From Holdemanella biformis DSM 3989 (GTDB taxonomy: Bacteria > Bacillota_I > Bacilli_A > Erysipelotrichales > Erysipelotrichaceae): a stretch of DNA of 46,350 nucleotides. Each line of letters opens with the position of its first letter. Position 1 is the first letter of the stretch. Both the position numbers and the translations under genes were made by a program. The notes under the pieces are model-generated. The model was given only the letters and a program-made list of their open reading frames with translations, did not search any database and was not told the DNA's origin. The stretch spans positions 45,175-91,524 of the forward strand of contig NZ_DS996851.1 of assembly GCF_000156655.1 (NCBI RefSeq), in the 5' to 3' direction. Shown piece after piece: positions 1 to 46,350 of the stretch.

Positions 1-1
1 A

Positions 2-136
2 ATCGAACAAGGCAGCGAGAATAATCGTAAAGAAATGTATCAAACAATGGTAGACAAAGGATTCAGTATTTCAAGTATCGCATCCATCTTCTCAGTAAGT
101 GAAGAGTCGATTGAAAGGCTGTTGATGAAAGCTTAG
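2..136 (+). CDS. C-terminal end of an Rpn-family nuclease/transposase-like protein (cut by window edge)
   Basis: The frame is open from the first bases to a TAG at 134-136. The last 44 residues resemble the tail of Rpn-family (PD-(D/E)XK) recombination-promoting nucleases: an EQG-rich linker, then a helical end with MYQTMVDKGFS and SVSEESIERLL. The catalytic domain, if present, lies left of the window, so function cannot be tested here. A second scrap with the same kind of tail follows 10 bases later, which suggests a decayed or duplicated Rpn locus. Family assignment rests on the tail pattern only. Confidence 0.5.
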   Translation: MEQGSENNRKEMYQTMVDKGFSISSIASIFSVSEESIERLLMKA

Positions 137-146
137 GTGAAGTTAA

Positions 147-362
147 ATGTGTGAAGCTGAAAAGAGATGGCTTGAAGTAAAGTCAAAAGAATGGGAAGCT
201 GAAGGGATAAGAAAAGGAATCGAACAAGGTATTGAACAGGGTGTAGAACTAGGACAGGTTCTTTTGTACAAGACGATGTTAATGAATGGAATGAGTGTCA
301 ATGAGATTTCTAAGGTTTGTTCGATATCTGTTGAAAATCTAAAACGAGTATTAAGTAATTGA
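147..362 (+). pseudogene. Rpn-family C-terminal remnant (71 aa)
   Basis: The short reading frame starts MCEAEKRWLEVKSKEWEAEG, continues with repeated KGIEQGIEQG-type linker, and ends in a small helix-turn-helix-like tail (MSVNEISKVCSISVENLKRVL). This matches the end of Rpn-family nucleases, normally about 300 residues long, and no N-terminal nuclease domain precedes it. An in-frame TAA sits immediately before the ATG, and no good Shine-Dalgarno is visible. It most likely is the remnant of a truncated second copy; a small independently translated tail protein is possible but less likely. Confidence 0.5.
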
Positions 363-486
363 TAGGAGGAGATGAAAAATCTCTTCTTTTCTTTTATACA
401 GGGGAAAGGCCTTGAAATGCGGCTTGTTGGCTTTTTGAAATTGTAGAAGTAGATGAAAAGTACATGGATGTGTCTACACTTTTATA

Positions 487-529
487 GTTGACAAAGTGAA
501 CAAATAAATATAAAGTATACAAAGTTAAC
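487..529 (+). promoter_or_regulatory. Promoter with two GTTAAC-N3-GTTAAC-like operator sites
   Basis: TTGACA at 488-493 and TAAAGT at 511-516 are 17 bases apart and form a credible sigma-A promoter for the dehydrogenase pair. Two imperfect palindromes overlap it: GTTGAC-AAA-GTGAAC at 487-501 over the -35, and GTATAC-AAA-GTTAAC at 515-529 around the start site. Both are variants of the perfect palindrome in front of the DegV gene (26452-26472). A strong ribosome-binding site, AAAGGAGGT, lies at 532-540. Repressor binding is inferred. Confidence 0.55.
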
Positions 530-545
530 TAAAAGGAGGTGCTTT

Positions 546-1748
546 ATGAATACATTCAAGAAAATATATTGTCGAATTTTTCAGAATTGTTTTAAACTCG
601 TGATACCGGTTTTGCCCTATCGAACTCCAGAAATATTAAAGAGTACATCTTTAATTTCTCATGTTTGTAAGGATAATCATATTTCTAAAGTCATGGTTAT
701 CACAGATTTTACTGTACATCAATTAGGAATACTAAATCGTATGTGTGAACACTTAGATCATCATTCTATTGAATATGTGATATATGATAAAACGGTCGCA
801 AATCCAACAAGTGATAATGTAGAAGATGCCAGAAACTTATATTTATCTTCGAATTGTCAGGCTTTGATTGGTTTTGGTGGAGGATCTAGCATGGATTGTG
901 CTAAGGCCGTTGGTGCTAGACTTGCTCGTTGTAAAAAACCACTATCAAAGATGGAAGGAATTTTAAAGATTTGGAAGAAATTACCATTACTTATTTGTGT
1001 ACCTACCACTGCTGGAACAGGAAGTGAAACAACTCTTGCAGCTGTCATTGTAGATTCAAAAACACGCCATAAGTATGCGATCAATGATTTTTATTTGATT
1101 CCTGATTATGCCGTTTTAGATCCTAAGCCTACATTATCTCTGCCTCCATTTATTACGGCATGCACAGGGATGGATGCTTTAACTCATGCGATTGAGGCTT
1201 ATATTGGTAATTCGACCACAAAGAAGACGCGTGAATATGCGTTAAAGGCTACAAAACTAATTTTTGAGAATATATATAAGGTGTATGAAGATGGAAATGA
1301 TTTAGAAGCTAGAAGCAATATGCTCGATGCTGCCTACTATGCAGGACATGCCTTTACAGTATCCTATGTAGGATATGTGCATGCAATTGCTCATTCATTA
1401 GGTGGTAAATATAATATTGCGCATGGACTAGCCAATGCGACATTACTTGATGTTGTGTTGAAACAATATGGAGATAGTGTGTATAAGAAACTCTATGAAA
1501 TGGCTTTGTATTGTGGCATCTGTAATGCGAAGGATTCTTATAAGGTTGGTGCTGAGCGTTTTATAGAACAAATCACTTTAATGAAAAAGTATTTTGGTAT
1601 CTCATCTACATTTAGTGAATTAAAGAAATCGGATATACACGAATTAGCTCTTTATGCAGATCATGAAGCCAATCCATTATATCCAGTTCCAGTTTTGTGG
1701 GATGTAAAAGAGTTAGAAAAAGTGTATGATTTAGTAGTGGAGGATTAA
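546..1748 (+). CDS. Iron-containing (group III) alcohol dehydrogenase
   Basis: This is a cytoplasmic NAD(P)-dependent alcohol/aldehyde oxidoreductase of the Fe-ADH family. The nucleotide-binding motif GFGGGSSMDCAKAVG lies near residues 109-123, followed by PTTAGTGSE at 153-161. The four metal ligands expected for the family are visible as Asp210, His214, His279 and His293, with the usual 14-residue gap between the last two. At 400 residues it carries about 20 extra N-terminal residues over the usual 380. The start is set by AAAGGAGGT at 532-540. The aldehyde dehydrogenase gene begins 2 bases after its stop, so the two probably oxidise an alcohol to an acid (or the reverse) in sequence. The substrate cannot be read from the sequence; the shared operator with DegV makes long-chain substrates a guess. 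Confidence 0.9.
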   Translation: MNTFKKIYCRIFQNCFKLVIPVLPYRTPEILKSTSLISHVCKDNHISKVMVITDFTVHQLGILNRMCEHLDHHSIEYVIYDKTVANPTSDNVEDARNLYLSSNCQALIGFGGGSSMDCAKAVGARLARCKKPLSKMEGILKIWKKLPLLICVPTTAGTGSETTLAAVIVDSKTRHKYAINDFYLIPDYAVLDPKPTLSLPPFITACTGMDALTHAIEAYIGNSTTKKTREYALKATKLIFENIYKVYEDGNDLEARSNMLDAAYYAGHAFTVSYVGYVHAIAHSLGGKYNIAHGLANATLLDVVLKQYGDSVYKKLYEMALYCGICNAKDSYKVGAERFIEQITLMKKYFGISSTFSELKKSDIHELALYADHEANPLYPVPVLWDVKELEKVYDLVVED

Positions 1749-1750
1749 GT

Positions 1751-3097
1751 ATGGATCCAATCGTTTTAAAACAAAGAGAATTTTATAATCAACATAAAAC
1801 ACTGGATATTCATTTTAGAATAAACGCCTTAAAAACTTTAAAAAAGGCAATTTTAGCTTATGAAGACAGAATTAACGAAGCTATTAAAATGGATGTCGGA
1901 AAATCAAATTTTGAGTCTTATATGTGTGAAGTTGGGTTAGCTTTAAGCGAATTAACTTACATGGAAAAACATGTTCATAAATTTTCAAAAGAAAAAACAG
2001 TTTATACGCCATTATCTCAATTTTTATCACGTAGCTTTGAAAAGCCAAGTCCTTATGGTGTGGTGTTAGTCATTAGTCCTTGGAATTATCCTTTTTTACT
2101 TTCTATTGACCCATTAATTGATGCACTTGCAGCTGGAAATACGGTGGTATTAAAACCTAGTGAATTTAGTCCATACACATCACAAGTCATCAAAGATATG
2201 ATTGAAGAATATTTTGATTCTGAATATGTAGCTTGTGTACTTGGAGATAGTGAAGTGAGTTCTAAATTACTAGATTCAAAGTTTGACTACATTTTCTATA
2301 CAGGATCAAAACGTGTAGGAAAAATTGTGATGAATAAAGCTAGCCAACATTTAACACCAGTCACTCTAGAATTGGGAGGAAAAAGCCCTTGTATCGTTGA
2401 TAGGGATGTTGATGTTAAATTAGCGGCACGACGAATCGTTTTTGGAAAATATTTGAATTGCGGACAAACTTGCGTGGCACCAGACTACATGTTAGTACAT
2501 GAATCGATAAAGGATAGATTTATCGAATGTGTGATATCCGAAATTAAGCGTCAATATGCGAGCTTAGATGATTATGGTCATATTATTAATGAAAAGCACT
2601 ATAAGAGGATTTTAGAGTTGATTGATATGGATAAGGTTGTTTATGGTGGAAAACATCATAATCTACAAATTGAACCAACGGTAGTGGATCGTGTGGATTT
2701 TTCAGATCCAATTATGCAGGAAGAAATATTTGGCCCCGTTATGCCAATATTGACATATTCAAATTTAGATGTAGTTATAGATAAAATCAATTCCATGCCT
2801 TCTCCTTTAGCTTTATATATTTTCACAAATAATAAACAAGTATCAAAGAAAGTAACGAGTGAAGTTTCATTTGGTGGAGGTTGCATCAATGATGTGGTGA
2901 TTCACTTAGCTACAAGCAATATGGGCTTTGGTGGTGTTGGTGAAAGTGGTATGGGTTCATACCACGGAAAGCGTGGTTTTGATACGTTTAGTCATACAAA
3001 GAGTATTGTGGATAAAAAAAGAATCATTGATTTACCTATGCGTTATCAGCCTTATACAAAATTGAATGAGAAATTGATTCGCTTTTTCTTAAGATAA
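1751..3097 (+). CDS. Aldehyde dehydrogenase, class-3/fatty-aldehyde type
   Basis: This enzyme oxidises an aldehyde to the carboxylate with NAD(P). Catalytic residues are all present: Asn112 (in SPWNYPF), Lys135 (LKPSE), Glu207 (LELGGKSP) and the nucleophile Cys241 (NCGQTCVAPDY). At 448 residues, without the longer N-terminus of classes 1 and 2, it resembles the ALDH3/YwdH group, which favours medium- and long-chain or aromatic aldehydes. The Shine-Dalgarno GGAGG sits inside the end of the upstream alcohol dehydrogenase gene, so the two are translationally close and share one promoter. No terminator follows directly, but a -10-like TATAAT lies just before the next gene. Class assignment is confident; substrate is inference. 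Confidence 0.9.
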   Translation: MDPIVLKQREFYNQHKTLDIHFRINALKTLKKAILAYEDRINEAIKMDVGKSNFESYMCEVGLALSELTYMEKHVHKFSKEKTVYTPLSQFLSRSFEKPSPYGVVLVISPWNYPFLLSIDPLIDALAAGNTVVLKPSEFSPYTSQVIKDMIEEYFDSEYVACVLGDSEVSSKLLDSKFDYIFYTGSKRVGKIVMNKASQHLTPVTLELGGKSPCIVDRDVDVKLAARRIVFGKYLNCGQTCVAPDYMLVHESIKDRFIECVISEIKRQYASLDDYGHIINEKHYKRILELIDMDKVVYGGKHHNLQIEPTVVDRVDFSDPIMQEEIFGPVMPILTYSNLDVVIDKINSMPSPLALYIFTNNKQVSKKVTSEVSFGGGCINDVVIHLATSNMGFGGVGESGMGSYHGKRGFDTFSHTKSIVDKKRIIDLPMRYQPYTKLNEKLIRFFLR

Positions 3098-3113
3098 TCT
3101 TTATAATGAATAT

Positions 3114-3599
3114 ATGGAAAAAAAAGAAAAATTTGAGTATGACATCGATTTAGGTGCCATCATGGACTATGTAGAAAACCGTTTTATGTTAGTAATAAAA
3201 GATGAGGATTGGACACAGGAGGAAATTGAAATGTTGAATAGTGGTATTGATCTTCATTTTTGTTACACAAATGATATTGCGATATTTGTGCTTGAGGGTG
3301 GAGATATTGACAATAGTGATTTTTATTTCAATATTCAAGAATGTGATTGGAAAGATCATTTGTTTGCGAGTGACTGCTTAGATGTCGATATTATTTTACT
3401 AAATAAGGCAAATGAGATTTGTTTTAAAAAGTCAAAAACTTTGACAAAAGAACAAAGTCAAATTATTAAGGATTGTCTAAAACAACAAAATGAGGTATCC
3501 TTTATGCCAAGTGAATATGATGTGAATGTGCAAGGAATCCAGAGTGCATATGAACCATATGAGCTAGTACGTTTTGAAAAATGTGCAATAAAACTATAA
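3114..3599 (+). CDS. Unrecognised acidic 161-aa protein
   Basis: I do not recognise this protein. It is acidic, without a signal peptide or membrane segment, and rich in Asp/Glu with several aromatic residues, so it is probably a soluble cytoplasmic protein. It lies 16 bases after the aldehyde dehydrogenase gene and immediately before the ACT/DUF711 pair: its TAA at 3597-3599 overlaps the Shine-Dalgarno of the ACT gene. No Shine-Dalgarno is visible before its ATG. Instead TATAAT at 3102-3107 ends six bases upstream, so a transcript from there would begin at or near the ATG (leaderless). An internal start at the second Met is possible. Function unknown. Confidence 0.7.
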   Translation: MEKKEKFEYDIDLGAIMDYVENRFMLVIKDEDWTQEEIEMLNSGIDLHFCYTNDIAIFVLEGGDIDNSDFYFNIQECDWKDHLFASDCLDVDIILLNKANEICFKKSKTLTKEQSQIIKDCLKQQNEVSFMPSEYDVNVQGIQSAYEPYELVRFEKCAIKL

Positions 3600-3610
3600 G
3601 GAGAATGATG

Positions 3611-3880
3611 ATGAAGGCTGTTATTAGTGTAATTGGAAAAGACAAAGTAGGAATTTTGGCTATGATTGCCAATGAATGTGCAAACTACAATTTAAATGTA
3701 TTGGATGTAACACAAACAATTGTAGATTCAATGTTTACCATGACTATGATTGTGGCAATTGATGAAATGAGTATTCCATTAAATGAATTTGCAGAAAGAA
3801 TGGAGAACTTAGGAAAAGAAAAGAACTTAGTAATTCGTTGTATGCATCAGGATATTTTCAATTCTATGCACAAAATTTAA
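3611..3880 (+). CDS. ACT-domain protein (UPF0237 family)
   Basis: This is an 89-residue single ACT domain, the fold used to sense small molecules such as amino acids. It begins MKAVISVIGKDKVGILAMIA, typical of the UPF0237 family. Three in-frame ATGs (3605, 3608, 3611) follow AAGGAG at 3598-3603; the third has the best spacing (7 bases) and gives the usual family length. It is followed 12 bases later by a DUF711/UPF0210 gene, the conserved partner in many Firmicutes. The ligand and biochemical role of the pair are not established to my knowledge; a regulatory partnership is the natural inference. Confidence 0.88.
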   Translation: MKAVISVIGKDKVGILAMIANECANYNLNVLDVTQTIVDSMFTMTMIVAIDEMSIPLNEFAERMENLGKEKNLVIRCMHQDIFNSMHKI

Positions 3881-3892
3881 TGAGGTGTTCCT

Positions 3893-5248
3893 ATGCAGAC
3901 AAATGAAATTTTAGAAACAATAAAGATGATTGACGAAGAATATTTGGATATTCGTACAATCACAATGGGTATTAGTTTATTGGATTGTATGGATCCAGAC
4001 ATTCATGTTTCATGTCAAAAGGTTGAAGAAAAGATTTGCCGCTTAGCTAAAGACTTAGTAAAAGTAGGAAATGATTTCAGTAAGACTTATGGTATTCCAG
4101 TTGTTAATAAGAGAATTAGTGTAACACCAATTGCAATGTTAGTGGCTTGTTCTGGCGGAAATCCAGTTGAATATGCATTAACTTTAGAGCGCTGCGCTCA
4201 AAAATTAGGTGTAGATTTTATTGGTGGATATTCTGCACTTGTACAAAAAGGATATGCGGCAGGAGACAATGCGTTGATTGAATCCATTCCTGAAGCCTTG
4301 GCGAAAACACAACATGTTTGTGCAAGTGTTAATGTAGGTAGTACAAAAGCTGGAATCAATATGGATGCCGTTGCACAAATGGGTCGTATTGTGAAGTGTT
4401 GCGCGGAATATACAAAGGATGATAATTGCTTGGGTGCTGCAAAATTAGTTGTATTCTGTAATGCACCTGAAGATAATCCATTTATGGCAGGAGCTTTCCA
4501 TGGAGTAGGAGAAGCTGATTGTGTAATCAATGTTGGTGTATCCGGACCTGGTGTTGTGCGTGCTGTATTAAGTAAAGCCGATAAATCATTGCGTATGGAT
4601 CAGATTGCAGATTTAATCAAACGTACAGCTTTTAAGATTACTCGTATGGGACAATTAGTTGGAACTGTTGCGAGTGAAAAATTGGGTGTTCCATTTGGAA
4701 TTGTGGACTTGTCTTTGGCACCAACACCAGCAATTGGTGATAGTGTTGCCTACATTTTAGAAGAAATGGGATTGGAAACATGTGGCGCTTATGGAACAAC
4801 TGCATGTCTTGCGATGTTGAATGATGCCGTTAAAAAAGGGGGCGTTATGGCAACAAGTAATGTTGGTGGATTATCTGGTGCTTTTATTCCTGTAAGTGAA
4901 GATGCAGGAATGATCAATGCGGCAAGAACAGGTGCATTAAAATTAGAAAAATTAGAAGCAATGACTGCTGTATGTAGTGTTGGATTGGATATGATCGTAA
5001 TTCCAGGAGAAACAAGTGCAAGTGTTATTTCAGGAATTATTGCGGATGAAGCAGCAATCGGTATGGTTAACACAAAAACGACAGCCGTACGTGTGATTCC
5101 AGCTATTGGAAAAGATGTTGGGGATGAATTAGATTTTGGTGGTTTATTAGGTGCAGGTCCTGTTATGCCAATTTCTCAAATTTCAAATGACGTTATGATC
5201 AATCGTGGCGGAAGAATTCCAGCTCCTTTACAAGCGTTAAAGAACTAA
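3893..5248 (+). CDS. DUF711/UPF0210 (PFL-like) family protein
   Basis: The 451-residue protein has the length and the glycine-rich conserved blocks of UPF0210 (for example [39 protein letters not shown] and a [11 protein letters not shown] end). The family is often annotated as pyruvate-formate-lyase-like, but that is a fold or similarity label, and I do not see an activase-type glycyl-radical motif that would prove the chemistry. It is translationally close to the ACT gene (GAGGTG Shine-Dalgarno at 3882-3887) and ends at a clear terminator. It is probably a cytoplasmic enzyme whose activity is sensed or controlled by the ACT partner. Family call firm, function unknown. Confidence 0.88.
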
Positions 5249-5254
5249 TCATTT

Positions 5255-5278
5255 AGGAAGCTTTTGCTTCCTTTTTTT
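5255..5278 (+). terminator. Rho-independent terminator after DUF711 gene
   Basis: AGGAAGC (5255-5261), a TTTT loop, GCTTCCT (5266-5272), then a T-run. It closes the ACT/DUF711 transcript. Confidence 0.9.
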
Positions 5279-5383
5279 ATATTGCTTTTTCTTTGGTTAG
5301 ATTATAGAATATATGTGTTTTAAAAAAGCTTTAATTAAAAATGTTAATTTAATATTCAGTTATATTATAGAGAGGAAAATAGA

Positions 5384-5734
5384 ATGACAATTGAAGAATG
5401 TTATATAAAAATGGGTGCTAATTATCAAGATGTTATTAAACGTTTACCAAGTGTTAGTATGATTGAGAAATTTGCACTAAAATTTAGAGAAGATACGAGT
5501 TTTCAAGAACTTGAAAAAGCTTTAAATGATAAACAAGTGGAAATAGCTTTTCGTGCAGCTCATACATTGAAAGGGGTATGCATGAATTTAGGCTTTGATC
5601 ATTTGTATAAACCAAGTTTTGAAATCACAGAAAGTTTACGTGCAGGAAACTTGGAATTGGCTTTGCAACAATTTGATGCAGTGAAAGAGCAATATACGAA
5701 AACAATTGATGCTTTAAATGAATTTGCAGCATAG
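5384..5734 (+). CDS. Stand-alone HPt (histidine phosphotransfer) protein
   Basis: This 116-residue all-helical protein carries the HPt signature AAHTLKGVCMNLG at residues 58-70, with His60 as the predicted phospho-acceptor. HPt proteins relay phosphoryl groups between hybrid sensor kinases and response regulators. Here it stands alone, with a terminator on each side, and no histidine kinase or receiver gene is in the window, so its partners are elsewhere. A GAGAGGAAAA Shine-Dalgarno precedes the ATG. A TATATTAT-type -10 lies at 5361-5368, but no convincing -35 is visible. Family call strong; pathway unknown. Confidence 0.85.
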   Translation: MTIEECYIKMGANYQDVIKRLPSVSMIEKFALKFREDTSFQELEKALNDKQVEIAFRAAHTLKGVCMNLGFDHLYKPSFEITESLRAGNLELALQQFDAVKEQYTKTIDALNEFAA

Positions 5735-5755
5735 ATCTCGAAAGAGGTCTTTTTT
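5733..5755 (+). terminator. Terminator after HPt gene
   Basis: AGATCTC (5733-5739), GAAA tetraloop, GAGGTCT (5744-5750) with one G-U pair, then a T-run. The stem begins inside the TAG stop codon. Confidence 0.85.
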
Positions 5756-5961
5756 CTTGTTGAATGAGCACCTCGATATTCACGCTTTAAAAATTTAAAG
5801 GCACATTCTATTACCGAAAAATGATTTTTTTTCAAAAAATGGGAATAGGAAATGCGTTATGCAATTTATTGTTAGAAAGAAATATTTAGATGAGTAGATG
5901 GTAACAAGAAGAATGATAATTTATTATTTGTAAATAAATGTAAAATAATTTCATTTTTATC

Positions 5962-5989
5962 TTGCAAGTTTTCAGAAAATGAATATAAT
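5962..5989 (+). promoter_or_regulatory. Promoter of the T-box operon
   Basis: TTGCAA at 5962-5967 and TATAAT at 5984-5989, 16 bases apart, with a predicted start near 5996, just before Stem I of the T-box. The 200 bases before it (5756-5961) are AT-rich and show only a short CTTTAAA/TTTAAAG inverted repeat near 5780 and no gene. Confidence 0.75.
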
Positions 5990-5995
5990 AATTTA

Positions 5996-6220
5996 CATAA
6001 ACAAAGAAGAGAAGAAGTACAAAAGTAATTTCTCTAAAGAGAGATAACGGAAGGTGTAAGTTATTGTGAAATCTTTTGGAACGTGTCTTGGAGTTATTTG
6101 GTCGAAGATTTGAGGCTAAATCGTGAATTCGCGTTAAGAATGAGGTGTCATCTGTATAGGCAGATGGAATTTTGGTGGTACCGCGTATATTACGTCCAAT
6201 GTATATTTGGGCGTTTTTTT
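5996..6220 (+). promoter_or_regulatory. T-box riboswitch, predicted arginine type (specifier CGU)
   Basis: The T-box sequence TGGTGGTACCGCG lies at 6173-6185 and the terminator is CGTCCAA (6193-6199), TTGGGCG (6207-6213) and a T-run. Stem III is CATCTG (6149-6154) with CAGATG (6161-6166). In Stem I, AGTA (6016-6019) faces GAA (6079-6081) in the loop-E part of the specifier bulge; the helix above is CAAAAG (6020-6025) with CTTTTG (6073-6078), and below is GAGA (6009-6012) with TCTT (6086-6089). The three bases after GAA are CGT (6082-6084), followed by a purine, as in the solved glycine T-box architecture. That reads arginine. The UGGN bulge is UGGU, which expects a discriminator A on the tRNA. 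Uncharged tRNA-Arg should promote readthrough into the transporter operon. Confidence 0.9.
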
Positions 6221-6305
6221 ATTGGAAAGGGTGTGTGTGAATGGAAAGTGATCGACGATATGAAATAATTTTTGATTTACACACGAAGAAAGGTAGGAAT
6301 AAAAC

Positions 6306-7067
6306 ATGAAAAAAATTATTAAATTAGGTATGGCGGCATTAACCGCATTAACAATGGCAGGATGTTCAAGTGAATCAGAGGATGTAAAAACAATTACTGT
6401 GGGGATTTCTCCAGATTATGCTCCTTATGAATCTGAAAATAAAAAGGGAGATATCGTAGGATTTGATCCAGATATGATGAAGTGTTTTGAAGAATATTTA
6501 AGTGACGAAGAAGGTGTTACTTACAAGTTAGAAATGAAGAAGATGGATTTTGATAATATCATTACTCAGCTTCAAGGAGACCAAATTGATGTAGGTATTT
6601 CTGGATTTACATATGATTCAAAACGTAAAGTAGAATGGTCAGATCCATATTTAGGATCAAGTCAAGTTGCGGTAGTTCCTAATGATTCAGAAATTGCATC
6701 GGTTTCAGATTTAGAAGGTAAATCTTTAGTTGCTCAAACAGGAGCTACTGGTGAGACGGCTGCAAAAGAAGTTAAGGATGCTAAAGTGACTGGATTAAAG
6801 AATGTGCAAGACATTATGAATGCATTAAGTGCAAATCAATATGATGCAGCAATCGTTGACTTGGGTGTAGCTAAAAACTATGTGAAGAGTGGCGAATTTA
6901 AAATGTTAGATGAATCTTTAATGGATGAACAAAACTATATTATTGCGAAAAAAGGAAATACAGATGTGATTGACAAGATGAATACATGTATTAAAAAATT
7001 CTTGGCTAGCGATGATTATGTTAAGTTGTGCAAAAAATATGGTTTATCTCCATTAGAAACAAAGTAA
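6306..7067 (+). CDS. Amino-acid ABC transporter, substrate-binding lipoprotein (predicted arginine/basic amino acid)
   Basis: A family-3 solute-binding protein, 253 residues. A lipoprotein signal peptide ends in MAGC with Cys20 as the lipidated residue, so the mature protein is anchored outside the membrane. The body has the usual start TITVGISPDYAPYE, FDPDMMKCF, and the IITQLQGDQIDVGISGFTYDSKRK block that contacts amino-acid ligands in this family. It is the first gene after the arginine-type T-box and is followed by permease and ATPase genes, so it is the receptor of a complete importer. Substrate specificity is inferred from the specifier codon, not from binding-site residues; a broader polar amino-acid range is possible. 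Confidence 0.9.
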   Translation: MKKIIKLGMAALTALTMAGCSSESEDVKTITVGISPDYAPYESENKKGDIVGFDPDMMKCFEEYLSDEEGVTYKLEMKKMDFDNIITQLQGDQIDVGISGFTYDSKRKVEWSDPYLGSSQVAVVPNDSEIASVSDLEGKSLVAQTGATGETAAKEVKDAKVTGLKNVQDIMNALSANQYDAAIVDLGVAKNYVKSGEFKMLDESLMDEQNYIIAKKGNTDVIDKMNTCIKKFLASDDYVKLCKKYGLSPLETK

Positions 7068-7087
7068 AGGAAAAGTGAGGAAAGTGT

Positions 7088-7771
7088 ATGTTTGTTGCGA
7101 TTGATCAGGTATTTACATTAGAGAATATACTCTATTTGGCAAAGGGTGCGCTGTTGTCGGTTGCGATTGCAGCGCTTTCCCTTTTAATTGGTTTAGTGCT
7201 TGGCATTTTAGGAGCAAGTGGAAGAAGAAGCAAACATAAGGTGCCTAGAGCTATAGCGTTTGTGTATGTCACAATCATTCGTGGAACCCCATTGCTTCTA
7301 CAGATTTTGATTATTTTCTCTGTTATTCCATCGATTTATACGGCATTTACAGGCAATGTATTAAGAATCAATCCCATCGTAATTGGTATGATAGCTTTAA
7401 GTATTAATTCCGGTGCTTATCAAACTGAACTTTTGCGTTCAGGCATTAATGGAGTAGATAAAGGTCAATGGGAAGCTTGTGAAACATTAGGATTATCGAA
7501 TTGGAAAACAATGAAGTTAGTAATTTTACCCCAAGCTTTCAAACGTGTTGTACCACCATTGATCAGTGAATTTATTACTTTGATTAAAGATAGTTCTTTG
7601 ATTAGTTGTATTGGAGCGGTTGAACTATTAAAAGGAGCTCAAGTTATTGGGGCTGAATATTATGATGTAATGTCGCCATATATGCTTGCGGCAATATTCT
7701 ATTTGATTATGACATGTATTGTCTCTTGTATTGGAAATAAAGTGGAAAAGAGGTTGGCTGTAAGTGATTAG
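7088..7771 (+). CDS. Amino-acid ABC transporter permease (HisMQ/GlnP family)
   Basis: A 227-residue inner-membrane permease with about five membrane segments. The EAA-type loop ([20 protein letters not shown], near residues 122-141), which docks on the ATPase, is well preserved, as is the family signature with [11 protein letters not shown] near residue 61. Start ATG with GTGAGG upstream. It lies 20 bases after the binding protein and overlaps the ATPase gene by 8 bases, so the three are one transport operon. Only one permease gene is present, so it should act as a homodimer. Confidence 0.92.
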
Positions 7772-8495
7772 AGTAGAGAATGTTTCAAAACAATTTAATA
7801 AAACACGTGCCCTAAAAAATGTAAGCTTAGAAGTCAATAAGGGGGATATTATCTCGTTGATTGGTCCTAGTGGATCGGGTAAAAGTACATTATTACGTTG
7901 TATTCATGGTTTGGAGCATGTGGATTCAGGAAAGATTTATATGGATGATGAATGGATGAGTCTGGATGATGAAAAGAAATTTCGTGCACAAAGAAATCGT
8001 ATGGGATTTGTGTTTCAACACTTCAATTTATTTCCGAATATGTCGGTTTTACAAAATTGTAAGTTAGCACAAGTTGAGGTGTTGAATAAAACGGATGAAG
8101 AAGCTGAAAAAACAGCTTTAGAGTATTTAGATAAAGTTGGATTATTAGAAAAGAAAGATGCGTATCCAAATAATTTATCTGGTGGGCAAAAACAGCGTGT
8201 TGCGATTGCAAGAGCACTATGTATGAATCCGGATATTATGTTGTTTGATGAACCAACAAGTGCTTTGGATCCTGAAATGATCAAGGAAGTACTTGAAGTA
8301 ATGAAAGATCTTGGTAAGCAAGGTATGACGATGGTTGTTGTTACACATGAAATGGGTTTTGCCAGAAAGGTAGGGACTCGAGTTGTTTTCTTGGATCAAG
8401 GAGAAATTATAGAGGAAAACGCAAGCGAAGAGTTTTTTGCGAATCCTCAGTCGGATCGTGCAAAAGATTTTTTGAGCAAGGTATTCTACGAATGA
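7764..8495 (+). CDS. Amino-acid ABC transporter ATPase
   Basis: This 243-residue ATPase has Walker [10 protein letters not shown] (34-42), Q-loop near 85, signature LSGGQKQR (138-145), Walker B IMLFDE (158-163) and the switch His195. It belongs to the polar amino-acid family (GlnQ/HisP/ArtP type). The start is a GTG overlapping the permease stop; AGGTTGG serves as Shine-Dalgarno. Its own stop overlaps the next gene's ATG by 4 bases (ATGA), so the aminotransferase is translationally coupled to the transporter and is likely to act on the imported amino acid or a product of it. Confidence 0.94.
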
Positions 8496-9583
8496 GATTG
8501 CCGGATTTTAAAGTCGAACAATGGATGAATGATTATGAAAATGATGCCATCTATAATATGACGGATACGTGTGTAAAAGCGTTAACTTTAAAGGAACTAT
8601 TAGATTGTGAGGATTTTGATTTTAATGAATTGACTTTGGATTATGGTCAAATCACAGGGGATGTTGAATTAAAAAAAGAAATCTTATCTTTATATGCGAG
8701 TGGAACGATTGATAATATCACAACGGCACAAGGTTGCTTGCAGGCCAATGAATTAGTGATGAATACTTTATTGGAAAAAGGGGATGAAGTGATTTGTGTT
8801 GTTCCTGGGTACCAGCAATTTGTGGATGTTCCAAAATCAATTGGATGCATGGTGCGTTTAATTGAGTTTGATGAATATGATTGGCAGGTTGGTGTAAAAA
8901 AGTTTAGAGATGTTTTTAATTCATCAACGAAAATGATTATTTTAAATAATCCATCGAATCCAACGGGGACAGAATATTCTAACGATTTTCTAAATGCATT
9001 GATTGAAGTATGCAAACCATATGGTACTTATATTCTTTGTGATGAGGTATATCGTGGTTTAAATCAGGAAGTCTCAATAAGTGATATATATGAAAATGGA
9101 ATTTCGACATCGAGCTTAAGTAAAGTGTTTTCGCTTGCTGGATTACGTCTTGGCTGGATCAAAGCCAATGAGTATGTGATTCATCAAATTAATGTGAGAA
9201 GAGATTATTCTATGATTTCTACAGGTCCTTTAGTGGACAAATTGGGATGGATTGCCCTTAAGCATAAGGATGAATTGATTTTAAGGGCTAAGAATATTAT
9301 TTCAACAAATAAAAATATCGTTCATGAATGGCTTAAAGAGAATCCTCGTTTTGAATGCGTATTGCCGGATGGTGGTACAGTGTGTTTTTTGAAGTATTAT
9401 TTTGATTTAAAAAGTGAGACATTTGCGAAATTATTATTGGCAGAAAAAGGCGTTTTCTTTGTACCGGGATCTTGTTTTGATAAAGAATATTATTTCCGTT
9501 TAGGCTTAGCGCAAGATAGTAAGTTGTTTAAGGCTGGCTTGAATGAACTTTCGAACTTTGTGGATGAACATTTGATTTCATGA
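8492..9583 (+). CDS. Fold-type I PLP aminotransferase (MalY/capreomycidine-synthase-like)
   Basis: This class I/II aminotransferase-fold enzyme has 363 residues. The Schiff-base lysine is Lys211 in [16 protein letters not shown]; Asp184 and Tyr187 (CDEVY), Asn156 (NPSNPTG), Arg219 and the carboxylate-binding Arg336 (YYFRLG) are also present. It is coupled by an ATGA overlap to the arginine-type transporter. The general look recalls a group sometimes annotated as capreomycidine synthase or C-S lyase-like, but without alignment that is only an impression. Under arginine control, it could deaminate or modify arginine or a derivative. Cofactor and fold certain; reaction unknown. Confidence 0.88.
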
Positions 9584-9612
9584 TAAAATAATTTGCGTAA
9601 GGGGGAATACTT

Positions 9613-10125
9613 ATGCGAATTCAATATTTGTTGTGTATAAGCCTATTACTTTGTGGGTGCACAAAAGTGAGTGATCTTACGCATCAAAAAAGTAAGTCAA
9701 CAGAAAAGGCGCCTGTAACAGTAAAAAAGACAAATAAAGTAAAGGTGATTGATTGTAAAAATGATTCTTCACAGCAGGTTACTTTTGAAGCAAAAGGGGA
9801 TAAAATTCAAAAGATGACACAAAAATTTACAATGGGTTTTTCGGATTTGGGGATTACGGAAGATATGAATTCTGAACAGATTCAATCTAAAATCAACTCT
9901 TCATTGGATGATAAATACAATTCGATTGAAGGGGTACATGTTTCGACGCAATTAAAGGACAAACAGGTTGAAGTGACGTTGGAAATGGATTTTAAAACGG
10001 CAAATATAGATATGTTGATTGAAAATAATTTGTTGGATAAAGGGGAAGCCCAATCGGATTATGTAAGTTTAAAGAAAACGCAAAATGCTTTTAAAAAAGA
10101 AGGGTTTGCGTGTATAACAAAATAG
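9613..10125 (+). CDS. Small lipoprotein, possibly DUF1307/YehR-like
   Basis: A 170-residue secreted lipoprotein: short signal ending LLLCGC with predicted lipidated Cys16. The mature part begins with a Lys/Thr/Ser-rich linker, then a domain with VTFEAKGDKIQKMTQKFTM and VEVTLEMDF, which recalls YehR/DUF1307 proteins. It has its own Shine-Dalgarno (AAGGGGGAA) and lies 29 bases after the aminotransferase stop with no terminator between, so it may be co-transcribed with the T-box operon. A strong hairpin follows it. Function of this family is not known to me; family assignment is moderate. Confidence 0.65.
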   Translation: MRIQYLLCISLLLCGCTKVSDLTHQKSKSTEKAPVTVKKTNKVKVIDCKNDSSQQVTFEAKGDKIQKMTQKFTMGFSDLGITEDMNSEQIQSKINSSLDDKYNSIEGVHVSTQLKDKQVEVTLEMDFKTANIDMLIENNLLDKGEAQSDYVSLKKTQNAFKKEGFACITK

Positions 10126-10145
10126 CGGAATTTCCGCTATTTTCT
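10119..10145. terminator. Terminator after the lipoprotein gene
   Basis: AAATAGCGGAA and TTCCGCTATTT form an almost perfect palindrome containing the stop TAG, followed by TTCT. It probably ends the T-box operon; some readthrough to the next gene is possible. Confidence 0.7.
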
Positions 10146-10168
10146 AGTTTGAAAGGATGCGTAAAAAG

Positions 10169-10789
10169 ATGCGTTATTATATTGCGGACACACATTTTTT
10201 TCATCGTTCATTAAATGAAAAAATGGATCAAAGAGGTTTTGATGATATTGATCAAATGAATGAATATATGATTGATCAGTGGAATAGTAAAGTGCGTAAA
10301 AATGATGAGGTTGTTGTGCTTGGCGATTTTTCATGGGGAAATGCAAAGGAAACAACAGAAATTTTGGATGAATTAAAGGGTAAAATTTATTTGATTCGCG
10401 GAAATCATGATCGTTTTCTAGATGACAAAAATTTTGATACTTCAAGATTTGTTTGGATCAAAGATTATGCGGAATTAAATGAGAATAAACGAAAAGTCGT
10501 ATTATCTCATTATCCAATTGCTTGTTATGATGGGCAATATAGAAGGGATGAGTTTGGGAATCCTAAAACTTTTATGTTGCATGGACATATTCATGCGACG
10601 CAAGATCAGCAGTTTTTGGATGCTTATCAAGATTATGTACAGCAACAAAAACATCCAAGAATTTCAGATGGCCAATTAGAAAATGTGCCTTGCCAACTTA
10701 TTAATTGTTTTTGTATGTATAGCGATTATGTGCCAATGACATTAGATGAGTGGATTGAAATTGACAAGCGAAGAAGAAATATCCTATAA
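10169..10789 (+). CDS. Calcineurin-like metallophosphoesterase
   Basis: The five metal-binding blocks are present: ADTHFFH near the start, VVLGDFSWGN, IRGNHDRF, VLSHYP and LHGHIH. These coordinate two metal ions for phosphoester hydrolysis. The start at 10169 is preferred: an ATG at 10157 directly abuts the AAAGG motif, leaving no room for ribosome binding, whereas 10169 gives a protein beginning MRYYIADTHFFH. At about 206 residues it is a single-domain cytoplasmic enzyme. The substrate cannot be predicted. The promoter of the downstream GntR gene lies inside its last 30 bases. Confidence 0.88.
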   Translation: MRYYIADTHFFHRSLNEKMDQRGFDDIDQMNEYMIDQWNSKVRKNDEVVVLGDFSWGNAKETTEILDELKGKIYLIRGNHDRFLDDKNFDTSRFVWIKDYAELNENKRKVVLSHYPIACYDGQYRRDEFGNPKTFMLHGHIHATQDQQFLDAYQDYVQQQKHPRISDGQLENVPCQLINCFCMYSDYVPMTLDEWIEIDKRRRNIL

Positions 10790-10802
10790 TTGTTATAACA
10801 AA
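10761..10802 (+). promoter_or_regulatory. Promoter of the GntR gene with palindromic operator
   Basis: TTGACA (10761-10766) and TATAAT (10785-10790) are 18 bases apart, inside the end of the phosphoesterase gene. Directly after the -10 is the perfect 12-base palindrome TTGTTATAACAA (10791-10802), which covers the expected start site. Its position and symmetry fit autoregulation by the GntR protein encoded next. Confidence 0.65.
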
Positions 10803-10821
10803 TATATAAGGAGATCATGTT

Positions 10822-11544
10822 ATGCATAAATTGGATACAACGCCTGGTCATCTTCCTTACTATAAACAAATTAAGGAATTCTACAAAAAAGATATTCAAG
10901 AAGGAGTATTGGCTGTAGGAGATCGCGTTGATAGTGAAATGGAAATTCAAGAGATGTACGATGTTTCAAGAATTACAGCAAGACAAGCTATTCTTGAATT
11001 AGAACAGGAAGGTATGGTAAAGCGTGGCCGTGGCAAGGGTACGTTTGTGACATACAGACCTAAAATCAAAGAAGAATTGTCGCATATTCGTAGTTTTACA
11101 GATGAAATGACAGCTTTAGGAAGAAAACCTGGAACGAAGTCTTTTCACATCACAAAAGAAATCCCGGATCAAGCCACAAGAGAATTGTTTGGCTTGGACG
11201 AAGAAGTGATGTATTGTGTTCGAAGAGTTCGTACGGCGGATGATGTTTTATTGGTATATTTTGTGTCTTATTTTCCTTTAAGTTTAAATATACCTATGAA
11301 TATGGAAGAACATACACAGTCTATTTATGAAGTGATTGGCGCACCGACAAGAATAGATGAAGAGTTTTCGGCAATTAATCCGAGTGAAGAAATATGCTTG
11401 GCATTAAAAATACGTAAAGATCAGCCGGTTTTAGCTCGTAAACGTGTTTCTTATGATAAAAAGAAAAAAAAGATGGAGTATACAATGTGTTACTATCGTG
11501 GTGATTTGTATAGTTACACAATTTCAACGTCGCAAAAATTATGA
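10822..11544 (+). CDS. GntR-family (HutC subfamily) transcriptional regulator with UTRA domain
   Basis: Residues 8-72 form the winged helix typical of GntR (PYYKQIKEFYKKDIQEGVLAVGD, DVSRITARQAILELEQEG, RGKGTFV). Residues about 85-235 form a UTRA ligand-binding domain (SHIRSFTDEMTALGRKP). HutC-type regulators usually sense sugars or sugar phosphates. The ATG has AAGGAG upstream. The gene overlaps the ROK kinase gene by 4 bases (ATGA), so the effector is probably a sugar, amino sugar or glycoside handled by that kinase. The palindrome in its promoter is a likely binding site. Confidence 0.9.
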   Translation: MHKLDTTPGHLPYYKQIKEFYKKDIQEGVLAVGDRVDSEMEIQEMYDVSRITARQAILELEQEGMVKRGRGKGTFVTYRPKIKEELSHIRSFTDEMTALGRKPGTKSFHITKEIPDQATRELFGLDEEVMYCVRRVRTADDVLLVYFVSYFPLSLNIPMNMEEHTQSIYEVIGAPTRIDEEFSAINPSEEICLALKIRKDQPVLARKRVSYDKKKKKMEYTMCYYRGDLYSYTISTSQKL

Positions 11545-12380
11545 TTTTAACGATCGACATTGGTGGTACCAATATTAAATATGGATTATGCGATGAATTA
11601 GGGAATATTCAACAAAAAGGGGAATATCCTACTTTGGATACGGCTGATAAAATTGTGCAATCCATTTGTGATTTACCATTTGAATATACTGGAATTGCGA
11701 TTAGTATGCCTGGAATTGTGAATGAAGATCATTCTAGTGCATTTATTACGGGTAAGCTTGCTTTTCTGTCAAACTACCCTTTAAAAAAGCAATTGGAAGA
11801 AATCAAAGGTTGTAAAGTGACAATTGAAAATGATGGACGTTGTGCGACGTGGGCTGAACTTGGATTTGGAAATTTGATAAATTCAAAAAATGCACTTGTT
11901 GTGGTTCTAGGTACATATATTGGAATGGGGATTGTCATTGATCATAAGGTATATGAAGGTTCACATTTATTGGCAGGTGAATATTCGGATGCGCATATGG
12001 ATACAGAAAAGACTTTTAAGAATACGATGGCGGCCTACTTTGGAAAAGATGGTCTTGAAAGAGCAACGGGTTTAACGGGCAAAGAACTTTTTGATCATTT
12101 AGATGATGAAAAAGTGTATGAAGGATTGAATCAGTATTGCCAAAATTTAGCTTGGATGCTAAGTAATATCCAGCTACTTCTAGATGTAGATACCATTCTG
12201 ATTGGCGGAGGTATATCGGCACAACCAAGATTAATTGAGTGTATCAAAGAAAGTATGAAGGGCTTGACACAATGGTTTCCAACATTAGAGGAACCTGTTA
12301 TCAAAGCTTGTAAATTTAACAATGATGCAAATTTATTAGGCGCATTGTGTTACTACAAAAATAATACCGAGAATCATTAA
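11541..12380 (+). CDS. ROK-family sugar kinase
   Basis: A 279-residue ROK kinase. The phosphate-binding motif TIDIGGTNIKYGL is at the N-terminus, and the second ATP-binding region (IENDGRCATWAELG, VVVLGTYIGMGIV) follows. The Cys-rich zinc motif CGxxGCxE found in many ROK glucokinases is not present, so it belongs to the zinc-free minority. Its start overlaps the GntR stop, giving a two-gene regulator/kinase unit closed by a terminator that overlaps the stop codon. A cytoplasmic hexose or amino-sugar substrate is likely, but the exact sugar is unknown. Confidence 0.88.
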   Translation: MILTIDIGGTNIKYGLCDELGNIQQKGEYPTLDTADKIVQSICDLPFEYTGIAISMPGIVNEDHSSAFITGKLAFLSNYPLKKQLEEIKGCKVTIENDGRCATWAELGFGNLINSKNALVVVLGTYIGMGIVIDHKVYEGSHLLAGEYSDAHMDTEKTFKNTMAAYFGKDGLERATGLTGKELFDHLDDEKVYEGLNQYCQNLAWMLSNIQLLLDVDTILIGGGISAQPRLIECIKESMKGLTQWFPTLEEPVIKACKFNNDANLLGALCYYKNNTENH

Positions 12381-12398
12381 GTGTTCTCGGTATTTCTT
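12363..12398 (+). terminator. Terminator after ROK kinase
   Basis: AATACCGAGAA (12363-12373) pairs with TTCTCGGTATT (12384-12394) around a loop that holds the TAA stop; TCTT follows. The T-run is short. Confidence 0.75.
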
Positions 12399-12416
12399 AC
12401 ATTGAGGGGGAAGGAC

Positions 12417-13781
12417 ATGAAATCGTTAATTGGTGATAAGAAGTTTTATCGAATGGTTTTGATTGTATGTATACCGATTGTGATACAGAATGGTTTTACC
12501 AATCTTGCCAGTTTATTAGATAACATTATGATTGGACAATTAGGAACACTATCTATGAGTGGTGTATCTATTTCAAATCAGTTGTTTCAAGTGTTTAATG
12601 TGAGTGTTTTTGGCGCAATGTCAGGAGCTGGAATATTCTTGGCACAATTTTATGGACGTGGAAATAGGGATGGTGTACATCATTGTTTCCGAATTAAAAT
12701 GTTGCTTGGTCTTTTGATTTCAATATTGGCCATATGCATTTTTAAATTGTTGGGGCCTTCCTTAATTTCTTTATATTTAAATGATGATCCGACAGATAGT
12801 ATGACAACATTGAGCTTTGGCAAGCAATATATGGATGTGATGTTGATTGGATTGATTCCTTTTGCGATTACACAAGTGTTTTCTTCATCGCTTAGAGAAA
12901 CAGGCAACACGGTTTTGCCGATGAAAGCTAGTGTTATTGCGGTTATCGTTAACTTTTGCATCAACTATATTTTGATTTTTGGTCACTTTGGCTTTCCTAA
13001 ACTTGGCGTTATTGGTGCGGCCATTGGTACGGTTGTTTCAAGAATTGTAGAGATGGGGATAAATATAGCAGCAGGCTTAAATAACAATTATTTAAGGGAT
13101 GCGATGCATTTAGATAAGATATCGGGTGATATATTTAAGAATGTTGTTAAAAGAGGAATGCCTCTATTATGTAATGAAATATTGTGGTCGATATCCATTG
13201 CGCTTATTTCTCAATGTTATTCAACAAGAGGACTTTCGGCAGTTGCAGCCATTAATGTTACAACAACAGTAACCAATTTTTTTATGATCATTTGCTATGC
13301 AATGGGTAATTCCATTTCGATTATTGTTGGGCAAAGACTGGGTGCTGGTGAAATAGAGTATGCTAAAGATTGTGATTTAAAGATGGTATTTATGAATTTT
13401 ATGATGTGTTTATGCATTGGTGTGGCATTGTTTTTATGTTCGTCTTTTATTCCTCAAATCTACAATACGTCTATTGAAGTAAAATCGTTAGCGACATCTT
13501 TGTTAAGGGTTTCTGCTTGTATGCTTCCCATTATTTCTTTGTACTATAGCAGTTACTTTACAATGCGTGCAGGAGGAAAAACATTGCTTACCTTCTTTTT
13601 CGATAGTGGATATACATTTATATTTACATTTATGGTTGCGCTATGTTTAACTCGTTTTACGAATTTACCTATATTCAATGTGTACTTATTGGTGCAATGT
13701 GTGGATATTCCTAAGGCAGTATTAGGAATCACATTGGTTAAAAAAGGAATATGGGTACATAATATTGTCAATGAACTTTAG
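12417..13781 (+). CDS. MATE-family multidrug/metabolite exporter
   Basis: A polytopic membrane protein of about 454 residues with 12 predicted membrane segments. The first segment holds PIVIQNGFTNLASLLDNIMIGQLG, typical of MATE exporters; the second half repeats the pattern after about residue 240. MATE proteins expel cationic compounds using Na+ or H+ gradients. The ATG at 12417 is chosen because GAGGGGGAAGG precedes it; the in-frame GTG at 12381 lies in the preceding terminator. It is read separately from the GntR/ROK unit, or by readthrough. Substrate unknown. Confidence 0.9.
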   Translation: MKSLIGDKKFYRMVLIVCIPIVIQNGFTNLASLLDNIMIGQLGTLSMSGVSISNQLFQVFNVSVFGAMSGAGIFLAQFYGRGNRDGVHHCFRIKMLLGLLISILAICIFKLLGPSLISLYLNDDPTDSMTTLSFGKQYMDVMLIGLIPFAITQVFSSSLRETGNTVLPMKASVIAVIVNFCINYILIFGHFGFPKLGVIGAAIGTVVSRIVEMGINIAAGLNNNYLRDAMHLDKISGDIFKNVVKRGMPLLCNEILWSISIALISQCYSTRGLSAVAAINVTTTVTNFFMIICYAMGNSISIIVGQRLGAGEIEYAKDCDLKMVFMNFMMCLCIGVALFLCSSFIPQIYNTSIEVKSLATSLLRVSACMLPIISLYYSSYFTMRAGGKTLLTFFFDSGYTFIFTFMVALCLTRFTNLPIFNVYLLVQCVDIPKAVLGITLVKKGIWVHNIVNEL

Positions 13782-13808
13782 CCTTCTTTTTGGAAGGCTT
13801 TTTCTTTT
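13780..13808 (+). terminator. Terminator after MATE gene
   Basis: AGCCTTC (13780-13786) with GAAGGCT (13793-13799), then a T-rich run. The stem starts in the stop codon. Confidence 0.88.
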
Positions 13809-13815
13809 GAAAAGC

Positions 13816-13841
13816 AAAAAAAAAGAAGTCCTTTCGGACTT
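13816..13841 (-). terminator. Terminator of tRNA-Glu copy 1
   Basis: On the minus strand AAGTCC, GAAA loop and GGACTT are followed by a run of T (the A-run at 13816-13824 on the plus strand). The same terminator follows tRNA-Glu copy 2. Confidence 0.88.
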
Positions 13842-13852
13842 TGTTTGAAAAA

Positions 13853-13928
13853 TGGTGACGCGTACGGGATTCGAACCCGTGAATGCATGCGTGAAAGGCA
13901 TGTGAGTTAACCGTTTCTCCAACGCGCC
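13853..13928 (-). tRNA. tRNA-Glu (anticodon UUC), copy 1
   Basis: Read on the minus strand: acceptor GGCGCGT pairs with ACGCGTC, discriminator A, and CCA is encoded. The anticodon loop is CTTTCAC between CATGC and GCATG, giving anticodon TTC for Glu. The T-loop is GTTCGAATCCC. It is 76 bases with CCA. A second copy at 26259-26334 differs by one base in the variable region and keeps the same flanks. Confidence 0.97.
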
Positions 13929-13967
13929 ATGTATATTAAACTTGTCTTCCTTGACAAGTGCTAGTAA

Positions 13968-13996
13968 ATGATACTATAAGTTTATATTAATTGCAA
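13968..13996 (-). promoter_or_regulatory. Promoter of tRNA-Glu copy 1
   Basis: On the minus strand TTGCAA (13991-13996) and TATCAT (13968-13973) are 17 bases apart. The predicted leader of about 33 bases contains the hairpin ACTTGTC/GACAAGT (plus strand 13940-13959). Confidence 0.65.
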
Positions 13997-14292
13997 GTAA
14001 AAAAATAAAAAAATCAAAAATATTTTTTGCATTTCTTAAATGAGTCAAAATAATAAGATGAAATTATTTGTTAACATAGTGATTATAAAGCTTTTAAATA
14101 GGCGATGATAATAACGATTTGTATATATGATGGGCAGATATTATTAAAGTTACAGAGCGATTTTGTAGACAATAATACATACGAATTTGATAGGAATATA
14201 GTTATATTTTATACATGATAATAATATTTGAATCTGAATAAAAATAGTGATTATACAAATAATAGTTATAAATAAAAAAATTAAAAAAATAG

Positions 14293-14322
14293 TTGAAAGC
14301 GCTTGCAAACATGTGTTAGAAT
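14293..14322 (+). promoter_or_regulatory. cre site overlapping the mgl promoter
   Basis: TGAAAGCGCTTGCA at 14294-14307 matches the catabolite-responsive element consensus TGWAANCGNTNNCA. It overlaps TTGAAA (14293-14298), which with TAGAAT (14317-14322) gives a promoter with an 18-base spacer. CcpA binding here would block transcription when preferred sugars are present. A dedicated LacI-family regulator could use the same type of site, but none is in the window. Confidence 0.75.
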
Positions 14323-14552
14323 GCAGTAGTAAAAAGACGCATCTCATTGAGGAGGGTACATAGCTGACTTTACAAGTATAGAATAGATTATATAAATTGA
14401 TTTCATGACAAATGGCTTTGTTTCAAATACAACAAGCAAATAACAAATAACTAATTACTTTTGGAACACCCGGCTGCCAATCATATTATAATCAAGTGAA
14501 GTATCTATATGGGAAAGTGTCTTAATGTAAAAATCTACATTAGGAGGATAAT
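14323..14552 (+). other. Long untranslated leader of mglB
   Basis: About 220 bases separate the promoter from mglB. I see no known riboswitch, only short elements: an orphan GAGGAGGG at about 14349-14356 not followed by an ATG, and a TGTA/TACA inverted repeat shortly before the Shine-Dalgarno (TAGGAGGA). The segment 13929-14292 upstream holds the tRNA promoter and otherwise AT-rich sequence without a gene. Confidence 0.4.
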
Positions 14553-15812
14553 ATGAACAAAAGATTTTTAACAATTGCTGCAGCTTTATCTATGGGTGTT
14601 GCATTAACTGCTTGTAGCAGTGGAGGAGATGAAGGAAAAACTGGTGGTTCTAGTGTTGCAAATGCTGACAAACCATTAGTATGGTATAACCGTCAACCTT
14701 CTAACAGTTCTACTGGTGAATTAGACATGGATGCATTAAACTTCAACAAAGATACTTATTATGTTGGTTTCGATGCAAATCAAGGTGCTGAACTTCAAGG
14801 ACAAATGATTAAAGAATATATCGAAAAGAATATCGATACATTAGATCGTAACGGAGATGGCGTTATCGGTTACGTATTAGCTATTGGTGATGTTGGTCAC
14901 AATGACTCTATTGCTCGTACAAGAGGTGTTCGTAAGGCATTAGGTACTGGTGTTGAAAAAGATGGTGAAATCGTAAGTGATCCAGCTGGAATCAACAATG
15001 ATGGTTCTTCTAAGAACGTTAAAGATGGCTCATTAGAAATTAATGGAAAAACTTATACAGTTAGAGAACTTGCTTCTCAAGAAATGAAGAACTCTTCAGG
15101 TGCAACTTGGGATGCTGCTACTGCTGGTAACACAATCGGTACATGGACTGCATCATTTGGTGATGAAGTTGACGTTGTAGCTTCTAACAACGATGGTATG
15201 GGTATGTCAATGTTCAATGCTTGGTCAAAAGAAAACAAAGTTCCTACATTCGGATACGATGCTAACTCAGATGCAGTTGCTGCAATCGCTGAAGGATATG
15301 GTGGAACAATTTCTCAACATGCTGACGTTCAAGCTTATTTAGCATTAAGAGTATTACGTAATGCTTTAGATGGTGTTGATATCGATACAGGTATCGGTAC
15401 AAAAGATGATGCTGGAAATGTTTTAACTGATGATGTTTATACATACAATAAGGATCAACGTTCTTACTATGCATTAAACGTTGCTGTTACTGCTGACAAC
15501 TATAAAGATTTCTTAGATTCAACAGTTACTTATGCTCCAGTTTCTAACCAATTAGGTGAAAAAGATCACGCTAAGAAGAGCGTTTGGTTAAATATCTACA
15601 ATGCTTCTGATAACTTCTTAAGCTCAACTTACCAACCATTATTAGAAAAATATGATGACTTATTGAATTTAGATGTTGAATATATCGGTGGAGATGGACA
15701 AACAGAATCTAACATTACAAACCGTTTAGGAAACCCAGACAAATATGATGCATTCGCAATTAACATGGTTAAGACTGACAATGCAGCTTCTTACACAGGA
15801 ATCCTTAAATAA
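14553..15812 (+). CDS. mglB: Galactose/glucose-type ABC transporter substrate-binding lipoprotein MglB
   Basis: A 419-residue lipoprotein: signal peptide ends LTAC with Cys21 lipidated, followed by a Gly/Ser-rich linker. The body matches MglB: VWYNRQPSNSSTG, YYVGFDANQGAELQGQM, a calcium-loop-like DRNGDGVIGYVLAIG and GHNDSIARTRGVRKAL, and NNDGMGMSM later. E. coli MglB is about 330 residues; this one is longer because of an insert near residues 140-175 and the linker. It binds D-galactose or D-glucose outside the cell and delivers them to MglC/MglA. A strong intercistronic hairpin after the gene suggests higher expression than its partners. The cre site fits sugar control. Confidence 0.93.
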   Translation: MNKRFLTIAAALSMGVALTACSSGGDEGKTGGSSVANADKPLVWYNRQPSNSSTGELDMDALNFNKDTYYVGFDANQGAELQGQMIKEYIEKNIDTLDRNGDGVIGYVLAIGDVGHNDSIARTRGVRKALGTGVEKDGEIVSDPAGINNDGSSKNVKDGSLEINGKTYTVRELASQEMKNSSGATWDAATAGNTIGTWTASFGDEVDVVASNNDGMGMSMFNAWSKENKVPTFGYDANSDAVAAIAEGYGGTISQHADVQAYLALRVLRNALDGVDIDTGIGTKDDAGNVLTDDVYTYNKDQRSYYALNVAVTADNYKDFLDSTVTYAPVSNQLGEKDHAKKSVWLNIYNASDNFLSSTYQPLLEKYDDLLNLDVEYIGGDGQTESNITNRLGNPDKYDAFAINMVKTDNAASYTGILK

Positions 15813-15841
15813 ATAATTCAATAAAACTTAGGATTAAGCTT

Positions 15842-15868
15842 ATTAGGGAGAAATTATTTCTCCCTAAT
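15842..15868 (+). repeat. Intercistronic hairpin between mglB and mglA
   Basis: ATTAGGGAGAAAT (15842-15854) and ATTTCTCCCTAAT (15856-15868) are perfect complements around one base. There is no long T-run, so it is a weak terminator or an RNA stabiliser that keeps binding-protein mRNA more abundant. Confidence 0.7.
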
Positions 15869-15905
15869 GTTATTTAGATAGTAGTAAAAAAATAGGAGAG
15901 ATTTT

Positions 15906-17414
15906 ATGGCAGATAAGAATGAAGAATTGGTCTTATCTATACGTGGAATGAGTAAGTCTTTTGGACGTAACCGTGTTTTGGATCACATTAATTTGGATTT
16001 AAAACCAGGTACAGTTATGGGACTTATGGGAGAAAATGGTGCTGGTAAATCAACAATGATGAAATGTCTATTCGGGACATATCAAAAAGATGAAGGTACG
16101 ATTTTTTTAGAAGGAAAAGAAATTAATTTTTCCGGACCTAAAGAAGCACTAGAAAATGGTATTGCCATGGTGCACCAGGAGTTAAATCAATGTCTTGAAA
16201 GAAATGTTAAAGACAATTTATTCTTGGGACGTTATCCCACAAATTCATTAGGCATGGTAGATGAAGATCGAATGAAAAAGAAATCATCTGAGCTTTTTAG
16301 AAAGCTTGGCATGACGGTAAACTTAGATACACCAATGCGAAATATGTCAGTTTCACAAAGACAGATGTGTGAAATTGCCAGAGCAATTTCATATAACTCA
16401 AAAGTTATTGTATTAGATGAACCAACATCTTCTTTAATGACACAAGAGGTTGACAAATTATTTGAAATGATGCGTATGCTTAAAAAACAAGGCATTTCGC
16501 TGATCTATATTTCGCATAAAATGGATGAAATTTTTGAAATTTGCGATGAAGTATCGGTTCTAAGAGATGGAAAAATGGTTATGACAAAACCTACTTCAGA
16601 AACCAACATGAATGAGTTGATTGCAGCCATGGTAGGTCGTTCATTGGATAACCGATTCCCACCTGTTGATAATGTTCCTGGAGAACCAATGTTATCTATT
16701 CAACATGTATCAACAAAATATGAGCCATACTTAAAAGATATTACATTTGACGTTAAAAAAGGTGAGATTTTCGGTCTATACGGTTTAGTAGGAGCTGGAC
16801 GTACAGAGTTGTTAGAAACGATTTTCGGTATCCGTACAAGAGCCTCAGGTCGTGTTTATTTTGACAATAAGTTAATGAACTTTAATAGTGCTAAAGAAGC
16901 AATTGAACATGGTTTTGCCCTGATTACTGAAGAGCGTAAAGCAAATGGATTGTTCTTAAAGTGTGATTTAACATTCAATACAACGATTGCAAATTTACCT
17001 TCTTATATGAGCAAGGTAGCACTTTCTGATAATAAAATGGTTCAAGCTACGAATAAAGAAATCAAAACCATGAGAACTAAGTGTATGGGACCAAATGATG
17101 CGATTACAAGTCTATCTGGTGGTAACCAACAAAAAGTTATCTTCGGTAAATGGTTAGAGAGATCACCAAACGTATTTATGATGGATGAACCTACACGTGG
17201 TATTGACGTAGGTGCTAAATATGAAATTTACGAATTGATCATCAAAATGGCTAAACAAGGAAAAACTATTATTGTAGTTTCAAGTGAAATGCCAGAAATC
17301 TTAGGTATCACAAACCGTATTGGCGTTATGTCAAATGGACGCTTAGCCGGTATTGTAAATACAAAAGATACTAACCAGGAAGAGTTGTTAAGACTCAGTG
17401 CAAAATACCTATAA
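15906..17414 (+). CDS. mglA: Galactose-type ABC transporter ATPase MglA (two nucleotide-binding domains)
   Basis: The 502-residue protein has two ABC domains, as in MglA/RbsA sugar importers. The first Walker A is GENGAGKST (42-50), with VIVLDEPTSSL as Walker B. The second domain has the degenerate loop GLVGAGRTE near residue 295, signature LSGGNQQKV and MMDEPTRGIDVGAKYEIYE. The family normally has one degenerate domain, so this is ordinary. The gene follows mglB after a hairpin and precedes mglC by 11 bases. It drives import from the cytoplasmic side. Confidence 0.95.
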   Translation: MADKNEELVLSIRGMSKSFGRNRVLDHINLDLKPGTVMGLMGENGAGKSTMMKCLFGTYQKDEGTIFLEGKEINFSGPKEALENGIAMVHQELNQCLERNVKDNLFLGRYPTNSLGMVDEDRMKKKSSELFRKLGMTVNLDTPMRNMSVSQRQMCEIARAISYNSKVIVLDEPTSSLMTQEVDKLFEMMRMLKKQGISLIYISHKMDEIFEICDEVSVLRDGKMVMTKPTSETNMNELIAAMVGRSLDNRFPPVDNVPGEPMLSIQHVSTKYEPYLKDITFDVKKGEIFGLYGLVGAGRTELLETIFGIRTRASGRVYFDNKLMNFNSAKEAIEHGFALITEERKANGLFLKCDLTFNTTIANLPSYMSKVALSDNKMVQATNKEIKTMRTKCMGPNDAITSLSGGNQQKVIFGKWLERSPNVFMMDEPTRGIDVGAKYEIYELIIKMAKQGKTIIVVSSEMPEILGITNRIGVMSNGRLAGIVNTKDTNQEELLRLSAKYL

Positions 17415-17425
17415 AGGAGATAATT

Positions 17426-19084
17426 ATGACAAATACAGTTACAAATATTCTTAGTCGTGATGAAGAGCTTGCACTACGTAAACCGATTGAAGATTATGTA
17501 GGGAAGATTCAAGCTGAAATTGATGAACTAAGAGAAGAAGGAACAAATAAAGTATTGGAATATTCTGAAGAAATCGAGGTTCTAAAGAGAGATAAAATTT
17601 ATACTAAAAGCGAAAAAGAAGCTCGTATTTCAGAATTGAATACAAAATTACAAAAAGCTAAAGAAATCGAAGTTCAAAATAAACAGCCAATTAATGAAAA
17701 AATTGCAGTAGCTGAAAAATATTTAAAGGATCACTATCAAACAGATTACTACAACAAAGTTGTTGAAAGTAATAAGTATGAGGTTCAAAAAGCTAAGGCA
17801 GACTATGATAAAAAATTAAAAGAATTAGAAAAAGAACACAAAGATATTTTATCAGGTCTTAGTGATAAAGAAGAAATTAAAGAAGAGAACTTTATTTATA
17901 AGAACCGTTTGTTCGATGCAAAACTTGAATATACTAAAAATATGCAAGAGGCAAAAGATCGTAAACATGATGCGTTTACATTTGAATATCACTTAATCGA
18001 TTTATTGAAGATGTCAAACTTCTCATTTGCAGAAAAACAAGCTCAAAAAATCGAGAACTACAAATATTCATTTAATACTCGCGATTTCTTGTTGAAAAAT
18101 GGTTTATATATTGCGATTATTTTAGTATTCATTTTCTTATGTATCATTACACCAATTAAGAAGAATGGTTTACAACTTTTTACTGTTAATAACATTTTAA
18201 GTATTATGCAACAAGCATCTCCAAGAATGTTCTTGGCATTAGGTGTATCTGGTTTAATTATGTTAGCTGGTACTGACTTGTCCGTTGGACGTATGGTTGG
18301 TATGGGTATGACAGCCGCTACAATTATTATGCACAATGGACCTAACACGGGTTCAGTATTCGGACATGTATTTGATTTCTCAACTATGCCAGTTGGAGGA
18401 AGAATTCTTTTAGCATTAGTTGTTTGTGTTGTGTTATGTACAATGTTTACAACGATTGCCGGTTTCTTTGCAGCTAAATTTAAGATGCACCCATTCATTT
18501 CTACAATGGCTAACATGTTAGTTATCTTTGGTTTAGTAACTTATTCAACTAAGGGTGTTTCTTTTGGTGGTATTGATCAATCAATTCCAGGGAAAATTAT
18601 TCCTAAAGTTGGTGGCATTCCTACAATTATTTTGTGGGCTGTTGCTGCAGTTGTGATTGTTTGGTTCATTTGGAATAAAACAAAATTTGGTAAAAACTTA
18701 TATGCCGTAGGTGGAAACCCAGAAGCTGCTTCTGTATCTGGTATTTCAGTGTTTAAAGTAACTCTTGGAGCCTTCATCATGGCAGGTATCTTATACGGAT
18801 TTGGTTCATGGTTAGAATGTATTCGTATGATTGGTTCTGGTTCAGCTGCGTATGGACAAGGATGGGAAATGGATGCGATTGCTGCCTGTGTAGTAGGTGG
18901 TGTATCATTTACTGGTGGTATCGGTAAAATTTCTGGTGTAGTAGTTGGTGTATTGATCTTTACTGCATTAACTTATTCATTGACAATTTTAGGTATCGAT
19001 ACTAACTTACAGTTCGTATTCTCAGGAATTATCATTCTTATTGCCGTAACTCTTGACTGCTTGAAATACGTACGTAAAAACTAA
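17426..19084 (+). CDS. mglC: Galactose-type ABC permease MglC with a long N-terminal coiled-coil extension
   Basis: Residues about 218-552 form a normal MglC permease (about 335 residues, as in E. coli), with membrane segments from about 226 and the conserved LMLAGTDLSVGRMVGMG-like and NPEAASVSGISVFKVT regions. Residues 1-217 are extra: highly charged, Lys/Glu-rich and helical, with long stretches of heptad-like pattern (for example KADYDKKLKELEKEHKD), so a cytoplasmic coiled coil is likely. The single reading frame has no internal Shine-Dalgarno/ATG at the junction that would explain it as a separate gene. It may tether or regulate the transporter. Core call very strong; role of the extension unknown. 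Confidence 0.92.
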   Translation: MTNTVTNILSRDEELALRKPIEDYVGKIQAEIDELREEGTNKVLEYSEEIEVLKRDKIYTKSEKEARISELNTKLQKAKEIEVQNKQPINEKIAVAEKYLKDHYQTDYYNKVVESNKYEVQKAKADYDKKLKELEKEHKDILSGLSDKEEIKEENFIYKNRLFDAKLEYTKNMQEAKDRKHDAFTFEYHLIDLLKMSNFSFAEKQAQKIENYKYSFNTRDFLLKNGLYIAIILVFIFLCIITPIKKNGLQLFTVNNILSIMQQASPRMFLALGVSGLIMLAGTDLSVGRMVGMGMTAATIIMHNGPNTGSVFGHVFDFSTMPVGGRILLALVVCVVLCTMFTTIAGFFAAKFKMHPFISTMANMLVIFGLVTYSTKGVSFGGIDQSIPGKIIPKVGGIPTIILWAVAAVVIVWFIWNKTKFGKNLYAVGGNPEAASVSGISVFKVTLGAFIMAGILYGFGSWLECIRMIGSGSAAYGQGWEMDAIAACVVGGVSFTGGIGKISGVVVGVLIFTALTYSLTILGIDTNLQFVFSGIIILIAVTLDCLKYVRKN

Positions 19085-19093
19085 TTAATTAAA

Positions 19094-19121
19094 AAAACTC
19101 TTAGTTTTCGCTAAGAGTTTT
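19094..19121. terminator. Bidirectional terminator between mglC and fruK
   Basis: AAAACTCTTAG (19094-19104), loop TTTTCG, CTAAGAGTTTT (19111-19121). A-rich on the left and T-rich on the right, so it can end transcripts from both directions. It includes the fruK stop codon. Confidence 0.88.
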
Positions 19122-20012
19122 CTTTACGTTTTCTACATCTTCTTTAGTCGCAAGACCTACTTGGAAGGCACTTGCACTACCACAACACAAACCGTTGATA
19201 AAGGCTTTTTCGTAGTTACCTGTTTCTAAATATCCTGCAAGAAAACCTGCAACCATCGAATCACCAGCACCAACTGAATTTACTACGATTCCTTTTGGTG
19301 CTTTACTTTGAATCACTTCATTATTATCACTTACAAGCACTGCACCTTGTCCTGCCATAGAAATCAATACGTTTTGAGCACCCATTTCCTGTAGCTTTTT
19401 GGCGTAAGGAATGACTTCATCTCGAGTGTTTAATTCGACATTGAAGATTTCACCTAATTCATGATTGTTTGGCTTAATTAAAAAAGGTTTATATTTTAAT
19501 ACTTTTAATAATAGGTTGTTTGTCGCATCGACAACAACTTTTATTTTCTTTTCCTGAACTCGTTCTATAATCTGTTCGTACATTGTATCAGGCAAAGTGC
19601 TTGGAATACTTCCTGAAATAACGAGAACATCTTTTTCTGTTAATGTATCTAATTGATTGAATAATTCTTGAATATCTTCCGGTTGAATGTCAGGACCCAT
19701 ACCATTGATTTCTGTTTCTTCATCCGATTTCATCTTAACATTGATTCTAGATAATCCTTTTTTCACATGAATGAAATCGGTTTTAGCTCCATAGCTTTCT
19801 AATTTATGCTCAATTTCTTTTCCTGTAAAACCTGCCATAAAACCAAGGGCTGTACTTTCGTGTCCGAGATTGGATAGGACAATTGAAACATTAATGCCTT
19901 TTCCTCCCGGAAGGATTTCTTCGAATTTTGTTTTATTAATGATACCAGGCTTAAAATGATCGACTTGAATAACGTAGTCTAAAGAGGGGTTAAAAGTAAT
20001 TGTATAAATCAT
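19101..20012 (-). CDS. fruK: 1-phosphofructokinase (PfkB family)
   Basis: A 303-residue PfkB-family kinase that resembles FruK/LacC. The substrate motif PGGKGINVS is at 35-43 and the ATP/catalytic motif NSVGAGDSMVAGF at 245-257 with Asp251 as base. It phosphorylates fructose-1-phosphate to fructose-1,6-bisphosphate in the cytoplasm; tagatose-6-phosphate kinase is the main alternative. No fructose PTS adjoins it; instead it is divergent from a SorE-like dehydrogenase and a mannitol-type PTS under what looks like a shared operator. AAAGGAG precedes the ATG. Family certain, substrate probable. Confidence 0.87.
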   Translation of the reverse strand: MIYTITFNPSLDYVIQVDHFKPGIINKTKFEEILPGGKGINVSIVLSNLGHESTALGFMAGFTGKEIEHKLESYGAKTDFIHVKKGLSRINVKMKSDEETEINGMGPDIQPEDIQELFNQLDTLTEKDVLVISGSIPSTLPDTMYEQIIERVQEKKIKVVVDATNNLLLKVLKYKPFLIKPNNHELGEIFNVELNTRDEVIPYAKKLQEMGAQNVLISMAGQGAVLVSDNNEVIQSKAPKGIVVNSVGAGDSMVAGFLAGYLETGNYEKAFINGLCCGSASAFQVGLATKEDVENVKKTLSEN

Positions 20013-20054
20013 ATTGATCTCCTTTTCTTTATCTGATTATAGGATACTCCTTTT

Positions 20055-20146
20055 ATTGTTGTTTCGCAAGTGAAATATTTTTGAAATAACAGTTGACAAT
20101 TAAAATAATTCGGTTATTATGTAGATGTAGCTTTTGAAACAACAAT
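20055..20146. promoter_or_regulatory. Divergent promoter region with 11-bp inverted operators
   Basis: ATTGTTGTTTC (20055-20065) and GAAACAACAAT (20136-20146) are perfect inverted copies 70 bases apart, between fruK and the sorE-like gene. Inside are TTGACA (20093-20098) and TATTAT (20115-20120), a 16-base spaced promoter for the rightward operon. On the minus strand TATAAT (about 20037-20042) serves fruK. The DeoR regulator encoded two genes downstream is the natural candidate to bind both sites, possibly by looping. Confidence 0.65.
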
Positions 20147-20170
20147 TTACAGAGAGAGGAGACTTTTGAA

Positions 20171-21433
20171 ATGAAAGCAAAGGCAGTGCGATTACATGGA
20201 GCTAATGATTTAAGATTAGACGAATTTGAATTACCAGAAATTAAGGAAGATGAGATTTTAGTAAAGGTTGTCTCAGACAGTGTCTGTATGTCAACTTACA
20301 AATGTGCCATCTTAGGAGTGAATCATAAACGTGTTCATGAAGATGTTGCGGATCATCCAGCTATTATGGGACATGAAATGGCGGGTGATATTGTTAAGGT
20401 TGGTGCTAAGCATCAAGACAAATTTAAACCGGGAATGAAGTTTACTTTACAACCAGCATTAAACTATAAAGGAACAATGTGGTCACCTGGTTATTCTTAT
20501 GAATTTTTTGGTGGAGATACAACTTACTGCATTATTCCAGCTGAAGTAATGGAGCTAGGATGCTTACTGGAATATAAAGGTAAAGCTTATTATGAAGCAA
20601 GTTTAGCTGAACCAATGTCATGTTCGATTGGAGCGTTTAATGCAGCTTATCATACACATATGGGTGTGTATAAACATGAAATGGGAATTAAGAAAGATGG
20701 AAAACTTGCGATTCTTGCAGGAGCAGGCCCTATGGGACTTGGCGCATTAACATATGCGTTGCATAGAGATATTCGCCCTAAAATGGTAGTAGTTGCGGAC
20801 GTAAATCAAGAAAGATTAGATCGAGCAGCTCACTTATTCCCAGTTGAAGAAGCGGCAGCAGATGGAATTGAATTGCATTTCGTGAACACAGGAAAGATGG
20901 AAGATCCTGCAGCCGGCTTAAGAGAAATTACAGGTGGAATTGGTTTTGATGATGTATTCTGTTATGCACCGGTTGAAGCGGTTGTGGAATTGTCAAGCGC
21001 TGTATTAGGTCGTGATGGATGTTTAAATTTCTTTGCGGGACCTACGGACAAACAGTTTAGTGCAAGAATGAATTTCTATGATGTTCACTATAATTCGACA
21101 CATGTAATGGGAACTACAGGTGGAAATACAGATGATATGATTGAATCTTTACGCTTAACAGCAGAAAACCGTATTGATCCAGCTGTTATGGTTACGCATA
21201 TTGGTGGTTTGAATGCAGCGGCCGAAACAACATTAAATTTGCCTAAGATTCCAGGCGGAAAGAAGTTGATTTATACGCATTTAAATATGCCATTGGTTGC
21301 ATTGGCAGATTTAAGAGAAATGGGAGAAAAAGATGATCGATATACTGCGTTGGCAGATATCGTAGATGCTCATAAGGGATTGTGGTGTCCTGAAGCCGAA
21401 GAATATTTATTGGCTCATTTTGAACAAGAATAG
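20171..21433 (+). CDS. Zinc-type polyol-phosphate dehydrogenase (L-sorbose-1-phosphate reductase-like, SorE family)
   Basis: A 420-residue medium-chain dehydrogenase. The catalytic zinc ligands appear as Cys39 and His68-Glu69 (MGHEMAG), with Glu147 (AEP); the Rossmann motif GAGPMGLG is at 184-191. The four-Cys structural zinc lobe is absent, as in SorE. The opening KAVRLHGANDLRLDEFELP and SVCMSTYK are like L-sorbose-1-phosphate reductase, which interconverts a ketose-1-phosphate and a hexitol-6-phosphate. It is followed by a DeoR regulator and a mannitol-type PTS, so the substrate is probably the hexitol phosphate formed by that PTS. No mannitol-1-phosphate 5-dehydrogenase (mtlD) is in the operon. 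Confidence 0.85.
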   Translation: MKAKAVRLHGANDLRLDEFELPEIKEDEILVKVVSDSVCMSTYKCAILGVNHKRVHEDVADHPAIMGHEMAGDIVKVGAKHQDKFKPGMKFTLQPALNYKGTMWSPGYSYEFFGGDTTYCIIPAEVMELGCLLEYKGKAYYEASLAEPMSCSIGAFNAAYHTHMGVYKHEMGIKKDGKLAILAGAGPMGLGALTYALHRDIRPKMVVVADVNQERLDRAAHLFPVEEAAADGIELHFVNTGKMEDPAAGLREITGGIGFDDVFCYAPVEAVVELSSAVLGRDGCLNFFAGPTDKQFSARMNFYDVHYNSTHVMGTTGGNTDDMIESLRLTAENRIDPAVMVTHIGGLNAAAETTLNLPKIPGGKKLIYTHLNMPLVALADLREMGEKDDRYTALADIVDAHKGLWCPEAEEYLLAHFEQE

Positions 21434-21491
21434 ATTTTATTAAACCGAGAATCTTGTGTATACTAAATACAGTAAATACAGGAGGTATTGT

Positions 21492-22253
21492 ATGGAAGTA
21501 ATGGATCAAAGAAGAAACGAAATTGTAGAGTTTGTGAATGAAAATCAAACGGTAACTTTTACACAATTAAAAGAAAAATTTCCTTCTGTGTCTGAAATGA
21601 CATTGCGTACAGATTTAAAATATTTAGATCAAGCTAAAAGAATTGTTCGAATTCATGGGGGAGCCAAATCTATGGATGTGGTTTCTGGAAATGATGATGT
21701 ATTAAAACTTCGTTACGGACGGAATGTAAACGAAAAGAAAGAGATAGCGCAAAAGGCATTATCCTTTGTAGAACCAGCTAAGACAATTTTTGTGGATTCA
21801 GGCAGTACGACTACAATGTTGGCACATGTTTTAAATAATCAAAATAATATTTTTTATACAAGTGGCTTAACGTGTGCTATAGAGATGGCAAAACTTTCTA
21901 AATCGAAAGTGTTTGTGACAGGTGGAAATCTAAATATGCAAAGTTTTAGTGTGAATGGAATGGATGGACTTCGCTGTTTAGAGAAGGTCAACTTTGATGT
22001 TGCGTTTATTGGTGTAACTCGTTATGCGAAAGATACGGGGTTTACATGCGAATCTTTAGAGGATTGTGAGTTAAAGCGAAAGGCAATTGAAAGATCTAAA
22101 AAAGTAATTGTGTTAATGGATTCTAGTAAAGTGGAAAGAAAGGGTACATATACAATTTGTGATTTAGATCAAGTGGACGTGTTGATCAGTGATTCGTTAC
22201 TTTCAGATAGTTTTAAACAAGAATGTGAAAAACGAGGACTATCTGTATATTAA
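21492..22253 (+). CDS. DeoR-family transcriptional regulator
   Basis: A 253-residue DeoR/GlpR-type repressor. The N-terminal winged helix reads MDQRRNEIVEFVNENQTVTFTQLKEKF, SEMTLRTDLKYLDQ, RIHGGAK; the C-terminal domain has the sugar-phosphate-binding FVDSGSTTTML block. The ATG at 21492 follows GGAGG (21481-21485). Regulators of this family are released by phosphorylated sugars. It sits between dehydrogenase and PTS genes and is likely to control both of them and divergent fruK through the inverted repeats at 20055-20146. TATACT at 21459-21464 could give it a separate weak promoter. Confidence 0.92.
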   Translation: MEVMDQRRNEIVEFVNENQTVTFTQLKEKFPSVSEMTLRTDLKYLDQAKRIVRIHGGAKSMDVVSGNDDVLKLRYGRNVNEKKEIAQKALSFVEPAKTIFVDSGSTTTMLAHVLNNQNNIFYTSGLTCAIEMAKLSKSKVFVTGGNLNMQSFSVNGMDGLRCLEKVNFDVAFIGVTRYAKDTGFTCESLEDCELKRKAIERSKKVIVLMDSSKVERKGTYTICDLDQVDVLISDSLLSDSFKQECEKRGLSVY

Positions 22254-22276
22254 AGAAGTCCTAAGAAAGGACAATT

Positions 22277-24133
22277 ATGAAAACAACTCTTCAAAAGCTT
22301 GGTAAAAGCTTATCTGCGATGGTTATGCCTAATATTGGTGCTTTTATCGCTTGGGGATTTATAACAGCTTTATTTATTGCGGACGGATGGTTACCAAATG
22401 AACAATTGGCATCGATTCAACCATATATGTTGACTTATTTATTACCAGTATTAATTGCGGCAACCGGAGGAAGAATGGTTGGCGGTGATCGTGGACTTGT
22501 GATGGGCTCGATTGCGATTATTGGATGTATTGCCGGCGTTGGTGGAACCCAAGGACAACCTATGTTGATGGCAGCCATGGTTATGGGACCATTTTCTGGC
22601 TGGGTAATTAAAAAATTTGATCAAATGATGGATGGACATATGCCTGCTGGCTTTGAAATGTTGATCAATAATTTCTCTGTCGGTATTTTAGGTATGTTGA
22701 TTGCGATATTAGGATACTATATTATTGGCCCTTTTATGACAGGTGTTTTGACTGTGTTAACATATGGAGTTGATGTACTTGTAAATAAGGGATTAATTCC
22801 TTTGGTAGCAATCTTTATTGAACCGGCTAAGGTTTTATTCTTAAACAATGCGATCAACCATGGAATATTTACACCAATTGGAGCTGAACAAGCTGCACAA
22901 ACAGGCAAATCCATAATGTATATGTTGGAGGCTAATCCAGGTCCTGGTTTAGGTGTACTATTAGCTTATTGGTTATTTGCGAAAGATAAAGCAACGAAAG
23001 ATTCTGCGCCTGGAGCTATTATTATCCATTTCTTAGGTGGAATTCATGAAATTTATTTTCCATATATTTTAATGAATCCAGTTGTGATCGTTGCTCCAAT
23101 TTTAGGGAATATTTGTGCAATTGCATTTTACTCTATTTTCAATATCGGATTGAAAGGTCCATCAAGTCCAGGTTCAATTATTGCTTTCTTGTCTATGGCA
23201 GAAAAAGGCTCTGTGTTCATGACAGCATTAGGTGTTTTGATTGCGGCTGGCGTTTCATTCTTGGTGGCAAGCCCAATTGTTAAGCTTGCTGGGGAAAAGA
23301 ATTTAGATGAAGCTAGTAAAAAGATGCAGTCTATGAAAGCTGAAAGTAAAGGAAGAAGTGAAGCTTTATTAGATGTTTCTTTGGTGCGTAAGATTGTATT
23401 CGCGTGTGATGCAGGCATGGGATCTAGTGCAATGGGAGCTACTAAATTTAGAAACCGTTTAAAAGGTGTGCGACCAGATTTAACTGTAATGAATACTTCT
23501 GTGGATAATATTCCAGTGGATTGTGATGTTGCGGTCGTACAAGAAACTTTGGTAGAGCGTGCAAAAAAATCTGCACCTTTTGCGAAAGTAGTCACAATTT
23601 CAAACTTCTTAGCCGATCCGGCTTTAGATAATTTGTTCTTCCAGTTGTCGACAGGAGATTCGATTATGACAGAAGCTGTTAAGGAAGAGGTTGAAGAATC
23701 AAAACCGGTTCATGAAGATGTGATTCAATTGGATGGAATTAAATTAAACCTTCCTTCTGTATCAAAAGAAGAAGCGATTACAGAGGCTGGTAAGTTGTTA
23801 AGAGAATTAGGCTATGTGGATGGCGCTTATATACCGGCTATGTTAGAACGTGAAGAATTAGTAACTACATATATTGGTATGGGATTGGCTATTCCTCATG
23901 GCACTACACATGGTGATGATGTGATTCATAAAACAGGTATCGTATTGCTTCAATATCCAGATGGAATTCAGTTTGGAGATGAAAAAGCACAGCTTGTGAT
24001 TGGTATTGCAGGTAAGGGTGGAGAACATATGGAAGTGTTATCTAAAATATGTTTGGCCCTTGAAGATGAGACCGTACTTAATAAAATGAAGACAACGAAT
24101 GATAAAGAGTGGATATTAAAACAATTATCATGA
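22277..24133 (+). CDS. mtlA: Mannitol-type PTS enzyme IICBA
   Basis: A fused PTS permease of 618 residues in the order IIC-IIB-IIA, as in E. coli MtlA. IIC (1-335) carries the GGIHEIYFPY loop at 254-263 with the conserved Glu258. IIB has the phosphocysteine Cys377 in VFACDAGMGSSAMG. IIA has the phosphohistidine His541 in GLAIPHGT. It imports and phosphorylates a hexitol, most likely mannitol to mannitol-1-phosphate. The gene follows the DeoR gene by 23 bases and ends at a terminator. Unusually, the linked dehydrogenase is SorE-like instead of MtlD, and there is no MtlR activator. Confidence 0.9.
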   Translation: MKTTLQKLGKSLSAMVMPNIGAFIAWGFITALFIADGWLPNEQLASIQPYMLTYLLPVLIAATGGRMVGGDRGLVMGSIAIIGCIAGVGGTQGQPMLMAAMVMGPFSGWVIKKFDQMMDGHMPAGFEMLINNFSVGILGMLIAILGYYIIGPFMTGVLTVLTYGVDVLVNKGLIPLVAIFIEPAKVLFLNNAINHGIFTPIGAEQAAQTGKSIMYMLEANPGPGLGVLLAYWLFAKDKATKDSAPGAIIIHFLGGIHEIYFPYILMNPVVIVAPILGNICAIAFYSIFNIGLKGPSSPGSIIAFLSMAEKGSVFMTALGVLIAAGVSFLVASPIVKLAGEKNLDEASKKMQSMKAESKGRSEALLDVSLVRKIVFACDAGMGSSAMGATKFRNRLKGVRPDLTVMNTSVDNIPVDCDVAVVQETLVERAKKSAPFAKVVTISNFLADPALDNLFFQLSTGDSIMTEAVKEEVEESKPVHEDVIQLDGIKLNLPSVSKEEAITEAGKLLRELGYVDGAYIPAMLEREELVTTYIGMGLAIPHGTTHGDDVIHKTGIVLLQYPDGIQFGDEKAQLVIGIAGKGGEHMEVLSKICLALEDETVLNKMKTTNDKEWILKQLS

Positions 24134-24140
24134 TAAAGAA

Positions 24141-24163
24141 GGACGAGAATTTACTCGTCCTTT
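24141..24163. terminator. Terminator between mtlA and the LOG gene
   Basis: GGACGAG (24141-24147) and CTCGTCC (24154-24160), then TTT. It lies between convergent genes and includes the LOG stop. Confidence 0.75.
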
Positions 24164-24687
24164 AATACATTTGCGATTTCATCGATTGAATCTAAGAAAT
24201 AGATGTTTTGTTGCTGCTTTGGTGTGGATAATTCACAATCAATCATGTGTTGTAAGAATGCTTTTAAATGATCATAATATCCATTTACATTATAGAAAAT
24301 GCATGGGCATTCAAGTTGGTACAGTGAAAGTTTTGATAAGATTTCACTGATCTCTTCTAATGTTCCAGTTGCACCAGGAAAGGCAATGAAAGCATCTCCA
24401 AGTTCAATCATTCTTGTTCTTCGATCGGCAATATCTTTTTCAATATATAGCTTGGTAAGATTATCCATGTGGACACCTTCATCCACAAACATTTGAGCTT
24501 CTACACCAATCACTTTGCCACCTGCATTCAAGGTGCTGTTGGCAAGTTCTCCCATCAATCCGGTTTTTGATCCACCAAATACTAATGTATGATTATTTTT
24601 GGCAATCCATGTACCTAATTCTATTATTTTTGTTTTAAAGTCAGGATCATTTCCATAGGTTGATCCTAAATATACTGTAATGTTCAT
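24151..24687 (-). CDS. LOG-family protein (TIGR00730; nucleoside monophosphate phosphoribohydrolase-like)
   Basis: A 178-residue Rossmann-like protein of the LOG group. The phosphate-binding GGSKTGLMG is at 38-46. The second signature reads FPGATGTLEEI; the usual form is PGGxGTxxE, so one glycine is Ala here. LOG proteins cleave AMP or cytokinin riboside monophosphates into base and ribose-5-phosphate; many bacterial members have unclear substrates. It has its own Shine-Dalgarno (CAGGAGGTAGTTT on the minus strand). No operon partner is evident. Confidence 0.85.
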   Translation of the reverse strand: MNITVYLGSTYGNDPDFKTKIIELGTWIAKNNHTLVFGGSKTGLMGELANSTLNAGGKVIGVEAQMFVDEGVHMDNLTKLYIEKDIADRRTRMIELGDAFIAFPGATGTLEEISEILSKLSLYQLECPCIFYNVNGYYDHLKAFLQHMIDCELSTPKQQQNIYFLDSIDEIANVLKDE

Positions 24688-24724
24688 AAACTACCTCCTG
24701 CATTTAGTTTACATTAAAATTGTG

Positions 24725-24754
24725 CACAAAAAAAGCTTAGCACAGGCTAAGCTT
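24725..24754 (-). terminator. Terminator of the SNF-symporter gene
   Basis: On the minus strand AAGCTTAG, CCTGTG loop, CTAAGCTT and a T-run. Plus-strand arms are 24733-24740 and 24747-24754; the stem overlaps the stop codon. Confidence 0.9.
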
Positions 24755-26117
24755 ACATAGAAATGAATCCAAATGCATTCGCAATCGAACTTAATAAAAT
24801 GATGAATGCGAAAATTGGACATAAGTATTGAATCATGAAATTGAATATTTTCTTACGTTTGAATGAATTTCCATCTTGTGTGATTTCTGCTTCGACTTTT
24901 TCTAATCCAACAACTCTTGAAACAAAGATACAAATCGCAATGGCAGCGATAGGCATCATGACAGAGTTTGTCAAGAAATCAAAGAAGTCTAAAAATTGCA
25001 TTCCGATGATTGTTACGTTTGACAATGGTCCATATCCTAAACAAGAAAGTGTTCCAAGTCCAATCATAATAATTCCTAAAATGATTGTAGATTTCTTTCT
25101 GGACCAATGTAATTCATCTTGAAATGTAGATACAGCACTCTCTGTTAATGCGATTGAACTTGTGATAGCTGCGAATAACACCAACAAGAAGAAAATGATA
25201 CCGATACCTGTGCCTAGTCCCATACTTGCGAATACTTTAGGAATTGTGATGAACATCAAGGATGGTCCAGCTTTTAATGTTTCCATATCTCCTCCAGAAA
25301 AAGAAAATACAGCTGGAATAATCATCAATCCTGCCATGATCGCAATGGCTGTATCGAAAATTTCTACGTTTTCTGTTGAACCTTCAATGGAAACGTCTTT
25401 TTTCATATAAGAACCAAATGTGATCAAGATACCCATCGCAATAGATAATGAATAGAACATTTGTCCCATAGCGCTAACAACGGTCATCCAAGAGAAGTTA
25501 TCAAAGTTAGGAATTAAGAAATATTTAACACCTTCAATTGCACCAGGTCGACTGATTGAGTATCCTGCAATAATTACAGATAATACGACAAGAACTGGCA
25601 TCATAAATTTGGATACTCTTTCAATTCCGTTTTGAACACCTGCATAGATAATAGCTAGTGTAAAAAAAGTGAAAAGTATAAAACATATTTCTGTAGATAC
25701 TCCATTTGAAATGAAAGTTGAAAAATATGTGTCAGTAGCCAGTAATTTTGCGTCACCTTTTAAATACTCAAATAAATACTTGATGACCCATCCTCCGATT
25801 ACAGAATAATAAGGAACAATCAAAATAGGTATAATGGCATTGATCCATCCGGAAAATGATGCGAACTTCGTTTTTGCGAAAGTATGAAAAGCTCCAACTG
25901 GACTTTTCTTTGTCATTCTTCCAAGTGTTGTTTCGGCTATGATCATTGTATAACCGAAAGTTAAGGCAAGAACAATGTAAATAAGTAAGAAGATTCCTCC
26001 TCCGTATTTAGCGGCTAAATAGGGAAATCTCCATATATTGCCTAGACCAACACTGGCTCCTGCGGCAGACAAGACAAATCCTAATTTGCCAGAAAATGTA
26101 CTACGTTTATTGTGCAT
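24753..26117 (-). CDS. Sodium-dependent transporter, SNF (neurotransmitter:sodium symporter) family
   Basis: A 454-residue membrane protein with about 11-12 membrane segments. The first segment carries SAAGASVGLGNIWRFPYLAAKYGGG, the hallmark of the LeuT/TnaT family, with the residues that form the sodium and substrate site. Bacterial members import amino acids such as tryptophan, tyrosine, leucine or alanine with Na+. It is monocistronic, ended by its own terminator. Substrate cannot be read without modelling. Confidence 0.92.
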   Translation of the reverse strand: MHNKRSTFSGKLGFVLSAAGASVGLGNIWRFPYLAAKYGGGIFLLIYIVLALTFGYTMIIAETTLGRMTKKSPVGAFHTFAKTKFASFSGWINAIIPILIVPYYSVIGGWVIKYLFEYLKGDAKLLATDTYFSTFISNGVSTEICFILFTFFTLAIIYAGVQNGIERVSKFMMPVLVVLSVIIAGYSISRPGAIEGVKYFLIPNFDNFSWMTVVSAMGQMFYSLSIAMGILITFGSYMKKDVSIEGSTENVEIFDTAIAIMAGLMIIPAVFSFSGGDMETLKAGPSLMFITIPKVFASMGLGTGIGIIFFLLVLFAAITSSIALTESAVSTFQDELHWSRKKSTIILGIIMIGLGTLSCLGYGPLSNVTIIGMQFLDFFDFLTNSVMMPIAAIAICIFVSRVVGLEKVEAEITQDGNSFKRKKIFNFMIQYLCPIFAFIILLSSIANAFGFISM

Positions 26118-26223
26118 AATAAAAACACCCTTCCTCAGTGATTATGATTATATCATCTATGAAAGGGTTTACGCAAATTTGTAAAAAAATAATGTTAAAT
26201 TTTCTGAAAAATGTGTTTTGGAT

Positions 26224-26247
26224 AAAAAAAGAAGTCCTTTCGGACTT
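26224..26247 (-). terminator. Terminator of tRNA-Glu copy 2
   Basis: Identical arms to copy 1: plus-strand AAGTCC (26232-26237) and GGACTT (26242-26247), with an A-run at 26224-26230 that is the T-run on the minus strand. Confidence 0.88.
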
Positions 26248-26258
26248 TGTTTGAAATA

Positions 26259-26334
26259 TGGTGACGCGTACGGGATTCGAACCCGTGAGTGCATGCGTGA
26301 AAGGCATGTGAGTTAACCGTTTCTCCAACGCGCC
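26259..26334 (-). tRNA. tRNA-Glu (anticodon UUC), copy 2
   Basis: Same structure as copy 1: acceptor GGCGCGT/ACGCGTC, anticodon TTC in loop CTTTCAC, encoded CCA, 76 bases. The one difference is in the variable region (GCATGCAC here, GCATGCAT in copy 1). Leader, terminator and spacing are conserved, so the two genes are a dispersed duplication in direct orientation 12.4 kb apart. Confidence 0.97.
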
Positions 26335-26373
26335 ATGTATATTAAACTTGCCTTTCTTGACAAGTGCTCACTA

Positions 26374-26402
26374 ATATTACTACAACATTTTAATTAATGC
26401 AA
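26374..26402 (-). promoter_or_regulatory. Promoter of tRNA-Glu copy 2
   Basis: On the minus strand TTGCAT (26397-26402) and TAATAT (26374-26379) are 17 bases apart, same layout as for copy 1 though the sequence between has diverged. Confidence 0.6.
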
Positions 26403-26419
26403 GTATTTTTTTAAAAAAT

Positions 26420-26472
26420 TTGACAGATTGCTTTAATAGTATATAATGTGAACAGTTAACATGGTTAACTGT
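26420..26472 (+). promoter_or_regulatory. degV promoter with a perfect palindromic operator
   Basis: TTGACA (26420-26425) and TATAAT (26442-26447) are 16 bases apart. Directly after, ACAGTTAAC (26452-26460) and GTTAACTGT (26464-26472) form a perfect 9-3-9 palindrome over the expected start site. It matches the two imperfect sites in front of the ADH/ALDH operon at 487-529. Confidence 0.75.
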
Positions 26473-26482
26473 GGAGGAAATT

Positions 26483-27307
26483 ATGATTCGATTATTAGTA
26501 GATTCAGCAAGTGATTATACGCAAGAAGAGATAGAAAATAAAAATTTATATTTTGTGCCTTTACAAATTCAAATTGAAGGAAAGAACTATTTGGATGGTG
26601 TTGATATTGATAAGGAAACGTTTTATGAGAAGATGATGAATTCAAAAGAATTTTTTAAAACATCACAACCATCACCACAAGAATTTTTAGATATTTTTGA
26701 AAAAGTGAAGAAGAAACAAGAGACATTAATATGTTTATCCTTATCTAGTAAATTGAGTGGAACCTATCAGAGTGCTTGTCTGGCAAAAGACATGGTGGAT
26801 TATGAGAATATCTTTATTATTGATACATTAACAGCAGCTGCTGGAATTCGTTTACTATGTGAAGTGGCAATAAACTGGATTGGTGAAAATAGAAGTGTTG
26901 AGAGTATTGTATCTGGTTTAGAAGAATTAAAAGAACGAGTGCATATTTATGCTGGTTTAGATACATTGGAATATTTGGCTAAGGGTGGAAGAATTTCTAA
27001 GACAGCAGCAGCCATTGGAACTTTGGCAAGTATTAAACCAATTATTTGTGTAAACCATGGAGAAGTTGTGGTTGCCGGTAAGACACGTGGTGTGAATAAG
27101 GCAACAAGTGTTGTATGTGAAAAGATGCAGTCAGATATTGTTGATACATTGTATCCAGTTTATACATTGTATTCATATGGTTTAGAGAATGTTGAAAAAC
27201 TAGAATCAAAATTGGATTTAGATGTGAATCGTGCTCGTATTGGTTCAACAATTGGAGTTCATATTGGACCAAATGCATTTGGTGTTTGTTTCGTATCTAA
27301 ACTATAG
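26483..27307 (+). CDS. DegV-family fatty-acid-binding protein (FakB-like)
   Basis: The 274-residue protein starts MIRLLVDSASDYTQEE, with the DSAS block, then FFKTSQPSPQEF and SLSSKLSGTYQSA, and ends near VHIGPNAFGVCF; these line the fatty-acid pocket in DegV/FakB. Such proteins present a bound fatty acid to the kinase FakA, feeding phospholipid synthesis. FakA is not in the window. The ATG at 26483 is chosen because GGAGG (26473-26477) precedes it; an upstream in-frame GTG at 26471 lies in the operator. It is transcribed alone or with the following nucleotidyltransferase, which has its own promoter. Confidence 0.92.
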   Translation: MIRLLVDSASDYTQEEIENKNLYFVPLQIQIEGKNYLDGVDIDKETFYEKMMNSKEFFKTSQPSPQEFLDIFEKVKKKQETLICLSLSSKLSGTYQSACLAKDMVDYENIFIIDTLTAAAGIRLLCEVAINWIGENRSVESIVSGLEELKERVHIYAGLDTLEYLAKGGRISKTAAAIGTLASIKPIICVNHGEVVVAGKTRGVNKATSVVCEKMQSDIVDTLYPVYTLYSYGLENVEKLESKLDLDVNRARIGSTIGVHIGPNAFGVCFVSKL

Positions 27308-27312
27308 TTAAC

Positions 27313-27341
27313 TTGTGAAGGTGTATACATTTTAGTATAAT
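27313..27341 (+). promoter_or_regulatory. Promoter of the nucleotidyltransferase gene
   Basis: TTGTGA (27313-27318) and TATAAT (27336-27341), 17-base spacer. A single half-site AGTTAAC (27306-27312) abuts the -35, but the other arm is missing. Confidence 0.65.
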
Positions 27342-27376
27342 GGATATACGGATTTACAAGGAGAGTTTTTGATAAT

Positions 27377-28291
27377 ATGAAAACAACATTAATTATTATG
27401 GCAGCTGGAATTGGTTCTCGTTTTGGTGGCGGAATCAAACAGTTAGCTAAAATGGGTCCAAATGGTGAAATCATTATGGATTATTCAATCTATGATGCCA
27501 AAGAGGCTGGCTTCGATAAAGTCGTATTTATTATTCGTAAGGATATTGAAGAGGAATTTAAAGAAGTGATTGGAAATCGTATCCAAAATTATATGGATGT
27601 AGAATATGTATTCCAAGATATCAATGATTTACCAGAAGGATTTACTTGTCCTGAAGGTCGTACTAAGCCTTGGGGAACAGGCCAGGCTGTATTATGTGCG
27701 AAAAGTGTTGTGGATACACCATATGTGATTATCAATGCGGATGATTATTATGGTAAAGAAGCATTTGTGAAATTACATGATTTCTTGATTAACCATGAAA
27801 AAATGGGAAAAGAATTTGATATGGGTATGGCCGGATTCATTTTAAAGAATACATTAAGTGAGAATGGAACTGTAACTCGTGGTGTATGTAAAGTGGATGA
27901 TAATAATTTATTAAAAGAAGTTTATGAAACAACTGGAATCAAGGCTGAAGCAGAAAAAATTGTATGTGATGATCCTGAAGTAGAGGCTTGGGCAAAACCC
28001 GAAAGTAATGTTTCTATGAATATGTGGGCTGGATATCCGGATTTCTTAGACTATTTAGAAAAGGATTTTAGTACTTTCTTATCAAATATTTCAGATAATC
28101 CAATGAAGAAAGAATATTTGCTTCCAAATATTGTAGCTGAATTATTGAGGGAAGATCGTATCAATGTGAAGGTACTTGAAACACATGATAAATGGTTTGG
28201 TGTAACATATGCCGAAGATAAGGAATATGTGCAAAATGCCTTTAAACAATTGATTGAAAACGGTGTATATCCTGAAAAATTATGGAAATAG
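27377..28291 (+). CDS. Sugar-phosphate nucleotidyltransferase-like protein
   Basis: A 304-residue protein with the GT-A nucleotidyltransferase start IIMAAGIGSRFGGGIKQL (Gly-rich loop plus Lys), and IINADDYYGKEAF, where the Asp pair would bind the metal. It resembles glucose-1-phosphate uridylyl/thymidylyltransferases but is not close enough to a known subgroup to name a sugar or nucleotide. No glycan genes adjoin it. It ends at a strong terminator. Confidence 0.82.
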   Translation: MKTTLIIMAAGIGSRFGGGIKQLAKMGPNGEIIMDYSIYDAKEAGFDKVVFIIRKDIEEEFKEVIGNRIQNYMDVEYVFQDINDLPEGFTCPEGRTKPWGTGQAVLCAKSVVDTPYVIINADDYYGKEAFVKLHDFLINHEKMGKEFDMGMAGFILKNTLSENGTVTRGVCKVDDNNLLKEVYETTGIKAEAEKIVCDDPEVEAWAKPESNVSMNMWAGYPDFLDYLEKDFSTFLSNISDNPMKKEYLLPNIVAELLREDRINVKVLETHDKWFGVTYAEDKEYVQNAFKQLIENGVYPEKLWK

Positions 28292-28313
28292 GACGATTTG
28301 TCCTATTTTTTTT
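28287..28313 (+). terminator. Terminator after nucleotidyltransferase gene
   Basis: AATAGGAC (28287-28294), loop GATTT, GTCCTATT (28300-28307), then T-run; the stem starts at the stop codon. Confidence 0.92.
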
Positions 28314-28326
28314 GTTCGATTAATGA

Positions 28327-28470
28327 TATAATCCAAACGTGTTTCGTATATGTCGACTAATACGGAGTCGACGTTTCTACCCCTAAACCGTAAATTCAGG
28401 GACTATGAATCAACCTACTATTTTTATTGTGTCGTGTTGATTCTCGTTTTTGTGCGAGACTTTTTTATTT
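28327..28470 (+). promoter_or_regulatory. Purine riboswitch (guanine/hypoxanthine/xanthine class) with terminator
   Basis: TATAAT at 28327-28332 is the -10. Aptamer: P1 TTCGTA (28343-28348) with TATGAA (28404-28409); P2 GTCGACT (28352-28358) with AGTCGAC (28366-28372) and loop AATACGG; core GTTTCTACC; P3 CCCT (28381-28384) with AGGG (28398-28401) and loop ACCGTAAAT. The base that pairs with the ligand is C28403 (GACTATG), which selects guanine-type rather than adenine ligands. Expression platform: GAATCAAC (28407-28414) can pair with GTTGATTC (28436-28443) as antiterminator, excluding the terminator TCTCG/CGAGA plus T-run (28442-28466). Ligand should stabilise P1 and shut the gene off. Confidence 0.92.
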
Positions 28471-28482
28471 TCGGAGGAAAAC

Positions 28483-29790
28483 ATGAGAAAAGAAGATGTG
28501 AAAAAGGGTTCTATATATGAACTTGATGGTGTTGTACCTTTAAAAGAGGCATTGCCTTTAGGAATTCAACACGTATTGGCTATGTTTCTAGGAAACATCA
28601 GTCCATTATTAATTATTGCAGGAATGCTTGGATTATCACCGGATTTAAAATCTGCATTGATTCAAAATGCGATGTTTATTGCTGGAGCTGTTACTTTAGT
28701 TCAGTTATATCCAGTGTGGAAAGTGGGAGCTAAACTTCCAATCGTTATGGGTACTAGTTCTGGATTTATTGGAACTGCCAAAGCCATGGGTACTTTATAT
28801 GGTTATGGTGCATTGATGGGAGCAAGTTTAATTGGTGGTTTATTTGAGATGGTTTTAGGTTTCTTTATTAAACCATTAAGAAAATTATTCCCACCTGTTG
28901 TTACAAGTTTAGTTATCATTTCGATTGGGTTATCATTACTTCCTGTTGGTATCAATTATTTTGGTGGCGGTAGTGGTGCTGCTGATTTTGGAGATCCTAA
29001 ACATTTATTGGTTGGTACATTTGTTATTTTGGTGATCATTATCGCAAAACAAATCAAAGGATTTGTGAATAATGCATCCATCTTGATTGGTATTATCGCA
29101 GGATATATCTTGGCTATCGTACTTGGAATGGTTGATTTTACACAAGTTCAAACCGCTTCTTGGATTGCACTTCCAACTTTTATGCCAGTTAAAATGGAGT
29201 TCAATTTAGAAGCTATTATTGCGATGGGAATTATGTTTATTGCGACAACAGTTGAAACAGTCGGAGATGTTTCTGGTATCACAAATGGTGGTTTAAATCG
29301 TGAAGCAACTTCTGAAGAATTACAAGGTGGCGTATTGGCAGATGGTTTAGGTTCTGTTGTAGCCTCATTGTTTGGCGTTTTACCAAATACTTCATTCTCT
29401 CAAAATGTTGGTTTGGTTTCAGTGACTAAAGTTGTTAACCGTTTTACAATTATGACAGGAGCTATCTTCTTGATTCTTTGCGGTTTCTGTCCAAAATTAA
29501 GTGCTTTATTTGCGGTTATGCCTCAGTCTGTACTTGGTGGAGCAGCTGTTATTATGTTTGCGAGTATTTTAGTGAGTGGTATTCAATCATTGATGCGTGT
29601 TGAATTCAATGAAAGAAACACTTTGATTATTGCCTTGGCAATCGGCCTTGGAATTGGTATTGGACAAGTTCCTACAGTTCTAGCACAATTACCAAGTTGG
29701 GTTGGAAATATTTTTGCACAAAACGGAATTATTATGACGTTTGTGATCGCAACCGTATTAAATTTAATTTTGCCTGGCAAAAAAGACTAA
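28483..29790 (+). CDS. Xanthine/uracil permease (NCS2 family)
   Basis: A 435-residue membrane protein with about 12-14 segments, containing the NCS2 signature region GGLNREATSEELQGGVLADGLGSVVASLFGVLPNTSFSQNVGLV. It imports a purine base (xanthine, guanine or hypoxanthine likely) or uracil. The purine riboswitch before it favours a purine such as xanthine (PbuX-like). The ATG at 28483 follows GGAGGA (28473-28478); an earlier in-frame GTG at 28450 is in the terminator stem and is rejected. Xanthine dehydrogenase genes follow, so imported base may be oxidised. Confidence 0.92.
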   Translation: MRKEDVKKGSIYELDGVVPLKEALPLGIQHVLAMFLGNISPLLIIAGMLGLSPDLKSALIQNAMFIAGAVTLVQLYPVWKVGAKLPIVMGTSSGFIGTAKAMGTLYGYGALMGASLIGGLFEMVLGFFIKPLRKLFPPVVTSLVIISIGLSLLPVGINYFGGGSGAADFGDPKHLLVGTFVILVIIIAKQIKGFVNNASILIGIIAGYILAIVLGMVDFTQVQTASWIALPTFMPVKMEFNLEAIIAMGIMFIATTVETVGDVSGITNGGLNREATSEELQGGVLADGLGSVVASLFGVLPNTSFSQNVGLVSVTKVVNRFTIMTGAIFLILCGFCPKLSALFAVMPQSVLGGAAVIMFASILVSGIQSLMRVEFNERNTLIIALAIGLGIGIGQVPTVLAQLPSWVGNIFAQNGIIMTFVIATVLNLILPGKKD

Positions 29791-29796
29791 TAAATA

Positions 29797-29829
29797 AGTG
29801 TTAAACATTGTGTTTAACACTTTCTTTTT
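29797..29829 (+). terminator. Terminator after the purine permease
   Basis: AGTGTTAAACA (29797-29807), TTG, TGTTTAACACT (29811-29821), then TTCTTTTT. The perfect symmetry and T-run make it a terminator; it may limit riboswitch control of the dehydrogenase genes. Confidence 0.85.
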
Positions 29830-29867
29830 GTGTTAAAATTTTAGTAAAGAAAGAGAGCGTATCCATT

Positions 29868-30617
29868 ATGTTAAGAATAATGAATTATGCGACGCCAGAA
29901 TCTTTGGATGAGGCGTATGCGCTATTAACAAAAAATAAGAAGAATATGATTTTGGGCGGTATGATTTGGTTAAAGATGGAAGATATTCAAATTCCAACCG
30001 CTATCGATTTGAGTAAACTAGGTTTGGACCAAATCGAAGAAGAAGATGCGGAATTTAAAATTGGAGCCATGGTAACTTTACGCCAATTAGAAACGCATGA
30101 ATCATTTAATAAAGCAACTTGTCATGTGTTTAGAGATGCTGTAAAGGATATTGTCGGTGTGCAATTAAGAAATTTGGCGACAGTTGGAGGAAGTGTATAT
30201 TCACGCTTTAGTTTTAGTGATGTCATCTGTAGCTTGTTATGTTTAGAGTGTGATGTACAAACACATGCACATGGTCGTATTTCACTTGAAGAATTCATAA
30301 GTCTTCCATATGAAAAGGATATAGTAGAATACATTTATGTAAAGAAGACGAATTTGCCAAGTGCCTTTGTTTCAGTAAGAAAAAGTGCTACGGATTTAAG
30401 TGTTTTAAATGCATCTTGTACTAAATATGCTGATCATTATCGTTTCTGTTTTGGGGCAAGACCTGCCATTGCGAAAGTGTATAATTGTGATTTAGATCAT
30501 ATTGATCTAGATGTATATTGTGCAGATAATATGCGTGGAAGTAAGGAATATAGAGAAAAACTTGTTGAGGGATTAACTCAGAAGTTATTGAGAAAGGTAG
30601 AGTCTTATGTTGGTTAA
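29868..30617 (+). CDS. Xanthine dehydrogenase family, FAD-binding subunit
   Basis: A 249-residue FAD-binding subunit of the molybdenum hydroxylase type. It starts NYATPESLDEAYALL, and has ILGGMIWLKM and LRNLATVGGSVYSRFSFSD, the two FAD-contact regions. In the complex it passes electrons from the Fe-S clusters to NAD or another acceptor. The start at 29868 (MLRIMNYATP) is chosen by similarity; the Shine-Dalgarno is weak (GAGAG, 8 bases away). It overlaps the Fe-S subunit gene by 11 bases. Confidence 0.88.
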   Translation: MLRIMNYATPESLDEAYALLTKNKKNMILGGMIWLKMEDIQIPTAIDLSKLGLDQIEEEDAEFKIGAMVTLRQLETHESFNKATCHVFRDAVKDIVGVQLRNLATVGGSVYSRFSFSDVICSLLCLECDVQTHAHGRISLEEFISLPYEKDIVEYIYVKKTNLPSAFVSVRKSATDLSVLNASCTKYADHYRFCFGARPAIAKVYNCDLDHIDLDVYCADNMRGSKEYREKLVEGLTQKLLRKVESYVG

Positions 30618-31068
30618 AATTAAAGTGAATGGAAAATTGATTCAGGATGATGTACAGCCACAAACTTTATTGTTAGACTGGCTAAGAGATCATGGGTGTT
30701 ACAGCGTGAAAAGAGGGTGTGATACCGCAAACTGTGGGTTGTGTACAGTGTGGAAAGATGGAACACCAATTCTTTCTTGTAGTACATTAGCTGTTCGATG
30801 TGATGGTCATGAAATTACAACGCTTGAAGGCCTTCAAAAAGAAGCCAGTGAATTCGGTATGTTTATGGCTAAACAAGGGGCTGAACAATGTGGCTTTTGT
30901 TCGCCAGGATTTATTATGAATGTTTTGGCAATGGAAAAAGAATTAGTGAATCCAAGTGATGACGAGATTCGTGCTTATTTAGCCGGTAATTTATGTCGTT
31001 GTTCTGGATATATGTCGCAAATGCGTGCTATTAAGGCATACTTAAGTCGAGGTGAAAATCATGAATAG
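30607..31068 (+). CDS. Xanthine dehydrogenase family, 2Fe-2S subunit
   Basis: A 153-residue protein with both [2Fe-2S] clusters of the family: plant-ferredoxin-type Cys38, Cys43, Cys46 and Cys58, then the second cluster with Cys95, Cys98, Cys130 and Cys132 (QCGFC ... LCRC). It links the molybdenum centre to the FAD. The gene overlaps the FAD gene upstream and the molybdenum-subunit gene downstream, so the three are translated together. Confidence 0.95.
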   Translation: MLVKIKVNGKLIQDDVQPQTLLLDWLRDHGCYSVKRGCDTANCGLCTVWKDGTPILSCSTLAVRCDGHEITTLEGLQKEASEFGMFMAKQGAEQCGFCSPGFIMNVLAMEKELVNPSDDEIRAYLAGNLCRCSGYMSQMRAIKAYLSRGENHE

Positions 31069-33337
31069 TGTAGGAAAAGGTGTCATCAAAAAAGATGCGA
31101 TGGCTTTAGTTACAGGGCAGCCTGTATATTGTGATGATTTAGCGCCTAAGGATTGTTTGATTGTCAAACTTTTAAGAAGTCCACATGCATATGCGAAAAT
31201 TAAAAGTATTGACACTTCCATTGCGAAAAGAATTCCCGGAATTGAAGCTATATATACATATGAGGATGTTCCAACTTCTCGTTTTACATTGGCAGGGCAA
31301 TCTTATCCTGAACCAAGTCCTTATGATCGAAGAATCTTAGAAAATGTAGTTCGCTATGTAGGCGATGAAGTGGCGATTGTTGCAGGAGCTAATGAAGATT
31401 GTGTGGAGCGTGCTTTAAAAGCAATCAAAGTGGATTATGAAGTATTAGAGCCATTGTTGGATTTTGAAAAATCGATCGATAATACAATTGTGATTCATGA
31501 AGAAGAAGATTATAAGTGTCTTTGTGAGATTGGTAATGACGTAAAGCGTAATATTGTCAGCAGTGGAGAAAGTGTTGTTGGTGATGTGGATGCCGTATTA
31601 AAAGAGTGTGATGTAGTCTTAGAAAGAGATTATCATACAAAAGCGAATGCACAGGCAATGATGGAAACAATGCGTTCATATTGTTATATTGATACATACG
31701 GTCGTTTGAACTGTGTAAGTTCTACACAGATTCCTTTCCATGTTCGTCGAATTTTAAGTAATGCTTTAGAAATTCCAAAATCAAAAATCAATGTGATCAA
31801 GCCAAGAATTGGTGGTGGTTTTGGGGCTAAACAAACGGCTTGTTGTGAAATTTTTACTGCATTTGTTACGTGGAAACTTAAAAAGCCAAGTAAAATCGTT
31901 TATACTCGTGAAGAAACTTTTGCGGCTAGTAACTCAAGACATGAAATGAAAATGCATGTTCGTATTGGCGCTACAAAAGATGGAACGATTGAAGCGATTG
32001 ATTTATATACATTATCAAATCAAGGTGCTTATGGTGAACATGGTCCAACTACAATTGGTTTGGCAGGACATAAATCTTTGCCTTTATATAACCATGTAAA
32101 GGCAAGCCGCTTTACATATGATGTAGTTTATACAAATACAATGCGTGCAGGTGCTTATAGAGGATATGGGGCTACGCAAGGTCAGTTTGCGGTTGAATCT
32201 ATTATTAATGAATTGGCTGATGAATTGAATATGGATCCTTGTGAAATTCGTTTTAAGAATATGACGCGTGAAAATGAAGTGTTATCACAATATTATAATG
32301 AAGAATTGAATGCATGTGCATTGGATCGTTGTTTAGAAAAAGCTATGGAAATGATTGGCTACAAGAATAAACCTTTAAGACGTGATATGGGGGATTTTGT
32401 TCGTGGTTTAGGTGTTTCTTTATCTATGCAAGGTAGTGGTATTTCAGGTCTTGATGTAGGTTCTGTTGAAATTAAACTACAAGATGATGGCTTTTATACA
32501 TTAAGTATTGGTGCTACAGATATGGGTACAGGATGTGATACGATTCTTGCCCAAATGGTTGCGGAATGCATGGATTGTGATGTAGATCAAGTTGTCACTA
32601 GTTCATTGGATACAGACCATGCACCATATGATACGGGTTCTTATGCATCAAGTACAACGTATGTAACGGGTATGGCTGTAGTAAAGGCTTGTGAAAAATT
32701 AAGAAATTCTATTTTAGAAGCGGCAGCCGGATTCTTTAATGTGGATAAAGAAGATATTGAATTTGATGGTAAGAAAATTAATACATTAGATCATGCGCAT
32801 GAAATGAGTTTGGCTGAGTTTGCGGATACATGTTTCAACGGTGGTATCGCAAAAGCATTGATTGCCAGTGACTCTCACATGTCGCCTACGAGTCCGCCTC
32901 CATTTATGGTTGGTATTGCGGAAGTGGATGTAGATAAGTTAACTGGAGAAATCAAGGTTCATGATTATGTTTCTGTAGTTGATTGTGGTACAGTTATCAA
33001 TCCAAATCTTGCCAGAGTACAAGCTGAAGGTGGTATTGTACAAGGTATTGGTATGGCTTTAAGTGAGGATATCACATACTCAAATGAGGGCAAGATGCGT
33101 AATCGTAATTTCTTACAGTATAAGTTACCAACAAGAGTAGATGTTCCAAGTGTTCGTGTTGAGTTTGAAAGTAGCTATGAAGACAATGGTCCTTTTGGTG
33201 CAAAATCTATTGGTGAAGTTGTTATTAATACGCCGACAAGTGCAATTGCAAGTGCTATAAAACATGCGACAGGAGTGCAGGTTCGTACTTTGCCTATTAC
33301 TGCTGAAAAAGTGTTATTAGGAAAAGAAGATGAATAA
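31061..33337 (+). CDS. Xanthine dehydrogenase family, molybdopterin-binding subunit
   Basis: A 758-residue catalytic subunit. GGGFGAKQ (251-258), RAGAYRGYGATQGQFAVES and the GAKSIGE motif with the predicted catalytic Glu719 are all present. Such enzymes hydroxylate purines (hypoxanthine, xanthine) or aldehydes at a molybdenum-cytosine-dinucleotide centre. The ATG at 31061 follows GAGGTG at 31049-31054. Context (purine riboswitch, permease) favours xanthine, but family members with other substrates exist, so the gene symbol is left open. It overlaps the MocA gene by 8 bases. Confidence 0.93.
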   Translation: MNSVGKGVIKKDAMALVTGQPVYCDDLAPKDCLIVKLLRSPHAYAKIKSIDTSIAKRIPGIEAIYTYEDVPTSRFTLAGQSYPEPSPYDRRILENVVRYVGDEVAIVAGANEDCVERALKAIKVDYEVLEPLLDFEKSIDNTIVIHEEEDYKCLCEIGNDVKRNIVSSGESVVGDVDAVLKECDVVLERDYHTKANAQAMMETMRSYCYIDTYGRLNCVSSTQIPFHVRRILSNALEIPKSKINVIKPRIGGGFGAKQTACCEIFTAFVTWKLKKPSKIVYTREETFAASNSRHEMKMHVRIGATKDGTIEAIDLYTLSNQGAYGEHGPTTIGLAGHKSLPLYNHVKASRFTYDVVYTNTMRAGAYRGYGATQGQFAVESIINELADELNMDPCEIRFKNMTRENEVLSQYYNEELNACALDRCLEKAMEMIGYKNKPLRRDMGDFVRGLGVSLSMQGSGISGLDVGSVEIKLQDDGFYTLSIGATDMGTGCDTILAQMVAECMDCDVDQVVTSSLDTDHAPYDTGSYASSTTYVTGMAVVKACEKLRNSILEAAAGFFNVDKEDIEFDGKKINTLDHAHEMSLAEFADTCFNGGIAKALIASDSHMSPTSPPPFMVGIAEVDVDKLTGEIKVHDYVSVVDCGTVINPNLARVQAEGGIVQGIGMALSEDITYSNEGKMRNRNFLQYKLPTRVDVPSVRVEFESSYEDNGPFGAKSIGEVVINTPTSAIASAIKHATGVQVRTLPITAEKVLLGKEDE

Positions 33338-33869
33338 TATTTCTTTGATTATCTTAGCGTCTGGTTTTTCCAGACGCTTTGTTTCAAATAAACTTTTGTA
33401 CGAATTTCATGGTAAGAAACTTATTGAATATGCTTTTGATAAGGCAAGTGCTTTTTTGGATGTGATAGTTGTCACACAATATGAAAAGATAAAAGAAATG
33501 GCTGAAACTTTAGGTTATCGTGTCGTTATGAATGATCATCCTGAATATGGTCAAGGTCATTCTATCGCTTTAGGTGTGGGTGCTTGTCAAAATAATGCAT
33601 GCATACTGATGGTTGCAGATATGCCATATTTAAAATTGGATACGTTAAAGGAAATGGCTTCCATTCAAGATGGAAAGCATATTGTGATTTGTGAATATAA
33701 TGGTATTTTATGTAATCCTATGTTGTTGCCAGAATGTTATTATGAAAAGGCAAAACGGTTATGTAATGATAAAGGGGCCAAACAAATCATTGGTAATGAC
33801 ATGTATTTAACGGTTTCTTTATCAGAAGAAGAATTTATGGATATAGATGAAAAAACAGAGGCTATTTAG
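33330..33869 (+). CDS. Molybdenum cofactor cytidylyltransferase-like protein (MocA/YgfJ)
   Basis: A 179-residue nucleotidyltransferase. The start IILASGFSRRF...NKLL is the MobA/MocA signature loop, and VADMPYL is the metal-binding block. MocA adds CMP to the molybdopterin cofactor used by xanthine dehydrogenases. Its 8-base overlap with the catalytic-subunit gene supports this role. The sulfuration chaperone usual for these enzymes is not in the window. Confidence 0.85.
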   Translation: MNNISLIILASGFSRRFVSNKLLYEFHGKKLIEYAFDKASAFLDVIVVTQYEKIKEMAETLGYRVVMNDHPEYGQGHSIALGVGACQNNACILMVADMPYLKLDTLKEMASIQDGKHIVICEYNGILCNPMLLPECYYEKAKRLCNDKGAKQIIGNDMYLTVSLSEEEFMDIDEKTEAI

Positions 33870-33876
33870 CCTCTGT
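33855..33876. terminator. Bidirectional terminator between mocA-like and kinase genes
   Basis: ACAGAGGC (33855-33862), loop TATTTA, GCCTCTGT (33869-33876). A-run on the left and T-rich on the right; contains both stop codons of convergent genes. Confidence 0.88.
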
Positions 33877-34678
33877 AATGTTTTTCTTTGTCTTTGGCAA
33901 TGTCAAAATAGATTTGTTCGCCTCTTTGTTCATAAAGCATATTTGCCCAATATCCCCAAAGAATATCTTCCATTCTTTCAAATGCCTGCACTTGTACATC
34001 AATCATGGGGTCGATTTCTCCATCAAAATAGGTTTGGTAGAATTGATCTCTTTGGTCAATGTAGTGAATATTGTTCTCTGAAAAGAAACTGGCGATATCA
34101 AAGCGATAATCGTTTTTAGCTGCATATTCATAGTCGATCAAATAGTCTTTTGTATCGCTGTAAAGAATATTTCCTTGTACAAAGTCGTTGTGACATAGTG
34201 TATTTGGCTTATATTCTTTTTTTAATGCTTCTAAAAAGTTTTCTTCATTTGGAAAAGATACGATACATTCTTTGATTTGGGATTTATAGAATTCAATTTT
34301 TCCAAAAGGGTTAAAAATAAATAAAGGTGCTTTTTTAGTATGAAGAGATTTCATTAAATTTGCACATCTAGCGAATTTGTCTTTGTCTTTACATTCATTA
34401 AATGTTTTTACATCTTCAATATAATGAGTGACTTTAATGCCTTCTTTTTCGTCGAATAAAACAGTAGGCACATCTAAATCGGAAACAAGTGTCAAAATTT
34501 TCTTTTCGTGTTCATGTTGTAAGCCAAGTGATTCATGATTCTTTTTAGGCACACGTATCATGTATTTGGTGTCGTTGATTGTCAATATATAGTTATGGTT
34601 ACTGATACCTTTATCTGTTTTTTCAAGTGTATATTTTGTTGTGTTAAATTTTTCTTCGATCCATTTTTCTAAGTTCAT
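33866..34678 (-). CDS. Choline/ethanolamine kinase-like phosphotransferase (LicA/APH fold)
   Basis: A 270-residue protein of the aminoglycoside-phosphotransferase/choline-kinase fold. The catalytic loop is CHNDFVQGNIL with Asp165 and Asn170, and the metal-binding Asp182 is in IDYEYAAKNDYRFDIA. The sequence LIDYEYA is typical of LicA/choline-kinase relatives. It phosphorylates a small alcohol such as choline, ethanolamine or a similar compound; the exact substrate is not evident, and no lic genes adjoin it. It reads on the opposite strand to its neighbours. Confidence 0.8.
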   Translation of the reverse strand: MNLEKWIEEKFNTTKYTLEKTDKGISNHNYILTINDTKYMIRVPKKNHESLGLQHEHEKKILTLVSDLDVPTVLFDEKEGIKVTHYIEDVKTFNECKDKDKFARCANLMKSLHTKKAPLFIFNPFGKIEFYKSQIKECIVSFPNEENFLEALKKEYKPNTLCHNDFVQGNILYSDTKDYLIDYEYAAKNDYRFDIASFFSENNIHYIDQRDQFYQTYFDGEIDPMIDVQVQAFERMEDILWGYWANMLYEQRGEQIYFDIAKDKEKHYRG

Positions 34679-34713
34679 GTGGATATATTAACATTATTAT
34701 TCTTTAAACTCAA

Positions 34714-34737
34714 TGCGGTCGTTATGCCGCTTTTTTT
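34714..34737 (+). terminator. Small hairpin with T-run before the MerR gene
   Basis: GCGG (34715-34718) and CCGC (34727-34730) are followed by seven T. The stem is short. It could end a transcript entering from the kinase promoter region or attenuate the MerR gene; nothing upstream on this strand obviously needs it. Confidence 0.4.
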
Positions 34738-34857
34738 GTTCGCGAAATCTGCAAGGGCTCTTATGGCAAAAAAGTGTGGAAGGAGGGTAGAAGAAATAAC
34801 TTTTTGCTTGCGTTGTTCTTGGAACAAGGCTGTAGATTGGAAAAGGAGTCATGCACT

Positions 34858-35493
34858 ATGAAATATAAGGTGAAATGGATTGAAGATCATATGTCAATCA
34901 CAAGGAATATGATTCGTAGATATGAAAAGAAAGGAGTGATTTTAAGAAATGAAAAGGGAAAAGATCGAGAGTTTGATGAAGATGACTTGATTCAATTATG
35001 GAATATAAGGGTAATGGTAAGTTTAGGCTTTAGTTTGGATGATGTCAAAGAAGTTTTGTGTGGATCAAATTTAAGAGAGGTGAGTGAGAAAAGATTAAGG
35101 GCTTTGAATGAGAAGTGTAGAGATTTACAAGGGAAAATCAATTTTTTAAATGTAGTTAAGACTACAGGGGAAATGCCTTCATGTTTTAAAGTGAGTGCAA
35201 ATAATTTTGAAGAAATCTATAATTTAGGGCTTATACAATATGTAAGTCCGTTTGAAAGAGCAAAAGATATTTGGGTGTTGATGGATATGTTGCAGCTTTT
35301 GGAAAAGTTATGTAATACAAGTGATAAAAAAATAATGGATGAATTGTATGAATGGTTTGGAATAGGCAATGATAGAGAGATATTTGTACAGGTGTTTGAA
35401 ACGTATTTATTGTGTGATGAAAGGTTTGAAGAAATATTTGGAAAGGAAAAATGTTGTGAGTTATCGGCTTTAATAGCTACTTATGGAAAGTGA
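34858..35493 (+). CDS. MerR-family transcriptional regulator
   Basis: A 212-residue protein. The N-terminal winged helix reads KYKVKWIEDHMSITRNMIRRYEKKGVI, then DREFDEDDLIQLWNIRVMVSLGFSLDDVKEVL, as in MerR. The coiled dimer helix follows, and the last about 110 residues are an effector domain I do not recognise, helical with several Cys. The ATG at 34858 follows AAAGGAG (34842-34848). A perfect palindrome, TTGTTC-TTG-GAACAA (34813-34827), sits just upstream and may be its operator. The lipoprotein gene starts 10 bases after its stop and is probably its target or partner. Confidence 0.85.
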   Translation: MKYKVKWIEDHMSITRNMIRRYEKKGVILRNEKGKDREFDEDDLIQLWNIRVMVSLGFSLDDVKEVLCGSNLREVSEKRLRALNEKCRDLQGKINFLNVVKTTGEMPSCFKVSANNFEEIYNLGLIQYVSPFERAKDIWVLMDMLQLLEKLCNTSDKKIMDELYEWFGIGNDREIFVQVFETYLLCDERFEEIFGKEKCCELSALIATYGK

Positions 35494-35503
35494 GTGAATA
35501 ATA

Positions 35504-36232
35504 ATGAAAAAGTTGATGTGTTTAAGTTTGTGCTTCGTTCTTTGCGGATGTGGGGCTATGCCTACTGCACAGAATGTTGAAGTAAAGAAAGTAAATGTAA
35601 ATGTAATTGAGGTATCTGCTTCTTCGCTTGATGAAATAGAGGAGATGGCATCAAAGGATGTTGAGGATACAAAGGAAAAGTTAGAGAGTGAAAGGAATGC
35701 ATTGGGTGAGAAAATTACAGATTTTGATACATATACGAAAAATGTAGATAAGGTAAAAGCATTTTATGACCAGGCTTTAAAACAAACGGAATTGTTGTCA
35801 ATACGACTTAGAGAATATGCATATAAGTATGCTGAACTAGTTATGAATGAAGATGCATCGTATAAGGTGAAATACAAAGATTTGAGTGGTATATATGAGT
35901 ATATTTATGATGATGCGGCTAAGACTATGTATGATATATATGATAAGACACTAAAAGATATGTATGATATATATTATGATGGAGTCATTAAGGCTGCGTA
36001 TGATGTTGTTGATTACGAGCAGTGGTATGACGCACGTTCAGACGCGTACGATGATTGGTATGATGCAAGAAGTGATGCTTATGATATATGGTATGATACT
36101 CGTTCTGATATTTATGATTTTCAATATGATTTGAGAAGTGAAGTATATGATCATGATGACAAAAGAGCTCAAAAGAAGATGGATAAGTTTAAAAAGTCAA
36201 TTCTTCGTATGAAGGAGGATGTGAATGATTAG
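35504..36232 (+). CDS. Lipoprotein with Tyr/Asp-rich 11-residue repeats
   Basis: A 242-residue protein with a lipoprotein signal ending LCGC (lipidated Cys16). Residues about 40-110 are charged and helical. From about residue 142 a pattern of about 11 residues appears, and four clear repeats lie at 174-184, 185-195, 196-206 and 207-217, of the type WYDARSDAYDx. The 11-residue period suggests a hendecad helical rod. A Lys-rich tail follows. I do not recognise the family. It is in an operon with the MerR regulator, so it is probably part of a response to an envelope signal or metabolite. Confidence 0.8.
   Translation: MKKLMCLSLCFVLCGCGAMPTAQNVEVKKVNVNVIEVSASSLDEIEEMASKDVEDTKEKLESERNALGEKITDFDTYTKNVDKVKAFYDQALKQTELLSIRLREYAYKYAELVMNEDASYKVKYKDLSGIYEYIYDDAAKTMYDIYDKTLKDMYDIYYDGVIKAAYDVVDYEQWYDARSDAYDDWYDARSDAYDIWYDTRSDIYDFQYDLRSEVYDHDDKRAQKKMDKFKKSILRMKEDVND
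36023..36154 (+). repeat. Four tandem 33-base coding repeats
   Basis: Each unit encodes (W/Q)YD(A/T/L)RS(D/E)xYDx. At DNA level the units differ mostly at synonymous sites (for example GCACGTTCA against GCAAGAAGT for Ala-Arg-Ser), so the repeats are old and kept at the protein level. Confidence 0.85.
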
Positions 36233-36262
36233 AGAGAATCAATGATTTTCTCTATTTTTTTT
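36230..36262 (+). terminator. Terminator after the repeat lipoprotein
   Basis: TAGAGAGAAT (36230-36239), loop CAATG, ATTTTCTCTA (36245-36254), then eight T. Confidence 0.9.
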
Positions 36263-36271
36263 AAAATGCGC

Positions 36272-36344
36272 TTGCATCACTGGATGTAGTGGTGTATAGT
36301 AGTTAGGCATGCGTGGGAGAATGCGTAACTGTTCGTATTACCAC
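36272..36344 (+). promoter_or_regulatory. Promoter and leader of the rplK-rplA operon (candidate L1-type binding site)
   Basis: TTGCAT (36272-36277) and TATAGT (36295-36300) have a 17-base spacer. The leader holds GTGGGAG (36313-36319) and ATTACCAC (36337-36344), closing a stem GTGG/CCAC. This pattern is like the leader where L1 represses L11-L1 translation in bacteria. That role here is inference. Confidence 0.6.
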
Positions 36345-36375
36345 AGCATAGGACAAAATATAGGAGGAACGTCTT

Positions 36376-36795
36376 ATGAGCAAGAAAAAAGTTACAAAAG
36401 TTTGTAAGTTGCAGTTCCAAGCTGGTGGAGCTAAACCAGGTCCAGCATTAGCAAGTGCTGGTATCAACATGCCTCAGTTCTGTACAGCTTTCAATGATGC
36501 AACAAAAGATCGTAAAGGTGATATTGTTCCAGTTGTCATTACTGCTTATGAAGATAAGAGTTTTGATTTCGTATTGAAAACAACACCTGCTGCTAACTTA
36601 TTGAAAAAAGCAGCAAACGTACAAAAAGCAAGTGGAGATCAAAAAGTAGTTGCTGGTACAATTACAGTTGATCAATTAAAAGAAATTGCTGAGTACAAAA
36701 TGCCAGACTTGAATGCCAACGATGTAGAAGCTGCAATGCGTATTGTTGCTGGTACTGCACGTAACATGGGTATCAAGGTTGAAGGATTTGAATAG
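36376..36795 (+). CDS. rplK: 50S ribosomal protein L11
   Basis: This 139-residue protein binds the GTPase centre of 23S r[24 protein letters not shown], the C-terminal domain and [12 protein letters not shown] match L11. A TAGGAGGA Shine-Dalgarno precedes the ATG. The secE and nusG genes that usually lie upstream are not here; a lipoprotein gene is. Confidence 0.97.
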
Positions 36796-36809
36796 GAGGA
36801 ACATCAATA

Positions 36810-37496
36810 ATGGCAAAAGTAAGTAAGAGATATGCTGAAGCAGCTAAATTAGTTGATCGTTCAAAAACTTATTCAATTGAAGAAGCTGTTAAATTAGCTA
36901 AAGAAACTAGTAAAACAAAATTCGACGCAAGTGTTGAAGTAAGTTTCCGTTTAAACGTAGACCCTCGTCACGCTGATCAACAAATCCGTGGGGCAATGGT
37001 ATTACCTAATGGAACTGGTAAAACACAACGCGTTTGTGTAGTTGCACAAGGCGAAAAAGAAAAAGAAGCTCAGGCTGCTGGTGCTGATTTCGTTGGTGGT
37101 GCAGATATTATCGAAAAAATCTCTAAAGGTTGGTTCGATTTTGATGTATTGGTAGCTACTCCAGATATGATGGGTCAATTAGGACGTTTAGGACGTGTTT
37201 TAGGTCCTAAAGGATTAATGCCAAACCCTAAGACTGGTACAGTAACAATGGATGTTGCTAAGGCTATTGATGAAATCAAAAAAGGTAAAGTTACTTACCG
37301 TGTAGATAAAGAAGGAAATATCAACTTAGCTATCGGTAAAACAAGCTTTACAGATGAAGCATTAGTTGAAAACTTCAATGCAATCTTCAATACAATTGCT
37401 AAGGCTCGTCCTACAACTGTTAAAGGTGCATACATGAAGAACTTAGTTGTTTCAACAACAATGGGTCCTGGAATCCACGTTGAAATCGTTAAGTAA
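36810..37496 (+). CDS. rplA: 50S ribosomal protein L1
   Basis: A 228-residue L1, with the conserved [18 protein letters not shown] and [21 protein letters not shown] blocks. L1 forms the mobile stalk at the E site and is the usual autoregulator of its operon. It lies 14 bases after rplK. Confidence 0.98.
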
Positions 37497-37640
37497 TTGA
37501 CAAATCTAGTAAAATAAATTAAACTACAGATTGTTATCAATATTCCAAAGACAGTAACGGCGTATGCTTAATAATGTTACCGAGGGTATGATGCATTGAC
37601 TTTGCACAATTAGCCCGTCTTTGATGCGGGCTTTTCTTTT
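37497..37640 (+). promoter_or_regulatory. Promoter and L10 leader with attenuator
   Basis: TTGACA (37497-37502) and TAAACT (37520-37525) give a 17-base spaced promoter. The leader contains CCAAAGACAGTAAC (about 37545-37558) and GTTACCGAGGG (about 37575-37585), which match the Firmicutes L10-leader pattern, and ends in AGCCCG (37612-37617) with CGGGCT (37627-37632) and TTTCTTTT, an attenuator. L10/L12 binding would reduce expression. Confidence 0.85.
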
Positions 37641-37678
37641 GAATATTGTTACAATAGATGAAAGAAGAGGTGGATCGA

Positions 37679-38218
37679 ATGAACAAAGACATCCTTGCAC
37701 AAAAGGAAGCTGACGTTATCGCCTTATCTGAAAAAATGGAATCTGCTAGTAGTATTGTATTAGTAGAATACCGTGGATTATCAGTAAAGGAAGTAACAGA
37801 ACTTCGTCGTGCTTTGCGTGAAGAAGACGTTGAATTCAAAGTTTACCGTAACGCAATCGCTCGTCGTGCAGCTGAAAAATTAGGTCACGAAGATTTCGCA
37901 AAAACTTTAGTTGGACCTAACGCATTGGCATTTGGTAAAGATCCAGTTGCTCCTGCTCGTGTATTAGCTAAATTTGCTAAAAAACATGAAGCATTGGTAT
38001 TAAAAACTGGTATCGTGGATGGAGCTATGGTAGACGAAGCTACTATCCAAAAATTGTCTGCATTACCTAACAAAGAAGGTATGTTGGCTAAATTCGCATC
38101 TTGCTTAAATGCTCCAGTTATCAAATTTGCTATGACTGTTAAAGCATTGGCAGAAGCTAAAGAAAACGGATCTGTAAAAACAGAAGAAGCACCAGCTACT
38201 GAAGAAGCTGCTGCGTAA
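37679..38218 (+). CDS. rplJ: 50S ribosomal protein L10
   Basis: A 179-residue L10: SSIVLVEYRGLSVKEVTELRRALRE, FKVYRNAIARRA and GPNALAF are conserved. It anchors L7/L12 dimers to the ribosome. The ATG at 37679 follows AGAGGTGG (37666-37673); the in-frame ATG at 37658 has no such signal. The tail is Ala/Glu-rich (EEAPATEEAAA). Confidence 0.97.
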   Translation: MNKDILAQKEADVIALSEKMESASSIVLVEYRGLSVKEVTELRRALREEDVEFKVYRNAIARRAAEKLGHEDFAKTLVGPNALAFGKDPVAPARVLAKFAKKHEALVLKTGIVDGAMVDEATIQKLSALPNKEGMLAKFASCLNAPVIKFAMTVKALAEAKENGSVKTEEAPATEEAAA

Positions 38219-38240
38219 TTAATTATAGGAGGAAAATAAA

Positions 38241-38609
38241 ATGGCTAAATTAACTCAAGAAGAAATTCTTTCTTATTTAGAAGAAGCAACAATTTTAGAA
38301 TTAAACGACTTAGTAAGTGCAATCGAAGAAAAATTTGGTGTAGTAGCTGCTGCTGCTGTTGCTGCTCCAGCTGCTGCTGCTGAAGAAGCTGCAGGACCTA
38401 GCGAAGTAACTGTTACATTAACAGATGTTGGTGGAACAAAAGTTGCTGTAATCAAAGCCGTACGTGAAATCACTGGTTTAGGATTAGTTGACGCTAAGAA
38501 ATTAGTAGATGGTGTTCCAGCTGCTATTAAAGAAAACGTATCTCCAGAAGAAGCAGAATCAATTAAAGAAAAATTAGTTGCTGCTGGAGCTACTGTAGAA
38601 ATTAAGTAA
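38241..38609 (+). CDS. rplL: 50S ribosomal protein L7/L12
   Basis: A 122-residue stalk protein: N-terminal dimer domain, Ala-rich hinge (about residues 34-50) and the factor-binding C-terminal domain with [27 protein letters not shown]. It lies 22 bases after rplJ and is followed by a terminator, whereas in many Firmicutes rpoB and rpoC follow in the same transcript. Confidence 0.98.
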
Positions 38610-38630
38610 TTTAAGCTTAATTTGTTATTG

Positions 38631-38661
38631 AAGCCTTTGTCCTTGGATAAGGGCTTTTTTT
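38631..38661 (+). terminator. Terminator after rplL
   Basis: AAGCCTT (38631-38637) with AAGGGCTT (38649-38656) and GTCC/GGA inside, then a T-run. Confidence 0.85.
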
Positions 38662-38709
38662 CTGTTCATTTAATGAATATGGATTTAAATGATACTATTA
38701 TGATATTAA

Positions 38710-38744
38710 AAAAGACATCATTCTAAGTTAGGGTGATGTCTTTT
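38710..38744. terminator. Terminator of HAD phosphatase gene (bidirectional)
   Basis: AAAAGACATCA (38710-38720) with TGATGTCTTTT (38734-38744). On the minus strand the T-run continues through the A-run at 38708-38713. Confidence 0.85.
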
Positions 38745-38752
38745 ATAGATGT

Positions 38753-39556
38753 TTATTCGTCTTTTAATATTTTTGTGACTGCATTATAGATTCCGTTATC
38801 GTATGTAGATGTTGTGGCAAAATTGGCATAGCTCTTTACAAAATCACTTGCATTTCCCATTGCGACGCCAATATCGGCTTTCTTTAACATGTGGATATCA
38901 TTTGTACTGTCTCCAAAACAGATGGCATCTTTCCATGTGAATCCTGTTTTTTCTAGAATCATTTCAATACCTTTTGATTTATCATTATCAGCATTGAAGA
39001 TATCAAAGCAGAATCCATCGGTTTTAACATTAATTAAATCGTTTCTTAGATTTGGATGAGTCTCCATGAATTGGTCAACTAATTTTTTATCTTTAGTAAG
39101 AACTACGGCGTTAAAGGCTTTGTGTCTTAAATGATAAGATTGACTAGGGTCATAGAACAGTGAATCTAGCACGTTACAGTATTTACAGAAGTCATACATT
39201 GGGTAAAAGTTATTGTAAATGTATGTAGCATCGCCAAAGTGAAACATTAGACCGGTTTCGTGTTTTTTGCTGAAATTGACTAAGTCATTCACGTTGCCTT
39301 GTAAGATTGGGTAGCTTCCGATTTCTTGAAAGTCTTTGTCTAGAATGTAACTTCCGTTAATCAATACATAATAATCAAATTGAACACGTTGTAATATAAG
39401 TTTCATTTGATTTAAGGGACGGCCAGTAGCCGCACAGACAATATATCCTTTATCTTTTAGTGTCTGTATAGCGTCTAATGCGCTTTCTTGAATAACGTCA
39501 TTTTCGGTTTGATAAAGTGTTCCGTCCATGTCGAAAAATACAATTTTGTGTTTCAT
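38753..39556 (-). CDS. HAD-family phosphatase, Cof type
   Basis: A 267-residue haloacid-dehalogenase phosphatase. Motif I is FFDMDGTLY with the nucleophile Asp9; motif II is AATGRPLNQ; motif IV is CFGDSTNDIHMLKKADIGVAMGNA. The large cap domain marks the Cof (IIB) group, which dephosphorylates sugar phosphates, FMN or similar. The ATG at 39556 is preferred over one 18 bases upstream because AGAGGTAAG precedes it. It stands, reversed, where rpoB-rpoC are often found. Confidence 0.9.
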   Translation of the reverse strand: MKHKIVFFDMDGTLYQTENDVIQESALDAIQTLKDKGYIVCAATGRPLNQMKLILQRVQFDYYVLINGSYILDKDFQEIGSYPILQGNVNDLVNFSKKHETGLMFHFGDATYIYNNFYPMYDFCKYCNVLDSLFYDPSQSYHLRHKAFNAVVLTKDKKLVDQFMETHPNLRNDLINVKTDGFCFDIFNADNDKSKGIEMILEKTGFTWKDAICFGDSTNDIHMLKKADIGVAMGNASDFVKSYANFATTSTYDNGIYNAVTKILKDE

Positions 39557-39644
39557 AAACTTACCTCTATTCATGTCTATATTATACTTTAATGAATGGG
39601 GAATGCGTATAAAAATTTATTATAAAAAAATCAATAAAAAAGAT

Positions 39645-39781
39645 TTGACAAATCATCTCGAATACTGTATCTTAATATTGCATGCGAAAATAGGTTCTGA
39701 AAAGAGCCTATATTTAATGGATGGGCAAGACCCACCCGGCTTCGTTTGCTTGGAAATTGAAAATTTTGAAAGGAGGATCTT
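39645..39781 (+). promoter_or_regulatory. Promoter and leader of rpsL-rpsG-fusA
   Basis: TTGACA (39645-39650) and TATCTT (39668-39673), 17-base spacer. The leader has a hairpin ATAGGTTCT, GAAA, AGAGCCTAT (about 39690-39711) without a T-run and a GGGCAAGACCCACCC stretch. It may bind a ribosomal protein (S7 or S12), which is inference. AAAGGAGGA precedes the start. Confidence 0.6.
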
Positions 39782-40195
39782 ATGCCTACAATCAACCAGT
39801 TGATTCGTAAAGGTCGTAAGGCCAGTCAAAACGTTTCAAAGTCTCCAGCTTTGAACCGTGGTTACAACTCATTGCAGTCTAAACCAACAAACCTATCAAG
39901 TCCACAAAAACGTGGAGTTTGTACACGTGTTGGTACTATGACACCTAAGAAACCAAACTCAGCACTTCGTAAATATGCGCGTGTTCGTTTAAGTAATGGT
40001 ATGGAAGTTACAGCTTACATTCCAGGTATCGGACACAACTTACAGGAACACAGTGTTGTATTGATTCGTGGTGGACGTGTTAAAGACTTACCAGGTGTTC
40101 GTTACCACATCGTTCGTGGAACTTTGGACTGTGCTGGTGTAAATGACCGTAAACAATCTCGTTCATTATACGGAACTAAAAGACCTAAGAAATAG
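39782..40195 (+). CDS. rpsL: 30S ribosomal protein S12
   Basis: A 137-residue S12. The decoding-centre loop [11 protein letters not shown] has Lys57 at the position of E. coli Lys42/43, so this allele is wild-type for streptomycin. It heads the str operon. Confidence 0.98.
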
Positions 40196-40220
40196 ATCAA
40201 TCGTGAAAGGAGGAAATTAG

Positions 40221-40691
40221 ATGCCTAGAAAAGGACACATTGCGAAACGTGACGTACTAGTCGACCCAATTTATAACTCTAAGTTGGTTACTCGTTTGAT
40301 CAACAAAATCATGATTGATGGTAAAAAAGGGGTTGCACAAACTATTTTGTACAACGCGTTTGAAATCGTAGAAGTAAAAACAGGAAAAGCACCAATGGAG
40401 GTTTTCGAACAAGCTTTAGAAAACGTTATGCCTCAATTGGAATTGAAAGTTAGACGTGTAGGTGGAGCCAACTACCAAGTACCAGTTGAAGTAAGCGACG
40501 AACGTCGTTTGACTTTAGGACTTCGTTGGATCGTAAACTACGCACGTTTACGTAACGAAAAAACAATGGAACAGAGATTAGCAGCTGAAATTATTGATGC
40601 TTCTAATGGAACTGGTGCCAGTGTTAAAAAACGTGAAGACACTCACAAAATGGCAGAAGCTAACAAGGCTTATGCTCACTACCGTTGGTAA
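40221..40691 (+). CDS. rpsG: 30S ribosomal protein S7
   Basis: A 156-residue S7: [25 protein letters not shown] at the N-terminus and the tail [16 protein letters not shown]. It nucleates assembly of the 30S head. It lies 25 bases after rpsL with AAAGGAGG. Confidence 0.98.
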
Positions 40692-40709
40692 GAGAAGGAG
40701 TAAAGAAAT

Positions 40710-42806
40710 ATGGCTAGAGAATATGCTTTACACGAAACTCGTAACATCGGTATCATGGCTCACATCGATGCCGGAAAAACAACAACAACAGAACGTATTC
40801 TTTACTACTCTGGTGTAAACCACAAGATTGGTGAAACACATGATGGAGCTAGTACAATGGACTGGATGGAGCAAGAACAAGAACGTGGTATCACAATCAC
40901 TTCTGCTGCTACAACGGCTCACTGGAAAAAGACAGATGGAACTGGTAAAGAATGCCGTATCAATATCATCGATACACCAGGCCACGTAGACTTCACTGTA
41001 GAAGTTGAACGTAGTTTACGTGTATTAGATGGTGCCGTAACAGTATTAGATGCTAAAGCAGGTGTTGAACCTCAAACTGAAACAGTTTGGCGTCAAGCTA
41101 CTGAATATAACGTTCCACGTATTGTATTCTGTAACAAAATGGATGCTACAGGTGCTGACTTCTTAATGTCATGCAATACAATCATCGATCGTTTAGGAGC
41201 TAAATCTTGTCCAATTCAGTTACCAATTGGTGCTGAATCAGACTTCGAAGCTATCATTGATATTATCAAGAGAAAAGCTTACGAATTTAGTGGAGATTAT
41301 GGTCGTGTAATCACTGAAATCCCAGTTCCAGAAGATATGGTAGATCTTATGGAAGAATACCGTGCTAAATTACTAGATTATTTAGCAGATTATGATGAAG
41401 ATTTCATGATGCAAGTATTAGAAGGTGAAGAACCTTCAATCGAAGAAATCAAACGTGTATTACGTATTGCTGTATGTAATGGTGACTTCTTCCCAGTATT
41501 ATGTGGATCTGCATATAAGAACAAAGGTGTTCAATTAGTATTGGATGCAGTAGTAGATTACTTACCAAGTCCATTAGATGTACCTTCAATTAAGGGTACT
41601 ACATTAGATGGTGAAGATGATGTTCGTCACCCTGGTGATGATCAACCATTCTCAGCATTAGCATTTAAAATCGCTACAGACCCATTCGTTGGAAAATTAT
41701 CTTTCTTCCGTGTTTATTCAGGTACTGCAAAAGCAGGAAGCTATGTATTAAACTCAACTAAAGATAAAAAAGAACGTTTCGGACGTATCGTTCAGATGCA
41801 CGCCAACGCACGTAAAGAAATCACTGAAGTTTATTCAGGTGATATCGCTGCTGCAGTTGGTTTAAAGGTTACTACAACAGGTGATACATTGTGTGATGAA
41901 GATCACCCAATCATTCTTGAATCTATGGAATTCCCTGAACCAGTAATCGAATTGTCTTTGGAACCAAAAACTAAAGCTGACCAAGACAAAATGGGATTGG
42001 CTCTTGCAAAACTTGCAGAAGAAGACCCTACTTTCAAAACATATACAAACGAAGAAACAGGACAAACAATCATTGCCGGTGTAGGTGAACTTCACTTGGA
42101 TATTATTGTTGACCGTTTACGTCGTGAATTTAAAGTTGAAGCAAATGTTGGACAACCACAAGTTGCTTACCGTGAAACAATTCGTCAGGCTGCTGATTGT
42201 GAAGGAAAATACATCCGTCAGTCAGGTGGTCGTGGACAATATGGTCACGTATGGATTAAATTCGAACCAAACGAAGGAAAAGGATTTGAATTCGTTGATG
42301 CTATCGTTGGTGGTAGCGTACCTAGAGAATATATCAAACCAACTCAAGAAGGTTTGGAAGCAGCATTGGAAAATGGTATGGTTGCAGGTTACCCAGTAAT
42401 CGATGTCAAAGCTACATTATTTGATGGATCATACCACGATGTCGACTCTAGTGAAATGGCTTATAAGATTGCCGCTAGTATGGCATTAAAAGAAGCTGGA
42501 AAGAAATGTAAACCTGCTATTCTAGAACCAATTATGTTCGTAGAAGTAACTGCACCAAGTGAATACTTAGGTAGCGTTATGGGTGACATTTCAAGTCGTC
42601 GTGGACAAATCACTGAACAGGAAGAACGTGGAAATGCCATTATCGTTCGTGCACATGTTCCATTGTCAGAAATGTTCGGATATGTTACAGACTTACGTAG
42701 CTTTACTCAGGGACGTGGAAACTACTCTATGAAGTTCGACCACTATTCAGAAGTTCCAAAGAGTATTGCAGAAAAAATTATTAAAGAGAATTCAAGCGAA
42801 AACTAG
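40710..42806 (+). CDS. fusA: Elongation factor G
   Basis: A 698-residue translocase GTPase. The P-loop AHIDAGKT is at 17-24, [12 protein letters not shown] is switch I, DTPGHVDF follows, and NKMD and domains II-V are complete ([26 protein letters not shown]). A strong hairpin overlaps its stop. Confidence 0.99.
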
Positions 42807-42846
42807 TTGATTTTCGCTTGGTTCTGAAATACAATATTTATTGTAT
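42793..42846 (+). repeat. Two hairpins between fusA and tuf
   Basis: CAAGCGAAAA (42793-42802) pairs perfectly with TTTTCGCTTG (42811-42820), with the fusA stop in the loop. Nine bases later ATACAATA (42829-42836) pairs with TATTGTAT (42839-42846). Neither has a T-run, so they look like mRNA-processing or stability elements, or the second may contain a promoter or operator for tuf. Confidence 0.7.
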
Positions 42847-42878
42847 GAAATATGTTAGCATTTAGGAGGAAATTATAA

Positions 42879-44063
42879 ATGGCTAAGGAAAAATTTGACA
42901 GAAGTAAAACTCACGTTAATATTGGTACTATCGGTCACGTTGACCACGGTAAAACAACATTAACAGCAGCTATTACAACAGTATTAGCTAAAAAAGGTAT
43001 GGCTAAAGCTGAAGCTTATGACCAAATCGATGGTGCTCCAGAAGAAAAAGAACGTGGAATCACTATCAACACTGCACACGTTGAATACCAAACAGAAAAA
43101 CGTCACTATGCACACGTTGACTGTCCAGGCCACGCCGATTATGTAAAAAACATGATCACTGGTGCTGCTCAGATGGACGGAGCAATCTTAGTAGTTGCTG
43201 CATCTGATGGACCTATGCCTCAAACACGTGAACACATCTTGTTAGCACGTCAGGTAGGTGTTAAATATATCGTTGTTTACTTAAACAAATGCGATATGGT
43301 TGATGATGAAGAATTAATCGACTTAGTAGAAATGGAAGTTCGTGAATTATTAAACGAATACGGATTCGACGGAGACGAAACTCCAGTTATCCGTGGTTCT
43401 GCATTACAAGCTCTTCAAGGAGATGCTAAATACGAAGAATCAATCTACGAATTGATGGATGCTGTTGATACTTGGATTCCAGATCCAGCTCGTGAAATGG
43501 ATAAACCATTCTTGATGGCAATCGAAGACGTTATGACAATTTCTGGTCGTGGTACAGTAGCTACTGGACGTGTTGAACGTGGTCAAGCTCACTTAAACGA
43601 CGAAGTTGAAATCGTTGGTATCAAAGACACTCAAAAAACAGTATTAACTGGTTTGGAAATGTTCCACAAACAATTAGACGTTGCTGAAGCAGGTGACAAC
43701 ATTGGTGCATTGTTACGTGGTATTGCACGTGACCAAATCCAACGTGGACAAGTATTAGCTAAACCTGGAAGTGTACACCCTCACACTAAATTTAAAGCAC
43801 AAGTTTATGTTTTAACTAAAGAAGAAGGTGGACGTCACACTCCATTCGTTTCTAACTACCGTCCTCAATTCTACTTCCGTACAACTGATGTTACAGGTGT
43901 AATTACATTGCCAGAAGGAACTGACATGGTAATGCCTGGTGACAACGTTGTTATGAACGTTGAATTGATTGCTCCAATCGCTATCGAAACTGGTACTAAG
44001 TTCTCTATCCGTGAAGGTGGACACACTGTAGGTGCTGGTAACGTTACTGAAATTGACGCTTAA
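42879..44063 (+). CDS. tuf: Elongation factor Tu
   Basis: A 394-residue EF-Tu. P-loop GHVDHGKT at 19-26, [13 protein letters not shown], and domains II and III are complete. It delivers aminoacyl-tRNA to the ribosome. It lies 72 bases after fusA, with TAGGAGGA as Shine-Dalgarno, and ends the str cluster. Confidence 0.99.
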
Positions 44064-44083
44064 TTAAACTTATAAAAACTAAG

Positions 44084-44113
44084 GACTGATACATTTGTAT
44101 CGGTCTTTTTTTT
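44084..44113 (+). terminator. Terminator after tuf
   Basis: GACTGATAC (44084-44092), loop ATTT, GTATCGGTC (44097-44105), then eight T. Confidence 0.93.
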
Positions 44114-44120
44114 GCTGAAA

Positions 44121-44170
44121 ATGTAATAAATGTAAACGAAATGTAAAAATGTAATATTTCTTTATTGACA
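44121..44170 (+). promoter_or_regulatory. Four ATGTAA direct repeats and -35 region upstream of metY
   Basis: ATGTAA occurs at 44121, 44130, 44141 and 44149 (spacing 9, 11 and 8 bases), followed by TTGACA (44165-44170). The -10 is unclear (TAACAT at 44188-44193 is the best-spaced). Upstream repeats of this kind could bind an activator. No SAM riboswitch or T-box is seen. Confidence 0.45.
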
Positions 44171-44234
44171 TTATAAACATTTTGCATTAACATACAAAAC
44201 ATATAAGAATAGTATGTAATAAAGGAGTATGATT

Positions 44235-45542
44235 ATGACAAAAATAACCAGAGATCAACGAAATTTCAAATTCGAAACTTTACAACTTCATGTAGGACAA
44301 GAACAAGCAGATCCAACGACTGATGCACGTGCAGTTCCAATTTATCAAACTTCATCTTATGTGTTTAGAAATTGTGATCATGCTGCAGCACGTTTTGGAT
44401 TGAGTGATGCAGGAAATATTTATGGTCGTTTAACCAATCCAACTGAGGATGTATTTGAAAAGCGTATAGCAGCTCTTGAAGGTGGTGTTGCCGCATTAGC
44501 CGTAGCATCTGGTGCAGCAGCAGTTACTTATACGGTTTTAAATTTAGCTCAAAATGGAGACAATATTGTTTCGGCAAAGAATATTTACGGTGGTTCATTT
44601 AACTTATTTGAACACACATTACCTCAATATGGTATTCAAACAACCTTTGTAGATATTTTTAATGAAAAAGAAGTAGAAAATGCTATTAATGAAAAGACAA
44701 AGGCTTTGTATATTGAAACATTAGGAAATCCAAATTCGGATGTAGTGGATATTGAATCTGTCGCAAGGATTGCTCATAGACATAAAATTCCATTAGTAGT
44801 GGATAATACTTTCGCAACACCATATTTAGTAAGACCAATTGAATATGGAGCTGATATTGTCGTTCATTCAGCAACAAAATTCATTGGAGGACATGGAACA
44901 AGCATTGGTGGTGTCATTGTTGATGGGGGAAAATTTGACTGGGAAGCTAGTGGAAAATTTGATTCATTAACAAAACCAAATCCAAGCTATCGTGGCATTA
45001 GTTTTACAAAAGCATGTGGACCGGCGACTTTCGTTACTAAAGTACGTGCTATTCTTTTAAGAGATACTGGAGCTACGGTTTCTCCTTTCAATGCATTCTT
45101 ATTCTTACAAGGATTAGAAACATTGTCCTTACGTGTAGAACGTCATACTTATAATGCTTTAAAAGTTGTTGAATATTTGAATAATCATCCTCAAGTAGAA
45201 AGTGTGTCTCATCCAAGTGTTTCTACAGATCCTAAACAACAAGAATTGTATAAAAAGTATTTTCCTAATGGAGGAGGTTCTATCTTTACATTTGATATTA
45301 AGGGCGATGCACAAAAGGCTAAAGATTTTATTGATAATCTAGAATTATTCTCTTTATTAGCTAATGTTGCCGATGTAAAATCTTTAGTCATTCATCCAGC
45401 AACTACAACGCATTCTCAATGTACAGAAGAAGAGTTGCTAGATCAGGGTATTCGTTCAAATACAATTCGTTTAAGTATTGGATGTGAAAACATCGATGAT
45501 ATTATTCAAGATTTGGATGAAGCATTTAAAGCTGTCGCATAG
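44235..45542 (+). CDS. metY: O-acetylhomoserine sulfhydrylase-type PLP enzyme (MetY family)
   Basis: A 435-residue Cys/Met-metabolism PLP enzyme. The PLP lysine is Lys215 in HSATKFIGGHGTSIGG, with Asp190 (VVDNTF) holding the pyridine ring and YGRLTNPT at 63-70 near the substrate. The length and the long loop fit MetY (O-acetylhomoserine plus sulfide to homocysteine) better than the shorter cystathionine gamma-synthase. The ATG at 44235 lies 7 bases after AAAGGAG; the one at 44229 is too close. It is monocistronic with its own terminator. Confidence 0.9.
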   Translation: MTKITRDQRNFKFETLQLHVGQEQADPTTDARAVPIYQTSSYVFRNCDHAAARFGLSDAGNIYGRLTNPTEDVFEKRIAALEGGVAALAVASGAAAVTYTVLNLAQNGDNIVSAKNIYGGSFNLFEHTLPQYGIQTTFVDIFNEKEVENAINEKTKALYIETLGNPNSDVVDIESVARIAHRHKIPLVVDNTFATPYLVRPIEYGADIVVHSATKFIGGHGTSIGGVIVDGGKFDWEASGKFDSLTKPNPSYRGISFTKACGPATFVTKVRAILLRDTGATVSPFNAFLFLQGLETLSLRVERHTYNALKVVEYLNNHPQVESVSHPSVSTDPKQQELYKKYFPNGGGSIFTFDIKGDAQKAKDFIDNLELFSLLANVADVKSLVIHPATTTHSQCTEEELLDQGIRSNTIRLSIGCENIDDIIQDLDEAFKAVA

Positions 45543-45548
45543 TGAATG

Positions 45549-45579
45549 AAAGTCAGGAATATATTTCTGACTTTTTATT
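45549..45579 (+). terminator. Terminator after metY
   Basis: AAAGTCAGGAA (45549-45559), loop TATA, TTTCTGACTTT (45564-45574, one G-U pair), then TT. Confidence 0.85.
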
Positions 45580-45677
45580 AATGGGATGATTTTAGGATAT
45601 TTGAATATCAAAATATACTTGTTCAGAATATAATAGTTTTGATAGAATAACATTGCTTTTTTGAAAGGATGGTTTGA

Positions 45678-46326
45678 TTGGATAAAAAAAGATTGCGAAT
45701 TTTAGTGTATGTGGTTGGGATGTTTATATTAGCTTTAGGTCTAACTTTAAATACAAAGGCGAATCTAGGAGTCACTCCCAATAATATCGTTGCCTTATAG
45801 TATATCGCAAATTACAGGATTAAATTTTGGAGATTTAACTTTTGTGGTATACACCATATTTGTCCTCGTTCAGATTATAATTCATATTCGATTAAAAAAT
45901 CATAAGAGAATTGCATCAGACATATTACAGTTACCGCTAAGTTTAATATTTACGCGTTTATTGAACATATTTACTGTATATATTCCAACTTCACAAAATT
46001 TAGGAATTCGTTTTATAATACTTACTTTTGCGATAATTTGTACTGGAATAGGTGCAGCAATGTCATTAAGTATGCAAATTGTTCCGAATCCTGGAGATGG
46101 GATTGTACAAGCTTTAGCGGAAAGATTTGATAAAAGCGTAGGCATAACTAAAAATTTGTTTGATTGTATGAATTTAAGTATCACGTTATGTATTAGTTTA
46201 TTTATTACTCATCAAATTATTGGTGTTGGAATAGGGACAGTGATTGCAGTGGTAGGAGTAGGTAGAGTGATAGCTTTATTCCATCATATATTCGAATCTA
46301 AGATTGAATATTTAATTTTTGATTAA
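45678..46326 (+). pseudogene. YczE/YitT-like membrane protein, frameshifted
   Basis: The first part starts at TTG 45678 (AAGGA at 45665-45669) and reads LDKKRLRILVYVVGMFILALGLTLNTKANLGVTP before running into TAG 45798-45800. The rest of the protein continues in another frame as PYSISQITGLNFGDLTF and 170 further residues to TAA 46326, with about four more membrane segments and VPNPGDGIVQALAERF. One extra C in the CCC at 45777-45779 explains the break: without it the text would run LGVTP-IISLPYSIS, as expected. Intact length would be about 215 residues. It may be a true pseudogene, a slipped-strand variant or a sequencing error. Function of the family is unknown; the protein is a membrane protein. 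Confidence 0.8.
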
Positions 46327-46328
46327 CT

Positions 46329-46350
46329 AACTGGCATGTGCCAGTTTTTC
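46329..46350 (+). terminator. Terminator at the window end
   Basis: AACTGGCA (46329-46336), TG, TGCCAGTT (46339-46346), then TTTC. The T-run may continue beyond the window. Confidence 0.8.

Follow-up and report, generated by a model that had tools for sequence, protein, structure and literature searches.

MglBAC-type importers bring glucose and galactose into many gut bacteria, and the textbook picture of them is that of E. coli. The E. coli-type MglBAC is a CUT2 galactose/glucose importer. Its gene order (B-A-C), its fused double ATPase and its MglC core are shared by the locus described here. A different arrangement is found in Treponema pallidum, where Tp0684 (MglB-2) is the founding circularly permuted binding protein; the available sections of PMC4990184 also report permuted homologues in Gram-positives, with homologues of Tp0686 similarly distributed. 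ABC importers can also have a cytoplasmic domain added for control, as in MetNI and ModBC (available sections of PMC10710835). Our search of papers outside subscription returned one described permutation of MglB, and neither the permease domain analyzed below nor further permutations.

The window, i.e., the whole 46,350-nucleotide stretch of DNA that was analyzed, differs from E. coli-type MglBAC in two respects: the permease has an extra N-terminal arm of 217 residues, and MglB is circularly permuted (Table 1). A sugar-binding protein and a double ATPase are encoded beside the permease, as in a CUT2/BPD_transp_2 operon. The best NCBIfam match of the permease is MglC, spanning residues 217–552, and Pfam BPD_transp_2 spans residues 256–541, scoring 108.2 bits against a cut-off of 26.8. 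The strict MglC equivalog NF007014 scores 273.3 bits, below its cut-off of 386; therefore, we call the protein MglC-type rather than strict MglC. Likewise, MglA scores 669 bits against NF008215, for which the equivalog cut-off is 828, and none of the three Mgl proteins attains the NCBIfam Mgl equivalog cut-off.

Table 1. Coordinates of the mglBAC features, numbered from the first base of the window.
Feature	Position	Strand	Basis
mglB, predicted lipoprotein-type sugar-binding protein, 419 aa, circularly permuted	14553–15812	+	Pfam, 5jx2, order test
mglA, fused double ATPase, 502 aa, normal length	15906–17414	+	ABC_tran twice (Pfam)
Ribosome-binding site AAAGGAG of long mglC	17413–17419	+	Read from sequence; overlaps mglA stop
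MglC N-terminal arm, residues 1–217	17426–18076	+	AlphaFold2 model (75 sequences) and conservation
MglC permease core, residues 218–552	18077–19084	+	BPD_transp_2, 108.2 bits; BtuC-like fold

Other features of the window include a T-box leader (Rfam, 5995–6202) upstream of an apparent amino-acid ABC importer, as read from translations; a purine riboswitch (28324–28425) that precedes a nucleobase permease gene and a molybdenum-hydroxylase-like set, also read from translations; and a lipoprotein-like ORF (35504–36232) that repeats a Tyr-, Asp- and Trp-rich motif close to the C-terminus.

mglC is a single intact ORF (17426–19084, + strand, 552 aa) with neither a stop nor a frameshift, and its ATG at 17426 is preceded at normal spacing by AAAGGAG. 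The original prediction, a permease core of normal length with a charged helical extension of 217 residues, is borne out by the ORF, the ribosome-binding site, conservation and structural modeling. The extension had been placed at 17426–18079; the start holds, and the end is one codon too far. One alternative is that the arm is an artefact of a translation start near residue 215 or of a frameshift joining two genes. A Met is indeed present at residue 196, and 35 of 56 armed sequences have Met there, but Met196 lacks a ribosome-binding site. The strong site at the first ATG, together with coding-type conservation in independent genomes, rules out the late start. The fusion is ruled out by the intact frame and by the 80 named loci, the best of at least 399 arm-encoding stretches found by an arm-profile scan of named genomes: arm and permease share one frame in all of these except L107, in which the break lies inside the core. 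Nor is a free-standing arm gene seen in 392 genomes; six matches do fall in 177-aa frames, but with E values near 1e-3. The chance that the arm is an artefact is thus close to negligible. L107 itself (5486–7178; Firmicutes bacterium CAG:791, a draft assembly) is an armed mglC frameshifted within the permease core.

Comparison of relatives indicates that the arm is old, under selection and restricted to one clade of MglC permeases. About 105 relatives keep it, belonging to the Erysipelotrichaceae, Lachnospiraceae, Oscillospiraceae and Olsenella-type bacteria, and this spread across the sampled groups rules out a one-off of the window genome. The survey of MglC homologues also turned up relatives without it. 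Thus, the claim that ordinary MglC has no such domain stands for the arm-less relatives examined, but the arm is no oddity, being the rule in a large MglBAC subclass. Matches at E 1e-20 or better occur in 161 of the 294 genomes of the window's order. In 19 of the 294 the match runs from query residue 1–7 through the end at E 1e-232 or better, and the next-best match in the order after these 19 armed genomes (2e-70) is without the arm. Identity to the window in 18 close full-length relatives is 43–61% for the arm and 75–89% for the core, and the arm evolves faster (mean distance 0.452 vs 0.129). Fifteen pairs were compared: two show no differences, and for the remaining 13 the arm differences are commonest at third codon positions. 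In 15 relatives, 35 of the 217 arm positions are invariant, many of them charged or polar. Eleven distant relatives (39–45% overall identity) have arms of 210–234 residues. The number of residues before the core is 4–51 in 20 arm-less operons versus about 210–333 in armed ones, with no intermediates. In the twenty-first arm-less operon, L164, the core lies inside a longer stop-to-stop frame; an MglA–MglC fusion was ruled out there, the 935-aa frame upstream of the core having no MglA match.

The best 80 of the at least 399 stretches come from Lachnospiraceae, Erysipelotrichaceae, Oscillospiraceae-type and Olsenella records. Cultured commensals among the armed species include Blautia hansenii, Anaerobutyricum hallii and Claveliimonas bilis. 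A wider phylum sample searched with the arm profile at E 0.001 gave matches in 24 of 392 genomes, as follows: 17 long MglC frames, six unrelated 177-aa frames and one other protein. An eighteenth armed genome, G559, came up through PF18610 alone. A scan of viral contigs for the arm produced 84 pattern matches, none encoding a relative. In the core tree all 52 sampled long MglCs fall under one node, with a support of 0.74 and a midpoint root, which is no strong proof. Of the named loci, every third one entered the tree; near-duplicates were removed, and L006, L011, L017, L019 and L158 were left out by name. Six truncated or broken MglCs (L053, L060, L072, L088, L097 and L107) were set aside separately. 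L003/L032 and L004/L035 are identical proteins, each reached twice; therefore, the locus counts overlap slightly. One armed mglBAC (L180, 5492–7141) lies on a plasmid (251,725 bases) of Agathobacter rectalis and is followed by genes for a response regulator, a histidine kinase and a further binding protein. The annotation of its armed permease is merely ‘sugar ABC transporter permease’. The arm is ordinary within its importer subclass, yet seems undescribed in the literature searched.

The structure prediction that had been suggested was run for MglC and gave a helical arm in front of a BtuC-like permease. The AlphaFold2 model used 75 of 126 MglC sequences, a first model from 18 sequences having given a poor core. 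Its pLDDT is about 86–93 over residues 11–210 (whole-chain mean 84.7) and its pTM is 0.64; the orientation of the arm relative to the core is not fixed by the model. Helices are predicted at residues 11–37, 40–55, 61–144, 148–195 and 201–215 (27, 16, 84, 48 and 15 residues), running directly up to TM1 at residue 218. The core fold is BtuC-like (2qi9_A, E 4.8e-4; VIA Z 15.2 for HmuU and 15.1 for BtuC) and aligns with BtuC beginning at BtuC residue 10. The N-terminus of a BtuC-like permease is cytoplasmic. Because the core matches permeases of this type, we infer, with good support from the model, that the arm begins on the cytoplasmic side and almost certainly lies in the cytoplasm directly before TM1, where the original prediction had put it. 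The term coiled-coil fits the first helix, where the hydrophobic period is 3.46 residues per turn, but the long helices (3.79 and 3.05) have no clear periodicity, and long helical bundle is the safer label.

The arm has no evident kin among described domains. Residues 1–217 alone match nothing in Pfam or NCBIfam over any cut-off, which rules out a domain known to those collections, and a PDB sequence search with the arm profile gave no significant match (best E 0.13). Foldseek and VIA found only generic bundles, such as 14-3-3, F-BAR and XPR1, at Z 7–8.5, the noise level for helical bundles; the BAR/F-BAR protein PACSIN1, for example, matches at Z 7.5 with an rmsd of 13.4. Matches at this level exclude no PDB family.

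The partner MglB, on which the original prediction was silent, is circularly permuted: its residues ~336–419 correspond to what forms the N-terminal part of an ordinary MglB. PF18610 matches at 341–411 (143.7 bits, cut-off 36.8), after Peripla_BP_4 at 65–274. Residues 38–419 align collinearly with T. pallidum MglB-2 (5jx2; E 3.5e-89). Strands of the N-terminal lobe are shifted to the C-terminus, as in Tp0684.

The arm commonly travels with a circularly permuted MglB. Across three sampled groups, 67 genomes have both and 474 neither. In the window's order, 19 of 294 genomes have the arm and PF18610, and 275 have neither; in the family of L042 (Lachnospiraceae), the figures are 21 and 179 of 200; in the family of L104 (Olsenella), 27 of 140 genomes are armed, all 27 with PF18610, which is absent from the 20 checked of the 113 arm-less genomes. 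Among the 80 named loci, 74 show an MglB, and it is permuted in every one, including L107 with its broken core frame; the six loci showing no MglB mostly lie at a contig edge. The simple rule is broken in the wider phylum sample, where PF18610 is found in 16 of 18 armed genomes and is absent from G356 and G450. Among 12 distant armed operons, the MglB order is the window's permutation in two (L154 and L156), a second cut point in seven (L144, L152, L153, L155, L157, L158 and L159), a third in one (L149) and the ordinary order in two (L145 and L146). The ten operons that depart from the order seen in the window are from distant Bacilli. When the MglBs of L145 and L149, one genus by grouping, are aligned, two blocks have changed places, with identities of 49% and 43%. 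In contrast, all 21 arm-less operons tested have an MglB with one collinear match to ordinary MglB, the reference being L169, itself one of the 21. One of the arm-less operons, L148, has a weak PF18610 match at the N-terminus of an MglB of ordinary order. Besides the ordinary order, there are thus at least three circular permutations in one permease clade, and the binding protein has been re-cut repeatedly within it. What stays constant in this clade is the arm; the order of MglB varies.

The strict co-occurrence in the three sampled groups might mean that the arm lies outside the cell and touches MglB, hence the pairing with permuted binding proteins. We consider this very improbable. Read by eye, the arm sequence shows neither a signal peptide nor an additional membrane helix, the BtuC-like core places its N-terminus in the cytoplasm, the divergence of the arm does not track that of MglB in the larger set below, and two armed operons have an unpermuted MglB.

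The reading we prefer, tentatively and at somewhat less than even chances, is that the arm serves to regulate MglA or to dock on it. In related importers the permease is a homodimer; if MglC is too, each transporter would have two arms beside the fused ATPase. Each arm would contact MglA, holding or modulating the ATPase, and an anionic cytoplasmic ligand might be bound by the retained residues R36, K54, K86, K152, K159, K166 and K177. The logic would resemble that of MetNI and ModBC, which have fused regulatory domains, except that here the domain is helical, unrelated to theirs, and acts from the permease.

Two results were taken as tests of this role, and both are only suggestive. Among residues that are fixed in 90% or more of 45 close sequences, nine distant sequences keep seven of 10 basic ones but one of 11 acidic ones (Fisher p 0.0075, counted on related sequences). 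With the core controlled, arm divergence correlates with that of MglA (partial r 0.456) but not with that of MglB (−0.003; n = 63 for both). When MglB and the neighboring kinase and regulator genes are also controlled, the MglA value is 0.438 (n = 30, permutation p 0.0002); in this subset MglB, given the core, correlates with the arm too (0.31). The signal rises through the quarters of MglA towards the arm (0.22, 0.31, 0.38 and 0.41), and the two halves of the core give 0.32, then 0.20. Such weakening with DNA distance would also be given by linkage plus recombination, and a recombination tract in L047 versus L050 spans the arm together with the greater part of mglA and stops near the arm–core boundary. 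Therefore, linkage confounds this test and accounts for part or all of the arm–MglA correlation. The tract, in two Lachnoclostridium genomes, is recent, lies at ~2700–6100 in the loci and includes the 3′ part of mglB. In addition, 66 MglA positions are specific to armed operons, 39 of them also in distant relatives, and they are densest in the last 25 residues, a pattern that phylogeny alone could produce.

Three other cytoplasmic roles were weighed against docking on MglA. The arm may be a scaffold or tether, bringing transporters together or keeping a partner from the cytoplasm (a sugar kinase, for instance) in place, with no action on the ATPase cycle. Long exposed helices, one predicted at 84 residues, would suit this role, as would the faster evolution of the arm; a ROK kinase gene lies upstream in the window, and some armed loci carry genes for galactokinase, galactose-1-phosphate uridylyltransferase or epimerase. 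Yet no constant partner gene emerges. Neighbors were clustered from 82 sources (80 named loci, L180 and the window), with one member of each cluster checked by Pfam and cut contigs making the counts lower bounds. The commonest besides mglBAC is a histidine kinase (at least 49 sources), followed by binding-protein-domain genes (at least 47), response regulators (at least 40), the uridylyltransferase (at least 13), galactokinase (at least 9) and epimerase (at least 8). These neighbors would fit a galactose/glucose importer; none is a constant partner that explains the arm, and we regard the scaffold as possible but doubtful.

A sensor of a phosphorylated cytoplasmic metabolite, with a logic like that of the SPX domain before the XPR1 phosphate exporter, is improbable. 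It would account for the preferential retention of basic residues, and XPR1 chains are among the structural matches (model residues 10–216; Z 7.4, rmsd 5.8, 147 aligned). However, that Z is at the tool's stated noise level for helical bundles, and the PDB sequence search was without a significant match. The mglC product has no Pfam match to SPX. Finally, the arm could be a structural passenger that aids permease assembly or stability and has no regulatory role, consistent with fast sequence divergence while length and helices persist. The invariant positions, many of them charged or polar, argue against such a passenger, and we think it quite improbable.

Acting on MglA thus stays the preferred role. 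Taken broadly, the locus could represent an importer class in which control has shifted to a permease-borne cytoplasmic helical domain on MglA while the binding protein was repeatedly re-cut, though we consider this whole picture rather unlikely. If it is true, the clade is a natural experiment on the chain order and anchor position of binding proteins. If the arm controls the ATPase, MglBAC-type importers would have a permease-borne control domain, for which we know of no precedent in the family. Repeated permutation in one operon clade would allow one to test why proteins are re-cut in nature and what re-anchoring gains, and the armed permease and its repeatedly permuted binding protein are a pair that deserves follow-up.

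Set beside the described systems, a large importer branch appears to depart from E. coli, with a cytoplasmic arm on the permease and a differently wired binding protein. The permutation of the window MglB is the same as that of T. pallidum Tp0684, whereas for the permease Tp0686 the available sections of PMC4990184 mention no N-terminal domain, unlike the window MglC. The type II importer permeases BtuC and HmuU share the core fold (Z ~15), and their aligned chains cover the core only, leaving the arm without a counterpart in the alignments. The added domains of MetNI and ModBC have other folds and are carried on the ATPase, whereas the domain in the window is carried on the permease.
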